Source: Candidatus Gastranaerophilales bacterium
GTDB taxonomy: Bacteria; Cyanobacteriota; Vampirovibrionia; Gastranaerophilales; Gastranaerophilaceae
Length of the DNA: 64,000 bases
Assembly (NCBI GenBank): GCA_944323995.1
Contig: CALUUN010000002.1
Span: 1-64,000 of the forward strand
Reading direction: 5' to 3'
Under the pieces are notes generated by a model. It was not told the origin of the DNA and searched no databases. It saw only the letters and a list, made by a program, of their open reading frames with translations. A program made the translations under genes and the position numbers. How positions within the stretch are numbered: position 1 is the first letter of the stretch; each line of letters opens with the position of its first letter. Below, piece after piece: positions 1 through 64,000 of this stretch.

Positions 1-128
1 CCCCCCCCGACTTTACATTTCTTAACATTTTTAAACATTGCTTTTTCTCCTTCTTGTTAATGTGCTACATGTTTAATATATCAGATTTTTTGTTTTTTGG
101 CAAGTATAAGTTATTAAAAAATCCTGAC

Positions 129-1019
129 CTATTTTTCGCGAACAAAATACAGCGGTATTGACATAATTGAACGGAAAATTAAATCACTGCTGTAATATTG
201 CCCCATAACCTTTTGAAGATATTGAGTAACTTTTGAAAGAAAATCTTTCATATCTTCAAATTCCTTATCCGAAACCGCAGTACCTTCTATATATTTAAAA
301 AGCACCGAATAAAGGTATTTTTTATCACACGGAAAATCACGAATCATGTTTTCCATCATAATAACCGTAACCATTTTGCGCTGCCATGCCAAATTACTCT
401 GTGATACCCCGTCAGCGTTGGTTTTTACGGTAATCAAAGTTTCCGGAATTACAACTATATCGCAGACATATGACATATCGCACCAGAGTTTGTAGTCTTC
501 CGCGTGCACGCAGTATGAATTGTAGCGCAAATTGTTTTCGGTCAAAACCGACTTCCTTATCATTGCCGAAGAATGTGCTACACAATTGTTTACATACCGC
601 TGGCACAGTTTTATAATATCAGGCCTTACCGGCGTCGTTATTGTAATATTTTCCGGCACACGCCTGAAAAATGAACCCGTAAGCCCCACATTCGGCAGCT
701 CTTCCATTACCTTGACCTGCTTTTCCAGCCTGTCGGGTTCGCTGTAATCATCAGAATCCAGACGCGCTATGTATTTTCCGCTGCATAAATCTATCCCTTT
801 GTTCAGTGTGGAAATTAATTTAAGATTCGTTTCGTTTTTATAATATTTTATCCGGTCATCTTTATAGTCCAGAATAACTTCTTCTGCGTCGTTTGTTGAA
901 CCGTCATTGATAATTATGAACTCAAAATCTTTATACGTCTGATCCAGTATGCTCTCTATTGCAACCTGAAGCTCCGCTCTCCTTGTATTATATACTGGCA
1001 TTAAAACAGATACCGACAT
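129..1019 (-). CDS. Family 2 glycosyltransferase
   Basis: A 296-residue GT-A fold glycosyltransferase that probably moves a sugar from a nucleotide donor onto a surface glycan. The N terminus has the family-2 opening (SVLMPVYNT, then IIINDGS) and the metal/nucleotide-binding LDSDD motif near residue 90, followed by the usual acceptor half. The reading frame opens five codons earlier at a TTG, but AAGGAG sits 4 nt before the ATG at 1019, so I place the start there. It lies downstream of rpsT on the same strand, separated by a terminator. Donor and acceptor cannot be told from sequence. Confidence 0.85.
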   Translation of the reverse strand: MSVSVLMPVYNTRRAELQVAIESILDQTYKDFEFIIINDGSTNDAEEVILDYKDDRIKYYKNETNLKLISTLNKGIDLCSGKYIARLDSDDYSEPDRLEKQVKVMEELPNVGLTGSFFRRVPENITITTPVRPDIIKLCQRYVNNCVAHSSAMIRKSVLTENNLRYNSYCVHAEDYKLWCDMSYVCDIVVIPETLITVKTNADGVSQSNLAWQRKMVTVIMMENMIRDFPCDKKYLYSVLFKYIEGTAVSDKEFEDMKDFLSKVTQYLQKVMGQYYSSDLIFRSIMSIPLYFVREK

Positions 1020-1042
1020 CTTTCTCCTTTTCAATTCAACAA

Positions 1043-1070
1043 AAAAAGCACCTCTAATGAGGTGCTTTTT
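1043..1070 (-). terminator. Intrinsic terminator after rpsT
   Basis: A perfect 12-bp stem built on AAGCACCTC / GAGGTGCTT with a 4-nt loop, followed by a T-run in the minus direction. It would end rpsT transcription before the glycosyltransferase gene. Confidence 0.85.
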
Positions 1071-1081
1071 GGCTTTTAAAT

Positions 1082-1348
1082 TTATTTTGCTAATTTGTTT
1101 ACGGCAAGTGTTAATCTTGATTTTTTTCTTGCTGCCGTATTTTTGTGCAAAATGCCTTTTGATACGGCTTTGTCACACAACTGATAAGCCTTTGAAATTG
1201 CTTTGTTCAAAGCATCTTTATCTTCACCTTTTGCAAGTTCCAATACTTTCTTCACTGCAGATTTGATTGATGTTTTGAACGCTGTGTTTCTTACTCTGTT
1301 TTTTTCAGCAATTAACACTCTTTTCTTAGCAGATTTAATATTTGCCAT
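1082..1348 (-). CDS. rpsT: 30S ribosomal protein S20
   Basis: An 88-residue, very basic, helical protein matching S20 in length and composition, opening MANIKSAKKRV. S20 binds 16S rRNA in the body of the small subunit during early assembly. A good Shine-Dalgarno (AAAGGA) precedes the ATG, and a strong terminator follows. It is transcribed away from the GH57 gene, the two sharing a 240-bp AT-rich intergenic region that must hold both promoters. Confidence 0.97.
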   Translation of the reverse strand: MANIKSAKKRVLIAEKNRVRNTAFKTSIKSAVKKVLELAKGEDKDALNKAISKAYQLCDKAVSKGILHKNTAARKKSRLTLAVNKLAK

Positions 1349-1590
1349 TTTTGTTTTCCTTTCACATTATTCGGCGATTAATGACTTCGCCCTTTTGAGG
1401 ATGTGAGTAATTCTTATTTTATCCGAAAAAACTTTATTTGCAAGTGTTTAAAAAACAATATATTAATATTTGTAAAATTATTCACAAGAACTAATTCTTA
1501 AGGGTTATATTTTATAAACATTTGTGCTATATATATAATATATAAAATCGGGTTATAGTAAGTAATAACTCACAAGAAACGGAGGCATAA

Positions 1591-3312
1591 ATGTCGACAG
1601 GACAATTTGTATTCATGTTACACAGCCATCTTCCTTATTACAGAAAAGCAGGTATGTGGCCTTTCGGGGAAGAAAACCTTTATGAATGCATGGCGGAAAC
1701 ATACGTACCGCTTTTAAATGCAATCGCAGAGCTTTATGACGAAGGTATTAAAGCAAAATTAACGGTCGGAATTACACCGATATTAGCTGAACAGTTAAAT
1801 GATGAGCACTTGAAACACGGGTTTGTAAAATACCTTGATTCAAGAATTGAAAAAGTTGCAAAAGATCTGGAAAGATACCCCGATCCGAATGTAGCTCACT
1901 CACAACACTTGAAATATCTGGCTAAATACTATTTCGACTGGTTCAATCATATAAAAGATTCTTTCGTAAACAAATACGGCATGGATTTGATTGAAGCATT
2001 CAAAAAATATCAGGATTTAGGTTGTATTGAAATAACCACATCCGGTGCTACCCACGGATTTTCACCGCTTCTGGCAACCGATAACAACCTGAATGCACAA
2101 TTCAAAGTAGGTTCTGATACAACAAAAAGATTATTCGGCAGAAAAGCAAAAGGCTGCTGGCTGCCTGAATGCGCATACAGACAGGGCTATGAATATGTCG
2201 GAAAAGACGGGAAAAAACACTGGCGTCCGGCAATTGAAGTTACGCTTCAAAACAACGGCATTGAATACTTCTTTACGGAATCTCACGTAATAGAAGGCGG
2301 AAATTCAATCGGAAACAGACGTGTAATCGGAGTTTACGGAAATATTGAATATATCCCGCTGCCGGAACGTGCCGCAACGGGTTATGACACATATTCAGCA
2401 TACTGGCTGCCTGATGCACAGGTTGCAGTTATGGGCAGAAATGACCGTGCGGGTTATCAGGTTTGGTCTGCTGCTGACGGATACCCCGGTGACGGCTGCT
2501 TCCGTGAATTTCACAGAAAAGATGACAAATCCGGCATGCACTATTGGAGAATAACATCTCCGACAACCGATCTGGGCGACAAAATGCTTTACGATCCGGT
2601 GCTTGCTTTGAATAAAGTTAACGAAAATTCAGATCACTACACAACCTTGATTTACCACCTGCTGAATGATTACAAAATGGCGCATAACGGTAAAGAAGGA
2701 CTTGTAATGGTTTCGTTTGATACTGAATTGTTCGGACACTGGTGGTTTGAAGGTGTTGAATTTATTAAACAGGTTATCAAAAAATTCAACCAGTATCTGC
2801 CGGAAGTTGAAAGAATGACCGCAGGTGAATATATTCACGCACATCCGCCGACAGAAGCCATCCAGATCCCTGAAAGCTCCTGGGGTCAGGGCGGACACTT
2901 CTACGTATGGAACAACCATCTGACTGAATGGATGTGGCCGATTATTCACTCCTGCGAAAAACGTGCTACGGAAATCGCTTCTAAATACGAAGAAATTCCG
3001 CAGGACAAATTGCTTCACAGAGCATTAAATCAGATGGCCAGAGAAAATCTGCTCCTGCAAAGCTCAGACTGGCCGTTCCTGATTACGACCTGGCAGGCAA
3101 AAGACTATGCAACCGACAGGTTCAGAGAACACGTGGACAGATTTGAAAAAATCTGCGACATGATTGAAAGCGGAAACATCAATGAGGACGAGTTAAGACA
3201 GATAGAAAGCATTGACAATTGCTTTGCGGAAATAGATTACAGGGTATATCTTCCGATTGAAGAAGGCGTAATCCCGCAGCAATCCAAAAAACTCGCCCCG
3301 TTATATAACTAA
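1591..3312 (+). CDS. GH57 1,4-alpha-glucan branching enzyme
   Basis: A 573-residue glycoside hydrolase family 57 protein, likely the branching enzyme that makes alpha-1,6 branches in glycogen. The sequence opens with the family's HSHLPYYR motif. It carries the nucleophile region GCWLPECAY (E193) and the acid/base region VSFDTELFGHWW (D377), followed by the helical C-terminal part. Length fits the family. Start: CGGAGG is well placed before the ATG. It is monocistronic with a bidirectional terminator behind it. GH57 branching enzymes are frequent in cyanobacteria and relatives. A 4-alpha-glucanotransferase or amylase role is less likely but not excluded. Confidence 0.88.
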   Translation: MSTGQFVFMLHSHLPYYRKAGMWPFGEENLYECMAETYVPLLNAIAELYDEGIKAKLTVGITPILAEQLNDEHLKHGFVKYLDSRIEKVAKDLERYPDPNVAHSQHLKYLAKYYFDWFNHIKDSFVNKYGMDLIEAFKKYQDLGCIEITTSGATHGFSPLLATDNNLNAQFKVGSDTTKRLFGRKAKGCWLPECAYRQGYEYVGKDGKKHWRPAIEVTLQNNGIEYFFTESHVIEGGNSIGNRRVIGVYGNIEYIPLPERAATGYDTYSAYWLPDAQVAVMGRNDRAGYQVWSAADGYPGDGCFREFHRKDDKSGMHYWRITSPTTDLGDKMLYDPVLALNKVNENSDHYTTLIYHLLNDYKMAHNGKEGLVMVSFDTELFGHWWFEGVEFIKQVIKKFNQYLPEVERMTAGEYIHAHPPTEAIQIPESSWGQGGHFYVWNNHLTEWMWPIIHSCEKRATEIASKYEEIPQDKLLHRALNQMARENLLLQSSDWPFLITTWQAKDYATDRFREHVDRFEKICDMIESGNINEDELRQIESIDNCFAEIDYRVYLPIEEGVIPQQSKKLAPLYN

Positions 3313-3339
3313 AAAAGAAGCCTCCGGGCTTCTTTTTTT
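3311..3339 (+). terminator. Bidirectional terminator
   Basis: An 11-12 bp stem (AAAAGAAGCC / GGCTTCTTTT) with loop TCCG and T-runs in both directions. It ends the GH57 gene on plus and the convergent hypothetical gene on minus. Confidence 0.85.
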
Positions 3340-4054
3340 ATCTGCGAAACAGTAATTCCGGATATTTTTGTTTTAGGGTGTTCAAATCACTATCTGAAAG
3401 TTTCAAAGATTTTACGTTATGAAACCCGAATTTTCCGGAATCAGAAATATAGAAATAGTCTTTAAACATGTTTTCGTATTTTTTGAACATATTCCCTGCA
3501 AAATCACAAATTCCGCTCCAGGCGTCCAGAATTATCGTGTTTTTATTCCAATTGCCGTCAAATTTGCTTCCGTCCTTATTAAACACGCAGACCATATGGT
3601 CAATGTGCTGGCTGCCCCGTTTAAGATTTGCGGTATAGACGTTATCAAAACCGTTCATACGCATAATTGTTTCGCTCGCGCGGGCATCTTCCATACAATT
3701 TCCGAGTCTGTTGAATTTGAGCTGTGAAAAATTATAAAGAGCGGTTTCAAGACCTGTTTTTGCCAATGAACAGCGCTCTCTTGCTCTGTTCATGTCCCTG
3801 ATTAAATCTGTCTGACAGAGTAATAACTCAAAAAATTTTCTCTCTGACGCATTTGAACAAGAAAGAGGAAACATGGGGTTGTAATTAATAAATTTACCGT
3901 AACTGTCCGCATTTTGCCACTTGATTTTTTCAAACATAGGCGAAAACTTTGTCGATGAAATATGCGGAAAATTTTCATTAACAATATGACAAACTTTGTA
4001 TGCGGTTTTTATCTGCGGACATCTGCCGGTAAAATTTACACTGTTTGAAGGCAT
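3338..4054 (-). CDS. Hypothetical protein with papain-like Cys-His-Asp pattern
   Basis: A 238-residue protein I do not recognise by family. It opens MPSNSVNFTGR, a short motif shared in form with other hypothetical proteins here. A central block has C120 (LGNCMEDA), H153 (HIDHMVCVF) and D177 (ILDAWSG), in the order and spacing of papain-like/transglutaminase-like triads. This makes a cysteine protease, deamidase or acyltransferase possible. There is no signal peptide or membrane segment. No clear Shine-Dalgarno precedes the ATG. The fold assignment is inference; a purely structural role is possible. Confidence 0.6.
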   Translation of the reverse strand: MPSNSVNFTGRCPQIKTAYKVCHIVNENFPHISSTKFSPMFEKIKWQNADSYGKFINYNPMFPLSCSNASERKFFELLLCQTDLIRDMNRARERCSLAKTGLETALYNFSQLKFNRLGNCMEDARASETIMRMNGFDNVYTANLKRGSQHIDHMVCVFNKDGSKFDGNWNKNTIILDAWSGICDFAGNMFKKYENMFKDYFYISDSGKFGFHNVKSLKLSDSDLNTLKQKYPELLFRR

Positions 4055-4139
4055 ACCAATAAAAGTAAGCTGAAAATTTAAATTGCGCCGGATGGGAAAA
4101 ATTTTTAAGATATATTAAAAAATTTATCGGAAATAGTTA

Positions 4140-4168
4140 TTGCATTTTTTTTTTCAGCATTATATAAT
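4140..4168 (+). promoter_or_regulatory. Promoter of tRNA-Asp
   Basis: A -35 TTGCAT (4140-4145) and a -10 TATAAT (4163-4168) separated by 17 nt, 28 nt before the tRNA. Confidence 0.75.
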
Positions 4169-4196
4169 AAAAAATGTCAAAAGGCGATGACAGAAT

Positions 4197-4273
4197 GGGA
4201 GCGTAGCTCAGCTGGTTAGAGCGCATGCCTGTCACGCATGAGGTCGCGAGTTCGAGCCTCGTCGTTCCCGCCA
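4197..4273 (+). tRNA. tRNA-Asp (GTC)
   Basis: A 77-nt cloverleaf: acceptor GGGAGCG/CGTTCCC, D-arm GCTCAGCTGGTTAGAGC, anticodon loop CTGTCAC closed by CATGC/GCATG (anticodon GTC), T-arm with TTCGAG, discriminator G and encoded CCA. Its last 18 bases plus one more recur downstream at 5977-5995, so the gene seems to be an integration site whose 3' end was rebuilt by the incoming DNA. Confidence 0.97.
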
Positions 4274-4274
4274 T
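4256..4274 (+). repeat. attL-like copy of tRNA-Asp 3' end
   Basis: GCCTCGTCGTTCCCGCCAT, the 3' end of tRNA-Asp, is repeated exactly at 5977-5995, and its first 13 bases recur at 6191-6203. Direct copies of a tRNA 3' end are the usual scar of site-specific integration. Confidence 0.75.
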
Positions 4275-4280
4275 TTAAAT

Positions 4281-4306
4281 CAAGAGCCTTTTCAGAGGCT
4301 CTTTTT
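4281..4306 (+). terminator. Terminator after tRNA-Asp
   Basis: The stem AGAGCC/GGCTCT with an 8-nt loop is followed by six Ts, just 8 bp after the tRNA CCA. Confidence 0.8.
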
Positions 4307-4373
4307 TATTGCCCTGAGGAGATTTCAGGGAGTTCGAACCCTGCTATTTTTTCAGTAATATAAACAGCAACAA

Positions 4374-4520
4374 ATGGTATATTATGAAAGTGTTAAACAA
4401 CTAGGAAAGTCCTACAGGATTGATGTAGAATATATTTCAGATGAAGTATTAAACCTAGACAATAAAGGTAGATGTCAATTCAAAGATTGCAAATGCAATC
4501 AGAAGAAACATAGCTTTTAG
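4374..4520 (+). CDS. Small cysteine-containing ORF (48 aa)
   Basis: A possible 48-codon gene inside the tRNA-Asp insert, opening MVYYESVKQLGKSYRIDVEY and ending with a cysteine/histidine/lysine cluster of the form CxxxxCxCx5H, which could bind a metal. It has no convincing Shine-Dalgarno, so it may equally be the in-frame end of a longer gene broken at the junction. Its AT-rich codon use matches the next two genes. Confidence 0.35.
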   Translation: MVYYESVKQLGKSYRIDVEYISDEVLNLDNKGRCQFKDCKCNQKKHSF

Positions 4521-4566
4521 CATATTCATGATAATATTAAGAAGTGAAATTATAGGAGTTAATAAT

Positions 4567-4956
4567 ATGTTGAAGAATATTCTAATATTCATAGCAGGCA
4601 TGGTTACAATGTTTATACTAATGGTGTTATTTGGAATAGCAGTTAATTCATCAAGTAATAATGGCTATCCGGGATTAACAATATTTGAAGAAGAAGGTAA
4701 ATGCATGGGGGCAAAACAAATAGAGATAATGCAAACAATCGAGCCAAATATGGCACTTGCACACGCTAAAACTCGTCCGAATGCAATATATGATGAAAAC
4801 GAATTACTTGTTTTACTGCTAGGCGATGAAAAAGCTAATTTCTACGATGACAAAAAGATTAATATACCTAGAGGAATGTGTGTTAAACAAATTGGTAGAT
4901 ATCAATATGAAGCAAAAATGGGTTTAAAAACGGTTCCTGCAGTAACAATAAAGTAA
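4567..4956 (+). CDS. Small membrane-anchored hypothetical protein
   Basis: A 129-residue protein with one N-terminal hydrophobic segment (about residues 4-25, LKNILIFIAGMVTMFILMV) and a soluble domain holding two cysteines (KCMGAK and GMCVKQ). I do not recognise the domain. The frame opens 13 codons earlier, but AGGAG 8 nt before the ATG at 4567 favours this start. It lies 2 bp before the NERD-domain gene on the same strand, so the two are probably co-transcribed as cargo of the tRNA-Asp insert. Confidence 0.7.
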   Translation: MLKNILIFIAGMVTMFILMVLFGIAVNSSSNNGYPGLTIFEEEGKCMGAKQIEIMQTIEPNMALAHAKTRPNAIYDENELLVLLLGDEKANFYDDKKINIPRGMCVKQIGRYQYEAKMGLKTVPAVTIK

Positions 4957-4958
4957 TT

Positions 4959-5660
4959 ATGGAAGATACAATATTAATCAGCCTAATAATAGCCTTTGTT
5001 ATAGCAATACCTATAATTAGATTTACATTGCGTTATAACAAATACAAGAATAGTAATTATTACAGAAATACACAGAATTCATACTGGTCTGTATTTGGTG
5101 ATAATGGTAAATATGGAGAATATAGGTTATATCAGGATTTACAATCCTTTGAGTTAATGGGTTGCAAGTTCTTGTTTAACTTATATGTCCCTAGAGATAA
5201 TGGCAAAACCTCTGAAATAGATATTATAATGTTTCACCCTAAAGGACTATTTGTTATTGAAAGTAAGAATTACAGCGGTTGGATATTCGGCAATGAAAGT
5301 CATAAGCAATGGACTCAAACACTTCCTATAGGTTACGGCGAAAGCCATAAAGAACGCTTTTATAATCCAATAATGCAGAATGCAACTCATATTAGAGCAA
5401 TTAGAAAGCATATTGATGACACTATTCCTATATACTCTGTGATTGCATTTTCTGATAAGTGTACTCTTAAGGATGTTACGGTTAAAAGCAATGTTATTGT
5501 AACATATTACAGTAATCTAGCAAGAGAGATTAAATATAAGTTATCCACAATTAATAACTATTCGATGAATACAGAACTACTTAATGAAACCTATAATAAA
5601 CTATCTAAATATGCCAATGTTGATGAAATAACAAAGTATAAGCATATTCATAACAATTAA
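4959..5660 (+). CDS. Membrane-anchored NERD-domain (nuclease-related) protein
   Basis: A 233-residue protein with an N-terminal membrane segment (residues about 5-24) and a NERD domain (about 45-170). The core of the nuclease-related fold is visible: GKYGEYRLYQDL, then SEIDIIMF (D88) and VIESKNYSGWIFG (E101, K103), the D...ExK arrangement of restriction-endonuclease-like folds. NERD proteins often travel on mobile DNA and in defence or DNA-processing loci. Here it is the largest cargo gene of a tRNA-Asp insert that lacks an integrase. Substrate and whether it cuts DNA are unknown. Confidence 0.8.
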   Translation: MEDTILISLIIAFVIAIPIIRFTLRYNKYKNSNYYRNTQNSYWSVFGDNGKYGEYRLYQDLQSFELMGCKFLFNLYVPRDNGKTSEIDIIMFHPKGLFVIESKNYSGWIFGNESHKQWTQTLPIGYGESHKERFYNPIMQNATHIRAIRKHIDDTIPIYSVIAFSDKCTLKDVTVKSNVIVTYYSNLAREIKYKLSTINNYSMNTELLNETYNKLSKYANVDEITKYKHIHNN

Positions 5661-5807
5661 TTAGATAGGATATTTACTACTATTAAGCTATATATTTTAA
5701 AGCCCATTGATTTAACATATAAACTAGTTTTGTACTATCTTTATTCATTAACTGCAATTTTAATGTTGTAATAAATGGTTCGATATAAAACGCATTATTT
5801 CCGAATT

Positions 5808-5838
5808 AAAAAGCGGTAGATTTTTTCTACCGCTTTTT
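5808..5838 (+). terminator. Strong terminator at end of insert
   Basis: A 13-bp perfect stem (AAAAAGCGGTAGA with its complement), a T5 loop and a following T-run; it also works on minus. It lies 148 bp after the NERD gene. Confidence 0.8.
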
Positions 5839-5976
5839 AATTTAGAATGATAGAGGCGAGAACTCTTTTTGAGTTCGAGCGACCTGCGAGCAGAGGGCGG
5901 AGGAGCTTTCTTTGGAAGCAACTTTGTTGCTGAAAAGAAAGTCCGGAGTCCCGTTTATCGCGAGCAGGGCAAGACA

Positions 5977-5995
5977 GCCTCGTCGTTCCCGCCAT
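5977..5995 (+). repeat. attR-like copy of tRNA-Asp 3' end
   Basis: An exact 19-bp match to the end of tRNA-Asp (4256-4274), followed directly by a tRNA-type terminator at 6001. That suggests this was the native 3' end before 4275-5976 was inserted. Confidence 0.7.
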
Positions 5996-6000
5996 AAAAG

Positions 6001-6021
6001 AAAGCCGCTTTATGCGGCTTT
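6001..6021 (+). terminator. Terminator following the attR copy
   Basis: The perfect stem AAAGCCGC/GCGGCTTT with loop TTTAT is followed by further Ts. It probably ended the ancestral tRNA-Asp transcript. Confidence 0.75.
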
Positions 6022-6183
6022 TTTTAATGGCTGAATGCCGGTGGTGAGAAACGCTTATCGCGAGTTCGGCGGATTTGCGGACGGACGACACGAACAATAG
6101 TGAGTTAGTCCGGATAGCGAACAGATTGAGCCGGCTAAGCCGTTAGGCTTTAAGGCGAAACTCTGTGAGCGTGGAGCAAATCC

Positions 6184-6203
6184 AAGACAAGCCTCGTCGT
6201 TCC
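6184..6203 (+). repeat. Third, partial tRNA-Asp 3'-end copy
   Basis: AAGACAAGCCTCGTCGTTCC: the last 13 bases equal the start of the 19-bp att repeat, and the preceding AAGACA(A) is also shared with 5971-5976. It suggests a second, tandem integration or duplication event. Confidence 0.55.
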
Positions 6204-6375
6204 GTGTTTTTTAAAGTCCGGTTTGTTAGTTGGATTACTTAAGTCATATTACAACAATATTGTTTTGTGCGAATACACTTCAGTATGCCCGACTATCTAA
6301 TCACAATAAAAACCAATATTAATTTATTAAATTTAGCTATCTTTTTAATGCATTTTAAAAAATTATACAAAGGGG

Positions 6376-6406
6376 TTGAAATATTGTACCAATTTTGGTA
6401 CAATAT
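6376..6406 (+). promoter_or_regulatory. Antitoxin promoter with palindromic operator
   Basis: -35 TTGAAA (6376-6381), 17-nt spacer, -10 TACAAT (6399-6404). A perfect inverted repeat with 12-bp arms (ATATTGTACCAA and its complement) and a 2-bp centre covers 6381-6406, i.e. the whole spacer and the -10. This is the usual layout for autorepression by an HTH antitoxin. Confidence 0.8.
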
Positions 6407-6431
6407 AAATATAAGAAAAGGATGATTAAAA

Positions 6432-6716
6432 ATGATTGATAAAAAACATATAGGCACCAGTTTTGACAGTTTTCTTGAAGAAGAAGATATGCTTCAAGAG
6501 TCAGAAGCTGTTGCAATAAAAAGGGTTATTGCTTACGCATTGGAACAAAAAATGCTTGAAGATAATATTTCAGTAAATCGCTTAGCAAAAGAACTTGAAA
6601 CTTCAAGAACAGCTATTTGCCGTATTTTAGATCCTGAAAATACTTCAATCACCTTGAATACAATAGAAAAAGTCGCTAAGTATTTAGGTAAAAGAATTAT
6701 TTTATCTTTTGCATAA
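6432..6716 (+). CDS. HigA-like XRE antitoxin
   Basis: A 94-residue helix-turn-helix antitoxin. The N-terminal part (GTSFDSFLEEEDMLQESEAV) and the C-terminal HTH with SVNRLAKELETSRTAICRIL and DPENTSITLNTIEKVAKYLG match the antitoxin partners of HigB/RelE-type toxins. It would bind the toxin and repress its own promoter through the palindrome at 6381-6406. AAGGA precedes the ATG. Unusually, the toxin gene faces it, with the 3' ends overlapping by 15 bp rather than sharing one operon. Confidence 0.88.
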   Translation: MIDKKHIGTSFDSFLEEEDMLQESEAVAIKRVIAYALEQKMLEDNISVNRLAKELETSRTAICRILDPENTSITLNTIEKVAKYLGKRIILSFA

Positions 6717-7058
6717 TTCTTTGTAGCGTTTGATTGCAACATCTAAATCTTTTTGCGGCGTCTTTTGACTTTTCTTGATAAATGCGTGCAAAAGCACCAT
6801 TGTGTCATCTTCAACATAGAAGATAACTCTTGCAATCCCGTTTGATACATTACTGCGGACTTCTTCTAAACCTCCAGTACCATGCAAAAGTCTTGTCAAA
6901 GGCATACCAATAGGATAACCGTATTGAACAGTTTTGATATCAAAACCGATTGTACGCTTATCTTCTTTTGGTAAGTCCTTAAGCCATTCTCTAACAGGTT
7001 CATTACCTGAACTTGTCTTGTAAAAATATACTTCCAATGCCCCTGTACGCTTTGCCAT
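6702..7058 (-). CDS. HigB/RelE-like (Gp49 family) toxin
   Basis: A 118-residue RelE-superfamily toxin of the phage Gp49-like/HigB type, expected to cut mRNA on the ribosome. Typical features are EVYFYKTSSGNEPVREWL at the N terminus, the central LTRLLHGTGGLEEVRS strand-turn and ARVIFYVEDDTMVLLHAFIKKSQKTP near the end. It is convergent with its HigA-like partner and would be transcribed separately. There is no Shine-Dalgarno. A TATAAT at 7070-7065 lies 6 nt before the ATG, so the message would start on the start codon (leaderless). Confidence 0.88.
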   Translation of the reverse strand: MAKRTGALEVYFYKTSSGNEPVREWLKDLPKEDKRTIGFDIKTVQYGYPIGMPLTRLLHGTGGLEEVRSNVSNGIARVIFYVEDDTMVLLHAFIKKSQKTPQKDLDVAIKRYKELCKR

Positions 7059-7070
7059 GCGTTTATTATA
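7059..7070 (-). promoter_or_regulatory. Toxin -10 element placing +1 on the ATG
   Basis: A perfect TATAAT on minus (7070 to 7065), then 6 nt, then the toxin ATG at 7058. The -35 is weak (TTTTAC, 17 nt upstream). The spacing predicts a leaderless transcript. Confidence 0.55.
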
Positions 7071-7132
7071 GCATAATTATGTTCATGGTAAAATTATTTA
7101 ATAAGTCCGTAGCATCTTTTAATATGTACTAA

Positions 7133-7390
7133 AATACATCTATAAATTACAAAAGATTATATATTCCAAATAGCATAATTTCTATTACCATTGCAACAAG
7201 CAAGAAACACAATCTTTTGATTAAAAATATTGAATTATTAAAACTTTCTATCAAGAATGCTCATAAATATTATAATTTTGAGATTTATGCAATTTGTGTA
7301 ATGAAAGACCACGTACATTTACTAATAAAACCTAATAACATTAAAGAGTACTCAAAAATAATTTTATTGATAAAAATTGTGATGCGGTAA
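7133..7390 (+). pseudogene. Truncated RAYT (Y1 transposase) remnant
   Basis: An 85-codon open frame without a start codon translates to a REP-associated tyrosine transposase core: RLYIPNSIISITIATSKKHN, then NFEIYAICVMKDHVHLLIKP with the HUH-type HVH pair, then NNIKEYSKII. It then stops, lacking the catalytic tyrosine part. Such enzymes move or maintain short palindromic repeats. This copy is dead, but shows that the accessory zone has had transposase traffic. It explains most of the 420-bp gap between the toxin and the L,D-transpeptidase gene. Confidence 0.75.
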
Positions 7391-7481
7391 ATCAAAGATT
7401 TACCACATCCTACTTCCTGAGTTTATTTTACAAAATTAGTAAATTCAATTTTGTAACACATAAAATTAGCACACTGAAATT

Positions 7482-9053
7482 TTATGCTTTCTGTAAAAGG
7501 CTGTAACTGTCTTTAAAGTTTTGAAGAGCCGCAATATAGTTGTTTTTGGACGGCGTTGCGGTTCCGAGTGTAATTTCGCCTCTTTTGCCCGTCCACAGAT
7601 ATACAAGCGCCTCGGTATCACTTACGTTAAGCGCGGCCATTTTGGATCGCAGGTTCGGAAGTTCGTTTTTATACATTCCTCTTAATACAATCATTGTTGC
7701 AATCGCTGATTTTGAAGGGTCTTTAAGATTATCTTCCTTAATACCGTATTCGTGCAAAAGCTCAACGGTTTCTTTATCCGTATAAGCCTGAAGTTTCATC
7801 TGCGTCAAGCCTCTGGAATTAAATGAATTATCGTTTTGGATTTTTTTTGCAAAAGAAACCAGCCAGTTAGCAGATTCTTTTACCCAGTATTTAAATCCAG
7901 AACCGAATTCGGATTCACGCTCCGCCAGACCGAAAGCCAGTTCGGCAAGCATGTTATATTCATCGTTGCTTAAATTCAACCGTTCCATAAGTTCAAGTTT
8001 TTTGTCCTCAAGCGTTCCCGCATAAACACGGGCATTTCTGTTATGGTCCTTTGAAAGATTGAATTTTATAGGCTTGAATTCATCACTTTTCAATGAAGTT
8101 TTTACCTGACCGTCATATTCTTTCTGGGTCAATGATAGTTTGCCGTTTTTAACCGTCAGGTAGTTATTTTCCTCTTCCGGCAAAACGTATACTTTTGTAC
8201 CTTTGCCCGATATATATTTTTCTAATGTATTAAAATCCTTTTCGGTCAAATTTATACAGCCGTTTGAATACCTGTTATCATCCGCTGTTCCGTTATAATG
8301 ACGACCGTAACGCCATTGCGCGCCAAGAGGAATCTGGTGGATTGCAACACCTGTTTCGCCTCTTTCGGTTGTCATCTCGTAAATATTATCTTTGTAATTC
8401 GGAGCGTAATCATCATGGCCTGAGCCTTTGTATTTAATTTCATAAATACCTGCAGAAGTCATTCTTCTGTCCTCGGTTAAATACGCATCACCTTTTTGTG
8501 CACCAAGACCGGCATCAAATGTTTTTAGCAGTTCGCCTTCCGCGGAATAAATCTGCAGCGATGCGTTATCTTTATCTACAATAACGTAATTTTCAGGGTT
8601 CTTATCCGCATTCATTTTGTGGTATTCTATTACTTTTTCTTTGTCTGAAGGAAGGCTGTTAATTTTTTCATAACCCGCCACAATTTCATCAAAAGGTTTG
8701 TAAGTTTCTGACGGCTGAGGCTGGCGGATTTCAGGCTGAGGCACCTCCGGCATTTTAACAACAGGTTCCGAACCCTCGCTTGAGGGTGCTCGACTTGAAA
8801 TTTTCAGCCCCATTGCTTCCATAATATCAGCTTGCTCTTTAGCCGTAAATGTCAGTACATCATTTGCAAACACACTCAACCCGTCTGCGCCGCGGCCTTT
8901 GTGCATCTTTTTTAACACTTCAACAGTATTAATCCACTCTTTTGAGGTGATTTTATCATCTGTTAGATCAAATTCATTCTTCTTTGCCCATTCCAAAAGC
9001 GCCTGCGTAATTCCCTGGCCTTTCGCTATGGTTATGGAAAACCCTTCGGTCAT
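7482..9053 (-). CDS. L,D-transpeptidase with C-terminal lysozyme-like domain
   Basis: A 523-residue cell-wall enzyme. Residues ~28-85 form an N-terminal module (TDDKITSKEW ... TFTAKEQADIMEAMGL) also seen in the protein encoded at 34702-36321, followed by a Pro/Glu linker. Residues ~155-292 are a YkuD L,D-transpeptidase: H239 (VAIHQIPLG) and C266 in RYSNGCINL, with N264 where His is usual in SHGC. Residues ~345-523 look like a lytic transglycosylase/lysozyme fold (GLAERESEFG, SRGLTQMKLQAY). No signal peptide is evident, so export is unclear. AAAAGGAG precedes the ATG. Confidence 0.85.
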   Translation of the reverse strand: MTEGFSITIAKGQGITQALLEWAKKNEFDLTDDKITSKEWINTVEVLKKMHKGRGADGLSVFANDVLTFTAKEQADIMEAMGLKISSRAPSSEGSEPVVKMPEVPQPEIRQPQPSETYKPFDEIVAGYEKINSLPSDKEKVIEYHKMNADKNPENYVIVDKDNASLQIYSAEGELLKTFDAGLGAQKGDAYLTEDRRMTSAGIYEIKYKGSGHDDYAPNYKDNIYEMTTERGETGVAIHQIPLGAQWRYGRHYNGTADDNRYSNGCINLTEKDFNTLEKYISGKGTKVYVLPEEENNYLTVKNGKLSLTQKEYDGQVKTSLKSDEFKPIKFNLSKDHNRNARVYAGTLEDKKLELMERLNLSNDEYNMLAELAFGLAERESEFGSGFKYWVKESANWLVSFAKKIQNDNSFNSRGLTQMKLQAYTDKETVELLHEYGIKEDNLKDPSKSAIATMIVLRGMYKNELPNLRSKMAALNVSDTEALVYLWTGKRGEITLGTATPSKNNYIAALQNFKDSYSLLQKA

Positions 9054-9240
9054 ACTCTGCTCCTTTTGTATATATAAAGTATATAACTTCTAAATATTTG
9101 CGTTTTTTGTTAAGTAATATTACAAAAACATTCAAAGACTATGCTGTTTATAAAATATGCATAAAAAGCATTATTAAGAATACATTATAGGTATTTGCTA
9201 TTTTTATAAAAATCGGAAATAATGTAAAAAAGGATATTAT

Positions 9241-9828
9241 ATGGTTAATACAAAAGAGTTTTACAGATATATGTCAGAGGGAAAAATTGTAGAAGCCGGT
9301 TCAGAAATGGCTTTGAGTTTTGATGAGATGAGTCAGGAGGCTTTAAAGATTACGGCAGAACTTAACAATAAATATCATACCCCTGAACAAATCGTCAAAA
9401 TTTTTTCAAAACTGACAGGCAAAAATATTGATAAATCTTTCCGGCTTTTTCCGCCTTTTCATACAGACTGCGGCAAAAATATTACTTTGGGAAAAAATGT
9501 TTTTATAAATTCAGGCTGCAAGTTTCAAGATCAAGGCGGAATAACAATCGGCGACGGGTGTTTAATCGGACACAACGTAATAATAACGACACTTAACCAC
9601 CTTACAGAACCTTCAAGAAGGCATTCTCTGCAGCCAAAACCGGTAAAAATCGGCAAAAATGTCTGGCTTGGTGCAAATGTTACGATTATTCCGGGTGTAA
9701 CAATAGGCGATAATGCAATAATAGGAGCCGGAAGCATTGTTGTTAAAGACATTCCGGCAAATACAATCGCAGTCGGCACGCCTTGCAAAATTATTAAACA
9801 TATTGAAAGTGAGGAAAAGAATGATTAA
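9241..9828 (+). CDS. Hexapeptide-repeat O-acetyltransferase (maa/LacA type)
   Basis: A 195-residue left-handed beta-helix acetyltransferase using acetyl-CoA. It has the maltose/galactoside-acetyltransferase N-terminal helix region, FRLFPPFHTDCGKNITLGKN, and a run of hexapeptide repeats with the catalytic-type NHLTEP histidine, ending IGAGSIVVKDIPANTIAVGT. The sugar or other acceptor is unknown. AAGGA precedes the ATG. It is first in a four-gene operon; its stop overlaps the next start by 8 bp. Confidence 0.88.
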   Translation: MVNTKEFYRYMSEGKIVEAGSEMALSFDEMSQEALKITAELNNKYHTPEQIVKIFSKLTGKNIDKSFRLFPPFHTDCGKNITLGKNVFINSGCKFQDQGGITIGDGCLIGHNVIITTLNHLTEPSRRHSLQPKPVKIGKNVWLGANVTIIPGVTIGDNAIIGAGSIVVKDIPANTIAVGTPCKIIKHIESEEKND

Positions 9829-10855
9829 AAAACTTTTAATTTTGATGGCAGCAATTATATTCATTACAGGAGGTACAAATATGAGTATTGCAAAGGATTG
9901 GGATAAAACTTTCCCGAAAAGCGACAAAGTTGATGTACAAAAAGTAAGTTTTAAAAACAGATTCGGAATAACTCTTGTCGGCGACCTGTATACACCCAAA
10001 AACAGACCTGCTGAAAAAATGGCAGCAATTGCAGTTAGCGGGCCATTCGGAGCGGTAAAAGAACAGGTATCCGGACGATATGCACAAACAATGGCTGAAA
10101 GAGGATTCATAACACTGGCATTTGATCCGTCATACACCGGCGAAAGCGGAGGCGAGCCCAGAGATGTTGCCTCTCCGGACATCAATACGGAAGATTTCAG
10201 TGCTGCAGTGGATTTTTTAAGCAATCATCCGGATGTTAATCCTGACAAAATAGGTATAATCGGTATATGCGGATTCGGCGGTTTCGGATTAAATGCGGCA
10301 GCTATTGACACCAGAATTAAAGCAACAGTTACCGTAACCATGTATGATATGACAAGAGTCACTGCAAAAGGCTACTTTGATTCAATGGATGAAAACGCAC
10401 GCTATGAATTGAAAGAATCTCTTAACAAGCAAAGAACGGAAGATTTCAAAAACAGAACCTATGCAAAAGCTCCGGGACTTCCTGACAAACTTACCGGAGA
10501 TGAACCGCAATTCGTAAAAGATTATGTGGGATTTTACAAAACCAAAAGAGGTTTCCATGAACGCTCAATCGGTTCAAACGGCGGCTGGAACGTAACATCA
10601 TCACTGTCTTTAATAAATATGCCTATTCTGGCATACAGCAGCGAAATCCGTAATGCCGTCTTAATGATACACGGAGAAAAAGCCCACAGCAGGTATTTTT
10701 CTGAAGATGCTTTTAAAAACCTTAAAGGCAGCAACAAAGAACTTTACATTGTTGAAGGTGCAAACCACGTAGATTTATATGACAACCTTGAAAAAATTCC
10801 GTTCGACAAAATTGAAACTTTTTTCAAAACTTACCTTAAAGGAGCTGAACAATGA
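9821..10855 (+). CDS. Exported dienelactone-hydrolase-like alpha/beta hydrolase
   Basis: A 344-residue alpha/beta hydrolase. The nucleophile elbow reads GIICGFGG-like (IGICGFGG, C150), so the nucleophile is cysteine, as in dienelactone hydrolases; H316 (EGANHVDLY) is the likely catalytic His. I start at 9821 (AGGAAAAGA before ATG, 8-bp overlap with the acetyltransferase), which adds a hydrophobic leader (LLILMAAIIFITGG) and a possible cleavage site after SIA. A second start at 9881, with a perfect AGGAGG 7 nt before it, would give a 324-residue cytoplasmic form. Substrate unknown. Confidence 0.82.
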   Translation: MIKKLLILMAAIIFITGGTNMSIAKDWDKTFPKSDKVDVQKVSFKNRFGITLVGDLYTPKNRPAEKMAAIAVSGPFGAVKEQVSGRYAQTMAERGFITLAFDPSYTGESGGEPRDVASPDINTEDFSAAVDFLSNHPDVNPDKIGIIGICGFGGFGLNAAAIDTRIKATVTVTMYDMTRVTAKGYFDSMDENARYELKESLNKQRTEDFKNRTYAKAPGLPDKLTGDEPQFVKDYVGFYKTKRGFHERSIGSNGGWNVTSSLSLINMPILAYSSEIRNAVLMIHGEKAHSRYFSEDAFKNLKGSNKELYIVEGANHVDLYDNLEKIPFDKIETFFKTYLKGAEQ

Positions 10856-11307
10856 AAAAATTACTTATATTATTGATGGCAGCAATTATTACAGGAGGTA
10901 ATTTAATTATGGCAGAAGAATTAAACCAGCCTTTTGCAAAAGGAGAAATTAATCCGTACAGCAAATTTTTCACGGGAACCACACATCTGCAAAGGCTTGT
11001 TGCTCAGGATGATATATGGAATTCATCAATTGCAAACGTAACCTTTGATGCCGGAGCAAGAACCAACTGGCACAAGCATTCCGGAGGGCAGATTCTTCTT
11101 GTGACGGCAGGGGAAGGCAGATATCAGGAAAAAGGTAAAGAAATTCAGATTATTAAAAAAGGCGATGTGGTAAAAATTCCGCCGGATACAGAACACTGGC
11201 ATGGTGCAGCACCGGACGGCGAATTTGCACATATCTCAATAGAACCCAATTTGCCGGACAACCGGACAATATGGCTTGAGGCAGTAACTGACAAGGAATA
11301 CAGGTAA
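10852..11307 (+). CDS. Cupin-domain protein
   Basis: A 151-residue single-domain cupin. The metal-binding motifs are clear: TNWHKHSGGQILLVTAGEG (His pair and Glu/Gln strand) and IPPDTEHWHGA. Such cupins act as small oxygenases, isomerases or lyases and are often linked with CMD proteins, as here. ATGA overlap with the upstream hydrolase. The first 19 residues are a signal-like leader (KKLLILLMAAIITGG), nearly the same as that of the hydrolase. An internal AGGAGG and ATG at 10909 could make a leaderless 132-residue form. Confidence 0.85.
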   Translation: MKKLLILLMAAIITGGNLIMAEELNQPFAKGEINPYSKFFTGTTHLQRLVAQDDIWNSSIANVTFDAGARTNWHKHSGGQILLVTAGEGRYQEKGKEIQIIKKGDVVKIPPDTEHWHGAAPDGEFAHISIEPNLPDNRTIWLEAVTDKEYR

Positions 11308-11308
11308 C

Positions 11309-12151
11309 ATGATAAAAAAAATATTTGCATTATTTACAATTGTATTGCTTTTTCAGAATATAATTCCGGCAGTGGCATTACAAAATGAGGATAAGAACAT
11401 GACAAGAACAGATATTTGTAAGGAGAATTACAAAACTCTTTTCGGCGGCGAAGCATTGAATCCCGCAGGGGATGATCCGGAGATGCTGGCAATATTACAA
11501 AAATATATTTTCGGGGAAGTATTTACGGTCGGTAAACTTGATATTAAAACAAGAGAAATGATAACCGTGACTTCTCTTGCCGTGCAGCAGACCCTGCCGC
11601 AGCTAAAAGCACATATCAATGCTGCTTTAAACGCGGGCGCAACTCCGATTGAACTTCGGGAAGTCATCTATCAATGCGCACCGTTTATAGGGTTTCCGAA
11701 AACATTGAATGCTCTGAACATATTAAACGAAGTATTCAAAGAAAGAGGTATACAAACACCGCTGAAATCAACAGCAACAGTAACAGAACAGGAACGATTT
11801 GAAAAAGGACTTGCAATACAAAAGCCGCTTTACGGTGACGAAATCCAAAAATCAATGGAAGGACTTCCGCAAAATATGGGGGCTGATGTTTCAAAGTTTT
11901 TGACAGAGGTATGTTTCGGCGATTTTTATACAAGAGAAGGCCTTGACTTAAAAACGCGCGAACTGCTTGTAATAAGTATTCTTGTTACGACAGGAAATAC
12001 CGTAACTTTAAAAAGCCACATCAAAGGTAATTTAAAAGCCGGAAATTCAAAAGAAACAGTAACGGCAGCAATAATTCAGTGCCTGCCCTATGTAGGTTTT
12101 CCGAATACTCTGGCTGCGCTCAGAACCTTAAAAGAAGTTACCGGTAACTAA
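11309..12151 (+). CDS. Tandem carboxymuconolactone decarboxylase (CMD) domain protein
   Basis: A 280-residue protein with two CMD/AhpD-like helical domains, each with the LKTRELL/IKTREM core followed by the helix REVIYQCAPFIGFPKTLNAL (first) or AAIIQCLPYVGFPNTLAAL (second). No AhpD CxxC pair is present, so a peroxidase role is less likely. The N terminus is a signal peptide ending PAVA. As in the two upstream genes, GAGG and an ATG (11399, residue 31) offer a second start just after the leader. It is last in the operon, with a terminator at 12164. Confidence 0.85.
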   Translation: MIKKIFALFTIVLLFQNIIPAVALQNEDKNMTRTDICKENYKTLFGGEALNPAGDDPEMLAILQKYIFGEVFTVGKLDIKTREMITVTSLAVQQTLPQLKAHINAALNAGATPIELREVIYQCAPFIGFPKTLNALNILNEVFKERGIQTPLKSTATVTEQERFEKGLAIQKPLYGDEIQKSMEGLPQNMGADVSKFLTEVCFGDFYTREGLDLKTRELLVISILVTTGNTVTLKSHIKGNLKAGNSKETVTAAIIQCLPYVGFPNTLAALRTLKEVTGN

Positions 12152-12163
12152 TAATTTTTATTT

Positions 12164-12187
12164 GGCGCCTTCACGGGCGCCTTTTTT
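12164..12187 (+). terminator. Terminator of the hydrolase-cupin-CMD operon
   Basis: The stem GGCGCC/GGCGCC with a 6-nt loop is followed by TTTTTT, 13 bp after the CMD stop. Confidence 0.85.
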
Positions 12188-12770
12188 ATAACAATATTTC
12201 ATCAAGGTCGTTAACTTCAATTTCATCAAACAATCTGCCGTACAGCATTTTAGGATCTTTTTTGTAAATCTGCCTTAAACCGTCCGACATTACACAATTA
12301 CCGATAAGCCATTCATCTTTTACTGATGAATACGCCACATTGTGCTCAAATAATCCGCCCTTGAATTTTGAAAACGGAATATCATATTTTTTCATAAATT
12401 CAACAAACTTATCAAACAATTTTGTACTGTGCGGACTGTTTATATTATCAGCTTTTGAGCCCAGTATAAACCCTTGCAAATCTTTATCGTACAAATTCAA
12501 TTTCTTTTTAATAAATTCTTCAATTTTTGCAAAACTTTTATTCTTGGGGTTTGTCGGACAAATATGCATCAAAAGCACTTTCTGCCCGTCGGTTAAACCG
12601 CATACCGTACAGTCAAGAATGTCTGATGTGTACGCTTTATCCGCCAAAACACTTTCTTTTATCGTCCACGGTTCAGACACGAAATTCTTGCGCGGAAGGT
12701 TTGCAACAGCGCTGCGAAATTCATTAAGCGGAACCATTCTTATTCGGGAGGTAAATGAAACTTTTTCCAT
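12186..12770 (-). CDS. Hypothetical protein with FTS-type N terminus
   Basis: A 194-residue protein of no family I can name. It opens MEKVSFTSRIRMVPLNEF, similar in form to other hypotheticals in the window. The middle contains DILDCTVCGL, then VLLMHICPTNP about 17 residues later and then NSPHSTKLF: a Cys...His order reminiscent of CheD-type deamidases. This is only a suggestion. No signal peptide or membrane segment. The weak AGGG before the ATG supports the start. It ends convergently against the CMD operon, sharing its terminator region. Confidence 0.6.
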   Translation of the reverse strand: MEKVSFTSRIRMVPLNEFRSAVANLPRKNFVSEPWTIKESVLADKAYTSDILDCTVCGLTDGQKVLLMHICPTNPKNKSFAKIEEFIKKKLNLYDKDLQGFILGSKADNINSPHSTKLFDKFVEFMKKYDIPFSKFKGGLFEHNVAYSSVKDEWLIGNCVMSDGLRQIYKKDPKMLYGRLFDEIEVNDLDEILL

Positions 12771-12814
12771 ACACCCTGTAAAACATCTGAACTTTAAAAA
12801 TTGCCATGCAAAAT

Positions 12815-12837
12815 AAAAGAGGCTTTAAGCCTCTTTG
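12815..12837 (-). terminator. Terminator of the 58-aa gene
   Basis: The stem AAGAGGCTT/AAGCCTCTT is followed by TTTTATTTT in the minus direction, 32 bp after the small ORF's stop. Confidence 0.75.
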
Positions 12838-12868
12838 TTATCCTATTTTCCTTAATCCATGACAAACT

Positions 12869-13045
12869 TTATGCTATAAAGTTTGTTCCAAATCTGTTTG
12901 CACCGTGAAAGAAAGACTGTTTCATCAATTCTGTTAATGACTTTCTTATCACCAATTTATCGTTTAATTTTACACCTTTGATTGCATCTGATGTTGTCTT
13001 ATATGTATCTGAAACCGCATTAGAAAATAACAGCATAGTTGCCAT
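12869..13045 (-). CDS. Small hypothetical protein (58 aa)
   Basis: A 58-codon gene opening MATMLLFSNAVSDTYKTTSD and ending FFHGANRFGTNFIA. GAGAGG lies a few bases before the ATG and a clean terminator follows at 12815-12837, so it is a complete transcription unit. The sequence is amphipathic and basic in its second half (KLNDKLVIRKSLTELMKQ). No family recognised; the size and lone-unit layout allow a structural or signalling peptide. Confidence 0.65.
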   Translation of the reverse strand: MATMLLFSNAVSDTYKTTSDAIKGVKLNDKLVIRKSLTELMKQSFFHGANRFGTNFIA

Positions 13046-13228
13046 AACTTTACCTCTCTCTTATAAATCACTTAATTTATCTCTCGTACTTATATAAAAA
13101 ATTCCTATAAAAATTTATTGACTTTTTATATTCACTTTATATAAAAATCGTTACATAACTTTACAAAATAAAATTAAAGATTTTGGATATTTAATCCGAT
13201 AATAAATATGAATAATAAGGAGAAGCAC

Positions 13229-13672
13229 ATGGACATACAAAGACTCAATGCCAACATCAAGTGGCAGCAGTTAACGGCAAAGGAAATTTTAAAGTACACG
13301 CAGGAAGGTCAGCAGGTACCGAGCGAATACCAGCAATGGGCCGCTGCGATTAGTGCCGTACTTGACGTAAATGACGAAGTAACTTACGAAATGACAAACG
13401 GCGAAACAGACATCGCGGCACTTGAAGAAACTCTCGGCAGAGATGTTGTAAGAGGCGGCATTCAAGAAACAGACCAAACCGAAAATAATATCGGCAACGA
13501 AAGCGAAGAAGCACAAGATGAAACAACACCTGTAGTTGCACAGGAAGAAGCACCCGAAGCTCCTACAGCAGCGGAACAGGATGAAATAACTCTGGCGGAT
13601 CAAGCCATAATGACAGATCCGGATGAAATTCTCAAACGCAAAATGAGAAGAGGTATTCCGCCGTTATCTTAA
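13229..13672 (+). CDS. Acidic hypothetical protein
   Basis: A 147-residue protein with an ordered N-terminal ~80 residues (MDIQRLNANIKWQQLTAKEI...) and a long Glu/Thr/Ala-rich, probably disordered tail that ends in a basic KRKMRRGIPP segment. The frame opens at 13208, but AAGGAG sits 6 nt before the ATG at 13229. The last 9 bp overlap the end of the convergent rpe gene. Not recognised. Confidence 0.65.
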   Translation: MDIQRLNANIKWQQLTAKEILKYTQEGQQVPSEYQQWAAAISAVLDVNDEVTYEMTNGETDIAALEETLGRDVVRGGIQETDQTENNIGNESEEAQDETTPVVAQEEAPEAPTAAEQDEITLADQAIMTDPDEILKRKMRRGIPPLS

Positions 13673-14302
13673 GCTCTGAACAGCTTTTTGAATATCGCCG
13701 GATTTATAAATATAATTTCCGGCAACAAGCGAATTTGCACCGTACGCGGTGCAAATTTTTGCTGTTTCAGCATTAATTCCGCCGTCAACTTGAATAATTA
13801 AATTTTCAGAGGCATATTTTTTAATAAGCGGAATTTTTTCCGCACACACCTTTATAAAACTTTGCCCGCCAAATCCCGGCTCTACAGTCATTACAAGCAC
13901 CAGATCAAGCAGCGGAAGAAATTCAAGAATTTCCTCAGCCGGAGTTTTCGGCTTTATTGACATGCCTGCCTTAACCCCGTACGATTTTATAATATTTACG
14001 ACAGAACTGACATCTTTTACCGCTTCGTAATGAAACGTCAAAATATCAGAACCTGCTTGCGCAAAAGGTTGTATATATTTTTCGGGATTTTCAATCATCA
14101 AATGCACATCCAGCGGAAGATTTGAAATTTTTTTAATTGATTTGACAACAGGTACACCGATTGTAATATTCGGGACAAAGTGCCCGTCCATAACATCAAC
14201 ATGAATCCAATCTGCGCCGGCATCTTCAACGCGTTTTATGTCGCGTTCAAGATTGGCAAAGTCAGCGGAAAGAATTGACGGTGATATGATTATTTTTGAC
14301 AT
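13664..14302 (-). CDS. rpe: Ribulose-phosphate 3-epimerase
   Basis: A 212-residue TIM-barrel enzyme interconverting ribulose-5-phosphate and xylulose-5-phosphate in the pentose phosphate pathway. Signatures seen: SILSADFANLERD, WIHVDVMDGHFVPN (metal ligands), VHLMIENPEKY, VMTVEPGFGGQ and QVDGGINAETA. Length is typical. It is the last gene of the pyrH-frr-cdsA-rnc-rpe operon; its start overlaps rnc by 13 bp, implying translational coupling. Confidence 0.96.
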   Translation of the reverse strand: MSKIIISPSILSADFANLERDIKRVEDAGADWIHVDVMDGHFVPNITIGVPVVKSIKKISNLPLDVHLMIENPEKYIQPFAQAGSDILTFHYEAVKDVSSVVNIIKSYGVKAGMSIKPKTPAEEILEFLPLLDLVLVMTVEPGFGGQSFIKVCAEKIPLIKKYASENLIIQVDGGINAETAKICTAYGANSLVAGNYIYKSGDIQKAVQSLR

Positions 14303-14985
14303 CCGGCAACCCCCAATTTTTTACATGCTTCGTATGCGGATTTTTGTTCCGCGTCTTTTTTAGTCCTGCCTGAACCGCGCGCAACAAGTTCATTTTCATA
14401 CCAGACCTCGACTTCAAAAGTCTTGTTATGAGCAGGGCCTGTTTCTTTAACAAGTTTGTAAACCGGTACGGTTTTGGTTATACTCTGCGTATACTCCTGC
14501 AAAAGCGCTTTTGCATTAAATTTCTCAAAATTTTTGTCAATATCTTCAATATATGGTGTAAAAACTTCGTTTATAAAATTAATAAGCTGCAAAAACTTGC
14601 CGTCAAGGTAATAGGCGCCAAGCACAGCTTCAAAAGCACATGCACAGACAGATTCCAATTTTCTGCAGCCCTGTTTTTCTTCATGCTTTGCGAGGATTAT
14701 AAGTTTTGAAAGTCCGAGCTTTTCGGAAATTTCAAATAATGTTGCATCAGAAACCGCAATTGAGCGTATTTTAGATAAGTCGCCTTCGTGATAATCGGGA
14801 TATTTTTTGTATAAAACATCCGAAATCGCAAGTTTTAACACTGCATCGCCCAAAAATTCAAGCCTTTCGTAACTTTGCGTATAATCCAATTCCCTCTCTT
14901 TTGTATAAGACGGATGAGTCAATGCCCGTACAAAAAGTTCTTCATTATCAATTCCGATTTTAAAGATTTCAGATAATTCTCTCAT
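14290..14985 (-). CDS. rnc: Ribonuclease III (with an altered metal ligand)
   Basis: A 231-residue RNase III: endonuclease domain (1-~150) with the signature ERLEFLGDAVL and a C-terminal double-stranded RNA-binding domain (AKALLQEYTQ ... GSGRTKKDAEQKSAYEAC). It processes rRNA and structured mRNAs as a dimer. The second catalytic motif reads SVCACAFEAVLG, where ADxxEA is usual: the glutamate is kept, but the aspartate equivalent to E. coli D114 is Cys (codon 14638-14640). This may lower or change metal use. Adjacent to cdsA with no gap. Confidence 0.93.
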   Translation of the reverse strand: MRELSEIFKIGIDNEELFVRALTHPSYTKERELDYTQSYERLEFLGDAVLKLAISDVLYKKYPDYHEGDLSKIRSIAVSDATLFEISEKLGLSKLIILAKHEEKQGCRKLESVCACAFEAVLGAYYLDGKFLQLINFINEVFTPYIEDIDKNFEKFNAKALLQEYTQSITKTVPVYKLVKETGPAHNKTFEVEVWYENELVARGSGRTKKDAEQKSAYEACKKLGVAGCQK

Positions 14986-15858
14986 CTAAAATAAACCTTT
15001 TACAAACAATATCATATTATTAAAGAAATCATGTGAAAAAACAAAATACTTGCAGAAATAATACATAACCGGAATTGTCAGGATATAGCTGTCGCACCTG
15101 TCCAAGAATCCTCCGTGTCCTGGCAGGCTGTCACCGGAATCTTTGACACCGGCATCACGTTTGATTAAAGATTCACTCAAATCCCCGATTTGAGCAAAAG
15201 CCGTACATAAAACACCGGCCGAAAGCGACAGGTACCATTCAAGGCCTATGTACAATCCGATTACCATTGCGCCGATAATTGCACAAATCGCACCTCCTAT
15301 TGAGCCTTCTATTGTTTTATTCGGGCTTATAACAGGTGCAAGTTTGTGTTTTCCCAGATGTCTGCCTGCATAGTAACATCCCGTATCAGTCAATAAAACT
15401 GCAATGAACATCATAACAACAAATGCCAGACCGTCATTAAAACGGGTACATTCAAGGTTTCTCAAAAACAACAAATGCAGCGGAAACCATCCGCAATAAA
15501 CCATTCCGAGAACTGTTGTTGCCACATTTGCGATATAAGGCTGTCTGCCGCGGAATAAAACCCACATGAACGCGCCCATTGCGCAAATTGTAAGCGCAAA
15601 TGCCACAAGGTCAAACCTTTGAACATAAGCTATCACGGCAAGCAAGGCTTCCGCAATATAAATCATCTTCAAACTCGGATAAAAACCCTTGTGGTTTAAT
15701 ATTTTCACATATTCTCTTGAAGCAAAATAAAGGATAAACAAGAGCATCGCAAGGAGTGCGAGTTTGCCTTCAATAATGCAGCCCATTGCCGCCGTTCCCA
15801 TAATAAGACCTGTAAGCATGCGGGTAGCATTTTTGTTTAATCCTTTAATTTCAGTCAT
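14986..15858 (-). CDS. cdsA: Phosphatidate cytidylyltransferase
   Basis: A 290-residue membrane enzyme making CDP-diacylglycerol from phosphatidate and CTP, the branch point to phospholipids. It has several membrane helices and the C-terminal CdsA signature (LIKRDAGVKDSGDSLPGHGG then FLDRCDS), plus SPNKTIEGSIGG. The order frr-cdsA is common in bacteria. The start overlaps the frr stop by 1 bp. Confidence 0.95.
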   Translation of the reverse strand: MTEIKGLNKNATRMLTGLIMGTAAMGCIIEGKLALLAMLLFILYFASREYVKILNHKGFYPSLKMIYIAEALLAVIAYVQRFDLVAFALTICAMGAFMWVLFRGRQPYIANVATTVLGMVYCGWFPLHLLFLRNLECTRFNDGLAFVVMMFIAVLLTDTGCYYAGRHLGKHKLAPVISPNKTIEGSIGGAICAIIGAMVIGLYIGLEWYLSLSAGVLCTAFAQIGDLSESLIKRDAGVKDSGDSLPGHGGFLDRCDSYILTIPVMYYFCKYFVFSHDFFNNMILFVKGLF

Positions 15859-16424
15859 TATACCGTCATAACCTCTTTTTCTTTAGCTGCAACATTATTA
15901 TCAATTAATCCGGTATATTTATCGGTTAATTTCTGGATTTTATCCTGATTATCTTTTACCGTATCTTCCGGAAGGTTTTCGGATTTTTCAAGTTTTTTAA
16001 GATCATCAGCCATATCGCGGCGAATGTTTCTGACGGCAACTTTAGCATCTTCGCCGAGTTTTTTAACGTCTTTAACGATTTCACGTCTTCTTTCTTCGGT
16101 CAAAGGCGGGAAAGTTAATCTGATGCAGATACCGTCACTGTTCGGTGTGATTCCGATTTCAGCTTTGATAATTGCTTTTTCAATGTCTTTCAGAATTGAT
16201 TTGTCATAAGGTGAAATCACAAGCGTTGTACCGTCTTGAACAGTAACCTGCGACATTTGTCTTAAGGGTGTCGGAACACCGTAATAATCTACAAGAACTT
16301 TATCAAGAATTGCAGGGTTTGCACGACCCGACCTGATTGAACCGAATTCGCGGTGCAGCTGTGCAACTGCTTTTTCCATTTTTTCTTCGCCGAATAAAAA
16401 TAATTCTTCTAATGCCTCTGACAT
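15858..16424 (-). CDS. frr: Ribosome recycling factor
   Basis: A 188-residue, tRNA-shaped factor that with EF-G splits terminated ribosomes. It has the helical-bundle motif EFGSIRSGRANPAILDKV, the central domain (ISPYDKSILKDIEKAI) and the C-terminal basic helix region (RREIVKDVKKLGEDAKVAVR). It follows pyrH as is usual, 16 bp downstream, with GAGGT before the ATG. Confidence 0.97.
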   Translation of the reverse strand: MSEALEELFLFGEEKMEKAVAQLHREFGSIRSGRANPAILDKVLVDYYGVPTPLRQMSQVTVQDGTTLVISPYDKSILKDIEKAIIKAEIGITPNSDGICIRLTFPPLTEERRREIVKDVKKLGEDAKVAVRNIRRDMADDLKKLEKSENLPEDTVKDNQDKIQKLTDKYTGLIDNNVAAKEKEVMTV

Positions 16425-16440
16425 ATTTTACCTCTTTCAA

Positions 16441-17151
16441 TTATTTAATAAGTGTTCCTACTTCTTTACCGTTAAGAATATCTACAATACCGTCCTGCGC
16501 TTCAAAATCAAATACCACAATCGGTATATTATTTTGTCTGCATAATGCACAGGCGGAGGTATCCATAACTTTCAAACCGTTTTTAATAATATCATCGTAT
16601 GTAATATTATCCAATTTTTGCGCGTTGGGATTGGTATTCGGATCATCGGTATAAACGCCGTCCACACCGTTCTTCGCCATAAGCAGAGCCTCTGCGTTAA
16701 TCTCTGATGCTCTCAAAGCTGCCGCTGTATCTGTTGTAAAGAACGGATTTCCGGTACCGGCCGCAAATATTACAACCCTGCCTTTTTCAAGGTGTCTGAT
16801 TGCACGGTGTCTTATATAAGGCTCCGCAATTTGATTCATGGCAATCGCGCTTTGTACGCGGCATGGAACTTCAATTTTGTTCAATGCACTCTGCAAAGCA
16901 ACGGCATTCATAACTGTTGCAAGCATGCCTACATAATCACCCGAAACCTGATCCATTCCTAGTTTTGCACTGTTTTTCATTCCGCGAAAAATATTTCCGC
17001 CTCCGACCACAACCGCTATTTGGGCGCCCAAATCAATTGCTTTTTTGATTTCTTCTGCAATCATTTTGACGGGTTCTTGATCAATACCGAACTGCTGCAC
17101 GCCCAAAAGAGCCTCGCCGCTTATTTTTAATAATATTCTCTTATATTGCAT
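16441..17151 (-). CDS. pyrH: UMP kinase
   Basis: A 236-residue bacterial UMP kinase of the amino-acid-kinase fold, phosphorylating UMP to UDP. It opens YKRILLKISGEAL and has the glycine loop AVVVGGGNIFRG, the UMP-binding DYVGMLATVMNA and the ATP-side TGNPFFTTDTAAALRA. First gene of the pyrH-frr-cdsA-rnc-rpe operon. SD AGAAGA is close to the start. Confidence 0.97.
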   Translation of the reverse strand: MQYKRILLKISGEALLGVQQFGIDQEPVKMIAEEIKKAIDLGAQIAVVVGGGNIFRGMKNSAKLGMDQVSGDYVGMLATVMNAVALQSALNKIEVPCRVQSAIAMNQIAEPYIRHRAIRHLEKGRVVIFAAGTGNPFFTTDTAAALRASEINAEALLMAKNGVDGVYTDDPNTNPNAQKLDNITYDDIIKNGLKVMDTSACALCRQNNIPIVVFDFEAQDGIVDILNGKEVGTLIK

Positions 17152-17217
17152 CTTCTTCTCTCCACAGGATACTTTTATTAAATAATAGCCTAAAACACCA
17201 TGCTTGTAAAGAGAAAA

Positions 17218-18024
17218 TTACTTAATTTTAACCGACAAACCGTATTTTATTAAATGATTAAGAACGGATTGCGGAAGTTTGGAAATAATTTCGGCAACTT
17301 TTGCATCAAATCCGACAGTATAAGAAGGTTTCGGATTTTTCATGCCGTCAATTTCCGCAATCAATTTTACGACTTTTGAAACATCAAGTCCTTTTGCGCC
17401 GTTTTTTTCGGCGTTTTTAATCATATATTGCATTTCTCTTTCAAATCCGGCAGAATCGTTAATAGAAACATTATTCAATCTGATGGACTTTTCCCACAAC
17501 GGTGTTGCGATAACTCCGGGTTTTACGGAAACTATTTTTATATTTCTTTTTGTTTCAAGAAGCATTGTATTGAACAAAATATCCAGCGCACGTTTTGAAG
17601 CGCAATAGGGCGCCACAAACGGGAATATTCCAAATCCGGCCATTGAACTTATGTTTATAATCTTGCCTCCGTCCAACAAATCCAGAAGTCTTTGCGAAAA
17701 GTCGAGATGCGAAAACGTATTCACCTCAAACTGTCCGCGTATTCTGTCAACATCAAGTTTTTCAACCACACCTGCAACCACACATCCTGCCGCATTAATT
17801 AATGTATCAATTTTATTTGTTTTTGATTTTATAAAAGCAGCAGCCTGCCGGATTGAACTACTGTCTGTCATATCCATATAGAAAGGGATTGCGCCGATTT
17901 TTTCCAAGTCTTTTACGTAATCTTCATTTCTGTAACCCGCAAAAACCGTATTGCCCCGGACAAAATGCTCAAGAAGCGCTTTGCCGATACCGGAGGTTGA
18001 ACCTGTAATAACAATTGTTTTCAT
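17218..18024 (-). CDS. Short-chain dehydrogenase/reductase
   Basis: A 268-residue Rossmann-fold oxidoreductase of the classical SDR type. It has TGSTSGIGKALLE (cofactor loop), NAAGCVV, the catalytic Ser region INISSMAGF and PYCASKRAL (Tyr and Lys). The ability to bind NADP(H) is suggested by the Arg after the second strand (AGYRNEDY). Substrate unknown. It follows the pilus inner-membrane gene by 13 bp, so it may be co-transcribed with the pilus operon without a functional link. Confidence 0.85.
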   Translation of the reverse strand: MKTIVITGSTSGIGKALLEHFVRGNTVFAGYRNEDYVKDLEKIGAIPFYMDMTDSSSIRQAAAFIKSKTNKIDTLINAAGCVVAGVVEKLDVDRIRGQFEVNTFSHLDFSQRLLDLLDGGKIINISSMAGFGIFPFVAPYCASKRALDILFNTMLLETKRNIKIVSVKPGVIATPLWEKSIRLNNVSINDSAGFEREMQYMIKNAEKNGAKGLDVSKVVKLIAEIDGMKNPKPSYTVGFDAKVAEIISKLPQSVLNHLIKYGLSVKIK

Positions 18025-18037
18025 TTAATTTTCTTCC

Positions 18038-19267
18038 TTATAAAGCCAGATAAGATCCGAACAGCGGCAGATACAATGCCAGAGCCAGAATAAGTACGAT
18101 ACCGCCGATTACGATAAGCATTATCGGTTCAATCATTTTTGTCATAATATCAATAATATTATCAAGTTTTTTATCAATAAAGTTTGTGGCCTGCAAAAGC
18201 ATATCACCCAGACGACCTGACTGTTCACCCGTTGCAATCATAAACAAAATCATTTTCGGCATAACTCTTGTTGATCTTAGTGCGGATGACAGGTGCTGCC
18301 CCTGCTGAACTTTGCCGGTTGCAGTTTCTATACGGGTTTTTAAAATATAGTTTGTTAAAGTCAAATTTGAAAGATACAAACATTCAATAATAGGAACACC
18401 TGCATCGTATGCAACCTGCAATACCGCAATAAAGTTTGAAAAATTTGCAAATTGAATCAAATCTGATAAAACCGGAATTTTTAAAATATATTCATCAATT
18501 TTTCTTTTTGACGGCTGCCATTTGAACAAAAGCATAATGAACGCCGTCACAGAGCCCAAAATCAACGGAACAAGATACCAGTATGTTTTTAAGAACAAAC
18601 CTATGTCCATTAATTTTGCCGTAATCCAGGGGAGCTCTTTGCCCATGGTGTCAAACATTTCCTTAAACACGGGAAATACAAACATCAGCATTATAAGAAC
18701 AATAATTACCGCCAGAACTATTACGAAAATCGGGTACATCAACGTGCCGATAACTTTGCTTTTAATAGCGGCCTGCTTGTTTAAAAGCTCCAGCAGACGT
18801 TCAAGAGTTTTTTCCAATTCACCGGAATCTTCACCGGCTTTGCACAAACCGATATAAATTTGTCCGAACTGTTCAGGATACCTTGCTATTGTATCGGCAA
18901 ATGTCGCACCGTTCATAATCTGCCGTCTTAATTCCTGCGCAACAAGCCTTATTTTTAATTTTGCGGCATCGTTTTCTATAAACAAAAGTGATTCAATAAT
19001 CGGAATACCTGACTGTGCAAGTATCTGCAGGGTTGAAGTAAAATCAATTTTTTCCTGCAAGCCGAGTTTTGATACCTTACCTTTTTTAATATTTTTGGCG
19101 GCATCTTTTGCATCCTGCTGGATTTTTGAACGCTCTTCTTCAACCTTTGTAGGGATAAAACCGAGCTTTCTGATGTTGTCGCGCGCCTCGCGCGGAGTTG
19201 AGGCTTCGATTTTACCTTTTACGATTTCTTTATTATTTTTTAGTGCGGTATAATTGTATATAGTCAT
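18038..19267 (-). CDS. pilC: Type IV pilus / type II secretion inner-membrane protein (PilC/GspF)
   Basis: A 409-residue platform protein with two GspF domains, each ending in membrane helices (VIGTLMYPIFVIVLAVIIVL, the central WYLVPLILG region, and MLIVIGGIVLILALALYLPL). It opens YNYTALKNNKEIVKGKIEA, the standard PilC start. It links the assembly ATPase to the pseudopilus or pilus. It lies 11 bp after the ATPase gene. PilC and GspF cannot be separated by sequence here; the rest of the operon does not settle it. Confidence 0.92.
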   Translation of the reverse strand: MTIYNYTALKNNKEIVKGKIEASTPREARDNIRKLGFIPTKVEEERSKIQQDAKDAAKNIKKGKVSKLGLQEKIDFTSTLQILAQSGIPIIESLLFIENDAAKLKIRLVAQELRRQIMNGATFADTIARYPEQFGQIYIGLCKAGEDSGELEKTLERLLELLNKQAAIKSKVIGTLMYPIFVIVLAVIIVLIMLMFVFPVFKEMFDTMGKELPWITAKLMDIGLFLKTYWYLVPLILGSVTAFIMLLFKWQPSKRKIDEYILKIPVLSDLIQFANFSNFIAVLQVAYDAGVPIIECLYLSNLTLTNYILKTRIETATGKVQQGQHLSSALRSTRVMPKMILFMIATGEQSGRLGDMLLQATNFIDKKLDNIIDIMTKMIEPIMLIVIGGIVLILALALYLPLFGSYLAL

Positions 19268-19278
19268 TTTATTACCTG

Positions 19279-21288
19279 TTATTCATTAACAATCCCGAGG
19301 ACTCTGACAAATTCTTCTATTGTCGTAACCCCGCGTTTAATATGGTTTAAGCAGGATTGATTGAGTGTTATCATGCCGTTTGCAACAGCGGACTCTTCAA
19401 TTTCAAGGTCATGGGCGCCCTGTGCAATAAGTTTTTTAATTTCTTTTGTAATCGGCATAATTTCATAAACGCCAAGACGGCCTTTATAGCCCGTAAAATC
19501 GCATTTATTACAGCCTTTGGCGCGATATATAGGTGTTTTCATCAGTTTTTGAATTTCTTCTTCTTTGGCGCAAACCTGTCTTGCTTCTTCATAAGACGGG
19601 AAATATTCTTCTTTGCAGTCGGGACACAGACATCTTACAAGACGCTGTGCAATAACACCTGACAGAGTAGAAGATACCAGATAATCTTTTGCACCCATTT
19701 CAATCAAACGGGTAACTGTTGCGGCAGCCGAGTTTGTGTGAACCGTACTTAATACAAGGTGACCGGTCAAGGCTGCCGATATTGCGATTTCAAGGGTTTC
19801 ATAGTCACGGATTTCACCGACAAGAATAATATCAGGGTCCTGTCTTAAAATCGCACGCATACATGACGCAAAGGTAATACCTGCCTTCGGGTTAACCTGC
19901 GACTGGTTAATACCTTCAAGTTTGATTTCTATCGGGTCCTCAATAGTCGTAATATTGACATGCTCGTCATTTAAACTTTTCAATACAGAATAAAGCGTGG
20001 TTGTTTTACCTGAACCGGTAGGACCTGAGGTTAAAATAATACCGTTCGGGCAGCTTACCATATCTTTAATTTTTGCAAGATCATTATCCGTTGCGCCCAC
20101 AAGAACAATCTTTTTATCGTCCGCTTTCAAACTTACTGCAGGCGCAAGCACACGGATTACCATTTTTTCTTTGCCTGAAACCGAGAGCGTATTTATACGG
20201 AAGTCATACGATTGTTTTTTGTATTTAATTGAAAAAGTACCGTCTTGAGGTCTTCTGTGCTCGGCAATATTCATTCTTGACATAACCTTGAAACGGGCAA
20301 TTACTGATGATTCAACCTTTGACGGGATTTCCAAAACTTTTTGCAGCATGCCGTCTTTTCTGTAGCGGACAATATAACCTGTCAAACGCGGTTCAATATG
20401 AATATCGGAAACTTTGCTGTCGATTGCGTTTGTAATAATCTGGTTAACAAATTTTGCAACAGACCCCGTGGAATCGCGCAATTCCGCATCAACCTGTTCC
20501 CAGAGGCTTTCTTCAACCTCAATATCGGCGGCTTCTGTTTCGATCTGCTGGATAATCTTCTGCGTTTCTTTTTTCTGAGCGCTGAAAAACATCTCAAGAG
20601 AACTTTCAAACTCGTAGTGAGTCATTAAAAGCTGCTTGGGATTTTGTCCGGTCAGATAGATAATTTCTTTTAAGACATCGGGTTTTACCGGATGAACAAC
20701 ACCGATTGTAAGGGTTTTTCCGTCTGATGAAATCGGTATAACCTGATTTGCTTTAATAAAATCTTCCGGCAGAATGTTAACGAACTTATCCTGTCTTGCA
20801 AGCTGTTCATTGCTTACCATATCAAAGCCGGTCTGCAAATGAAGTATTGATTTTAATTGTTCAAGCGAAATAAAGCCCAGTTTAAAAAGGGTTGAACCTA
20901 TCGGCATTTTCTGGCGTTTACTTTCAGCCAGAGCCTGAAGCAGCTGGACATCAGTTATGTAGCCTTTTTGGATAAGCATTTCACCGAGTCGTATCTGCTT
21001 TTCTTCATGACCTTCATAAATACTTGATGCCGGATCCTTTTTCAAACTGAAAATTAATTCTTCCAGATCGTTTTCCGGAACCTGAATAAATTTCACCTGA
21101 TATGGGAAATAATCCTTTAAAATCTTATTAATTTCATCTTTATCGGAAACTGAACTCACCGCAACAAATAAAAACTTGTCCTTTACACTAATAGGAACAA
21201 ATTTGTTTTGTTCCATTAGTGTATCACTTATATGATTAAGTATTTCTTTGTTAATACTGTTTTTTAATCTGTTTAGTAGTTCATTCAT
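19279..21288 (-). CDS. pilB: Pilus/secretion assembly ATPase (PilB/GspE)
   Basis: A 669-residue hexameric traffic ATPase. Residues ~90-200 are a MshEN-type N-terminal domain (LGEMLIQKGYITDVQLLQAL). The C-terminal half has Walker A (LTSGPTGSGKTTTLYS), the Asp box, Walker B (DPDIILVGEIRDYET), the His box (LVLSTVHTNSA) and a four-cysteine zinc site (CLCPDCKE ... CNKCDFTG). It powers polymerisation of pilins, presumably including minor pilin-like proteins such as that at 46717-47793. The Shine-Dalgarno is weak. Confidence 0.93.
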   Translation of the reverse strand: MNELLNRLKNSINKEILNHISDTLMEQNKFVPISVKDKFLFVAVSSVSDKDEINKILKDYFPYQVKFIQVPENDLEELIFSLKKDPASSIYEGHEEKQIRLGEMLIQKGYITDVQLLQALAESKRQKMPIGSTLFKLGFISLEQLKSILHLQTGFDMVSNEQLARQDKFVNILPEDFIKANQVIPISSDGKTLTIGVVHPVKPDVLKEIIYLTGQNPKQLLMTHYEFESSLEMFFSAQKKETQKIIQQIETEAADIEVEESLWEQVDAELRDSTGSVAKFVNQIITNAIDSKVSDIHIEPRLTGYIVRYRKDGMLQKVLEIPSKVESSVIARFKVMSRMNIAEHRRPQDGTFSIKYKKQSYDFRINTLSVSGKEKMVIRVLAPAVSLKADDKKIVLVGATDNDLAKIKDMVSCPNGIILTSGPTGSGKTTTLYSVLKSLNDEHVNITTIEDPIEIKLEGINQSQVNPKAGITFASCMRAILRQDPDIILVGEIRDYETLEIAISAALTGHLVLSTVHTNSAAATVTRLIEMGAKDYLVSSTLSGVIAQRLVRCLCPDCKEEYFPSYEEARQVCAKEEEIQKLMKTPIYRAKGCNKCDFTGYKGRLGVYEIMPITKEIKKLIAQGAHDLEIEESAVANGMITLNQSCLNHIKRGVTTIEEFVRVLGIVNE

Positions 21289-21306
21289 TTCTTTTAGATA
21301 GGATTA

Positions 21307-23106
21307 TTACAGAGTGTCTGTACTTGCGACGGGATCATCGTTAATGATTTTCGGGGTCAGCATGATAAGCATTTCTTCTTTACTTCTTTGAGTAGCTGTT
21401 GTTCTGAAGAACATGCCTATTCCCGGAATATCACCTAAGAACGGGATTTTTTGAATTGTTTTTTGTTCATCTTCGCGAATCATACCGCCGATAACAAGAG
21501 TTTCGCCGTCTTTAATTCTGACGTTTTTCAGCTCAAGATCTCTTCTTTGCAAAAGTGTTGCCTGAATATCCTGAATTTCAGGGTTTTGCTGGTTCGGAGA
21601 AGTAATACGGCTTGCGATTGTAGCGTATTCGGGGGTAATATTCAAAGTAACATAACCGTCAGGACTGATAAACGGAGTAATAGTTACTTTAATACCGTTA
21701 TCGTCACCGATTTCATAGGTTCTTTGAACGGCACCCGTCAAAGAAGACGAAACAACCTGAGATGTAACCGTTTTTACGTAATCCGAAGTTAAGTCGATTA
21801 CCGATTCCTGACCGTTTGTAATCAAGATACGCGGGTTTGCAACAACACGGCCTTTATTATTTTCCAGAATGTAGTTAATCGTATAAGTCAAAGCGGAAGG
21901 CCCTGTGTATTTTGTAACTTCATACTGAGGCTCCTGTCCCGGCCCTGCATAATACGGGTATCTGTTTCCGTGGAAGAAAATCGGGAAGTTCGGATCGCTG
22001 CGTGTTGTACCTGATGCATAGTTGAATGAAAAGTTTTTGCTCAGATACTGCCATGTATTGGCAAGAGTTTTACTTCCTGATTCACTCAATTCTATAATAG
22101 AAACTTCAAGATAAGCCTGAGGCTGCTTTCTGTCGTTCTGTGCAATAAATTCTTTAATCATTTCGACCTGCTGCTCAGATCCGCCCATAATACCTATCGT
22201 ACCTTGCTGTGTAAAGTAAGATATCGCAAGGCTCTGCAAAGGCATCGGAGCAAGTGCACCCGAACTGCCGGCTTTTACGGTACATGCAACTTCACCGCCG
22301 CCGAGTTCAACTTCATCAGAGCTGCCTGAACTTGCACCGCCGGTTACAACACCGCCTTTGATGCTTGCTGCGCCGCCTGTAGAACCGCCTGTTCCTGAAG
22401 AAGTTGCAGGAAGAAGCATGTCACATACAAGCTCCGCCATCTGTTCCGGTGTTGTGTGGCTTACTTTTATTGATGTTGACAGCGGTTTTCTGTCAAATTT
22501 TTCAACAACTTTTTTTGCAATTGCAACGTCATTTTTTGTACCGAAAACAAGAAGTTCATTTGTCATCGGGTTTGTCGTCACAATTTCGGAACTCGAAAGT
22601 CCGGGTTTCTTCATTGTAAATATATTTTTATTCAAAAAGTCTGCCATTGCGGAAGCATCAATATATTTTACCGGAATAAGTGTTATTTCCTGTTTTGCGG
22701 CACTGACTTCGGTACCTGCCGAAGAAACAATCAGAGTGTTTCCTTCAACCACGTAAGTAAGGCCTGCAATGCTCAACACAAGGTCGAATGCCTGATTTAA
22801 GGGAACATCGACCAGATCCATGGTAACTTTTCCGGATACACCGGAATCAAAAATTATGTTCATGCCGGCCTGGTCGGCAAACATACGCAAAACCTGTTTT
22901 GCATCCGAGTCGCGCAGACTTAAAGTTACCGGATTTTTTGCAGTCGTGATTGCCACATCTGCTTTTAACTGTACGGTTTCTTCACCGTTAGTTCTTAAAA
23001 CCGGTTTTACTTCATCTACTGCCCACGCTGACATTGCGGTATTGGAAAATGTAAATACCGTTAGAATTAAACCTGCAATAATTTTTTGTGAAATTGTATT
23101 CCTCAT
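21307..23106 (-). CDS. pilQ: Secretin (PilQ/GspD family)
   Basis: A 599-residue outer-membrane secretin. A signal peptide (to about residue 29, ending SAWA) is followed by an N0/STN domain (VTLSLRDSDAKQVLRMFADQ), two N1-type domains (VKYIDASAMADFLN; STSIKVSHTTPEQMAELV), a Gly/Ser loop and the secretin barrel (GRVVANPRILITNGQESVID ... GMIREDEQKTIQKIPFLGDI). It implies a double-membrane envelope. AGGAG precedes the ATG. The pilP-like gene lies 14 bp upstream. Confidence 0.92.
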   Translation of the reverse strand: MRNTISQKIIAGLILTVFTFSNTAMSAWAVDEVKPVLRTNGEETVQLKADVAITTAKNPVTLSLRDSDAKQVLRMFADQAGMNIIFDSGVSGKVTMDLVDVPLNQAFDLVLSIAGLTYVVEGNTLIVSSAGTEVSAAKQEITLIPVKYIDASAMADFLNKNIFTMKKPGLSSSEIVTTNPMTNELLVFGTKNDVAIAKKVVEKFDRKPLSTSIKVSHTTPEQMAELVCDMLLPATSSGTGGSTGGAASIKGGVVTGGASSGSSDEVELGGGEVACTVKAGSSGALAPMPLQSLAISYFTQQGTIGIMGGSEQQVEMIKEFIAQNDRKQPQAYLEVSIIELSESGSKTLANTWQYLSKNFSFNYASGTTRSDPNFPIFFHGNRYPYYAGPGQEPQYEVTKYTGPSALTYTINYILENNKGRVVANPRILITNGQESVIDLTSDYVKTVTSQVVSSSLTGAVQRTYEIGDDNGIKVTITPFISPDGYVTLNITPEYATIASRITSPNQQNPEIQDIQATLLQRRDLELKNVRIKDGETLVIGGMIREDEQKTIQKIPFLGDIPGIGMFFRTTATQRSKEEMLIMLTPKIINDDPVASTDTL

Positions 23107-23120
23107 ATCTGCTCCTGCAA

Positions 23121-23801
23121 TTATATTTTGGCACCGCCAAATTTATGTTCCAAATTATCCTCTTTATTATAGTTAAGTTCGCCGTCAGCAATTACCTGGC
23201 CGACGCCTGCTTTATAAACGTTTACACCGAGCTGGACTGTTACCAGATCTTTGCTTATTGATAAAATTTTATAATTATTAATATAATCACCCGATCTTAC
23301 AAGATAATCTTCACCTTCAATATTTAAAATAGCTGAAGGTCTGTTGGGTTCATACATTATGCCTGAAACTTTTGTTGTAATAACCTTGGCAGCTTCGGAT
23401 TCTTCCGACGACAAACTTTCGGGAGGCGCCATAAGAGCATAACCCGAGCCTAAAACACCGTCTGCCGGCAAGAAAGGATTTGCTCGCCCGTATTCTTCAA
23501 CATTCAAAACAACCGTTTTGTCTTCCGTTTCGCCTATGTCATCTATTTCAATTTCAGTCATGGATTCAGCCTCAGCAATACTGTTCTGTTGAAGTGCAAG
23601 CACGTTTTCTGCAGGTTCCGGTTCCGGAAGTGCAGCATCTTGTTTTGAACCTCCGCTGAATGAAATTGCTAAAAATATTATTGCTGCAAGCGCCGCACAA
23701 ACAAGCCCGATAAATATTTTTTTGCCGTTCGGACTAAAATAATTATCCAGCTTTTCATTAATCAAATTATAAATTTTCTTTAGCTCTTCTTCTATCTTCA
23801 C
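23121..23801 (-). CDS. PilP/GspC-like pilus operon protein
   Basis: A 226-residue bitopic protein: cytoplasmic basic start, one membrane helix (about 28-48, IFIGLVCAALAAIIFLAISF), an acidic linker, then GRANPFLP, the mark of PilP/GspC-type proteins, and a small beta domain (ISGIMYEP-type strand, SAILNIEGEDYLVRSGD). It would link the secretin to the inner-membrane platform. It starts at a GTG with AAAGG upstream. First gene of the four-gene pilus operon. Low conservation makes PilP versus GspC uncertain. Confidence 0.75.
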   Translation of the reverse strand: MKIEEELKKIYNLINEKLDNYFSPNGKKIFIGLVCAALAAIIFLAISFSGGSKQDAALPEPEPAENVLALQQNSIAEAESMTEIEIDDIGETEDKTVVLNVEEYGRANPFLPADGVLGSGYALMAPPESLSSEESEAAKVITTKVSGIMYEPNRPSAILNIEGEDYLVRSGDYINNYKILSISKDLVTVQLGVNVYKAGVGQVIADGELNYNKEDNLEHKFGGAKI

Positions 23802-23969
23802 AAGACACCTTTTCTTAATAATACCAAAATTATACTGGAATATGTTTGTTTATGTATCAGTTATTTAATGTATTTAATTCAAATTTTAGGTTAAATACAC
23901 ATACCTCAACTTAAAAATTGTAACATATTTAAAAAAATGTGGCAATAAAGCAAAAAACGTTAATATTAC

Positions 23970-24839
23970 TTATTGAAAATTATTAGTAATTGTATGAATA
24001 TATTCAAGAATTTGCGCAAAATATTTTAAATCGGCTTTTCCGTTTATAACCATATCTGCCTCGCGCCTGTAGGGTTTGACGTATTTTTCACCGGCCTGCA
24101 TTATATAATCCCAGTGTTTAAGTGCGTTTTGCACATCCTGATTTCTCTCTTCGACAGCTCTGTCAACAAACCATTTTTTTCTGATTTCGTCATCTGTTTC
24201 AACATAAATCTTTACATCAAAAACATCTTTAACATCTTCATACATTGTTGCAATACCTTCAACAATAATAATTTTGGAAGATTTTACATCAATTGCTTTC
24301 GGCATGGAAACGCCGGTGCCGTTCGGAAGATACATCGGTGATTTTATATCAAGACCGTCTGCCAGATCCTGCAGATCGCTTTTTAAAACATCAAGCTGAA
24401 AACTGGACGGTGCGTCAACATCATATCCGCTGTCGCGCAGGTTATCAAAAGTACCGTATTTTGCAATCAATCCCGATATATCATTAAAATAGTTATCGGT
24501 TGTTAAAATAGTAACCGGCATTGAAAGCTGTTCAATAACTTTGCTTATCTCGCGGCAAATTGTAGATTTTCCGGCTGCCGATTCGCCGGTTATACTTATC
24601 AAAAATCTTTTGTCCGGATTATTTATAATTCTTTTGGAAAAACGCGAAATAAAATCAGGATGAATTTCCCTGAAAATCGGCATGGGGTACTTTTTGTCAA
24701 ATGCCATAATCTGTTTAAACTTGGTCTGCAAATAATACGCAAGAAACTCCCGCCCTGTTCTTGAATTAAAATCAGGTTTTAAAATCTTGTCCGAGCCGGA
24801 CAGTTCTTTTTCTATAAGTCCTTGCATGCGTTTTTCCAT
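23970..24839 (-). CDS. Uridine kinase-like P-loop kinase
   Basis: A 289-residue P-loop NTPase of the uridine kinase/phosphoribulokinase group. Walker A is SITGESAAGKSTICRE. A lid and substrate region (TTDNYFNDI, then DVDAPSSFQLDVLKSDLQDL) and the strand IIVEGIATMYE follow. It probably phosphorylates a nucleoside or small sugar. The open frame extends to a GTG at 24866, but TATAAT lies at 24858-24853, so I prefer the ATG at 24839, which leaves a leader of only a few bases and no Shine-Dalgarno. Confidence 0.78.
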   Translation of the reverse strand: MEKRMQGLIEKELSGSDKILKPDFNSRTGREFLAYYLQTKFKQIMAFDKKYPMPIFREIHPDFISRFSKRIINNPDKRFLISITGESAAGKSTICREISKVIEQLSMPVTILTTDNYFNDISGLIAKYGTFDNLRDSGYDVDAPSSFQLDVLKSDLQDLADGLDIKSPMYLPNGTGVSMPKAIDVKSSKIIIVEGIATMYEDVKDVFDVKIYVETDDEIRKKWFVDRAVEERNQDVQNALKHWDYIMQAGEKYVKPYRREADMVINGKADLKYFAQILEYIHTITNNFQ

Positions 24840-24944
24840 AATTCGGGTATACATTATATAATACACAAGAAAAAAAATTTTGCCAGTAAATTAAAAAAAT
24901 TTGTTTAAAATTTGAATATACAAAAAAAGTTTTTTGTTATATAA

Positions 24945-26381
<1,437 letters not shown>

Positions 26382-26429
26382 CCGGTTATTCTGACAAAAA
26401 GTTCTATCCGGTGTTAAGAAGGAAAAAAT

Positions 26430-26825
26430 ATGCATTTGAAAATAATTACACATGACAGAGTTGTATTTGACGAAGACGTTGATGAAATCTATTCAAAAGG
26501 CGTTGACGGCGAATTCGGAATCTTAAAAGGCCACGTACCTTTTATGTCCGCTCTTGATATAGGTATAACAAAAGTCGTTCAATCAGGTAAAACAAAATTG
26601 TTTACTACAATGGGCGGAGTTTTCCAGTTTAAAAATGATGAAGGACTTATCCTTACCCAGTGCGCCGAATGCGGAGATGAAATTGACGAAGTTCGTGCGC
26701 GGGACGCTATGGAAAGAGCAAAAGCCCGGCTTGCGGAACACAGTGCAAGCGTCGATGCAAAACGCGCTGAAGCTGCTTTAGCAAGAGCAATGGTAAGATT
26801 AAAAGCTACTATGAATAACAAGTAA
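26430..26825 (+). CDS. atpC: ATP synthase F1 subunit epsilon
   Basis: A 131-residue epsilon subunit, the central-stalk regulator: N-terminal beta-sandwich (MHLKIITHDRVVFDEDVDEI ... GEFGILKGHVPF) and C-terminal helical hairpin (AMERAKARLAEHSASVDAKR). It follows atpD by 48 bp, with AGAAGGAAAA before the ATG, and a terminator closes the pair. Confidence 0.96.
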   Translation: MHLKIITHDRVVFDEDVDEIYSKGVDGEFGILKGHVPFMSALDIGITKVVQSGKTKLFTTMGGVFQFKNDEGLILTQCAECGDEIDEVRARDAMERAKARLAEHSASVDAKRAEAALARAMVRLKATMNNK

Positions 26826-26829
26826 TAAA

Positions 26830-26859
26830 CTAAAAAACGCGAATATCGCGTTTTTTAGT
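26830..26859 (+). terminator. Terminator of atpDC
   Basis: A long stem CTAAAAAACGCGA with its complement, 4-nt loop, T-rich 3' arm, directly after the atpC stop. Confidence 0.85.
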
Positions 26860-26871
26860 TTAAAAATCAGC

Positions 26872-26903
26872 AAAAAGACAGGGGCATTATCTCCTGTCTT
26901 TTG
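26872..26903 (-). terminator. Terminator of the ribosomal protein operon
   Basis: Imperfect stem of AAAAGACAGG and CCTGTCTTTT ending in Ts on the minus strand, 22 bp after rpsN. Confidence 0.75.
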
Positions 26904-26924
26904 TACAATATAAAAGTTACTGAT

Positions 26925-27131
26925 TTACCAGCTTGCTTTGGTAACACCCGGCAGCAAGCCCTGATGTGCCATTTTTCTTAAACAAATTCTGCATAAGCCG
27001 AAATCCCTGTGGAATCCGTGAGGTCTTCCGCAAATGCTGCATCTGTTATGAAGTCTTACAGTCGGATATTTACCTGCAGCTGCAAGCATTCTTCTTTTTT
27101 CTTCTTTGTTTATCATCGCTTTTTTAGCCAT
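26925..27131 (-). CDS. rpsN: 30S ribosomal protein S14, zinc-binding type
   Basis: A 68-residue S14 of the short, zinc-ribbon (Z) class: [10 protein letters not shown] and [19 protein letters not shown] supply four cysteines. It binds the head of the 30S subunit. In most bacteria rpsH, rplF and rplR follow directly, but here the operon stops with a terminator; those three genes sit at 54593-56030. Confidence 0.96.
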
Positions 27132-27194
27132 GAATTTCTCCTTTATGTTCTATTGTGATTATATTCTAATTCAATTATCGGATCTTGTCCAATG

Positions 27195-27743
27195 TTATTT
27201 TTTGAAAGGCATACCGAGTAATCTTAACAGTTCTCTTGCTTCATCATCAGTTTCTGCCGTTGTGATTACTGATACGTTCATACCTTTTACCAGATCAACT
27301 TCTTCATAAGTAATTTCCGGGAAAAGTGCCTGTTCTTTCAAACCTAATGTATAGTTGCCGCGGCCGTCAAAACTTTTCGGGCTTACACCTCTGAAGTCAC
27401 GAATTCTCGGCAATACTACGCAGATTAATTTTTGCAGGAAGTCATACATTCTTTCACCGCGCAAAGTTACCATTGCACCAACCGGCATACCTTCTCTTAA
27501 TTTGTACGATGCGATTGATTTTTTTGCTTTTGTTACAACTGCTTTCTGTCCTGCTATTTTAGTTAATTGTGCTTCAATTGATTCGGCAATTTTTGAGTTG
27601 TGTGATGCTTCACCGACACCCATATTCAAAACAATTTTATGAAGTCTGGGAATCTGGTGTTCGTTTTTATAACCGAACTTTTCTTTCAATGCTGATTTTA
27701 CTTCCGAATCGTATTTTTTCTTCAAACTTTCTGTTTTAGTCAT
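27195..27743 (-). CDS. rplE: 50S ribosomal protein L5
   Basis: A 182-residue L5, which binds 5S rRNA in the central protuberance. Characteristic: [35 protein letters not shown] and [20 protein letters not shown]. It sits 48 bp after rplX in the usual order. Confidence 0.97.
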
Positions 27744-27791
27744 TTTTCTTTCCTTTTCTTAAGATGATTGGCGCGAAACCACCGGTTTCCG

Positions 27792-28130
27792 TTACACATC
27801 TAACTGTTCACCACATTTTTTACAAACACGAACCTTTTTGCCGTCAACAACGCTGTGTTTGATTCTGGTCGGTTTTTCGCATGCCGGGCACACTACCATA
27901 ACTTTTGACACATCCATCGGTGCTTCAAGTTTTACCAGACCGCCCTGAATACCAGCAGCAGGCATCGGTTTTTGTGCTTTGGTTACCATATTCAATCCTT
28001 CTACGGAAACTTTACCTTCCGCAGCGTAGGATTTTTTTACGTTACCCGTTTTTCCTTTGTCTTTGCCTGAAATAACGATGACTCTGTCACCGGTTTTTAC
28101 ATGCAAACTTTTTTTATTTTTGTCTGTCAT
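27792..28130 (-). CDS. rplX: 50S ribosomal protein L24
   Basis: A 112-residue L24 with a KOW motif (KTGDRVIVISGKDKGKTGNV). The C-terminal zinc-ribbon-like CPACEKPTR and CKKCGEQLD contains four cysteines in two CxxC pairs, a form known in some lineages. L24 starts 50S assembly. A 119-bp spacer separates it from rplN. Confidence 0.96.
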   Translation of the reverse strand: MTDKNKKSLHVKTGDRVIVISGKDKGKTGNVKKSYAAEGKVSVEGLNMVTKAQKPMPAAGIQGGLVKLEAPMDVSKVMVVCPACEKPTRIKHSVVDGKKVRVCKKCGEQLDV

Positions 28131-28249
28131 TTCTGTTCTCCATTTTCTTAATTAGAGTCTTTGATTTTGTATCATCCGGACAAATCGCCCGCATCACTGC
28201 TATAGCTTTTGTCCGTGCGGATTCATTTTCCCGCTTTGAACAAAATCCG
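28131..28249 (-). repeat. Structured rplN-rplX spacer
   Basis: The 119-bp gap inside the operon begins (in the sense direction) with GCGGATTTTG and holds GGACAAAAGC paired with a later TTGTCC. The same words occur in the rplW-rplB spacer, so both may be copies of one element. Confidence 0.45.
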
Positions 28250-28618
28250 CTAGATAACTTCCGGCGCCAGTGAAACTATTTTCATATAGCCTTTATCTCT
28301 TAATTCACGGGCTACAGGTCCGAAAACACGTGTTCCTCTGGGGTTGCCGTCTTTATTAATAATTACTGCCGCGTTTTCATCAAATCTGATAACTGATCCG
28401 TCGTTACGTTTGATATCAGCTTTGGTTCTTACAACAACAGCTCTTACAACTTCTGATTTTTTTACAGCCATATTCGGAGTTGCATCTTTTACGGTTGCAA
28501 CAATTTCATCGCCGACAGCTGCGAATTTTTTGTTTGAGCTTCCCATAACACGGATGCACAAAAGTTCTTTTGCGCCTGTGTTATCTGCTACTTCTAGTCT
28601 TGTTTCTTGTTGTATCAT
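28250..28618 (-). CDS. rplN: 50S ribosomal protein L14
   Basis: A 122-residue L14, near the tRNA/subunit interface and a partner of L19. Characteristic: [34 protein letters not shown] and [10 protein letters not shown]. Conserved length. Flanked on both sides by unusually long spacers of ~100-120 bp. Confidence 0.97.
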
Positions 28619-28717
28619 CGTTCTTTCCTTTATTTTTAAAGAATATTTTACTTCATTGACAGCGCATTAGCAGGGCTAATGATGTCCCGGAATATATTCC
28701 GGAAAACGTTAATTAAA
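28619..28717 (-). other. Structured rpsQ-rplN spacer
   Basis: A 99-bp spacer with two perfect hairpins in the sense strand: CCGGAATATATTCCGG (a palindrome) and CATTAGC/GCTAATG with a 3-nt loop. Neither is followed by a T-run, so they look like RNA-processing or regulatory structures, not terminators. Confidence 0.5.
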
Positions 28718-28963
28718 TTAACGTGCTTTTTCCACTACTTCAGCTACAACCCAGCGTTTACCGCTTGATATCGGTTTTGATTCAACAATTCTCACGATAT
28801 CGCCTTCGTTGCAAACATTTTCAGCATCGTGTGCTTTGTAGTTTTTGTTTGATTCCATAATTTTTTTGTATTTCGGATGTGGTTCGTAATCAGCCACTTT
28901 TACAACGACTGTTTTGTCCATTTTATTGCTGATTACCATTCCTTGTTTTTCTTTTTTAGGCAT
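28718..28963 (-). CDS. rpsQ: 30S ribosomal protein S17
   Basis: An 81-residue S17, an early-binding 16S protein of OB fold. MPKKEKQGMVISNKMDKTVV and YKAHDAENVCNEGDIVRIVE are typical. Overlaps the end of rpmC by 8 bp. Confidence 0.96.
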   Translation of the reverse strand: MPKKEKQGMVISNKMDKTVVVKVADYEPHPKYKKIMESNKNYKAHDAENVCNEGDIVRIVESKPISSGKRWVVAEVVEKAR

Positions 28964-29147
28964 TTTGTTTTTCCTTTATAATTGTTTTTGCTTGAGCTAT
29001 AAGTGTTTTTGTTTTGGAAATCAACGCTGTGTTTTCCAATTTGTGAGTTGAAAGCTGTAATCTGTAGTTGAACAAATCTTTCTTCCAATCAACAATTGCA
29101 CTTTGTAACTCATCAACTGTTTTTTCACGCATTTCACTTAATTTCAT
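28956..29147 (-). CDS. rpmC: 50S ribosomal protein L29
   Basis: A 63-residue, two-helix L29 located at the peptide exit tunnel. MKLSEMREKTVDELQSAI matches the family. It lies between rplP and rpsQ as usual, overlapping rpsQ by 8 bp. Confidence 0.95.
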   Translation of the reverse strand: MKLSEMREKTVDELQSAIVDWKKDLFNYRLQLSTHKLENTALISKTKTLIAQAKTIIKEKQNA

Positions 29148-29165
29148 TGTTATTTTTTCCTTATC

Positions 29166-29585
29166 TTAAGCATCAACTTTAGCTTTTTCTACAACTTTTA
29201 CTTTGATAGGAAGTTTTTGTGCAGCTAATTCCAGAGCATGAACTGCAACTGATCTATCAAAATAATCAAGTTCGAATAGTATTCTGTTCGGTTTAACAAC
29301 CGCTACCCAGTATTCCAGATTACCTTTACCTGAGCCCATACGGGTTTCTGCGGGTTTTGCAGTAATCGGTTTATCCGGGAAAATTTTAATCCAAACGTTA
29401 CCGCCGCGTTTGATTTCACGAGTCATTGCACGACGTGCAGCCTCGATTTGTCTGCTGGTTATCCAGCCGGGTTCTAAGGCTTGAAGTGCATAGCCGCCGA
29501 ATTCAAGTTTGGTACCTCTTGTTTCGGTGCCTTTCATTCTTCCTTTCATCATTTTGCGGTATTTTGTTTTTTTAGGCTGTAACAT
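29166..29585 (-). CDS. rplP: 50S ribosomal protein L16
   Basis: A 139-residue L16, which binds near the A-site tRNA and 23S domain V. Seen: [35 protein letters not shown] and [12 protein letters not shown]. It is 19 bp after rpsC. Confidence 0.97.
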
Positions 29586-29604
29586 TATTATTGCTCCTAT
29601 TATT

Positions 29605-30327
29605 TTATTCGGTTTCTATTGCTCTGCGTCTGGGGCGTCTCATACCTTTTTCTTCGCCTTTGCCGCTTTTTGTTTTGATGTTCTGGTCTGCTTTTTCGCC
29701 CGGCATCAAGTTGCCTTTGAAAATCCATACCTTAACACCGATTTTACCCATTATGGTATCTGCTTCAGTAAATCCGTAATCAACGTCAGCTCTTAAAGTC
29801 TGCAGAGGTATTCTGCCTTCTTTAGCCCATTCTGAACGTGCGATTTCTGCACCGCCCAAACGGCCCGATACCATAACTTTAATACCTTGAACACCGGCTC
29901 TCATTGTTCTTTGCATTGCCTGTTTCATTGCACGTCTGAATGCTACACGTTTTTCCAGCTGTTGTGCAATTGCTTCGGCAACGAGTTGAGCGTCCGCATC
30001 AATTCTGGCAACTTCCACTACATTGATGACAACGGGCTTGCCAAGATATTTGGTTACTTCTTGTTTTAGTTCTTCTATACCCTGTCCGCCGCGGCCTACT
30101 ACAATACCGGGTTTTGCAGTTACAACGGTAATCGTTGTGTTTTGAGCTTTTCTTGCAATTAATATTTTAGAAACGCCTGCTGCGTACAGTTTTTTCTTTA
30201 TGAATTTTCTGATTTTAGCATCTTCTGCTACAAATTCACCGTATTCTTTCACCTTAGCAAACCATGTGCTTGCCCAGGGTTGAATAATTCCTACTCTAAA
30301 TCCGGTTGGATGTGTTTTTTGTCCCAT
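29605..30327 (-). CDS. rpsC: 30S ribosomal protein S3
   Basis: A 240-residue S3 at the mRNA entry site: [20 protein letters not shown], a KH domain with the [15 protein letters not shown] loop, and the C-terminal domain with [14 protein letters not shown] 20-residue basic tail ([14 protein letters not shown]) is present. It is 16 bp after rplV. Confidence 0.97.
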
Positions 30328-30343
30328 GTTTTATTCCTTTTAC

Positions 30344-30676
30344 TTAATTATCACTGACTTTTAATGTAAGGTGTGATGTGCGTTTCAGCCTTTTGTAAAT
30401 ACGGCCTTGCGCTCTCGGTTTGCCTCTTTTGTATGTAACGCTTTCGTCTGCATAGATTTCAGAAATCTTTAATGCATCAGCACCTACGCCGTATTTTTCT
30501 TGTGCGTTTGCAACAGCGGCTTTAAGGTTCTTTTCAACCACTCTTGCTGCAAAGTAAGGCATAAAACGTAACATATCTTGAGCATCTTTAACAGCTTTGC
30601 CTCTTACTTCGTTAATTACTCTGCGAAGTTTTCTTGCTGTCATTTTTATGTCTGTTTGTCTTGATTTTGCTTCCAT
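30344..30676 (-). CDS. rplV: 50S ribosomal protein L22
   Basis: A 110-residue L22 whose hairpin lines the exit tunnel. TARKLRRVINEVRGKAV and the hairpin region KRGKPRAQGRIYKRLKRTSH fit the family. Normal place between rpsS and rpsC. Confidence 0.96.
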   Translation of the reverse strand: MEAKSRQTDIKMTARKLRRVINEVRGKAVKDAQDMLRFMPYFAARVVEKNLKAAVANAQEKYGVGADALKISEIYADESVTYKRGKPRAQGRIYKRLKRTSHLTLKVSDN

Positions 30677-30710
30677 TTTTATTTTCCTTCTAACTTATGT
30701 GCACAAGCAC

Positions 30711-30992
30711 TTACTTTCTTTTTGCGGTTTTGTCTGAACCTGCGTGTCCTTTAAACAATCTTGTCGGTGCAAACTCACCCAATTTGTGTCCGATCATCTG
30801 TTCTGTTACATAAACCGGCACATGAGTTTTACCGTTATGAACCGCAATTGTGTGTCCTAACATATCAGGTATAATCATTGATGCTCTTGACCAAGTTTTT
30901 ATTACCTTATGTTCAGAGTTTGCATTCATTTTTTCTATTTTTGTCTGTAGAGCTTGTTCTACGTATGGACCTTTTTTTAATGAACGTGCCAT
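30711..30992 (-). CDS. rpsS: 30S ribosomal protein S19
   Basis: A 93-residue S19 in the 30S head. [15 protein letters not shown] is the canonical start, so I place it at 30992 although the frame opens 15 codons earlier; AAGGAGAAATTA lies just before this ATG. The body ([36 protein letters not shown]) is standard. Confidence 0.96.
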
Positions 30993-31132
30993 TAATTTCT
31001 CCTTTAATTTGTTTGAGTGTATTATTCGCCGGTGCAATCAAAGACTGCCCATTTGCCGCTTAGTTCACAACGGCGGTGTTGTTGAGCTTTTTGCCGAACT
31101 ATTGCCGGCACCTGCTCAACTCCGGCTTGCGC
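30993..31132 (-). other. Structured rplB-rpsS spacer
   Basis: A 140-bp, GC-richer gap with GCCGG words that can pair (GCCGGCAA near 31099 with CCGGC near 31060) and the word AATCAAAGACT on plus. No gene is credible here. Gaps of this size are unusual inside an S10 operon. Confidence 0.45.
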
Positions 31133-31960
31133 CTATTTTTTCCTTCTTCTGACTATTAATTTATCAGAAGATTTTCCGATTTTTCTGGTTTTGTGTCCGA
31201 GAGCCGGTTTACCCCAAGGTGTTTTCGGGTGTCCGCCCGGACCTGTTTTACCTTCGCCGCCGCCGTGCGGGTGATCACAAGGGTTCATTGTAACACCGCG
31301 AACTGTCGGTCTGATACCCATGTAACGTTTTCTGCCGGCTTTACCGATTGAAAGGTTTTTAAATTCTGCGTTACCCAATGTACCGATTGTTGCCATACAT
31401 TCTTTTCTTACCATTCTCATTTCTGATGAAGGAAGTTTAATAGTAACGTAGTTGCCTTCTTTTGCCATAACCTGAGCTGCATTACCTGCTGATCTTACCA
31501 TGACGCCGCCGCGGCCCGGTGTAAGTTCAATATTATGAACAATTGTACCTAACGGAATTAATTCCAGCGGAATAGCGTTGCCTGTCTGTACCGGTGCTTC
31601 GGGACCGGATACGATAACATCGCCTACGTTGAGGCCTTCCGGAGTTAAGATATATCTTTTTTCACCGTCTGCATAGCATACGAGTGAAATTCTTACGTTT
31701 CTGTTCGGATCGTATTCAATAGTTTTTACTGTTGCGGGTACGCCGAATTTTTCACGTTTGAAATCTATTACACGGTAGGCTCTTTTTACGCCGCCGCCTT
31801 TGTGACGGCAGGTTATTCTGCCGGTATTATTTCTTCCTGCTGTTTTTTTCAATGATTTTAACAGTGATTTTTCAGGAGTTGTTGAAGTGATTTCCTGATA
31901 ATCACTTTTTGTCATACCTCTTTGTCCCGGAGATGTCGGATTGATTTTTCTGATTGCCAT
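31133..31960 (-). CDS. rplB: 50S ribosomal protein L2
   Basis: A 275-residue L2, needed for the peptidyl transferase centre and subunit joining. [37 protein letters not shown] and the C-terminal [18 protein letters not shown] loop are diagnostic. Preceded by AAGGAGAAAA. Confidence 0.97.
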
Positions 31961-32159
31961 TTTTATTTTCTCCTTTGGTTGGCTTTGTACTTTTGCTGGG
32001 ACTTATGCCTTTCGCCCCTTTTGGTGAATTTATAAAACGTCTTGGATTATTGCTTCACTCGGACAAGCCGCTCATTTCGTTTCACTGCCATTCGCTTTTG
32101 TCCTCGCTGCTTCGGGCCGGGTTCGCTACCGCTCACACGGCACCCTGCGCAAAAATCCG
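31961..32159 (-). repeat. GC-rich rplW-rplB spacer element
   Basis: A 199-bp gap. Its sense strand begins GCGGATTTTTGCG, carries GGACAAAAGC and GGCTTGTCC, which pair, and ends about 110 bp later in AATCCAAGAC. GCGGATTTGCGG and AATCCAAGAC occur in the same order and at nearly the same distance at 6069-6188, and related words occur at 28131-28249. This points to a small interspersed element family. Confidence 0.5.
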
Positions 32160-32468
32160 CTATGCTCCGACGAGTTCTTCAATCGGATCGCCTTCAATTG
32201 TCACGATAGCTTTTTTAGAGCTGTCTGTTCTGCCGAATTTGTAGCCCATTCTTTTTGAATGTGACGGCATATAAACAGTTCTTACTTTTTTAACTTTTCT
32301 TCCGGGAAAAGCTAATTCTACCGCCTGTGCAATTTCAACTTTTGTTGCGTCTTTGTTTACTTCAAAAGTATACTGACCCATTGTTGTTGCACCTACTGAT
32401 TTTTCGGTAATCAAAGGTTTTTTGATTACGTCGTATAACTTTTCTGTGTTTGTTCTTTCTTTACTCAT
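32160..32468 (-). CDS. rplW: 50S ribosomal protein L23
   Basis: A 102-residue L23, the docking site of trigger factor and SRP at the tunnel exit. LYDVIKKPLITEKSVG and KVKKVRTVYMPSHSKRMGYK are typical. Start overlaps the rplD stop by one base. Confidence 0.96.
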   Translation of the reverse strand: MSKERTNTEKLYDVIKKPLITEKSVGATTMGQYTFEVNKDATKVEIAQAVELAFPGRKVKKVRTVYMPSHSKRMGYKFGRTDSSKKAIVTIEGDPIEELVGA

Positions 32469-33094
32469 TATTGTAACCTTTCAGTTATTTCATTTACGGC
32501 AGATTCTGTCATTACAACGAAATCAGCTTCCAATAAATCTTTTACGTTTAAATTTGAGGGCAAAATAATTTTTACGCTCGGAATGTTTCTTGCTGACAAT
32601 TCAAGATTTTTGTTTTCATCAGCTTTTACATCCGCAACGATTAAAACTTTGCCGGATACGTTTAATGATTTCAACGCACTGACCATTAATTTTGTTTTAG
32701 GTTCAGCGATTGTTGAGAAGTCCTTCACTACAACCAAATTTGATTCTTTAGCTGACAGTGCGGATTTCAGAGCAAGTTTTCTTGCTTTTTGAGGCATTGA
32801 AAAGCTGTAATCTCTCGGTTTCGGTCCGAAAATTACGCCGCCGCCCGCAAATAAAGGTGATCTTAAAGAACCTGCTCTTGCGCGGCCGGTGCCTTTTTGT
32901 TTCCACGGTTTTCTGCCGCCGCCTGAAACTTCAGCTCTGGTTTTTGCACAGGCTGAACCCTGACGTGCGTTGTTTAATTGTCTTCTTAATGCTAAGTGCA
33001 TTACGTGTAAATTAGGTTCTACGCCGAATACTTCTTTATTCAGAGTAATTTCGCCTAACTTTTCGCCGTTTGTGCTTAATATTTCTTTTGACAT
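32468..33094 (-). CDS. rplD: 50S ribosomal protein L4
   Basis: A 208-residue L4 with the extended loop in the exit tunnel (RQLNNARQGSACAKTRAEVSG then GRKPWKQKGTGRARAGS). L4 autoregulates the S10 operon in enterobacteria; whether it does here is unknown. The upstream 156-bp spacer to rplC is unusually long. Confidence 0.96.
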   Translation of the reverse strand: MSKEILSTNGEKLGEITLNKEVFGVEPNLHVMHLALRRQLNNARQGSACAKTRAEVSGGGRKPWKQKGTGRARAGSLRSPLFAGGGVIFGPKPRDYSFSMPQKARKLALKSALSAKESNLVVVKDFSTIAEPKTKLMVSALKSLNVSGKVLIVADVKADENKNLELSARNIPSVKIILPSNLNVKDLLEADFVVMTESAVNEITERLQ

Positions 33095-33250
33095 TTTTGT
33101 TTTCCTTTATTTTTAATTATCTTTCCGTTTAAGACTGCTTACCGCTTGCTTGTTTGCTTTATCTGGCAAGACCAGCCGGTTTTTAGACTTGTCCTTGTCT
33201 TGAACTCTCATCCGGCACTTCGTACCGCCATCTTGACAGAGGGGAGAGCA
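33095..33250 (-). other. Structured rplC-rplD spacer
   Basis: A 156-bp gap inside the operon containing, in the sense direction, TTCAAGACAAGGACAAGTC and CCGGCTGGTCTTGCCAG. These can form local stems, and they share CAAGACAAG with 6183-6191. No gene seen. Confidence 0.45.
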
Positions 33251-33886
33251 CTAGTTCCATTTTGTTCTGGTCGGAACGATTGTTACCAATCTTCCTTCGC
33301 AGCCCGGAACAGAACCTTTTATTAAGATTAAGTTGTTTGCTGCGTCTACTTTTACTAATTTTAATTTAGTAATGGTAACTCTTTCGTTGCCCATGTTACC
33401 GGCCATTCTTTTGCCTTTGATAACACGGCTCGGAGTTGTACCTGCACCGATTGAACCGGGTTCTCTGTGGTTTTTTGAACCGTGCCCCATCGGTCCTCTG
33501 CCAAAGTTCCATCTTTTGACGGTTCCCTGGAATCCTTTACCTATTGATTTTCCTGTTACGTCAACTTTTTCTACGTTATCAAGAACTGATAACTCGATTT
33601 TGTCGCCGACTTTATAATCCTGAGGATTGTCAACTCTGAATTCCTGCAAATGTCTGTAGTTATTCAGGCTGTTTTTCTTGAAATGACCGATCTCAGCTTT
33701 TGTTAAATGTTTTTCTTTAGCTGAAATTGTTCCGACCTGAATGGCATTGTAACCGTCAGTTTCTTCTGTTTTAACCTGAGTTACGACAGTTTCGTCAACT
33801 TTGATTACGGTTACGGGAATTGCCAAACCTTGTTCGTCGAAGATTTGTGTCATTCCTACTTTTTTTCCGATTACACCTAGTGTCAT
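33251..33886 (-). CDS. rplC: 50S ribosomal protein L3
   Basis: A 211-residue L3 that starts 50S assembly. GVIGKKVGMTQIFDEQGLA, GKGFQGTVKRWNFGRGPMGH and GSIGAGTTPSRVIKGKRMAG are diagnostic. It is separated from rpsJ by a 182-bp spacer and from rplD by 156 bp. Confidence 0.97.
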   Translation of the reverse strand: MTLGVIGKKVGMTQIFDEQGLAIPVTVIKVDETVVTQVKTEETDGYNAIQVGTISAKEKHLTKAEIGHFKKNSLNNYRHLQEFRVDNPQDYKVGDKIELSVLDNVEKVDVTGKSIGKGFQGTVKRWNFGRGPMGHGSKNHREPGSIGAGTTPSRVIKGKRMAGNMGNERVTITKLKLVKVDAANNLILIKGSVPGCEGRLVTIVPTRTKWN

Positions 33887-34068
33887 ATTTTTACCTTTCT
33901 AGCTCGCCTTACTTGGTGCAGAAATCTCCTGCCCCGTTTCGGGTTTGCATTTTCTCTTGCGAGCGCTACGTACCTTTACCTTTGAGGGCTTTCACCTCAC
34001 ATCCTTCTCGAGGAAGTCGCAGTTCACATTATTATGCATAATGCTATTAAATTTTCAAGTTTTGCCGG
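33887..34068 (-). other. Long rpsJ-rplC spacer
   Basis: 182 bp without a gene. It includes the palindrome ATTATGCATAAT (about 34030-34041) and a GC-richer stretch with AACCCGAAACGGGG, a short stem-loop, just before the rplC leader. Function unknown. Confidence 0.4.
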
Positions 34069-34389
34069 TTATAATTTTACTTCAATATCAACACCGGCAG
34101 GTAAATCTAATCTGCTTAACTCTTCAGTTGTCTGTTGAGTCGGTTCGTATATATCAATAATACGTTTGTGTGTTCTTAACTCAAAATGTTCACGTGATTT
34201 TTTATCAACGTGGGGTGATCTAAGAACGCAATATATACGTCTTTTGGTAGGTAAAGGAATAGGGCCGGCTACTTTAGCGTCTGTTCTTTTTGCAGTTTCT
34301 ACGATTTTGTCTGATGATACGTCAATAAGTTTGTGATCGTATGCTTTCAAACAAACTCTGATGCGTTGTCTTTTTGTGCTGCTTGCCAT
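34069..34389 (-). CDS. rpsJ: 30S ribosomal protein S10
   Basis: A 106-residue S10, also a possible NusG/NusB contact in antitermination. [19 protein letters not shown], the [20 protein letters not shown] loop and [18 protein letters not shown] are canonical. First gene of the operon; AAGGAATACTC precedes the ATG. A promoter and structured leader lie upstream. Confidence 0.97.
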
Positions 34390-34427
34390 GAGTATTCCTT
34401 TTTCTTTTTTAGTGTTACACGTACTAA

Positions 34428-34521
34428 AAACCCTTGCGGGGTTTCGTATTACCCGGAGAAAACTAAATTTCGGCTATTCTCCAAGCATAACGATAGTAAA
34501 ACAAACATATTTTACTGTCAA
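34428..34521 (-). promoter_or_regulatory. Promoter and structured leader of the S10 operon
   Basis: -35 TTGACA (34521-34516), 17-nt spacer, -10 TACTAT (34498-34493) on minus. The ~100-nt leader holds two stem-loops: GGAGAA/TTCTCC (34482-34455) and AAACCC/GGGTTT followed by TT (34444-34428), the second looking like a weak attenuator. This is consistent with, but does not prove, feedback control of the operon. Confidence 0.65.
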
Positions 34522-34701
34522 CATTGAATTTCAGAAAATGTTTAAAATTCGTAACAAATCGTTTAAAAGCCTCCGATTGTTGTCAAATCAAGGTTTGCAC
34601 CGCCGGCTTAAAAAAATTTCGCTGTTATCTGAATTTTTCGGGCAATTTGCGGCGGAAAAAATTTTTAATAATATTATGTGAAGAATAACCGAGGAGATAT
34701 T

Positions 34702-36321
34702 ATGAGTACAAACGGTGTCAATGATGCTTTTAATTCGGGATTTAAAGTAAAACTGCAAAACCGCGGGCCCAAATCCAGCGGGATTACGTTTGAATTAAAA
34801 TCCGTTTTTGATGAAATGGCAAGTCAGGGTTTGATAAAAGATACTGACGGCAAAGGGCTGACTAAATCCGATGCTCTGAATTTGTATAACGAACTCAACA
34901 AAATTCATAAAGAAACAAAACGTGCAACAAATTATACAACAATGCAGGTCGGACAAGAATTTGATTATACGGCAGATGAAATGAAGGCGCTTGCAAAAGC
35001 CGCAGGTTACGAAATAATGCAATCCGAAGAGGTTGAAACTCCGGCAGGGCAAAATCCGGAAACACCTGCAGCGGAAGAACCGGCAGTGAACGAAGAGAAC
35101 CCGCCAAAAACAGATGAACCGCCCGCAGCAGAAGAACCGCCCGCAGCGGAAGAAACTCCTGAAATCGACGAGCCGCCCAAAACCGGCGAAACTCCGGAAA
35201 CTGAAGAAAATGAGCACAAACAAAAAATAGATGATTTACAGAAACAAATTCAGGAAAACAACAGAGAAAATAAAGAATTAAGAAAAGAAATCAGAGAAGA
35301 ACGCAGACAAATGCGCGCTGAACGACGTGAAGCAAGACAGGAGGCACGCGCGGACAAAAAAGAATTGAAAGAACAATTACAAAATACCGAACCCGAATTC
35401 AAATCCGGAGGACAAACCGGCAGAATTCTTGACGGAAAATACTATATTAATAATAAAGAAGTAACCAAAGAAGTTTTTGAAAATGCAAAAACCAAAGCGC
35501 TTTCAAAAGGAGCCGCAGACAAAGAAAAAGGTGTTGACACTCCGCCTGCACAAGCTCCCGCTGCGAGTAAAGAACCGCCCGCAAAGAAAGGCTTAACAGC
35601 AGCCGAACGTGAAAAGATAGATCAGAAGGCAAGAGCTATCGAAGGAAAACGCGAGGAAATAGCAAAATACGTCAGCGAAGATCTTGGCGTAAAAGGCCTT
35701 GGCATGAATGACACTATAGAACTTGCAGTACTTGAAGACGGTTCTTACAGTCTGACTATGGCAGGCACAACTGTAACGGCAGATTCTGTTGACGGCTTGA
35801 AAGAACAAATGAAAAAATATATTTCTTCTTTTAACCGTAAATCCGAAAACGGAGGCATGTTCAAAATCAACGATCAAGGCAAGGTAATCAGCCCGAACTA
35901 TAACACATTTATGAAAACAGCCGGAAATAAATTTGACAGATATTACTTTGCACAATCCGGAGATTCCGGCAAAATGACATTGATGCAATATAAACACAGT
36001 GCTTATATGACACTAATGGATGTACCTCAGGAAGAATTAACCGATAACGAAAAAACATTTATGCAAAATTATCTGAACGAACTGCACCAAAATGGCATGA
36101 CCGTATTAAACAACAAACACATAGTTGACACAAAAGAAAGAGTAATTGAATTTGAAGACGGTCTTAAAGCAAAATTTCAGGTAGTTTTGGAAGACGGTAC
36201 AAATAAATTTATACTTTCAAGAACACTGGACGGCAAACAGGATACTGCAGAAGTAGATGAGGCAAAATTCTTTGAGTTTATACCTTATGAAAAATACGTC
36301 GCCCTCGGCATTGAAGATTAA
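34702..36321 (+). CDS. Glu/Pro-rich coiled-coil hypothetical protein
   Basis: A 539-residue protein not assignable to a family. Residues ~46-106 hold an EF-hand-like loop (KDTDGKGLTKSDALNLYNEL) and YTADEMKALAKAAGYEI, a module also found in the L,D-transpeptidase protein at 7482-9053. Then come ~60 residues of Glu/Pro repeats (PPAAEEP, PPKTGETPE), a charged coiled coil (KQIQENNRENKELRKEIREE onward) and a C-terminal globular part. No signal peptide. GAGGAG before the ATG at 34702 decides the start. Possibly a cell-envelope or scaffold protein. Confidence 0.7.
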   Translation: MSTNGVNDAFNSGFKVKLQNRGPKSSGITFELKSVFDEMASQGLIKDTDGKGLTKSDALNLYNELNKIHKETKRATNYTTMQVGQEFDYTADEMKALAKAAGYEIMQSEEVETPAGQNPETPAAEEPAVNEENPPKTDEPPAAEEPPAAEETPEIDEPPKTGETPETEENEHKQKIDDLQKQIQENNRENKELRKEIREERRQMRAERREARQEARADKKELKEQLQNTEPEFKSGGQTGRILDGKYYINNKEVTKEVFENAKTKALSKGAADKEKGVDTPPAQAPAASKEPPAKKGLTAAEREKIDQKARAIEGKREEIAKYVSEDLGVKGLGMNDTIELAVLEDGSYSLTMAGTTVTADSVDGLKEQMKKYISSFNRKSENGGMFKINDQGKVISPNYNTFMKTAGNKFDRYYFAQSGDSGKMTLMQYKHSAYMTLMDVPQEELTDNEKTFMQNYLNELHQNGMTVLNNKHIVDTKERVIEFEDGLKAKFQVVLEDGTNKFILSRTLDGKQDTAEVDEAKFFEFIPYEKYVALGIED

Positions 36322-36322
36322 C

Positions 36323-36353
36323 AAAAAAGGCAGTTTTATTAACTGCCTTTTTT
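36323..36353 (+). terminator. Bidirectional terminator
   Basis: AAAAAAGGCAGTT / AACTGCCTTTTTT with a 5-nt loop. It ends the Glu/Pro-rich gene on plus and minE on minus. Confidence 0.85.
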
Positions 36354-36941
36354 AGTTTGTTTTTTGATACCGGATGATTGTTGTTTTTTCTCACATTCAA
36401 TATCATCTGACAATTCGCATTCACGGCAGTCACCGCAAATTTCTTTGTCAGGAAACTTTTTCACGGGTTTTTCTTCAACTTTTTCTGCTGGTTTTTCTTC
36501 CGCAACATCATCAGTATCAGAATCCTCTGCGGGATTTTCATCTGTTTTTTCGAAATCTTGCGGCTGTACTTCTTCAGATTCTCCGGTTTCATCAATTTCT
36601 TCGGCATCTTCTTTTGCTTCTTCTTCTGCAAGAGCCTTTTCGATTTCAGCCTCATCTTTTGCTCTGATTACCGGAATGGACAGCATAAGAGCCATTTGTT
36701 CGCCTTCCTGGTCAAGATTAAGCTCAAGAGCCTCTTTATCCATTTCAAGATACTTTGAAAGAAGTTCGACAAGCTCACCGCGCATTCTCTCAAGCAGCTG
36801 CGGAGTTAAGTTTGTTCTGTCCTGCATCAAAACAACGCGGAGCCTGTTACATGCTACGTCTTTTGCGCTTTCCTCCTCTTCAGCCTGACGGAAGAAGCCC
36901 AGTAATTTGTTATATAATTCTGCAAAAATATTTTCTCTCAT
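36339..36941 (-). CDS. minE: MinE with long acidic, cysteine-bearing tail
   Basis: A 200-residue protein whose first ~93 residues are a MinE topological-specificity factor: membrane-binding start (MRENIFAELYNKLLGFF), MinD-contact helix (AKDVACNRLRVVLMQDR) and dimer domain (ELVELLSKYLEMDKEALELN). It would drive MinCD off midcell. MinE is usually ~85-90 residues; here ~107 more follow, strongly Glu/Asp-rich, ending EICGDCRECELSDDIECEK, four cysteines (C169, C172, C175, C183) that could bind a metal. It is the last gene of minC-minD-minE, 3 bp after minD. Confidence 0.88.
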   Translation of the reverse strand: MRENIFAELYNKLLGFFRQAEEEESAKDVACNRLRVVLMQDRTNLTPQLLERMRGELVELLSKYLEMDKEALELNLDQEGEQMALMLSIPVIRAKDEAEIEKALAEEEAKEDAEEIDETGESEEVQPQDFEKTDENPAEDSDTDDVAEEKPAEKVEEKPVKKFPDKEICGDCRECELSDDIECEKKQQSSGIKKQTKKGS

Positions 36942-36944
36942 GTT

Positions 36945-37757
36945 TTAGTTCTCCTTACCCATCAAACCTTTGAAGAATTTTTTAACTTTAGCAACCATGC
37001 TTGTTTCTTCCAGGTTCATAAACTCAATTTCTTCACCGGTAATTCTTCTTGCGACGTTCATATATGCTCTGCCCGCAAGCGATTTTTCGTCATTTACAAT
37101 GGGTTCGCCTTTGTTTGTTGAAGTTATAATGCCTGTGTCTTCCGGAATAATTCCGATTAAATCAGCGGATAAAATTTCAACAACATCATCAACGCTCATC
37201 ATATCTTTGGATTTGATAAGGTTCGGACGCACTCTGTTTAAAAGAAGCCTGTAAGATTCTATTTCTTCTTTAGCCTCCAAAAGTCCTATAATTCTGTCGG
37301 CATCACGCACTGCAGACATTTCGGGAGTTGTTACAACTATTGCTTCGGTAGCACCTGCAACCGCGTTTTGAAAGCCTTGTTCAATACCGGCAGGACAGTC
37401 GACCAGAATATAGTCATAATCTTTTTTGAGTTTTTCACAGATATCTTTCAGCTGTTCTTCGGTTACCGCACTTTTATCTCTGGTCTGCGCAGCAGCCAAA
37501 AGACAGAGGTTCGGATTTTTCTTGTCTTTTACGAGAGCCTGCTTAAGTTTGCAGCGTTCTTCAACAACGTCAACTATTGTATAAACAATTCTGTTTTCCA
37601 AGCCTAAAAGCAAATCAAGGTTACGCAGACCCAGATCCGTGTCTATCATAACAACTTTATTTCCAAGTTTTGCGAGGGCTGTTCCGATATTTGCGCTTGC
37701 GGTTGTTTTGCCGACACCGCCTTTACCGGATGTAATTACGATAACTCTACCGCTCAT
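36945..37757 (-). CDS. minD: Septum-site ATPase MinD
   Basis: A 270-residue ParA-like ATPase that dimerises on the membrane and recruits MinC and MinE. Deviant Walker A: TSGKGGVGKTTASANIG; then MIDTDLGLRNLDLLLGLE and DYILVDCPAGIEQGF. The C-terminal amphipathic helix (VAKVKKFFKGLMGK) is the membrane-targeting sequence. Middle gene of the min operon. Confidence 0.97.
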   Translation of the reverse strand: MSGRVIVITSGKGGVGKTTASANIGTALAKLGNKVVMIDTDLGLRNLDLLLGLENRIVYTIVDVVEERCKLKQALVKDKKNPNLCLLAAAQTRDKSAVTEEQLKDICEKLKKDYDYILVDCPAGIEQGFQNAVAGATEAIVVTTPEMSAVRDADRIIGLLEAKEEIESYRLLLNRVRPNLIKSKDMMSVDDVVEILSADLIGIIPEDTGIITSTNKGEPIVNDEKSLAGRAYMNVARRITGEEIEFMNLEETSMVAKVKKFFKGLMGKEN

Positions 37758-37767
37758 GTATTTCTCC

Positions 37768-38610
37768 TTAATTTTCCATTAATTTATTGATAATAATATT
37801 TTTTCTGAATATTTTTGCTTCTTCGGGAACAAATTCACTTGTTTTTTGGACAAACGGTGTATTTACTCCGTCGGGTCTTCTTGCAAAAATATCCGCAATT
37901 CTTAACTGTATTGCATTCATTTTTAATGCACGTATTCTTGCCTGAGTGTTGCCTTCTCTGCCTGCGTGTGCAATTCCGCCGAGCACACCCCAGACTGTTA
38001 TGTCGCCTTTTGCAATAATTTCGGCACCGGGATTTACGTCCCCTATAATTACCAGATTGCCGTCCGAAGTTATGCTCTGGCCTGAGCGAATTGTCTTTTT
38101 GATATAAAGAGTCGGAAGTTTTTCGGCTTCTTTTTTCAATTCAAGCGTTTCTTCGTCGTCATCTTCTTCATCAAAAGCAACTATATTTTCGGACATTTCT
38201 TTAACTTCTTTTTGCGGCTCGTCTTCATCCGCGTCAAAATCATTATCACCGAAAATCTTATCCAGCGCGGTTTCTACTTCGGGACTAACATTAGGCTCCA
38301 TTTCAAAATCCGGCGCTTCAACAACATTTTCAAGTTCTGAAACTTCTACCCCGAGAACTTTTGCCGATTCAGCTGTTTCGGGCGATAAAGTATTGATAAA
38401 TTCAATTTCGGAATCCATTGATTCCACAAGCGCCTTTATGCTTGTCAGCTCCGGCACCGAAAGCGCAACCGAACCCATTTTAAGGCAGACCTGTTTGTTC
38501 TTAGCTTCGGGAATATCAAGTATCCGCGATAATTCGTAAATTATTTCGGAAGTCTTTCTCGCATTGCTCAAATCAACGATAAATCCGTTTTCTATATATC
38601 CCTTGTCCAT
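37768..38610 (-). CDS. minC: Septum-site inhibitor MinC
   Basis: A 280-residue FtsZ inhibitor. An N-terminal domain (~1-95) is followed by an acidic linker (~110-165) and the C-terminal beta-helix (IRSGQSITSDGNLVIIGDV, GAEIIAKGDITVWGVLGGIA, GREGNTQARIRALKM), which binds MinD. Start at 38610, with GGAAGGG upstream; the frame opens 6 codons earlier. First gene of minCDE. Confidence 0.93.
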   Translation of the reverse strand: MDKGYIENGFIVDLSNARKTSEIIYELSRILDIPEAKNKQVCLKMGSVALSVPELTSIKALVESMDSEIEFINTLSPETAESAKVLGVEVSELENVVEAPDFEMEPNVSPEVETALDKIFGDNDFDADEDEPQKEVKEMSENIVAFDEEDDDEETLELKKEAEKLPTLYIKKTIRSGQSITSDGNLVIIGDVNPGAEIIAKGDITVWGVLGGIAHAGREGNTQARIRALKMNAIQLRIADIFARRPDGVNTPFVQKTSEFVPEEAKIFRKNIIINKLMEN

Positions 38611-38698
38611 CTTTTCCCTTCCAATCATGGTTAATAATCATGACATTACACGAAAAAGATTTTTACTGCAACGGAATATTTAGAATTGTAATAAATAT

Positions 38699-39436
38699 TT
38701 ATGCAAAAATTGATTCGTTAACCCTGCGGCTTGTTATACGCTGCGCAAGTTCGGTTTTTGTAATTTTACCGTCATTGTTTTTATCAAGCCCTTTGTTGCT
38801 TGTGTAATAAATTTCCGAACTGTCGGTCAAAACTTCACGTTTTGCACGCGCAGGCAAGAAAGTCAGAGCATACAAATCGCCCGCGTCAAGTTTTTCGGAT
38901 GAATTAAATCCGGCTCTTTTTTTGGTATTTAAATAATATTTTTCGACATAATCAAGCTGTTCAACCGCAGACATTTTTTTCAGGGCATCAGTTGATGTGC
39001 CGAGCTCTTTTGCAGTCGAGGGCATAAACTGTATAAGACCGGTCGCACCGCCGTTCGGATTAACCGCTTTCGGATTCAGACCCGATTCGGAATTCATTAC
39101 GGCAAGCAAATCTCTGTAATCACAGTTCAATTTTTGCGCAACCTGCTTTGTACGGGTCAGAAAATCATCGCTTTTCACTCCGCTTTCAGGGTTTACCTTT
39201 TCTTTTTCAAATGCCGGAAGCTCGCCTTCATTGGTATTTTGCACGGTTTGGGTATTCAAAAATCCGAATATATTTGACGAAATACCGGTTGTGAAAACAG
39301 GCATCTGCCAGTTAAATTGAAATATTGACGGAGTAAGAAACAAATTCGGCATGAAAAAGTTATATGAAAAATTCGGCATAAACCAATTGTTCATCATCAT
39401 AAAAGGATTATTAAAATATCCGAATGAATAAAACAT
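38699..39436 (-). CDS. Lytic transglycosylase (SLT) with EF-hand-like tail
   Basis: A 245-residue protein. The first ~65 residues are rich in Phe, Met, Asn and Trp (FYSFGYFNNPF...), without a normal signal peptide. Residues ~85-200 form a goose-lysozyme/SLT domain with the catalytic Glu in LLAVMNSESGLNPKA and GGATGLIQFMPSTAKEL. The C terminus has an EF-hand-type loop, LDKNNDGKITKTEL. It probably cleaves peptidoglycan. The frame opens at a TTG 4 codons earlier; I prefer the ATG. Confidence 0.82.
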   Translation of the reverse strand: MFYSFGYFNNPFMMMNNWFMPNFSYNFFMPNLFLTPSIFQFNWQMPVFTTGISSNIFGFLNTQTVQNTNEGELPAFEKEKVNPESGVKSDDFLTRTKQVAQKLNCDYRDLLAVMNSESGLNPKAVNPNGGATGLIQFMPSTAKELGTSTDALKKMSAVEQLDYVEKYYLNTKKRAGFNSSEKLDAGDLYALTFLPARAKREVLTDSSEIYYTSNKGLDKNNDGKITKTELAQRITSRRVNESIFA

Positions 39437-39591
39437 AGTTTTCCCCAAAATTTATGTCCCCGTACTTATATAAAGTTTTTTTTCAATAAAAAATTGCCCC
39501 GATTGTTAATATATGTTAAAAAATTTTTGAGTTAGCTTTAAGATAAATCTTATCTTTATTATATTATATTCTAAGAGGGAATGAGATTGTT

Positions 39592-40278
39592 ATGTTCAAT
39601 GAAACAAAAACCCACGAAATTACAGTCGATGTAGTTATTTTAACAATGAAAAATAACGCTATACAGGTACTTCTGGTTAAGCGTCTGAATGAGCCGTTTA
39701 AAGACAAATGGGCAATCCCCGGCGGTTACGTCAGATTATCCGAAAACCTTGATCAGGCGGCATTGAGGGTTTTAAAAGAACGTACTAACGTTGACAATAT
39801 TTATCTTGAACAGCTTTATACATTCGGTGATCCGCTCCGCCACCCCAATGCAAGAGTTATTACCTGCGCGTATTTCGCGCTTGTGAGAGCGGAAGACCTG
39901 AACATTACAACTTCTCCCGAACTCGGCTGGCATAAGGTATCTGACCTGCCGCCTCTGGCTTTTGACCACAAAGAAATTATTGAATACTCGCTTAAGCGTA
40001 CGCGCGAAAGATTGGAACTTTGTCCGGTTGCATACCAGCTTTTGAATGAAAAATTCACGCTGACAGAAATGCAAAAGGCGTATGAATTAATTATGAACAA
40101 AAAGCTCGATAAACGTAATTTCAGGAAAAAAGCCCTGAGCACGGACGGGCTCATTGAACTTGATGAGTACACAAAATCGTCTTCAAAAAGACCGGCAAGA
40201 CTTTACACGTTTGAGAATATAAAACTCAATTCCAAACGTGCACATTTCATTTCTAACAAGAAAAAGGAGAAAAAATAA
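39592..40278 (+). CDS. NrtR-like Nudix-domain transcriptional regulator
   Basis: A 228-residue protein: Nudix domain (~8-135) and C-terminal winged helix (~150-225), the NrtR layout. The Nudix box (GGYVRLSENLDQAALRVLKERTNV) keeps the first Glu but has RVLKER where REUxEE is needed, so it is probably a sensor, not a hydrolase. NrtR proteins repress NAD-related or sugar genes and respond to ADP-ribose-type ligands. Its stop overlaps the secG start. Confidence 0.85.
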   Translation: MFNETKTHEITVDVVILTMKNNAIQVLLVKRLNEPFKDKWAIPGGYVRLSENLDQAALRVLKERTNVDNIYLEQLYTFGDPLRHPNARVITCAYFALVRAEDLNITTSPELGWHKVSDLPPLAFDHKEIIEYSLKRTRERLELCPVAYQLLNEKFTLTEMQKAYELIMNKKLDKRNFRKKALSTDGLIELDEYTKSSSKRPARLYTFENIKLNSKRAHFISNKKKEKK

Positions 40279-40502
40279 TGGTTACATTCGTTTGGGCAAT
40301 CCAAATTTTATCTGCATTGTTTTTAATAATTTTGATACTGCTTCATTCACCGAAAGGCGACGGCATCGCAGGTATCGGAGGAGCCTCACATATATTTTCA
40401 TCACAAAAAAGTGCTGAAAAAGGCCTGAATAAATTTACCGCTATTGTTGCGGCAGTATTTATAGTTTGCACATTTTTGCTGGGATATGGTATAGTTAAAT
40501 AA
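40278..40502 (+). CDS. secG: Preprotein translocase subunit SecG
   Basis: A 74-residue protein with two membrane helices (VWAIQILSALFLIILILL and FTAIVAAVFIVCTFLLGYGI) joined by the SecG loop HSPKGDGIAGIGGASHIFSS. It helps SecYEG in protein export. AAAAGGAG precedes the ATG, inside the end of the Nudix gene. Confidence 0.92.
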   Translation: MVTFVWAIQILSALFLIILILLHSPKGDGIAGIGGASHIFSSQKSAEKGLNKFTAIVAAVFIVCTFLLGYGIVK

Positions 40503-40507
40503 ACTAT

Positions 40508-41263
40508 ATGAACAGCTTGCAAAAAGAAATATTTTCGCGTAACGAACTTTTTTGGGGTGCGGAATTTCAAAAGGCACTTCAAAGAAAGCATGCGGCCGTG
40601 TTCGGACTTGGCGGAGTCGGAGGATACTGCGCGGAAGCCCTTGCAAGAGCCGGTATCGGAGAGTTAACCATTGTAGACTTTGACACGGTTTCAATCTCAA
40701 ACATAAACAGACAGCTCGTCGCTTTAAATTCCACAGTCGGACTTAAAAAAACAGAACTTTTTGAGAAGCGGTTAAAAGACATCAATCCGGAAATCAAATT
40801 AAATGTTGTTGATGATTTTTATACCGGAAATACCGGACTTCCGCAGGTTGATTTTGTTGCGGACGCAATAGATACAATGCGTTCAAAGATTGCACTTCTG
40901 GAAAACTGCGTAAAAAACAACATTCCGGTCATAAGCTCAATGGGTGCAGGAAACAGGATTGACCCGACGCAGCTTTATATATGCGATATTAAAGATATTG
41001 AAGACAAAAAAGCACCGTTTGTTTCAAATATAATTTACCGGTTAAAAAAACGCGGAATTGAAAGCGGAATACAGGTTGTAGCAAGCAGGGAAAAACCTTT
41101 TTCGCGCGAAAAAATTTCAGAAACCGAGCGCATTACGACAAAAAACGGTGAACAAACCGAATTTGTAAAAATTATTCCCGCATCTACACCATTTGTAGCA
41201 AGCGCTGCAGGAATTTTTATGGCATCATATATAATAGGTAAGTTAGGAGTCGAGAATGGTTAA
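40508..41263 (+). CDS. tcdA: tRNA threonylcarbamoyladenosine dehydratase (TcdA-like)
   Basis: A 251-residue E1/ThiF-like, ATP-using enzyme. N-terminal NELFWGAEFQKALQRK is typical of TcdA; AVFGLGGVGGYCAEALARAG is the nucleotide loop; IVDFDTVSISNINRQ and VADAIDTMRSK follow. TcdA converts t6A to its cyclic form at position 37 of ANN-decoding tRNAs. Overlaps the next gene by 8 bp. Confidence 0.88.
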   Translation: MNSLQKEIFSRNELFWGAEFQKALQRKHAAVFGLGGVGGYCAEALARAGIGELTIVDFDTVSISNINRQLVALNSTVGLKKTELFEKRLKDINPEIKLNVVDDFYTGNTGLPQVDFVADAIDTMRSKIALLENCVKNNIPVISSMGAGNRIDPTQLYICDIKDIEDKKAPFVSNIIYRLKKRGIESGIQVVASREKPFSREKISETERITTKNGEQTEFVKIIPASTPFVASAAGIFMASYIIGKLGVENG

Positions 41264-41954
41264 CATACTTGTTACAGGAGCAACCCAAGGTATCGGAAAA
41301 GCTATAGCGGAAGAATTGAAAGAGGTCGGAACTATTTTTGCGACCGGCCGCAACCTTGAACTTTTGAGAGAATATGAAAACTATTGCGTATGTGATCTTG
41401 CAAAAGACGTGGAAACTCTTGAAAGTTATGTTGAAGAAAAAAAGATTGATATTCTGATAAATAACGCCGGCGAATACATTTACGGCTCAATTGACAAAAT
41501 GACGGACGAACAGATTCAGGAAATATTTGAAGTCAATCTGCTTGCACCGGTAAAATTGATAGCAAAAGCAAGCGTAAACATGAAAAACAAAAAATGGGGA
41601 AGAATAATCAATATAGGTTCAATTTCGGGAATAATGGGCGAAGCAAACGCAAGCCTTTATTCTTCAACCAAATCAGGCCTTGTGGGTTTGACAAGAGCGC
41701 TTGCACTTGAGCTTGCCTCATACAATATTACGGTAAACACCGTAAATCCGGGCTGGGTGGATACCGAACTCGGCATGGCATCGGCGGAACTTTCAGAATT
41801 TTTTAAAGACGAAATTATTGAAACAATTCCGCAAAGAAGATTTGTTCAGCCGGTCGAAATTGCAAAACTGGTTAAATACCTTGTATCCGAAGATGCAAAA
41901 GGCATAACCGGTCAGTCAATAAACCTCTGCGCCGGACTCAGCGTCGGAATTTAA
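41256..41954 (+). CDS. SDR oxidoreductase (FabG-like)
   Basis: A 232-residue short-chain reductase. TGATQGIGKAIAEEL (cofactor loop), NNAGEYIYG, INIGSISGIMG (catalytic Ser) and YSSTKSGLVGL (Tyr, Lys) give the full catalytic set, with NPGWVDTELG after it. It resembles 3-oxoacyl-ACP reductases, but the context (tcdA, GT9) does not confirm fatty acid synthesis. Confidence 0.87.
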   Translation: MVNILVTGATQGIGKAIAEELKEVGTIFATGRNLELLREYENYCVCDLAKDVETLESYVEEKKIDILINNAGEYIYGSIDKMTDEQIQEIFEVNLLAPVKLIAKASVNMKNKKWGRIINIGSISGIMGEANASLYSSTKSGLVGLTRALALELASYNITVNTVNPGWVDTELGMASAELSEFFKDEIIETIPQRRFVQPVEIAKLVKYLVSEDAKGITGQSINLCAGLSVGI

Positions 41955-41959
41955 CGGTT

Positions 41960-42955
41960 TTACAAACCCGATTTTAAAACAGTATCCGCAATATCCGAAG
42001 CCGAAATTTTCAAACAGTCAAGGCTGCGGCAGGTAGTCTGTCTTTTTTCCCAAAGACATGGTTTTAAAGCGCAATTGTCTTTTGCTTTGACTGGCGTAAC
42101 CTGAGGCGGAATAAGTTTTTTATCGTCAGTCGGGCCGAAAATAGCAAAAGTTTTGGTTCCCATGGCAACCGCAATATGCAAAGGCGCTGAATCCGAACAC
42201 AAAAAGATTTCAGCTTTTCCTATGAGTATTGCAAGGTCTGCGATATTTTTTGTTTTCCCGTAAAAATTTTCAAAATCTTTTGTTTGAACGTTTTTGAGTA
42301 TGGTTTCAATACAATCGCTGTCGTCCGGGCCGCCTGCGAGCATGACGTTTTTGCCTGCCTGAACGAGCAAATCAATTGTCTGCGCCCAGATTTCGGCGGG
42401 AATCGTTTTTATCATACCTTTTTGAACGCTCATTTTGCTCACGCCGGGGTGGATAAGCACTGAATTTTTTATTTTTTCCGGAGCCGGAATATTTATCACA
42501 GGAAGTTCTGTTACATTGGCAGTTACGGGAGATACAAGATCATGGTACATTTTTGCGGCATACCGGTTTTTATTCAGCCGAACCGCTTTTGACAAAAGTA
42601 TTCTGCTTAATATTCCGCAATCGTAACCGTAACGTTTTTTGGCACCGGTTAAAAACAAAATTATACTCATGAATTTATTTGCGCCTGCGGTTATCGCAAT
42701 ATCAAAACCGCATTTACGCGCTTTGAAAATAAATTTCAAAAGTTCAACATATTTATTTTTATTTTTTATATCGACCTGAATCAAATCGTCAATGACATCA
42801 GTCAAATCCTTAATGCATTTGCTTCTCGGCTCAAGTGCGAGGGTAATTTTCGCCTTTGGAAATTCTTTTTTAAGCGAAACAAGTGCGGGCAAAAAAAGTA
42901 TTTCATCACCTATCCCGCCGAAATTCACCGCAAGTATTTTGTTAACTTTTTCCAT
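41960..42955 (-). CDS. Family 9 (heptosyltransferase-like) glycosyltransferase
   Basis: A 331-residue GT9 enzyme, the family that adds heptoses to the LPS inner core. KILAVNFGGIGDEILFLPAL is the family start, followed by NSVLIHPGVS, MLAGGPDD and FLCSDSAPLHIAVAMGTKTFAIFGPT. A TATAAT at 42967-42962 lies 6 nt before the ATG at 42955, so the mRNA may be leaderless; the longer frame would span the promoter. Together with the kdsC-like gene this suggests an LPS-type outer membrane. Confidence 0.85.
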   Translation of the reverse strand: MEKVNKILAVNFGGIGDEILFLPALVSLKKEFPKAKITLALEPRSKCIKDLTDVIDDLIQVDIKNKNKYVELLKFIFKARKCGFDIAITAGANKFMSIILFLTGAKKRYGYDCGILSRILLSKAVRLNKNRYAAKMYHDLVSPVTANVTELPVINIPAPEKIKNSVLIHPGVSKMSVQKGMIKTIPAEIWAQTIDLLVQAGKNVMLAGGPDDSDCIETILKNVQTKDFENFYGKTKNIADLAILIGKAEIFLCSDSAPLHIAVAMGTKTFAIFGPTDDKKLIPPQVTPVKAKDNCALKPCLWEKRQTTCRSLDCLKISASDIADTVLKSGL

Positions 42956-42961
42956 AAAATA

Positions 42962-42989
42962 ATTATACCCCAAAAATTTGTAGTATAAT
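42962..42989. promoter_or_regulatory. Divergent promoters with +1 on both ATGs
   Basis: TATAAT on minus at 42967-42962 (GT9 gene, ATG at 42955) and TATAAT on plus at 42984-42989 (comM, ATG at 42996). Both leave exactly 6 nt before the start codon, and the two promoters overlap. Neither gene has a Shine-Dalgarno. -35 elements are weak. Confidence 0.55.
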
Positions 42990-42995
42990 AAACCT

Positions 42996-44534
42996 ATGGT
43001 CAACAAAGTAACAACCGCAACAGTAATCGGATTAAACGCCTACGAGGTTTCTGTTGAAACCGATGTACAAAACGGTTTGCCGGCATTTTCGGTTGTGGGG
43101 CTTCCGGATACGGCGGTAAACGAAGCCCGCGACAGAGTTCGTTCCGCAGTAAAAAATTCCGGATTCAGTTTTCCGAACCGCAAAATCATAATAAATCTTG
43201 CACCGGCGGACTTGAAAAAAGCAGGAACCGGTTTTGATCTTCCGATTGCAATGGGAATAATTATTGAAGAAGGGGTTCTGGAGCAGGAAGTTACAAAAGA
43301 TTACGCATTTATCGGGGAACTTTCGCTGAACGGAAATTTGCGCGGAGTACGCGGTATTTTGCCGGTCGTTATCGGTCTGAAAGAAATCGGGATTAAAAAT
43401 GTAATTGTGCCATCGGATAATGTAAAAGAGGCGGCGCTGATTGACGGCATAAACGTTTTCGGGGCACAGTGTCTGGGCGACGTTGTTAACCATTTTATTG
43501 AATCCCCGCTAAAGATTTTCAAAACTGATGCTGACCTGTTTTTGAAAAATTCAAATGAAACTTTTGAATACGATTTTAAAGACGTAAAAGGCCAGCAAAA
43601 AGCCAAAAGAGCGCTTGAAATAGCCGCGGCGGGAGGACATAACCTTCTTATGACGGGTTCTCCGGGCTCGGGAAAAACTCTTATGGCAAAATGTTTTGCA
43701 TCAATTCTGCCGCCGCTTGAGTTTTCGGAAGCGCTTGAACTGACCAAAATCTACAGTATTTGCGGACTTTTATCAAAAGAGGAACCGTTAATGACAAAAC
43801 GTCCTTTCAGAGCGGTTCACCATACAGCTTCGGCAAACGGTATAATCGGAGGCGGAAGCAATCCCATGCCGGGTGAAATTACGCTTGCGCACAGGGGAGT
43901 TTTATTTTTGGACGAGATGGTTGAATTTCCGCGCAGCGTTCTTGAAGTTCTGCGCCAGCCGCTTGAGGACGGTGAAATCGTAATTTCAAGGGCAAAACAT
44001 TCAATAAAATATCCTGCAAAATTCATGCTTTTAGGTGCAATGAATCCTTGTCCCTGCGGATATAAAGGCGACAGGGAAAAGCAGTGCACATGTTCCGATT
44101 TTATGGTAAACCGTTATCTTGCAAAACTTTCGGGGCCGCTTTTAGACAGAATTGATTTGCAGATTAACGTCCCCAGACTCACGGCAAAAGAACTTTTGAA
44201 TATTGATGAGAATGCGGAATCTTCTTTTGAAATCAGAAAAAGGGTAATAAAAGCCCGTCAAATTCAGGCCGAAAGATACAAAAACGACAACATTTTAACC
44301 AATTCGGAACTTACTTCGGAACTGGTCAAAAAATATTGCCGGATAGACGGGGCTTCAAAAGAAATTTTCAAATCCGCCATAGTAAAATTCGGACTTTCGG
44401 GCCGGCGCTATGACAGAATACTGAAGATTGCCCGCACGATTGCGGATCTGGACAATTCTTCCGAAATTGAACAAACGCATCTTATGCAGGCATTACAGTA
44501 TAAAATGTTTGATAAAGACGATTTAAACGGTTAA
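42996..44534 (+). CDS. comM: Mg-chelatase-like AAA+ protein ComM/YifB
   Basis: A 512-residue hexameric helicase-like protein known to promote branch migration during natural transformation. It has an N-terminal Lon-protease-like domain (SVVGLPDTAVNEARDRVRSA, NLAPADLKKAGTGFDLPIA) and an AAA+ core (Walker A TGSPGSGKTLMAK; Walker B GVLFLDEMVEF; NPCPCGYKGD with a CxCG knuckle and CTCSDF) and the C-terminal sensor region (LSGRRYDRILKIARTIADL). Full length. Its 3' end overlaps a convergent gene by 12 bp. Confidence 0.93.
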   Translation: MVNKVTTATVIGLNAYEVSVETDVQNGLPAFSVVGLPDTAVNEARDRVRSAVKNSGFSFPNRKIIINLAPADLKKAGTGFDLPIAMGIIIEEGVLEQEVTKDYAFIGELSLNGNLRGVRGILPVVIGLKEIGIKNVIVPSDNVKEAALIDGINVFGAQCLGDVVNHFIESPLKIFKTDADLFLKNSNETFEYDFKDVKGQQKAKRALEIAAAGGHNLLMTGSPGSGKTLMAKCFASILPPLEFSEALELTKIYSICGLLSKEEPLMTKRPFRAVHHTASANGIIGGGSNPMPGEITLAHRGVLFLDEMVEFPRSVLEVLRQPLEDGEIVISRAKHSIKYPAKFMLLGAMNPCPCGYKGDREKQCTCSDFMVNRYLAKLSGPLLDRIDLQINVPRLTAKELLNIDENAESSFEIRKRVIKARQIQAERYKNDNILTNSELTSELVKKYCRIDGASKEIFKSAIVKFGLSGRRYDRILKIARTIADLDNSSEIEQTHLMQALQYKMFDKDDLNG

Positions 44535-44855
44535 ATCAATAACGGGGCCGTCAATTTCAACCGGTTTGACGTCATCAACATATTTGACATCGGGGTCAAT
44601 TTCTTTAAGAAGTCTGCCGATAAATGTATCAGCACCGCCGGGGCCGCCGTCTTTACCTACGATAATCATGGCATCTTTGTCAAGCATTGCGGCAGCTTTG
44701 CTAAAATCGAGTTTGTCCGCAGCCTGTTGGGGTTTCATAAGTTCAAAACCTTTTACTTCAAAATATTTGTTCAAAGGTTCAAGATATTTTGCAACGGGTA
44801 CGTCTTTGTAGGGAATTCTGGTTGAGCCGAAACTCGGGTTGTTGTTTACAAACAT
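44523..44855 (-). CDS. Small hypothetical protein with PSFG-type N terminus
   Basis: A 110-residue protein opening MFVNNNPSFGSTRIPYKDVP, in the style of the short N-terminal motif found on several hypotheticals here. The rest is a compact alpha/beta sequence (AAAMLDKDAMIIVGKDGGPG, ADTFIGRLLKEIDPDVKYVD). GGAAGAAA precedes the ATG. No family recognised. Confidence 0.65.
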   Translation of the reverse strand: MFVNNNPSFGSTRIPYKDVPVAKYLEPLNKYFEVKGFELMKPQQAADKLDFSKAAAMLDKDAMIIVGKDGGPGGADTFIGRLLKEIDPDVKYVDDVKPVEIDGPVIDLTV

Positions 44856-44932
44856 AAATTTTCTTCCTTTCCGAGGTTATAAATGTTCCTGAACAAAAAT
44901 ATTGCCTGATTATTGCAATATTTTAAAAAATA

Positions 44933-45463
44933 TTAAGCTGTTAAATGCAAAAATCCGGCGAAAAGTCCGAAAACCGCGGAAACAGCAAGATAAAACAGCG
45001 GATCGTGTTTTTGTTTAACGCTAATGAAGAACAAAACCGCGAGCAAAAACATCCCGGGCAGGTTTGCGTTATTAACAAACATATCAACCGCAACCGCTGC
45101 AAGAAGTCCGCAGCCTGCGGGTTTGAGCGCATAAATTGCGGCTCTTACGTTTTTATTGGTTTCAAACTGTTCAAGAAATTTTGAAATAATAATAACAAGT
45201 ATATAAGACGGCAAAATAACAGAGGTTGTCGCAACAAGCGCACCTAAAATTCCCGAGGTTACAAAACCTGCAAATGTAGCGACATTCACTCCTACCGGAC
45301 CGGGGGTTATTGAAGAAATCGCAATCATGTCGGTTAACTGTTTAATTGTGTACCACTGCTGGTTTTCGGCAATATGATACAAAAAAGGCAAGGTTGCGTA
45401 ACCGCCGCCGAATGAAAACAAACCTATATGAAAAAATTGGATAAACAAATTCAGATAAATCAT
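44933..45463 (-). CDS. Chromate transporter, short-chain subunit (C-terminal-type half)
   Basis: A 176-residue membrane protein of the CHR family. It has HIGLFSFGGGYATLPFLYHI (the glycine-rich CHR motif), ISSITPGPVGVNVATFAGF and about five helices. Short CHR proteins work as pairs; the partner lies directly upstream with a 4-bp overlap. The exported ion may be chromate or, in gut bacteria, sulfate or another anion. Confidence 0.88.
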   Translation of the reverse strand: MIYLNLFIQFFHIGLFSFGGGYATLPFLYHIAENQQWYTIKQLTDMIAISSITPGPVGVNVATFAGFVTSGILGALVATTSVILPSYILVIIISKFLEQFETNKNVRAAIYALKPAGCGLLAAVAVDMFVNNANLPGMFLLAVLFFISVKQKHDPLFYLAVSAVFGLFAGFLHLTA

Positions 45464-46017
45464 TTTTCACACCCCGCATCCGCAGCAACCCGCTGCCTGT
45501 AAACCACGCCCGATATAATCGCAAGAATTATTATAATTGCAGGCGATACGTGAAAACACGAGGACAATATGAACGCCGCAAAAAATACAATGCAGGTAAA
45601 CCTGTCGACAATACTTTTGCTCCACATTTCTTTTGCCGCGAGAAAGACCAGAAGAATTACGCCTATCCCGACACCCCAGAAAATACTCTGGATAAAAGTT
45701 AAATGCACAATTTCTTCAAGTATTGAAGCCAGAAGAACTATCGCCAGAAAAGCGGGGCTTACAATACCTAAAACCGCCGCAAGCGCACCGGTTTGACCGC
45801 GCAGCTTGTACCCTACAAAAATTGACATATTAGCTGCAATAATTCCCGGAACAGACTGCCCCAGTGCGTAATATTCACATAATCCATCAGAGTCAATCCA
45901 GCCTTTCTTTTCTACAAGTTCGGACTGCAAAAGCGGCAATATTACATACCCTCCGCCTAAAAGCAAAGTCCCTACCTTGAAAAATGTTTTGAATATCGTA
46001 TAAAATGACTTGTCCAT
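45460..46017 (-). CDS. Chromate transporter, short-chain subunit (N-terminal-type half)
   Basis: A 185-residue CHR-family partner with FFKVGTLLLGGGYVILPLLQ, ALGQSVPGIIAANMSIFVGY and five hydrophobic segments. It overlaps the second subunit gene by 4 bp, so the two are translated together and probably form a heterodimer. I start at the ATG (46017) just inside a GTG; no clear Shine-Dalgarno. Confidence 0.86.
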   Translation of the reverse strand: MDKSFYTIFKTFFKVGTLLLGGGYVILPLLQSELVEKKGWIDSDGLCEYYALGQSVPGIIAANMSIFVGYKLRGQTGALAAVLGIVSPAFLAIVLLASILEEIVHLTFIQSIFWGVGIGVILLVFLAAKEMWSKSIVDRFTCIVFFAAFILSSCFHVSPAIIIILAIISGVVYRQRVAADAGCEK

Positions 46018-46160
46018 CACGTTTTATCTTATCACGAAAATAACTTTTTGCGGAAGGAGATAAAATTTGAAGTCATTAAGACGTGTCTTTGATTTACTCC
46101 GCGCAATGATATGTCATTATCCGATAAGCGCAAAGCGACGTATTAATCGCATTGTTGCAG

Positions 46161-46510
46161 TAATGATATGCCTGAAACTCCATCCCCCCTTGAGGGGGAG
46201 GGCTGGGGTGGGGGGCTTTAAGAGTGATATAGCGGGTTTCCGTAGGTTAGAAATTCCGGTGAAGGGTTGTCGGATTAGTAAATCCGACCTACTATGCTGT
46301 AACGGTTGCAAGATGCTGAAACAAGTTCAGCATGACAAATAATGATATGTCTGAAACTCCCTCCCCCCTTGAGGGGCCGGGGTGGGGGGCTTAAGCTGTA
46401 ATATAGCGGGTTTTCATAGGTTAAAACTCCGGTGAGGCGTTGTCGGATTAGTAAATCCGACCTACAATTCTATAACGGTTGCAAGATGCTGAAACAAGTT
46501 CAGCATGACA
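46161..46510. repeat. Tandem direct repeat, two ~175-bp units
   Basis: Unit 1 (46161-46339) and unit 2 (46340-46510) both start TAATGATATG(C/T)CTGAAACTCC, contain a CCCCCCTTGAGGGG stretch, the hairpin GTCGGATT-AGTA-AATCCGAC, and end with ATGCTGAAACAAGTTCAGCAT. They differ by small indels and substitutions. Non-coding, likely derived from a palindromic repeat family. Confidence 0.85.
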
Positions 46511-46525
46511 AGTTTTACGGCGAAC

Positions 46526-46691
46526 TAGCCTCTCCCCTTGTGGGAGAGGCAGAATTTCAACACGAGGAACGAGTGTTAGAAATTCAGGTGAGGGGTAATT
46601 TGAGAACTTCATGCATATTTAGACCCCTCACCCGCATTTGTAGTTCACTGCGTTCACACAACTGCGGCCTCTCCCACAAGGGGAGAGGCTA
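46526..46691. mobile_element. MITE-like element with 25-bp perfect terminal inverted repeats
   Basis: 46526-46550 and 46667-46691 are exact reverse complements. Each arm is itself a hairpin, GCCTCTCCC / GGGAGAGGC with a 5-nt loop. A second, inner pair (GGTGAGGGGT near 46586 and ACCCCTCACC near 46624) extends the palindrome, so the whole 166 bp can fold on itself. The element starts TA and ends TA, as mariner-type MITEs do. It sits 25 bp from the stop of the pilin-like gene. Confidence 0.75.
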
Positions 46692-46716
46692 TTGCTGCGT
46701 CTTGACAACAACCGTT

Positions 46717-47793
46717 CTATTCCGCCAAGCACACCACCTGAGCGCTGCTGGCGTTGCGGGTGTAGCCGTAGCTGCCCTGCCGGAAAGTACCCGTGGAGGC
46801 GAAGTAGCGGCTGTACGCGTTGGTCTTGTCGCCCTCCTCACTCGACCACAGCCAAAACGAGTCGCTGGGATAGGATATAAAAAATCCCATTGATACTGCA
46901 AGGTCGTTATCTCTTTGTCCGTTGCTTGTTGCATAATTTGTGTTTATTGTCGTGCCCGGGTACAAGTCTCTCGCTAATTGGTCTAACTGTTCCTGACTCG
47001 GTAAACTTGAACCCATATCTTTACATGCTTTTACTGCACCGGCCCAATAGTCATTTGTTCCATAGTCTGAATACAAGCAATATTGAAGGCCATATTTACT
47101 CATAAATGCTAAGTCATCAGGGTCACTTGTTGTTCCGTTTGTATCACAACCGTTCCATACATGTGCTGTCGGATAGAAAGGTGCTGTGAAACATGTTCCG
47201 TCTGATATACAAAATCCGCTTTTTACACCAGCAAGTGCTAATACGTTATCATTATTTCTTAAATCTTTTGATACAGTATTGGGATTCTTAAATCCGTCTA
47301 CGTCATATAATATTGCAAGACAATTTTCTCCCGTTACCTGATTACTAAATTGGTTCTGCGTACAACTTGGGTTGTATGCTATTACGCCGTTTACTCCGTT
47401 TGCAAATTGTACTGCTACCGTATTTGTATCCCAATCTTCCTGTCCGAAGTTCTTTGCCTTTTTAATCTTTGACATATCAACTTCTTCATCACCCCAGGTT
47501 ACGGTATCCGCAAAGCATGTTGTGATGTCATCGTTTTCACATATTCTTGTTATCTTTATATGTTTAGACAATTCATCAACAAATGCTTCTGTTGTTGTAT
47601 AACCTGCTAAGGTTCCTTGAACATTCATTACTCTTAATGCTTCACCGAGTTTTCTCTGAAATACCTGTGATGCTGTGTTCCATGCTTTTGTTTGATAATT
47701 CTGAATTAATGTCGGGATTGTCAATGCTGCGACTATTCCGATAATTGCAAGAGTTATCAGCACTTCCGCTAAGGTAAAACCTATCTTTTTCAT
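46717..47793 (-). CDS. Pilin-like protein with putative hypervariable lectin-like C terminus
   Basis: A 358-residue type IV pilin-like protein. It starts MKKIGFTLAEVLITLAIIGI: prepilin-peptidase site G4-F5, Glu at +5 and hydrophobic helix. The middle (~60-300) is cysteine-containing and extracytoplasmic. The last ~50 residues (FWLWSSEE ... SAQVVCLAE) resemble the C-type-lectin ends of retroelement-diversified proteins. Codons 321-350 end in C 23 times, never in A, unlike the AT-rich rest. Start 47793 with AAAGGAGAAGAAA; the longer frame is unlikely. It may be controlled by the XRE gene next to it. An ordinary minor pilin with a transferred end is the alternative. Confidence 0.85.
   Translation of the reverse strand: MKKIGFTLAEVLITLAIIGIVAALTIPTLIQNYQTKAWNTASQVFQRKLGEALRVMNVQGTLAGYTTTEAFVDELSKHIKITRICENDDITTCFADTVTWGDEEVDMSKIKKAKNFGQEDWDTNTVAVQFANGVNGVIAYNPSCTQNQFSNQVTGENCLAILYDVDGFKNPNTVSKDLRNNDNVLALAGVKSGFCISDGTCFTAPFYPTAHVWNGCDTNGTTSDPDDLAFMSKYGLQYCLYSDYGTNDYWAGAVKACKDMGSSLPSQEQLDQLARDLYPGTTINTNYATSNGQRDNDLAVSMGFFISYPSDSFWLWSSEEGDKTNAYSRYFASTGTFRQGSYGYTRNASSAQVVCLAE
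46720..46866 (-). other. Putative DGR variable region (VR)
   Basis: Codons 310-358 of the pilin-like gene. The segment is GC-rich with many NNC codons (TAC, AGC, GGC, CGC, ACC, AAC, GCC), what adenine mutagenesis of AAC codons in a template would leave. It ends in the reading frame's own CAGGTGGTGTGCTTGGCG end, and a perfect 9-bp hairpin (46667-46689) lies just beyond the stop. No template repeat or reverse transcriptase was recognised in the window. Confidence 0.55.
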
Positions 47794-47829
47794 TTTCTTC
47801 TCCTTTGATTTATAAATATGTATACCAGA

Positions 47830-47900
47830 ATTATACATCATGCAGTTACATATCTTTTACTGGATATTGTCCAGTAACATTATGTTAACATATCCAGTAA
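47830..47900. promoter_or_regulatory. Pilin promoter and XRE operator region
   Basis: Minus-strand -10 TATAAT (47835-47830) for the pilin-like gene. Just upstream lies TTACTGGA-TATTG-TCCAGTAA (47857-47877), a perfect 8-bp inverted repeat, with a third half-site TCCAGTAA at 47893-47900 and TGTTAACA between. It lies between the divergent pilin and XRE genes, so the small regulator probably binds here. Confidence 0.65.
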
Positions 47901-47909
47901 AATTGTCAA

Positions 47910-48131
47910 ATGGACGAGAATGAATTATACAGAAGCATCGGGCGGCGGATAAAGTATTTTCGCGAAGGCGCGCATTTGACGCAGGAAAAACTTGCTGAAA
48001 AATGCGGTATCAGCCTTGATTATCTCGGCAAAATCGAGGTTTGCATAAACAGACCCGGGCTCAAAACGCTCATCAAAATCTCTGACGCGCTCAATATACC
48101 CATCAAGGCGCTTTTTGATTTTGAACCTTGA
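47910..48131 (+). CDS. Small XRE-family HTH regulator
   Basis: A 73-residue lambda-repressor-like helix-turn-helix protein: LYRSIGRRIKYFREGAHLTQ, EKLAEKCGISLDYLGKIE (recognition part), PGLKTLIKISDALNIPIKAL. No other domain. It is divergent from the pilin-like gene, with repeated half-sites (TCCAGTAA) between them, so autoregulation and control of the pilin are likely. No clear Shine-Dalgarno. Its stop codon overlaps the -35 of tRNA-Cys. Confidence 0.85.
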   Translation: MDENELYRSIGRRIKYFREGAHLTQEKLAEKCGISLDYLGKIEVCINRPGLKTLIKISDALNIPIKALFDFEP

Positions 48132-48156
48132 CAATCGGTTATGTCTTTTTTATGAT
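48128..48156 (+). promoter_or_regulatory. Promoter of tRNA-Cys
   Basis: A perfect -35 TTGACA (48128-48133), 17-nt spacer, -10 TATGAT (48151-48156), 14 nt before the tRNA. The -35 overlaps the XRE stop codon. Confidence 0.85.
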
Positions 48157-48169
48157 AAAGAAACGAAAC

Positions 48170-48240
48170 GGCGACATGGCCAAGTGGTAAGGCAGAAGCC
48201 TGCAAAGCTTTTACCCCCGGTTCGAATCCGGGTGTCGCCT
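48170..48240 (+). tRNA. tRNA-Cys (GCA)
   Basis: A 71-nt cloverleaf: acceptor GGCGACA/TGTCGCC, short D-arm, anticodon loop CTGCAAA (GCA) closed by GAAGC/GCTTT, T-arm CCCGG-TTCGAAT-CCGGG and the U discriminator expected for tRNA-Cys. CCA is not encoded. Confidence 0.96.
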
Positions 48241-48257
48241 TTTTTAACAAATATTAA

Positions 48258-48288
48258 GTTGAAAATTGCTCTGAGGGCAATTTTTTTA
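48258..48288 (+). terminator. Terminator after tRNA-Cys
   Basis: AAATTGC/GCAATTT stem with a 7-nt loop and seven Ts, 18 bp after the tRNA. Confidence 0.8.
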
Positions 48289-48310
48289 TTGGAGTATGCT
48301 TTAACTGAAT

Positions 48311-48964
48311 ATGATTAAACCTGACTGGTGTGTGGTAAAAAATACTTCGCTTAAATTACCCCGTAAAATACAATTGAAAGATAACCTGAGCGCCGATTTT
48401 GACGGTGTTATGAACATGATTTCGCTGGAACGCGGCACTGAAAGCATAGGCCGTGAACTTTTCAGAAAAGAAAAAGATTTCATCAAAGGAATTGACATCG
48501 AAATCGAAAATCCGGCCGAAAAACGAAAAGGGTTCGGAAGCCTTTTGCGTGCTCTGTCTGTTATGCTTATGAAAGAGAATAAAGCAAAAAGCATCAAAAT
48601 TAATTCACTTCCGCAAGCCCTGAAATTCCATTACGCCAACGGATTCAGAACAGACAGCGGCACGGTTGAAAACGCAACATGCTGCATGCGCTCAATTATA
48701 CAATCCAATACCCCGTTCGACTCGCTTAAAAAACGCGCGGAAAAACTCCATTACAGACTTTCCATAAAAGACAAGCATGCCGTCAAAGATGCTGATTTAA
48801 CCTATGACGACTTTTTGAAATCCGTTTTTGAAAACGGTATATCTTTTGAAGATGCAAACTTTCCCAGCACCGTTAACATGCAGCTTACTCTCAAAGACGC
48901 CGTAAAAAATAACCGGAGGTTCAACAAAATTCTGAAAGATTACGGTATAGATTACGAAATCTAA
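48311..48964 (+). CDS. GNAT-like acetyltransferase
   Basis: A 217-residue protein. Residues ~60-115 show the GNAT core: a beta strand (GIDIEIENP), the acetyl-CoA loop in EKRKGFGSLLRALSVMLMKE (R/Q-x-x-G-x-G/A type) and the SLPQALKFHYANGF motif, where the final FYxxxGF of GNATs is recognisable. The C-terminal 80 residues are unique. Substrate unknown. No strong Shine-Dalgarno; GGAG is 15 nt upstream. Confidence 0.7.
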   Translation: MIKPDWCVVKNTSLKLPRKIQLKDNLSADFDGVMNMISLERGTESIGRELFRKEKDFIKGIDIEIENPAEKRKGFGSLLRALSVMLMKENKAKSIKINSLPQALKFHYANGFRTDSGTVENATCCMRSIIQSNTPFDSLKKRAEKLHYRLSIKDKHAVKDADLTYDDFLKSVFENGISFEDANFPSTVNMQLTLKDAVKNNRRFNKILKDYGIDYEI

Positions 48965-48976
48965 AAGTATTACCTA

Positions 48977-49005
48977 TTGACATAATCTTTATATATTGCT
49001 AGAAT
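48977..49005 (+). promoter_or_regulatory. Promoter with +1 on the ATG (TPM gene)
   Basis: -35 TTGACA (48977-48982), 17-nt spacer, -10 TAGAAT (49000-49005), then TTTTGT and the ATG at 49012. No Shine-Dalgarno fits. The strongest leaderless candidate of the window. Confidence 0.75.
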
Positions 49006-49011
49006 TTTTGT

Positions 49012-49695
49012 ATGTTAAAAAAGATTTTACTGCTTATTCTGATTCTTTCAACCGGATTTTCTATTTGCGCAAATGCTGAAATAGCACTTAATTTTAACGG
49101 TTTTATAGCTGATGAAGCAAACTTGCTTTCAGAAGAAGTTGAAAACGATTTGAATATGACGCTTTGGGATTTGCAAAAAAAATCAGGCGCCGACCTTGCG
49201 GTAGTGACGCTTCCGTCTTTGAACGGAAGATCTGTTGAAGAAGTTGCGCTCGATATCGGAAGATCTTACAAACTGGGCGCCGTCGGAAAAAATAACGGCA
49301 TGGTCTATCTGACAGCCTTGAATGAAAGAAGAATGCGAATTGAACAGGGGCTCGGACTTGAGGATAAAATCCCTGTCAGCACGCTTGAAAATATAATGAA
49401 TAATGATATTCTGCCTTATTACAAACAAAATAATTACGAAAAGGGCATAAGACGCGGTACTTATCTGCTTGCACAAACAATTGCTCAGGCTGAAGGCGTC
49501 ACTATAAAGCAGCAGGGTTCCTGTCCGCCGGAATTTTCCGCTAAAAATTCCTCACAGCGTGAACATATTCCTTGGTGGGCATGGCTTATTGCACTTCTGG
49601 CTTTTCCGAGAAGAAGAAGATTTAATTCGGGAAGTTTCGGAGGCTTCGGAGGAGGCGGAGGTTTCGGCGGAAGCGGTTGTTCGGGCAGCTGGTAA
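49012..49695 (+). CDS. TPM-domain membrane protein (YgcG-like)
   Basis: A 227-residue protein: signal peptide (to about residue 23, ICANA), TPM domain (~28-150; FIADEANLLSEEVENDLNMT, ADLAVVTLPSLNGRSVEEVA, NNGMVYLTALNERRMRIEQG), a membrane helix (WWAWLIALLAFP), then a Gly-rich tail (SFGGFGGGGGFGGSGCSGSW). TPM proteins are periplasmic, sometimes tied to stress or photosystem repair. Probably the first gene of a unit with the next one, 19 bp on. Confidence 0.87.
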   Translation: MLKKILLLILILSTGFSICANAEIALNFNGFIADEANLLSEEVENDLNMTLWDLQKKSGADLAVVTLPSLNGRSVEEVALDIGRSYKLGAVGKNNGMVYLTALNERRMRIEQGLGLEDKIPVSTLENIMNNDILPYYKQNNYEKGIRRGTYLLAQTIAQAEGVTIKQQGSCPPEFSAKNSSQREHIPWWAWLIALLAFPRRRRFNSGSFGGFGGGGGFGGSGCSGSW

Positions 49696-49714
49696 ATAAG
49701 AGAGGATTTTTAAA

Positions 49715-50416
49715 ATGAAAAGTTTGGACAAATTTTTAGATGATTTAAAAAATAATTTGGGCGAAAATTTGATTTCGGTCTTTGCTTTCGGTTCGCAGGC
49801 AAATGTCGAAAATCCTAAAAATAACCTTAATTTGATGATTGTTACCGATAAATTAAGCGCGGAAAATCTGTATTCCATATCAAAACCGGTTAAAAAATGG
49901 GTTAATGCCAAAAACCCTCTTCCGGTTATTATGAACAAAGAAGAATGGTATTCGTCATTTGATGTCTATTCAATTGAATATTCCGACATAAAAGATAATT
50001 ACAGGCTTTTGTACGGTCAGGATATTGCGAAATCTATTTGTATTAACAAATATTTCCTGCGGCTTGAGTGCGAATCCGAATTGAAAAATCTTCTTTTGAA
50101 ATATAAAAATAATTTCCTGCTGAAAATAAATTCCGACCGCGAAATGCGAAAAGTTTTGAATAATGTTATTAAAACTCTGGTGGTTATATTCCGCTCGGTT
50201 CTCAGACTCCATGACAGACAGGTTCCTTACAGAGCTGCTGATATTATTGAAAATTGTTCCGAATTTCTGTCGTTTAACAAAATAGTCATGACTAAACTCG
50301 CCGCAATGAAATATGAAAACGACAGATGCAACAGACAGGAGCTTCTGTTTATGGAAAGCGAACTTTTAAAAGATATACAAAGTATCTTAAAACAAATTGA
50401 TGCTATGCATTTTTAA
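49715..50416 (+). CDS. Nucleotidyltransferase-like protein, degenerate active site
   Basis: A 233-residue protein with a polymerase-beta-like start (LISVFAFGSQANVENPKNNL), where a GSxxx...DxD pattern is expected; after GSQ the two acidic residues are replaced by NLNLMIV, so catalysis is doubtful. The C-terminal ~130 residues are helical. Similar proteins occur beside TPM genes. GAGAGGA precedes the ATG. Confidence 0.65.
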   Translation: MKSLDKFLDDLKNNLGENLISVFAFGSQANVENPKNNLNLMIVTDKLSAENLYSISKPVKKWVNAKNPLPVIMNKEEWYSSFDVYSIEYSDIKDNYRLLYGQDIAKSICINKYFLRLECESELKNLLLKYKNNFLLKINSDREMRKVLNNVIKTLVVIFRSVLRLHDRQVPYRAADIIENCSEFLSFNKIVMTKLAAMKYENDRCNRQELLFMESELLKDIQSILKQIDAMHF

Positions 50417-50440
50417 ATGTTTGTGTTATTATTACATCAC

Positions 50441-50513
50441 GGGCGATTAGCGCAGTTGGTAGCGCACCACATTGACGTTGTGGGGGTCACGTGTTCGAGT
50501 CACGTATCGCCCA
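50441..50513 (+). tRNA. tRNA-Val (GAC)
   Basis: A 73-nt cloverleaf: acceptor GGGCGAT/ATCGCCC, D-arm GCGCAGTTGGTAGCGC, anticodon loop TTGACGT (GAC) closed by CCACA/TGTGG, T-arm CACGTGTTCGAGTCACGT, discriminator A. CCA is not encoded. It ends only 4 bp from the convergent gcvPA stop. Confidence 0.96.
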
Positions 50514-50517
50514 TTTG

Positions 50518-51753
50518 TTATATGCATGCCGCGTATTTTTCAATATCTTCATCAGATATCATCTCGGTTGCGGCTGCAAGAATTTTATTATCATCCAGCT
50601 TTATGCCGCCTATAATTCCGGCCTTCTTAAGTTTTGCAAGCGTTTCTGAAGCGTCTTTAACTTCTATAACAAATTCGTTAAAGAATTTTTTGTTCAAAGT
50701 TTTTACACCTTTTGCCGCAAGTTTTTCGGAAAGTTTGTGAGCCTGTTTTGCGGACAAATATCCGGCCTGTTTAAAACCTTTTTCGCCCATGACGCTTAAA
50801 TAAACAGCCGCACAAAGCCCGATAAGCGCCTGATTTGAACAAATGTTGCTTGTGGCTTTTTCGCGTTTAATATGCTGTTCGCGGGTTTGAATAGTGAGCG
50901 TAAACGCTTGATTTCCTTCGGCATCAACCGTTCTTCCCGCAAGCCTTCCGGGAAGCTGACGCATGTATTTTTCTTTGCATGCCATAAATCCCGCACCCGG
51001 CCCGCCAAAACTCATCGGAATTCCGAGTGTCTGAACATCACCGACCATAATATCACATTCAACCGGCTTTAAAATCGACAACGCGGAAACATCCGTACAG
51101 ATTACAAGCAGCGTATCAACCGGTTTTACATCAACAATTTCGCCGTAAAAATCGGGGGTTTGAATTAATACGCAAGAATAATCCGCAGTGCTTTCGGGAA
51201 GTTTGTCAAACCATTCAACTTCAATTCCGTTAGCATCGGTATAGGTTTTTACAACTTTTTTATATTCGGAGTTGAGTGTATTTGCAACCAGAACCCTGTC
51301 GATTTTTTTAATCCTTACCGACATCAAAACAGCCTCCGCACAGGCTGTCGCCGCATCGTAAACGGTTGCGTTTGCAACATCCATGCCGGTTAGTCTGCAC
51401 ATCATTGTCTGAAATTCGTACATAACCTGCAAAGTACCCTGCGAAATTTCCGGCTGGTAAGGTGTATAGGCCGTATTAAATTCAAATCTCTGCGCGATTT
51501 GAGAAATACATGCCGGAACAAACTTGTTATAACACCCTCCGCCAAGAAAACTTACATAATCGGTTTTGTTTTTCTTTGCTAGTGATTTAATGCGTTTTTG
51601 GGTTTCCATTTCGCTCAAACCTTCCGGAAGGTCAAGTTTTTGCATTCTCGCTTTTTCGGGAATTTGTTTGAACAAATCCTCGACACAATCAACGCCTATT
51701 GCAGCGCACATTTCTTTTTGAATTTCTTCGTTATGTACCAAAAAATTTTTCAT
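50518..51753 (-). CDS. gcvPA: Glycine dehydrogenase (decarboxylating) subunit 1
   Basis: A 411-residue N-terminal half of glycine decarboxylase (P-protein), which with GcvPB uses PLP to release CO2 from glycine. FLGGGCYNKFVPACISQIAQ, NTAYTPYQPEISQGTLQVMY and SFGGPGAGFMACKEKYMRQL are diagnostic. The PLP lysine lies on GcvPB, which is not in this window although it normally follows; here a tRNA gene follows. The stop codon of gcvH overlaps its start. Confidence 0.92.
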   Translation of the reverse strand: MKNFLVHNEEIQKEMCAAIGVDCVEDLFKQIPEKARMQKLDLPEGLSEMETQKRIKSLAKKNKTDYVSFLGGGCYNKFVPACISQIAQRFEFNTAYTPYQPEISQGTLQVMYEFQTMMCRLTGMDVANATVYDAATACAEAVLMSVRIKKIDRVLVANTLNSEYKKVVKTYTDANGIEVEWFDKLPESTADYSCVLIQTPDFYGEIVDVKPVDTLLVICTDVSALSILKPVECDIMVGDVQTLGIPMSFGGPGAGFMACKEKYMRQLPGRLAGRTVDAEGNQAFTLTIQTREQHIKREKATSNICSNQALIGLCAAVYLSVMGEKGFKQAGYLSAKQAHKLSEKLAAKGVKTLNKKFFNEFVIEVKDASETLAKLKKAGIIGGIKLDDNKILAAATEMISDEDIEKYAACI

Positions 51754-52133
51754 TACTCAAGTTCTTCTTTATAGTCTTCGTATTCCAAAAGATCCGCAAG
51801 CTCGGAATCGTCGCCTGTAGGTTCAATTTTTACAAGCCAGCCTTTTTCATAGCAGTCCTCGTTCAATGTTTCCGGAGCGTCCGCAATTGTTTCATTTACT
51901 TCAAGAATTTTTCCGCTCACAGGCATGTAAATCTCGGATGCCGCTTTAACAGATTCCACCGTTGCAAATGTTTCGCCTTTTTTAAATTCGGTTCCGGCTT
52001 CCGGCAATTCAACAAAAACTATGTCGCCTAACTGCTCAACTGCATAATCGGTTAATCCGACTGTGTAATGTTCATCTTCTTCCAACAGATATTCATGAGA
52101 TTTTGAACATAAAATTTTTTCCGTAATACTCAT
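51753..52133 (-). CDS. gcvH: Glycine cleavage system H protein
   Basis: A 126-residue lipoyl carrier. HTVGLTDYAVEQLGDIVFVE and ETFATVESVKAASEIYMPVS contain the lipoylated Lys (ESVKA). It shuttles the aminomethyl group between P, T and L proteins. AAGGAGATAACG before the ATG. Overlaps gcvPA by one base. Confidence 0.96.
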   Translation of the reverse strand: MSITEKILCSKSHEYLLEEDEHYTVGLTDYAVEQLGDIVFVELPEAGTEFKKGETFATVESVKAASEIYMPVSGKILEVNETIADAPETLNEDCYEKGWLVKIEPTGDDSELADLLEYEDYKEELE

Positions 52134-52146
52134 CGTTATCTCCTTA

Positions 52147-53250
52147 TTATGATTTTACTCTGTTTCTCTTTGTGATAAAAGGCCGTTTTACAACTTCAGC
52201 GTCATGAAGTTTTTCTCTTATCATAACCTGAACAACTGCACCCGTGCAAATTTCTTTAATATTTTTTACATAAGCCATTGCAATATTCGCACTCAACACG
52301 GGAGAAACCCCGCCGCTTGTTACTGCTCCGACTTTTTCGCCTTTATAATAAACTTCATATTCATGTCTTGCTACGGATTTGTCCAGCATTTTCAGTCCGA
52401 TTAACTTTTTCGGCGCCCCGTTTTCCAATTGTTCAGTAATAACCTTTTTGCCGTTGTAATCTTCAAATTTGTCTTTCGGAATCGACCATGAAAGCCCCGC
52501 CTCAACAGGTGTGGTATTTTCGTCCAAATCATTTCCGTACAAAGGCAGTGCAGCCTCCAAACGTAAAGTGTCGCGTGCCCCCAGACCGACAGGCATAATG
52601 TTGAATTCTTTGCCTTCCGCCAGCAATTTGTCCCAGAGATATTCCGCATATTCATTGATTACCAGAAGTTCAAACCCGTCCTCTCCGGTATAACCCGTTC
52701 TTGAGATAAACATCGGAATGTTTAAAAGATTTGCTTCTATTATTGAAAAAGAATCCTGATCCGCAGTGTAACCGAGTTTATGCATCAAATCAATTGCTTT
52801 GGGCCCCTGAACAGCCAGCAATGAAAGATTGTGCGACTGATTATCAAGGTTAATCGTATATCCGCGCTGGTTCAGCGACATCCAGTTAATATCTTCGTCA
52901 ACTCTTGAGGCGTTACAGATTATAAGATAGGTGTTTTCTCTCAATTTGTATATGATTAAATCGTCGATAAGTCCGCCTTTGCGGTTGGGAAGCTGGCAGT
53001 ATACTGCCTTTCCGTCAGTAAGTTTTGAAATGTCCTGCGGAACTATTTTGTTCAGAAATTCCTCCGCATCTTTTCCTACCACGTAAACTTCGCCCATGTG
53101 CGAAACATCAAACAGCCCGACATTTTCGCGGACGTTTTTATGTTCCTCAATGATTGATTTGTACTGTACCGGCATGTGCCAGCCCGCGAAGTCAACCATT
53201 TTCGCACCCAGTGCAACGTGTTTGTCATGCAGATATGTTTCTTTTACCAT
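52147..53250 (-). CDS. gcvT: Glycine cleavage system T protein (aminomethyltransferase)
   Basis: A 367-residue tetrahydrofolate-dependent enzyme releasing ammonia and 5,10-methylene-THF. MVDFAGWHMPVQYKSIIEEH, GLFDVSHMGEV, GYTGEDGFELLV and GLGARDTLRLEAALPLYGND are diagnostic. Start at 53250 (GGGAGA upstream); 17 earlier codons of the frame lack a site. First gene of gcvT-gcvH-gcvPA. Confidence 0.95.
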   Translation of the reverse strand: MVKETYLHDKHVALGAKMVDFAGWHMPVQYKSIIEEHKNVRENVGLFDVSHMGEVYVVGKDAEEFLNKIVPQDISKLTDGKAVYCQLPNRKGGLIDDLIIYKLRENTYLIICNASRVDEDINWMSLNQRGYTINLDNQSHNLSLLAVQGPKAIDLMHKLGYTADQDSFSIIEANLLNIPMFISRTGYTGEDGFELLVINEYAEYLWDKLLAEGKEFNIMPVGLGARDTLRLEAALPLYGNDLDENTTPVEAGLSWSIPKDKFEDYNGKKVITEQLENGAPKKLIGLKMLDKSVARHEYEVYYKGEKVGAVTSGGVSPVLSANIAMAYVKNIKEICTGAVVQVMIREKLHDAEVVKRPFITKRNRVKS

Positions 53251-53305
53251 GATTAAATTCTCCCTTGAATTTATTGTCTGATTTTTCGGAAGAATTGTCA
53301 AGTGG

Positions 53306-54334
53306 TTATTCAGATTCTTGAAGCTGTTTGTACAATTCTATTTGTCTGCCGGACAAATTTTTCGGGATAACAATTTTAATCCTTGCGTTTAAATTGCCGT
53401 ATCCGCCGCCTTTTTTGGGCAGCCCCAGATCTTTCAGCCTGAGTATCTGACCGGTAGAAGTTTTCGGCGGAATTTTTATACCGATTTTTCCGTGAAGAGT
53501 TTCAATATCTTTTTTGACTCCCAGAACAGCTTCCGGAGGCGTAATTTCAATATCTTTTGTCAAATCGCAGCCGTCAATGTCGTATTCTTTATCCTGCATA
53601 TGAATAACCAGATATAAATCGCCTTTTTGACCGTAATCGTCCGTTTTGCCTTCATTTCTTACGCGGACTTTTTGCCCTTCTTTGATTTCTGCCGGAAGTT
53701 TTACCTTGATGGATTTTGGTTCCGAAATTATACCCGTGCCGCCGCAGGCCGCACAAAACCCGCCTGAAGGCGGACATTGATGACATTTCTTCATTTGATT
53801 AAACCTTACGTTAACAGGTTTTTGATTAAATAAATCTTTTGCCGTAATGTTTAAAGTCATCGTGACATCAAGATTTTCAGCCTTCGGCCGGCGCGTTTTT
53901 TGTCTTGCACTCTGTCCGGCGCCGAAATCAAATCCGCCGAAATCCATTCTGCGGCTTGAAGTCTGTCCCGCCATCATATCGCCGAAAAGCGAACTGAAAA
54001 AGTCGGAGAATCCGCCCAAATCCTGACCGCCAAAGTTAAAGGTTTGATAACCTCCCTGTCCGGAGCCAAAATTAAACTGTTCAAATCCCGGAGGCGGAGT
54101 GTATTCCGCGCCGCCCTGCCAGTTTGAACCGAGGCTGTCGTATCTCTGCCGTTTTTGTTTGTCACCCAGAACTTCGTAGGCTTCGTTTATATCTTTGAAT
54201 TTTGCTTCGGCTTCTTTTGTTTTATTTACATCCGGATGGTATTTGCGCGCAAGTTTTCTGTAGGCCGATTTAATCTCGGACTCGGTTGCTCCGCGCTTTA
54301 CTCCCAATATTTCGTAATAATCTTTGTATTGCAT
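53306..54334 (-). CDS. DnaJ/CbpA-type J-domain co-chaperone
   Basis: A 342-residue Hsp40. The J domain (1-70; [20 protein letters not shown], with the HPD motif in YHPDVNKT) is followed by a Gly/Phe-rich linker, then a reduced cysteine region with only one zinc-type cluster ([19 protein letters not shown]) instead of the four CxxCxGxG of DnaJ, then the two C-terminal beta domains ([20 protein letters not shown]). It stimulates DnaK. An intermediate between DnaJ and CbpA. AGGAG before the ATG. Confidence 0.9.
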
Positions 54335-54446
54335 ATTTATCTCCTATTCTTATGATAATATAAAATTTATTAAATCCTGAATTTATTAATTATTTTTTAA
54401 CAGTAAGCCGCTTGAACAATTTATGTAACATGTCTAAACATATCGC

Positions 54447-54571
54447 TTGTAAAATAAAATTGTTTGTAATATCATAAGTATCGTTAACTGCCGGAATACG
54501 CTTTTTAATGAGCAGCAATTAATCCGGTAAGAACGGGTAGAAGGAGCCGAAGCGCTGACGCCTGAGGTTCC
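54447..54571 (+). promoter_or_regulatory. Promoter and hairpin leader of rpsH operon
   Basis: -35 TTGTAA (54447-54452), 17-nt spacer, -10 TATCAT (54470-54475). The ~110-nt leader has CCGGA/TCCGG (54491-54527) and a tight hairpin 54543-54571: GGAGCC/GGTTCC, internal loop, then GCG-CTGA-CGC. S8 represses its own operon in E. coli through such RNA; a similar role is possible here. Confidence 0.65.
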
Positions 54572-54592
54572 GCAAACAGAAAAGGAATAAAT

Positions 54593-54988
54593 ATGAACAC
54601 AGATCCGATAGCAGACATGCTAACCAGAATCAGAAACGCAAGCCAGGTTTCTCACGAAACTGTTTCTATGCCTTCATCTAAATTGAAAGTGGAATTGGCT
54701 AAATTGTTAAAATCAGAAGGTTTCATCACTGATTACGAAGTAAAAGAAGAAGGAAAATTTAAAGTCCTCGTTATTACTTTGAAATATGATGAAAAACACA
54801 AACCCGTAATCACAAAACTTGAAAGAGTTTCAAAACCGGGTTTGAGAAGCTATTCAAAAGCTAAAAACCTGCCGCAGGTATTGGGCGGTATGGGTGTAGC
54901 AATCGTTTCAACAAGCAAAGGCTTGCTGACAGACAGAAAAGCCCGCAAAGAAAATATCGGCGGCGAAGTTCTTTGCTACATCTATTAG
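54593..54988 (+). CDS. rpsH: 30S ribosomal protein S8
   Basis: A 131-residue S8, a primary 16S binder and, in E. coli, translational repressor of the spc operon. [20 protein letters not shown] and [20 protein letters not shown] are diagnostic. AAGGA before the ATG. First gene of a three-gene fragment rpsH-rplF-rplR with its own promoter, 27 kb away from, and opposite to, the rpsJ-rpsN block. Confidence 0.97.
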
Positions 54989-55051
54989 TAATTGAGCATA
55001 ATTGGTAGAAAAGCTCAAATTTGTACAAATATACCAAAAGGAGAAAAGAAA

Positions 55052-55591
55052 ATGTCACGTATAGGTAAAAAACCGATTGAAATTCCGCAGGGAGTTGAAA
55101 TCAAAATAGAAGGTCAAAAAGTTACCGCAAAAGGACCTCTCGGCGAAGAATCAGTAGAAGTTCGCCCCGAAATTGCAGTAAAAATTGAAGACAACCACAT
55201 CTTGCTTTCAAAAGTAGGTGAATCAAGAGAAACCGATGCTTTGTACGGTTTGTTCAGAACACTGGTTGCAAACGCAGTACACGGTGTTAAAGAAGGTTTT
55301 GAAAAGAAACTTGAAATTCAGGGTGTTGGTTATCGTGCTCAAATGCAGGGTACTACTTTGAATATGCAGTTAGGCTATTCTCACCCTGTTGACATTGTAC
55401 CTCCGCAAGGAATTACTCTGTCTGTTGAAGCAAACACAAAAATTACCGTAAAAGGTTCCAACAAACAAACAGTAGGCGATGTTGCGGCTGAAATCAGAAG
55501 CAAACGTCCGCCTGAAGTTTACAAAGGAAAAGGTATCAGATACGAAGGCGAACACATCAGACGTAAAGCCGGTAAAGCTGGTAAAAAATAA
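55052..55591 (+). CDS. rplF: 50S ribosomal protein L6
   Basis: A 179-residue L6 near the factor-binding site. MSRIGKKPIEIPQGVEIKIE is the canonical start, with AAAAGGAGAAAA before it; the frame's earlier start is not used. VEGFEKKLEIQG-type and LEIQGVGYRAQMQGTTLNMQ confirm the family, ending RRKAGKAGKK. Confidence 0.97.
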   Translation: MSRIGKKPIEIPQGVEIKIEGQKVTAKGPLGEESVEVRPEIAVKIEDNHILLSKVGESRETDALYGLFRTLVANAVHGVKEGFEKKLEIQGVGYRAQMQGTTLNMQLGYSHPVDIVPPQGITLSVEANTKITVKGSNKQTVGDVAAEIRSKRPPEVYKGKGIRYEGEHIRRKAGKAGKK

Positions 55592-55661
55592 TAACAAGCC
55601 CGCATAAACCCTTAGAAGTGGTTCTTTTAAGAAGGTTTGGGTAAAATGAAAGGAAAATAAA

Positions 55662-56030
55662 ATGATTAAACAAAAAACAAGAAAACCGCAAGTACAAAAA
55701 AGACACAAATCAATCAGAACAAAATTGTCAGGCACATCGGAATTCCCGAGACTGGCTGTTTACAGAAGCACAAAACATATTTACGCACAGTTAATTGATG
55801 ATGAAAAACACGTAACAATTTGCTCTGCATCATCAGTTGACAAAGACCTTAAAGAAAAATTAGCTCACGGCGGAAACATCGACGCTGCAAAAGTTGTCGG
55901 TGAAGCCATTGCTAAAAAAGCAAAAGCTAAAGGTATTGAATGCGTAGTATTCGACCGCGGCGGATTTTTATATCACGGCCGTGTGGCAGCTTTAGCTGAC
56001 GCAGCCCGCGAAGCAGACTTGATGTTCTAA
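55662..56030 (+). CDS. rplR: 50S ribosomal protein L18
   Basis: A 122-residue L18, which binds 5S r[35 protein letters not shown] and [20 protein letters not shown] are typical. In other bacteria rpsE, rpmD, rplO and secY follow; here a strong terminator ends the unit and adhE faces it. Confidence 0.97.
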
Positions 56031-56047
56031 AATTTTGTTTATATAAA

Positions 56048-56077
56048 AAAAGCGGCCGGCATTCGCCGGCCGCTTTT
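56048..56077 (+). terminator. Bidirectional terminator rplR/adhE
   Basis: A 13-bp perfect stem (AAAAGCGGCCGGC) with a 4-nt loop and T-runs both ways, between the convergent rplR and adhE. Confidence 0.9.
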
Positions 56078-56089
56078 CATTTGGTCTTT

Positions 56090-58759
56090 TTAGTCGTTTT
56101 CGTAATCTCTTACAACACCTTCATAAGCGTCAATGTAAATTTTTCTGATGTCTTCCATCAACGGATATGCAGGGTTTGCACCTGTACATTGATCGTCAAA
56201 TGCAAGTTCAACCATTTCATCAAGTTTATCATAGAAGTCTTTTTCGGTTACACCGAAATCTTTGATTGATTTAGGCAGGTTGATTGCGTTTTTCAATCTT
56301 GTAATTTCGCCTAACAGCAATTCGACTTTTTCATCGTCGGTTTTGCCGCCCAGATTAAGTTCATCCGCAATCTGGCCGTATTTAGCTTTTGCGTTCGGGA
56401 ACTTGTATTGCGGGAATGTACATTGTTTTTTCGGGCAATCCGTTGCGTTGTATTTGATTACCTGATTAATCAATAAAGCGTTTGCAACACCGTGCGGTAC
56501 GTTAAACATAGCACCGAGTTTGTGAGCCATTGAGTGGCACAAGCCCAAAAATGCGTTTGCAAATGCCATACCGGCAATTGTAGCTGCATAGTGCATTTTT
56601 TCTCTTGCTACGGGGTCGTTAGCACCTTCATTGTATGATCTTTCAAGATATCTGAAGATGAGTTTTGTTGCTTCCAGAGCATTTGAATTTGTGAAGTTTG
56701 TAGCCATGGAAGAAACATACGCTTCAATTGAGTGAACAAGTGCATCAATACCTGATGCCGCTGTCAAGCCTTTCGGCATACCGTCAACAAAGTTCGGGTC
56801 GATAATTGCCATGTTCGGAGTCAATGCGTAATCCGCAATTGCATATTTTACATGGGTTGCATCATCGGTAATAATTGCAAACGGAGTAACTTCGGAACCT
56901 GTTCCTGATGTTGTCGGAATTGCAACCATGGTTGCTTTTTTACCTAAATCAGGTATTCTGCAGATTCTTTTTCTGATATCCATAAATCTCATTGAAATAT
57001 CTTCAAATACCGTATCAGGCTGTTCATACATTAACCACATAATTTTAGCGGCATCCATCGGAGAACCTCCGCCCAGCGCAATGATAACATCAGGTTCGTA
57101 AGGTTTGATAATTTCCATTGCCTGTTTGATTGTTGATAATGTCGGATCGGGTTTAACATCAAAGAATATCTGATGGTCAATGCCGATTTCATCCAAAACA
57201 TTAACAATCTGGTCAACTGCGCCTGAATTGAACAAGAATCTGTCAGTTACAATAAATGCACGTTTTTTGCCTTCAAGTTCACGGAGCGCTAAATCAACCG
57301 CGCCTCTTTTGAAGTAAACTTTCGGCGGAACTTTAAACCATAACATGTTTTCTCTCCTTTCAGCAACAGTTTTGTAGTTTAGTAAGTGTTCAACACCAAT
57401 GTTACCTGATACTGCGTTTTTACCCCAAGAACCGCATCCTAATGAAAGTGACGGCTCAAGTTTGAAGTTATACAAATCGCCGATACCGCCCTGTGCTGAA
57501 GGTGAGTTAATCAATACACGGCAGGTAGGCATTTTTTCGGCATATCTGTCAATTCTTTCCTGATGACGTGCATCTGTATAAAGGTCAGCAGAGTGGCCTG
57601 CACCGCCTTTTATTACAAGTTCGTACGCCATTTCGGCTGCTTCTTCAAAATCTTTTGCTTTATACATTGTCAAAATCGGGGAGAGTTTTTCTCTGGAGAA
57701 CGGATCTTCCCAATCAACTTTAGGTCTTTCGGCAAGCAATATCTTAGAATTTGCCGGAACTTCAAATCCCGCAAGTTCGGCAATCTTTCTTGCGCTCTGA
57801 CCTACAATTGCCGGATGGGCAGTTCCGCGTTTCGGATCAATGAACGGAAGAGCCATAAGTTTCTTTTCATCAGCCTGACTCAATAAGTGTGCGCCTCTGT
57901 AAATAAATTCTTTTTTAACTTCTTCGTATACTTCATCAACAACGACTACTGACTGTTCTGATGCACAAATCATACCGTTATCAAAAGTTTTTGACATAAT
58001 GATTGATGAAACAGCCATTTTGATATCGGCGGTTTCGTCAATAACGGCTGAAGCGTTACCGGGGCCTACGCCTAAGGCAGGGTTTCCTGATGAATATGCA
58101 GCCTTAACCATTCCCGGGCCGCCTGTTGCTAAAATACATGCGATTGATTCGTGTTTCATCAACTGATTTGACAATTCAATTGACGGAACATCAATCCAGC
58201 CGATAATGTCTTCCGGAGCGCCCGCTTTAACTGCAGCTTCCAAAACTAATTTTGCAGCTGCAATTGTGCATTTTGTTGCTCTCGGGTGCGGTGAAAAGAT
58301 TATTGCGTTTCTTGTCTTTAAAGCTATTAATGATTTGAATATAGCAGTTGAAGTCGGGTTTGTTGTAGGTACAATACCTGCAATAACACCGAGAGGTTCC
58401 GCAACAATTTTGATACCGTTGGTTTTGTCTTCTTTAATAATTCCGCAGGTTTTTGCGTTTTTGTGTTTGTTGTAAATGTATTCGGAAGCGTAGTGGTTTT
58501 TAATAATTTTATCTTCCAATACACCCATGCCGGTTTCTTCCACTGCCATTCTTGCAAGAGGAATACGTGCTTTGTCAGCTGCGGTTGCTGCTGCTTTGAA
58601 AATTGCATCAACCTGTTCCTGTGTGTAAGTTGCATAAATCTTTTGAGCTTTTTTTACTCTTTCGATAAGCAATTCCAATTGTTCGGCGTTGTCAACCAGT
58701 GTAGACTTGTTCAAAGTCTTTTCCAGTTTTTCAACCGTCTTTTTGCTTTTTGTTGTCAT
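56090..58759 (-). CDS. adhE: Bifunctional acetaldehyde-CoA/alcohol dehydrogenase
   Basis: An 889-residue fermentative enzyme turning acetyl-CoA into ethanol with two NADH. N-terminal aldehyde dehydrogenase (~1-445), with TTNPTSTAIF and the catalytic Cys in NGMICASEQSVVV, and C-terminal iron-dependent alcohol dehydrogenase (~460-889), with ALGGGSPMDAAKIMW and the metal-binding HSMAHKLGAMFNVPHGVANA. Such proteins form spirosomes. AAAAGGAGATAATT before the ATG. Together with the lack of respiratory genes it suggests fermentation. Confidence 0.96.
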   Translation of the reverse strand: MTTKSKKTVEKLEKTLNKSTLVDNAEQLELLIERVKKAQKIYATYTQEQVDAIFKAAATAADKARIPLARMAVEETGMGVLEDKIIKNHYASEYIYNKHKNAKTCGIIKEDKTNGIKIVAEPLGVIAGIVPTTNPTSTAIFKSLIALKTRNAIIFSPHPRATKCTIAAAKLVLEAAVKAGAPEDIIGWIDVPSIELSNQLMKHESIACILATGGPGMVKAAYSSGNPALGVGPGNASAVIDETADIKMAVSSIIMSKTFDNGMICASEQSVVVVDEVYEEVKKEFIYRGAHLLSQADEKKLMALPFIDPKRGTAHPAIVGQSARKIAELAGFEVPANSKILLAERPKVDWEDPFSREKLSPILTMYKAKDFEEAAEMAYELVIKGGAGHSADLYTDARHQERIDRYAEKMPTCRVLINSPSAQGGIGDLYNFKLEPSLSLGCGSWGKNAVSGNIGVEHLLNYKTVAERRENMLWFKVPPKVYFKRGAVDLALRELEGKKRAFIVTDRFLFNSGAVDQIVNVLDEIGIDHQIFFDVKPDPTLSTIKQAMEIIKPYEPDVIIALGGGSPMDAAKIMWLMYEQPDTVFEDISMRFMDIRKRICRIPDLGKKATMVAIPTTSGTGSEVTPFAIITDDATHVKYAIADYALTPNMAIIDPNFVDGMPKGLTAASGIDALVHSIEAYVSSMATNFTNSNALEATKLIFRYLERSYNEGANDPVAREKMHYAATIAGMAFANAFLGLCHSMAHKLGAMFNVPHGVANALLINQVIKYNATDCPKKQCTFPQYKFPNAKAKYGQIADELNLGGKTDDEKVELLLGEITRLKNAINLPKSIKDFGVTEKDFYDKLDEMVELAFDDQCTGANPAYPLMEDIRKIYIDAYEGVVRDYEND

Positions 58760-58918
58760 AATTATCTCCTTTTTGATTATAACGTCAGCTTTTTAGGGGT
58801 AATCATTATACCATAAAAACCTTTTTATTTATCGTGATTTATTTCACAATTACATTATAAAACAACAAAAGTAAAAAAGCAAGTGTATTTTTTACAATCT
58901 TTATTTTTTCTTTATAAA

Positions 58919-58947
58919 TTGCTATATTTAATAAAAACTGGTATAAT
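58919..58947 (+). promoter_or_regulatory. Promoter with +1 on the ATG
   Basis: -35 TTGCTA (58919-58924), 17-nt spacer, extended -10 TGG-TATAAT (58942-58947), then 6 nt and the ATG at 58954. No Shine-Dalgarno is possible. Confidence 0.7.
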
Positions 58948-58953
58948 TGTGCC

Positions 58954-59658
58954 ATGGATAAAATTATAAGAAAATTTTTATACTATATACTGGCAATGCG
59001 TGAAAAGACATTATCGCACAGACTCAGCAGCAGTCTTAAACATTCTTATAAAAATAAAACCACAAAAACGATTCTCTCCGCAACAGAACATGTGACTTTG
59101 AGTGCGGAAACCGAAAAAATTAAAACACTTGTGAGAAAAAATGTTGAAGATATTGTCAAGAATTGCGCAAATAATCCATATAAACTTCTTGAATACATTG
59201 AGGCCGCCGGAACTAATGTTTACAAAATAAATAATGCCGACAAAATCCTCTCGGCAATAGGCGAAGAAGAAGGCATAATTTTTGAACTTAAGGGGCTGAG
59301 AGCGTTATATATCAACCTTTTTACAACGGGAAAATTTTCGCTGTATTTTAAGCCGGCCTTTATTATGCGGGAAGGAAATATTGAACCTTTATACATGATT
59401 CAGCAGTTTTACAAATGGTATTCTTTAAAATCAAACCTTCCGGGTTTTGACTATAAAGCCCAGCAGGATTTCAAAAGGTATCTGAAAAACGTCAATGACA
59501 AAACCCTTTGCAGCCTCTCACTTGAAGATACTCTCAATTTGACGGAAGCCGTTGCAAGAGATCAGGAGGCTACCGATTTTGCCCTGTATATTGCAAATCA
59601 AACCGAAGGTGCACAAAAAGTCCGCCGCAAAATGTCAGACGGCGGAGCTGATGTTTAA
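58954..59658 (+). CDS. Hypothetical protein (234 aa)
   Basis: A 234-residue, lysine-rich, mostly helical protein without signal peptide. Segments such as KTLVRKNVEDIVKNCANNPY, YLKNVNDKTLCSLSLEDTLN and AVARDQEATDFALYIANQTE are soluble. No family recognised. The promoter places transcription start at the ATG, so it is one of the leaderless candidates. It is flanked by adhE (divergent) and a minus-strand small gene (convergent). Confidence 0.65.
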   Translation: MDKIIRKFLYYILAMREKTLSHRLSSSLKHSYKNKTTKTILSATEHVTLSAETEKIKTLVRKNVEDIVKNCANNPYKLLEYIEAAGTNVYKINNADKILSAIGEEEGIIFELKGLRALYINLFTTGKFSLYFKPAFIMREGNIEPLYMIQQFYKWYSLKSNLPGFDYKAQQDFKRYLKNVNDKTLCSLSLEDTLNLTEAVARDQEATDFALYIANQTEGAQKVRRKMSDGGADV

Positions 59659-59670
59659 AAAAACTTTATT

Positions 59671-59704
59671 AAAAAAAAACTTAGCAATTTGGGGTAAATT
59701 GCTA
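59671..59704 (-). terminator. Terminator of the 90-aa gene
   Basis: On minus, TAGCAATTT-ACCCC-AAATTGCTA forms a perfect 9-bp stem and is followed by AAG and nine Ts (59679-59671). Confidence 0.8.
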
Positions 59705-59747
59705 GAGTTTTACAAGTTGGGGTAAGTAGTTAAGGATTCTATGCATC

Positions 59748-60020
59748 TTATGCCATATAAGGCAGGTGGATGTATTCTGTATCATTAGCTTTTGGTGAAA
59801 ATAGTATATTATAAGCCTTGGCAAACTTGCAGCCCAATGCTTTTAAAGGGTTTGACTGAACTGCATCTGCATTTTGAGTAAGTCTTAAATTCTTTTCAAA
59901 GTTTAATTTATCTGAATTTTGAAGAGATAAAAGACCAACTTTCGGGGTTATGTTATTCATGTTACCTTCACCGAAGGTTATATGTTTTGTTGCTATATTT
60001 TGTATCGGAGATATTCTCAT
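59748..60020 (-). CDS. Small hypothetical protein with ITFG-type N terminus
   Basis: A 90-residue protein: MRISPIQNIATKHITFGEGN, then a polar stretch (LSLQNSDKLNFEKNLRLTQN) and a short hydrophobic/Ala-Lys end. It has a near-consensus promoter, a perfect AAGGAGG before the ATG and a good terminator, so it is probably well expressed. Not recognised; the opening is of the kind seen on other hypotheticals here. Confidence 0.7.
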   Translation of the reverse strand: MRISPIQNIATKHITFGEGNMNNITPKVGLLSLQNSDKLNFEKNLRLTQNADAVQSNPLKALGCKFAKAYNILFSPKANDTEYIHLPYMA

Positions 60021-60086
60021 TTTTACTCCCTCCTTTCGAGGCTTTTGTTATTAAGTGTTTTTTTAACACTTCATCCTAACAATTTC

Positions 60087-60115
60087 ACTATATACTATAA
60101 AGTTCTTTTTGTCAA
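60087..60115 (-). promoter_or_regulatory. Near-consensus promoter of the 90-aa gene
   Basis: On minus: -35 TTGACA (60115-60110), 17-nt spacer, -10 TATAGT (60092-60087). The leader contains AAGTGTT/AACACTT. Upstream lie two copies of AGTGGCAAAA on plus (60140-60149, 60178-60187), possible regulator sites. Confidence 0.75.
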
Positions 60116-60338
60116 CCCCTATTGTAAAGTTTTATTAAGAGTGGCAAAATTCAATCACCGTGCGCTATTTGGCATAAAGTGGCAAAAATACACTTATTGC
60201 TTTGTTTTAGACCTTGTAAAGATACACCCTGGCATGCCCTATCGGGGAATATTTGAAATAAAAAATAGTCCGTTCAGGTGAGTTAACACAGCTTACAGGC
60301 TAATTGAAAACGGCATGCCTTTTTATTTTAATATAGTT

Positions 60339-60401
60339 AAATCTTTTTCATACTTCCAGCTATTCTTAATTCCAACGGGAGCTCATACTCCCGTTTTTTT
60401 T
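60339..60401 (+). ncRNA. Candidate small RNA
   Basis: -35 TTGAAA (60304-60309), 17-nt spacer, -10 TTTAAT (60327-60332), predicted start near 60339, and a strong plus-strand terminator (AACGGGAG/CTCCCGTT with 6-nt loop and eight Ts, 60374-60401). No plus-strand gene lies nearby upstream to need this terminator. Predicted length ~63 nt. Confidence 0.35.
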
Positions 60402-60405
60402 CACT

Positions 60406-60450
60406 AAAAAAGCACACAGTATAAGCATTTAAGCAGGATTGTGCGCTTTT
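60406..60450 (-). terminator. Terminator of lysC
   Basis: AAAAGCGCACA paired with TGTGTGCTTTT (one mismatch), a ~23-nt loop and a T-run on minus, 27 bp after lysC. Confidence 0.65.
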
Positions 60451-60476
60451 AAAAATTAATGTAAAAATTACACTTT

Positions 60477-61742
60477 TTAAACATCCGGAAGATCGCCTTT
60501 GACATCGGCGACAACATCGCTTTCGAGGTCAAAAACGGTATGCAGCGCTTTAACAGCTTTTTGTGCATCCGCTTTATCGACAAGACAGCTTATTTTAATT
60601 TCGCTTGTAGAAATCATTTTGATGTTGATACATAGTTTCGCAAGTGTTTCAAACATGGTAGAGGCGATACCGGGTCTGTCAATCATGCCTGCACCGACAA
60701 TTGAAACTTTTGCGATATTATCGTCAACTTTGACATCTGTTGCGCCGACTTCATCTTTCAACTTGTCGAGCACAGCAAGAGTTTTCGGCAAATCATTCGC
60801 ATCAATTGTGAAAGCAATATCATTTGTATTAGAAATTTTCCGTGCATAAGATTGAATAATCATATCGACGGAGATATTTTCTTTAGCGAGAGCGCTGAAC
60901 AAACCTGCAGCAACGCCCGGTTTATCAGGAACATCGCAGACAACAATTCTTGCTTGAGTCAAATCAGCGGCAACGCCGGCAACCGGTTTATATATTTCCA
61001 TTTTTTCCACTCCCAGAATTAAAGTACCCATGTTATCAAGATTAAAACTGCTTCTGACGCGCAAAGGAACAGCAAACTGTTTTGCGGTTTCAACGCTTCT
61101 CGGATGAAGCACGTTAGCACCGGCGTGCGCAAGTTCAAGCATTTCTTCATAAGAAACTTCATCAAGTCTTGAAGCATTGGGAACAACGCGCGGGTCGGTT
61201 GTATAAACACCTTCGACGTCAGTATAGATATCGCAGCGTTCGGCATTCAAAGCAGCTGCAAGCGCAACGGCCGATGTGTCCGAACCGCCGCGGCCGAGGG
61301 TGGTAATTTCGCCGTCCTCGGTTACGCCCTGAAATCCGGCAACAACAATTATTTTGCCTTCATCAAGGTTTTTGCGCAATTTATCTGTTTTTATATCAAT
61401 AATTCTTGCTTTTGAATGTATATTTTCGGTCATAATACCGACCTGCATTGCATTAAAACTTACGGCATCATAACCTTTTGCCTGAATAGCCATTGCAAGA
61501 AGCGCTATTGAAACACCTTCGCCGGTTGACAAAAGCATGTCCATCTCGCGGCCCGAAGGATTCGGGGTTAAATCTTTTGCCATTTTCACAAGATGGTCTG
61601 TCGTGTGTCCCATTGCGGAAACCACCACAACGACGTCATTGCCGTTTTGTTTTTCTCTGATTACAACGTTTGCTACATTTTTTATTTTATCGGTATCCGC
61701 AACTGATGTGCCGCCGAATTTTTGAACAATAATCTTTTTCAT
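60477..61742 (-). CDS. lysC: Aspartate kinase
   Basis: A 421-residue first enzyme of the aspartate pathway to Lys, Met, Thr and diaminopimelate. KIIVQKFGGTSVADTDKIKN, LLSTGEGVSIALLAMAIQAKG and TTLGRGGSDTSAVALAAALN form the kinase domain; two ACT domains follow (DKPGVAAGLFSALAKENISV; GAGMIDRPGIASTMFETLAK), so feedback inhibition is expected. Start overlaps the TPR gene stop by one base. Confidence 0.96.
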   Translation of the reverse strand: MKKIIVQKFGGTSVADTDKIKNVANVVIREKQNGNDVVVVVSAMGHTTDHLVKMAKDLTPNPSGREMDMLLSTGEGVSIALLAMAIQAKGYDAVSFNAMQVGIMTENIHSKARIIDIKTDKLRKNLDEGKIIVVAGFQGVTEDGEITTLGRGGSDTSAVALAAALNAERCDIYTDVEGVYTTDPRVVPNASRLDEVSYEEMLELAHAGANVLHPRSVETAKQFAVPLRVRSSFNLDNMGTLILGVEKMEIYKPVAGVAADLTQARIVVCDVPDKPGVAAGLFSALAKENISVDMIIQSYARKISNTNDIAFTIDANDLPKTLAVLDKLKDEVGATDVKVDDNIAKVSIVGAGMIDRPGIASTMFETLAKLCINIKMISTSEIKISCLVDKADAQKAVKALHTVFDLESDVVADVKGDLPDV

Positions 61743-63229
61743 TAATTTTCTTTTATTTCTTTCAAAATTTTTTCTAAGTCCGCCCTCAAATCGGGGTATT
61801 CAAATCCGTTTATTTTATCGGCAAGAGAAATTGCCTCTTTTACATTATATTCACAAACGTCCTCTTTGACAAGTATGTAACTTACATAAAATAACAAATT
61901 TAATATTCGTCTGTTATTAGGCTCGAGATTAGCGGCTTTTCTTAACTTTCTGCGGGCGTCCTGATAATCTTTTTGTGAAATAAGATATTGCGCAAACTCA
62001 AAATAAGCGGGTGCAAATTTCGGATTAAATTTCAAAATTTTCTCGTAAGAATCTCTTATCATGTTATCGTTACCCAGCTTTTCATAACATTTTGCCAGTC
62101 TGAAATAGTTATAAGCATCTTTAGGGTCTTTTTTAAGAGCTTCTTTAAAATAATTCAGGGCATCTTCCGTGTTGCCGTATGCCAGAGCCGAAAGTCCTTT
62201 TGCTTCTATTATATATACATTGGAAGCATCTTTTTCTCCTGCAAAATTTATAAAGTCATGCGCTTTTTCAAAATCTTTTGTTTCCGCAGCACACAAAGCC
62301 ATGCCCGCCTGAGCTTCGGGGCATTCAACATCTTCGAGAAGCGCTTTTTGATAGATTTCTTTTGCTTCTTCAAATCTGCACAGTCTTACAAGAGCGTTCC
62401 CCCATTCCGAATAAAGAAGCGGACTTTTCAGTTCTCTTTCTTCCGCGGACATAAAGCATTTTGTAGCGTTTTCGTAATCAAACAATATTGAATAAATTTT
62501 TCCCAAAAGCAAATAAGCGGGAAGCATGCTCCTGTTAAAATCGACCGACATGCGTGCATAACGAATGGCATGCTCGTAATCTTCTTTTAAATAATACAAA
62601 TTTGCATACTCATAGGTATTGCTCTCATTGGGGCATGTATTTGTCAAAAAACTCAATTTACTTTCTGCATCATCATATTTTTCAAGCCTGACTTCTACGA
62701 TTGCCGCAAGCAGCATTGCTGCGAAATTATAGCGGTTTATTTTAATCGCTTTTATAAACTTTTCGTGCGCTTCATTGTATTTTTTTTGTTTAAACAAAGC
62801 CATGCCCCAGCCTGTCTGGATATCTGTATTAACCGGTGAAATTTTGTCTGCTTTTTCAAAAGAAATTTCGGCATCTTCGTATTTTCTTACGGTAACAAGA
62901 ACCATAGCCAGCTTATGCCAGATATTTTTATCCTGCGGATTTAATTCGGCGGATTTGCGGTAAGCCTCAATCGCTTCATTGAAATTTCCGGCTCTTTCTT
63001 CCGCGACACCGAGATATTTATATACAAGAGCATCTTTTTGTGTAATGGCAAGCGCTTCTGTTAAAACTTTTTTCGCTTCAACATAACGCATTTTTTCAAT
63101 AAGTTTTTTGGCACGGTTTACATAAGCCAGAGAAGGAATCGTCTGGTTGTCGGTTTCTTTTTTGTAAGAATCTACCGAAACGTTCAAATCTTTTACTTTA
63201 TCCGATATTTTTTTCAGCCAACTAAACAA
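61742..63229 (-). CDS. Tetratricopeptide-repeat protein
   Basis: A 495-residue protein made of about ten TPR repeats from residue ~30 on, e.g. ALVYKYLGVAEERAGNFNEA and AYNYFRLAKCYEKLGNDNMI, with the alternating W/L-G/A-Y-A-F/Y-P pattern. No signal peptide. It presumably serves as a protein-binding scaffold; the partner is unknown. It overlaps the kdsC-like gene by 16 bp upstream and lysC by 1 bp downstream. Confidence 0.85.
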   Translation of the reverse strand: MFSWLKKISDKVKDLNVSVDSYKKETDNQTIPSLAYVNRAKKLIEKMRYVEAKKVLTEALAITQKDALVYKYLGVAEERAGNFNEAIEAYRKSAELNPQDKNIWHKLAMVLVTVRKYEDAEISFEKADKISPVNTDIQTGWGMALFKQKKYNEAHEKFIKAIKINRYNFAAMLLAAIVEVRLEKYDDAESKLSFLTNTCPNESNTYEYANLYYLKEDYEHAIRYARMSVDFNRSMLPAYLLLGKIYSILFDYENATKCFMSAEERELKSPLLYSEWGNALVRLCRFEEAKEIYQKALLEDVECPEAQAGMALCAAETKDFEKAHDFINFAGEKDASNVYIIEAKGLSALAYGNTEDALNYFKEALKKDPKDAYNYFRLAKCYEKLGNDNMIRDSYEKILKFNPKFAPAYFEFAQYLISQKDYQDARRKLRKAANLEPNNRRILNLLFYVSYILVKEDVCEYNVKEAISLADKINGFEYPDLRADLEKILKEIKEN

Positions 63230-63690
63230 TCCGCAACCTCTCTGAATGCTCCCGATCCGCCCTGTGAATTTGTTATTTGGATGCCTTCTATCTTTTTAAG
63301 TTTTTCAACCGAATGGGGAACGGTTATTTTGTACTTTGAAAACTCAAGGCATGCCGTATCGTTTATGTCATCACCGATATAAACAAATTCCTCTTTGGAA
63401 AGATTGTATTTTTCAACTATTGATTTCAAAACATCTATCTTAATTCTGATATTCTGGTGAACTTCTTCAATATTAAACTGCCTCGCAAGAATTTCAATTG
63501 CGCTGTTTTTTTCGCCGGAAATTATTGCGATATTGTAACCGTTTTTTCTCAGGATAGAAATTCCCATTATATCTTTGAAATTCATTTTTCTTGTCATGGA
63601 ACCGTCCGCATTTATATAGACGCAGTTGTCGGTCATAACGCCGTCAAAATCGGTTATAATCCATTTAATTGTATCGGGCAGTTTAATCAT
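63214..63690 (-). CDS. KdsC-type HAD phosphatase
   Basis: A 158-residue HAD phosphatase of the small, cap-less KdsC type: WIITDFDGVMTDNCVYI (nucleophile and acid Asp), IISGEKNSAIEILA, and EEFVYIGDDINDTACLEFSK (motif IV); GSGAFREVADCLV at the end. It would release phosphate from KDO-8-phosphate for LPS or from a related sialic-acid phosphate. The start is the ATG at 63690 with AAGGAA upstream; the frame's earlier TTG is not needed. Confidence 0.88.
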   Translation of the reverse strand: MIKLPDTIKWIITDFDGVMTDNCVYINADGSMTRKMNFKDIMGISILRKNGYNIAIISGEKNSAIEILARQFNIEEVHQNIRIKIDVLKSIVEKYNLSKEEFVYIGDDINDTACLEFSKYKITVPHSVEKLKKIEGIQITNSQGGSGAFREVADCLVG

Positions 63691-63739
63691 ATACAAATTT
63701 CCTTATATCTGATATAATTATACCATAAGGCAGACACAA

Positions 63740-64000
63740 ATGATTACATATATTATCAACTGTTGTTTAATACTGGTATTCGTACTGTTGTTTTTCATCA
63801 CAAGAAAAACAAACAAGCGCTGGTCTAAAATCAATGACTATCTCGGAACGGTAACTAATACGGTAAACTCCGTCAGATACGGCAACTTAACAACAAAAAT
63901 CGAAAAACTTGAGCATCCGACATATCAAAACGTTACGGACAGTATCAACAGAATGGTTGAAACTCTTAACGACAGAGAAAAAATGATTATTGAATATCAG
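63740..64000 (+). CDS. Membrane sensor protein, probable histidine kinase (partial)
   Basis: The first 87 codons of a gene cut by the window end. MITYIINCCLILVFVLLFFI is one membrane helix, followed by a HAMP- or linker-like helical region (NTVNSVRYGNLTTKIEKLEH, SINRMVETLNDREKMIIEYQ). That last phrase is typical of the segment before PAS or HisKA domains, but neither is visible here. A TATAAT lies ~25 nt upstream and AAGG before the ATG. Confidence 0.55.
   Translation, partial: MITYIINCCLILVFVLLFFITRKTNKRWSKINDYLGTVTNTVNSVRYGNLTTKIEKLEHPTYQNVTDSINRMVETLNDREKMIIEYQ

Follow-up and report, generated by a model that had tools for sequence, protein, structure and literature searches.

In the diversity-generating retroelement (DGR) of Bordetella phage BPP-1 (mtd, avd, TR, brt), a reverse transcriptase (RT), an Avd protein and a template repeat (TR) bring about adenine-specific change in a 3'-terminal variable region (VR), and a hairpin/cruciform 3' of the VR is required (PMC3240598). 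Several DGRs can share one genome, as in Thiohalocapsa PB-PSB1, where a 7.95-Mb genome has 15 target genes with 21 VRs in all, tied to conflict-system proteins, and perfect non-adenine matches at remote sites served as the argument for action in trans (PMC10907252). Pilins have also been named as targets: Bacteroides DGRs diversify the tip pilins of type V pili, as relayed in a secondary source (Macadangdang et al., via PMC12632263), and "putative pilin structures" appear among DGR targets elsewhere (PMC6642488). Cyanobacterial DGR targets are mostly predicted to be cytosolic and linked to signalling (PMC7517822). DGRs as such have precedents, and so do targets that lie far from the TR, TRs that serve several targets, and pilins as targets.

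The stretch of DNA analyzed here (64,000 nt; hereafter the window) comes from a member of Candidatus Gastranaerophilales, the branch of the cyanobacterial lineage that lives in the gut and does not photosynthesize, and is part of contig C2 in a genome of 1.75 Mb (35 contigs, 99.9% complete). It carries a prepilin-type gene whose 3' end is very probably a remote VR of a genome-wide system of two DGRs. The ends of about 31 pilin-like surface proteins, encoded at scattered sites in the genome, are probably rewritten by the two RT systems, so that the cell can probably keep changing what these proteins bind. The system resembles that of BPP-1 in combining RT, Avd and TR with adenine-specific change of a 3'-terminal VR and an inverted repeat downstream of it; in contrast, it is chromosomal, comprises two cassettes and has about 31 mostly remote targets, which are prepilins, and the loops and distances of its candidate hairpins are unlike those of the GRNA type. 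Thiohalocapsa PB-PSB1 likewise has several DGRs per genome, and its targets too include ones identical to a distant TR at every non-adenine, whereas here about 31 prepilins are found in 1.75 Mb. The likeness to the Bacteroides type V pili, as far as the secondary source conveys them, is that a DGR diversifies a pilin end in a gut bacterium; however, those pilins are described there as lipoprotein-derived, while the N terminus here is of the GFxxxE prepilin class. Cyanobacterial DGRs belong to the same broad lineage and share remote targets and 3'-end VRs, although their description (PMC7517822) names neither pilins nor Melainabacteria.

What stands out is the scale, a 1.75-Mb genome with about 31 diversified prepilins; also of note is that, in a gut lineage, the DGRs are directed at prepilins of the GFxxxE class. 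The count exceeds the largest well-documented single-genome set that we found in the literature (15, in Thiohalocapsa PB-PSB1), and the genome is under a quarter of that size. A literature search of partial coverage returned no paper pairing a DGR with Gastranaerophilales or a DGR with a prepilin; within that coverage, the scale, the prepilin class and the serving of one paralogue family by two DGRs were not found described. Since two templates serve about 31 VRs in parallel within one cell, several questions become directly testable: by what means a DGR locates a remote target, why adenines are changed in AAC and hardly in AAG, ACG or AGC, and how the uncultured Gastranaerophilales of the gut attach to partners or avoid them.

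The window prepilin gene and its variable region

The target gene in the window (46717..47793, minus strand; ORF listing, PF07963 over cut-off) encodes a prepilin-type protein of 358 aa. Reading from an in-frame start farther upstream, at 47841, lengthens the ORF to 374 aa (46717-47841, minus strand), but the better start is the ATG at 47793, which is preceded by AAAGGAG and yields a product beginning MKKIGFTLAEV. The prepilin leader and hydrophobic helix, MKKIG/FTLAEVLITLAIIGIVAALTIPTLI (47704..47793, minus strand), scored over the cut-offs of both PF07963 (26.0 bits against 21.2) and TIGR02532, which bears out the canonical prepilin N terminus that an earlier note had read from the letters of the window alone. 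A PilB/GspE-type ATPase domain at 19303..20472 (minus strand; PF00437, E 2.6e-126) is a possible pilus/T2SS assembly motor for the prepilins, and ATPases of this type were found in the genome by PF00437 profile search, this being the sole assembly component searched. The best match to the window gene in a genus mate (G006:C3) has different neighbours.

The earlier note had also drawn attention to codons 321-350 (window 46744-46833), and its counts of 23 C-ending codons out of 30 and no A-ending codon were reproduced exactly with the 358-aa start; the 374-aa numbering gives 15/30. Codons 1-320 include 51 C-ending codons, with a maximum of 9 in any 30-codon stretch, and the excess at the end has a binomial P of 2.9e-13. 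Divergence by codon position, a template-independent test made among 18 DGR1 target genes, was 0.16/0.12/0.33 at positions 1/2/3 upstream of the VR, the usual pattern of a conserved gene, and 0.32/0.30/0.11 inside the VR, which is the reverse. Third positions were C or G in 85% of VR codons versus 31% upstream in these same 18 targets. The reversed pattern is produced by AAC to NNC rewriting, not by ordinary divergence or outside acquisition. Taken alone, a local shift in third positions would suit an origin in plain codon bias, in positive selection or in acquisition from another organism, but we give such origins next to no credence, given that the genome has RT, bAvd and a template that matches, that 32 copies are changed at template adenines, and that the upstream part of the window gene has up to 85% DNA identity to paralogues within the same genome.

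By alignment to TR1 (C19:22874-22993), the window VR has a core of 129 nt at 46729..46857 (minus strand), and the TR1 search matched the window solely at the VR itself (46727-46859). The VR ends 4 codons before the stop and is likewise 3'-terminal in the other good targets. Mismatches to TR1 occur at 21 of 42 template adenines and at 5 of 78 other sites (Fisher p = 8e-8), confirming the proposal that this C terminus is a DGR variable region, and the segment originally proposed, 46720-46866, lies near the aligned core. The accompanying expectation that mismatches would be confined to template adenines was not borne out in full, since this copy also differs at the 5 other sites and has three extra codons (a 9-nt insertion) in the (AAC)4 run. 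Because of these 5 non-adenine mismatches and this insertion, TR1 as assembled is not the exact template of the window VR; searches of the genome with the VR, TR1 and TR2 yielded no separate template for it.

The same departures from TR1 could mark a retired target, formerly rewritten and now evolving as an ordinary pilin gene. Elsewhere in the genome are pilins whose ends are similar but whose third positions are AT-rich in the ordinary way, which suggests that targets do leave the DGR system. Nonetheless, retirement is an unlikely account of the window copy, since its third-position signature is intact (23/30 C), its count of non-adenine changes falls inside the range of the other copies (0-9, degenerate copy excluded), and a palindrome follows the VR. 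This palindrome, GCCTCTCCCCTTGTGGGAGAGGC (46667..46689, minus strand), lies about 40 nt 3' of the VR and is a candidate DGR hairpin/cruciform, although it also forms part of a dispersed repeat.

The lectin-like end suggested for the protein fared less well and is weakly supported. PF07603 (Lcl_C) did match the VR-bearing domain, at E 0.02-0.08, which is below cut-off (E = 0.08 for the window protein), and hhalign of the C-terminal domain gave 67% probability and E 5e-5 to DUF1566-like proteins; the profile of this domain had no PDB match. Structure predictions were of low confidence (pLDDT 38.7 for the full protein with three relatives, 43.3 for the C-terminal 148 aa alone), and Foldseek with the 148-aa model, itself of low confidence, returned no match under E 1.5. 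The case for a C-type-lectin (CLec) fold of the VR-bearing domain therefore comes down to weak profile evidence, which hints at such a fold.

Two cassettes and about 31 targets

Profile search with RVT_1 (PF00078) found no RT on the window's contig and two RVT_1 proteins in the genome, both over the cut-off, 51% identical to each other and each containing LPIGNLTSQ and YVDD. The motif IGxxxSQ is a hallmark of DGR RTs. Adjoining each RT is a bAvd-like protein (PF22296 over cut-off in both; NCBIfam DivGenRetAVD E 1e-19 and 5e-13, below that model's cut-off). The first cassette, DGR1, is arranged on C19 as pilin target, bAvd, TR1 and RT. The earlier note, which saw neither an RT nor a template in the window, had concluded that the segment would be a remote target and had proposed looking elsewhere in the genome for a DGR-type RT and a template of ~100-150 bp; both expectations proved right, with RT, bAvd and TR1 all on C19. 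DGR2, on C8, is a complete second set consisting of an RT, then bAvd and TR2 on the opposite strand. The core features of a DGR are thus found together: a DGR-type RT, an Avd-type protein, an RT-adjacent TR differing from the VR mainly at adenines, and a 3'-terminal VR. TR1 is AAC-rich, and its 14 in-frame AAC codons allow on the order of 10^16 possible proteins; NNC never encodes a stop. By RT similarity, the nearest named relatives are MAGs of Candidatus Gastranaerophilales, one of them in the same genus, and an orthologous cassette in another genus (L084) comprises pilin VR, hairpin, bAvd, TR and RT. As an IMG/VR scan found no relative of the pilin, nothing points to a phage.

Across the genome, TR1 picks out 22 VR-like copies, spread over ten contigs (21 good, 1 degenerate), in which 403 of 918 template adenines and 100 of 1713 other bases are changed, and TR2 matches ten copies, with changes at 178/360 adenines and 28/950 other sites. 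Four of the TR2 copies (on C16, C4, C1 and C6) have 17-21 changes at the 36 adenines and none at the 95 non-adenines; because they match all 95 from contigs other than that of the RT, they point to action in trans. The degenerate TR1 copy (C1:149008) has 17 non-adenine changes and its VR in mid-gene, and with this copy left out the target count is 21 + 10 = 31. Wherever the 5' end of a target is complete, the gene encodes a prepilin, and [G/A]FTLAE is found in all except the degenerate copy; at three targets (C9:384, C17:337 and C16:70) the contig begins inside the gene, so that the N terminus is not visible. A copy at C13:7809, where the match to the window starts at the VR, was considered as another template and rejected, its VR being inside a pilin ORF.

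Pilin copies or silent cassettes could also exchange sequence by gene conversion, as they do in Neisseria pilE/pilS, a route to variation that dispenses with mutagenic reverse transcription; the many paralogues with shared blocks, such as HVWN...DDLAFM in targets of both DGRs, are what it would leave. However, conversion reshuffles existing variants and would leave change free to fall outside template adenines, and the presence of RT, bAvd and non-coding AAC-rich TRs further argues against it, making it highly improbable as the source of the VR differences; beside the DGR, gene conversion may act on the upstream part of the gene. The block in question, HVWN.CD...DDLAFM, lies upstream of the VR at about 47080-47200 (minus strand) in the window and in the corresponding part of the targets in L036, L037, L041, L043, L046 and L059. 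It is common to some DGR1 targets and one DGR2 target, and others have a different block, a distribution that reads, at the level of sequence, as modular exchange between paralogues, separate from the DGR.

If the window segment is a remote VR of the two-DGR system, the steps known from BPP-1 would apply, with TR RNA copied by an error-prone RT together with bAvd, template adenines becoming random bases in the cDNA, and the cDNA replacing the VR at the 3' end of the pilin gene. The change from AAC to NNC would alter only certain residues of the C-terminal domain and would never produce a stop, and RT slippage at AAC runs would also alter loop length. The prepilin would then be processed and assembled by pilus/T2SS-type machinery, and the cell would present a shifting set of binding surfaces, presumably adhering at the pilus tip. 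More tentatively, as a possibility that we would not yet favour, the whole may amount to a pilus receptor-like repertoire in which about 31 prepilins rewritten in trans by two RTs are accompanied by loop lengths varied through AAC slippage, recombined upstream blocks, and retired pilins that are frozen.

Two of the targets, L038 (C11:8274) and L039 (C3:79071), are damaged, one having TAG inside the VR (CAG to TAG) and one a large internal deletion; the deleted gene has lost most of its middle, and 145 aa are left with the prepilin start and VR intact. A close paralogue (L024, C4:76994-78091; 75% protein identity) has a C/G-rich third-position end (0.60) and matches TR1 over 27 nt only, and is perhaps the target of a lost or unassembled template.

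Codon context, length changes and inverted repeats

Adenines in TR1 targets changed at rates of 64% and 49% at positions 1 and 2 of AAC, compared with 2-16% in AAG, ACG, AGC, GAG and CAG, and TR2 gave the same contrast between AAC and ACG, AGA, CAG and GAG. This contrast may come from selection or from sequence context. Whole-codon length changes were present in six of the 22 VRs, that of the window included, and all lay among AAC codons of the template's second half, from which we infer slippage on (AAC)n. VR codon 9 varies as if derived from AAC (GGC, GAC, CTC, CAC and others), and TR1 (L030:10875-10994) has TAC there. The T is absent in half of the VR copies, including one with no other non-adenine change, and another TR allele may therefore exist. 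The idea that VRs departing from TR1 at this codon are older overall found no support (p = 0.64).

Strong inverted repeats are located 3' of most VRs, some of them resembling terminators or dispersed repeats. One inverted repeat, GCGCGATTTTTCCAGAAAATCGCGC, follows the C19 target and recurs without change in the other genus's orthologous cassette (L084); such conservation would fit the hairpin/cruciform required in BPP-1, though loops and distances differ.

Other pilins in the genome and in genus mates

The genome has 86 prepilin N-terminal matches. Among 20 other pilin genes sampled, third-position C+G over the last 42 codons was <= 0.45 in 17, and many of these 20 non-target pilins also have the AVC-type end motif; a rewritten and a frozen pilin set seem to coexist. 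At least 26 paralogues were present in each of the 15 genus mates searched, a DGR1-like RT in only some of the 15, and TR1-like copies in 4 of 11 scanned. Pilin 3' ends with C/G-rich third positions also occur where no DGR1-like RT match was obtained (L150, L151, L152, L154, L156 (G011), L157 (G009) and L160 (G013)), and these same genus mates have pilins with ordinary ends beside them. Either the RT was missed or lost there, or the signature outlives the RT.

A dispersed repeat occupies window positions 46161-46511, with a unit of ~175 nt containing CGGATTAGTAAATCCG and GC-rich palindromes, and adjoins many target pilins. It also lies near pilins in L030, L034, L037, L043, L044, L048, L050, L051, L055, L057 and L059, and could help to copy or recombine the target pilins.
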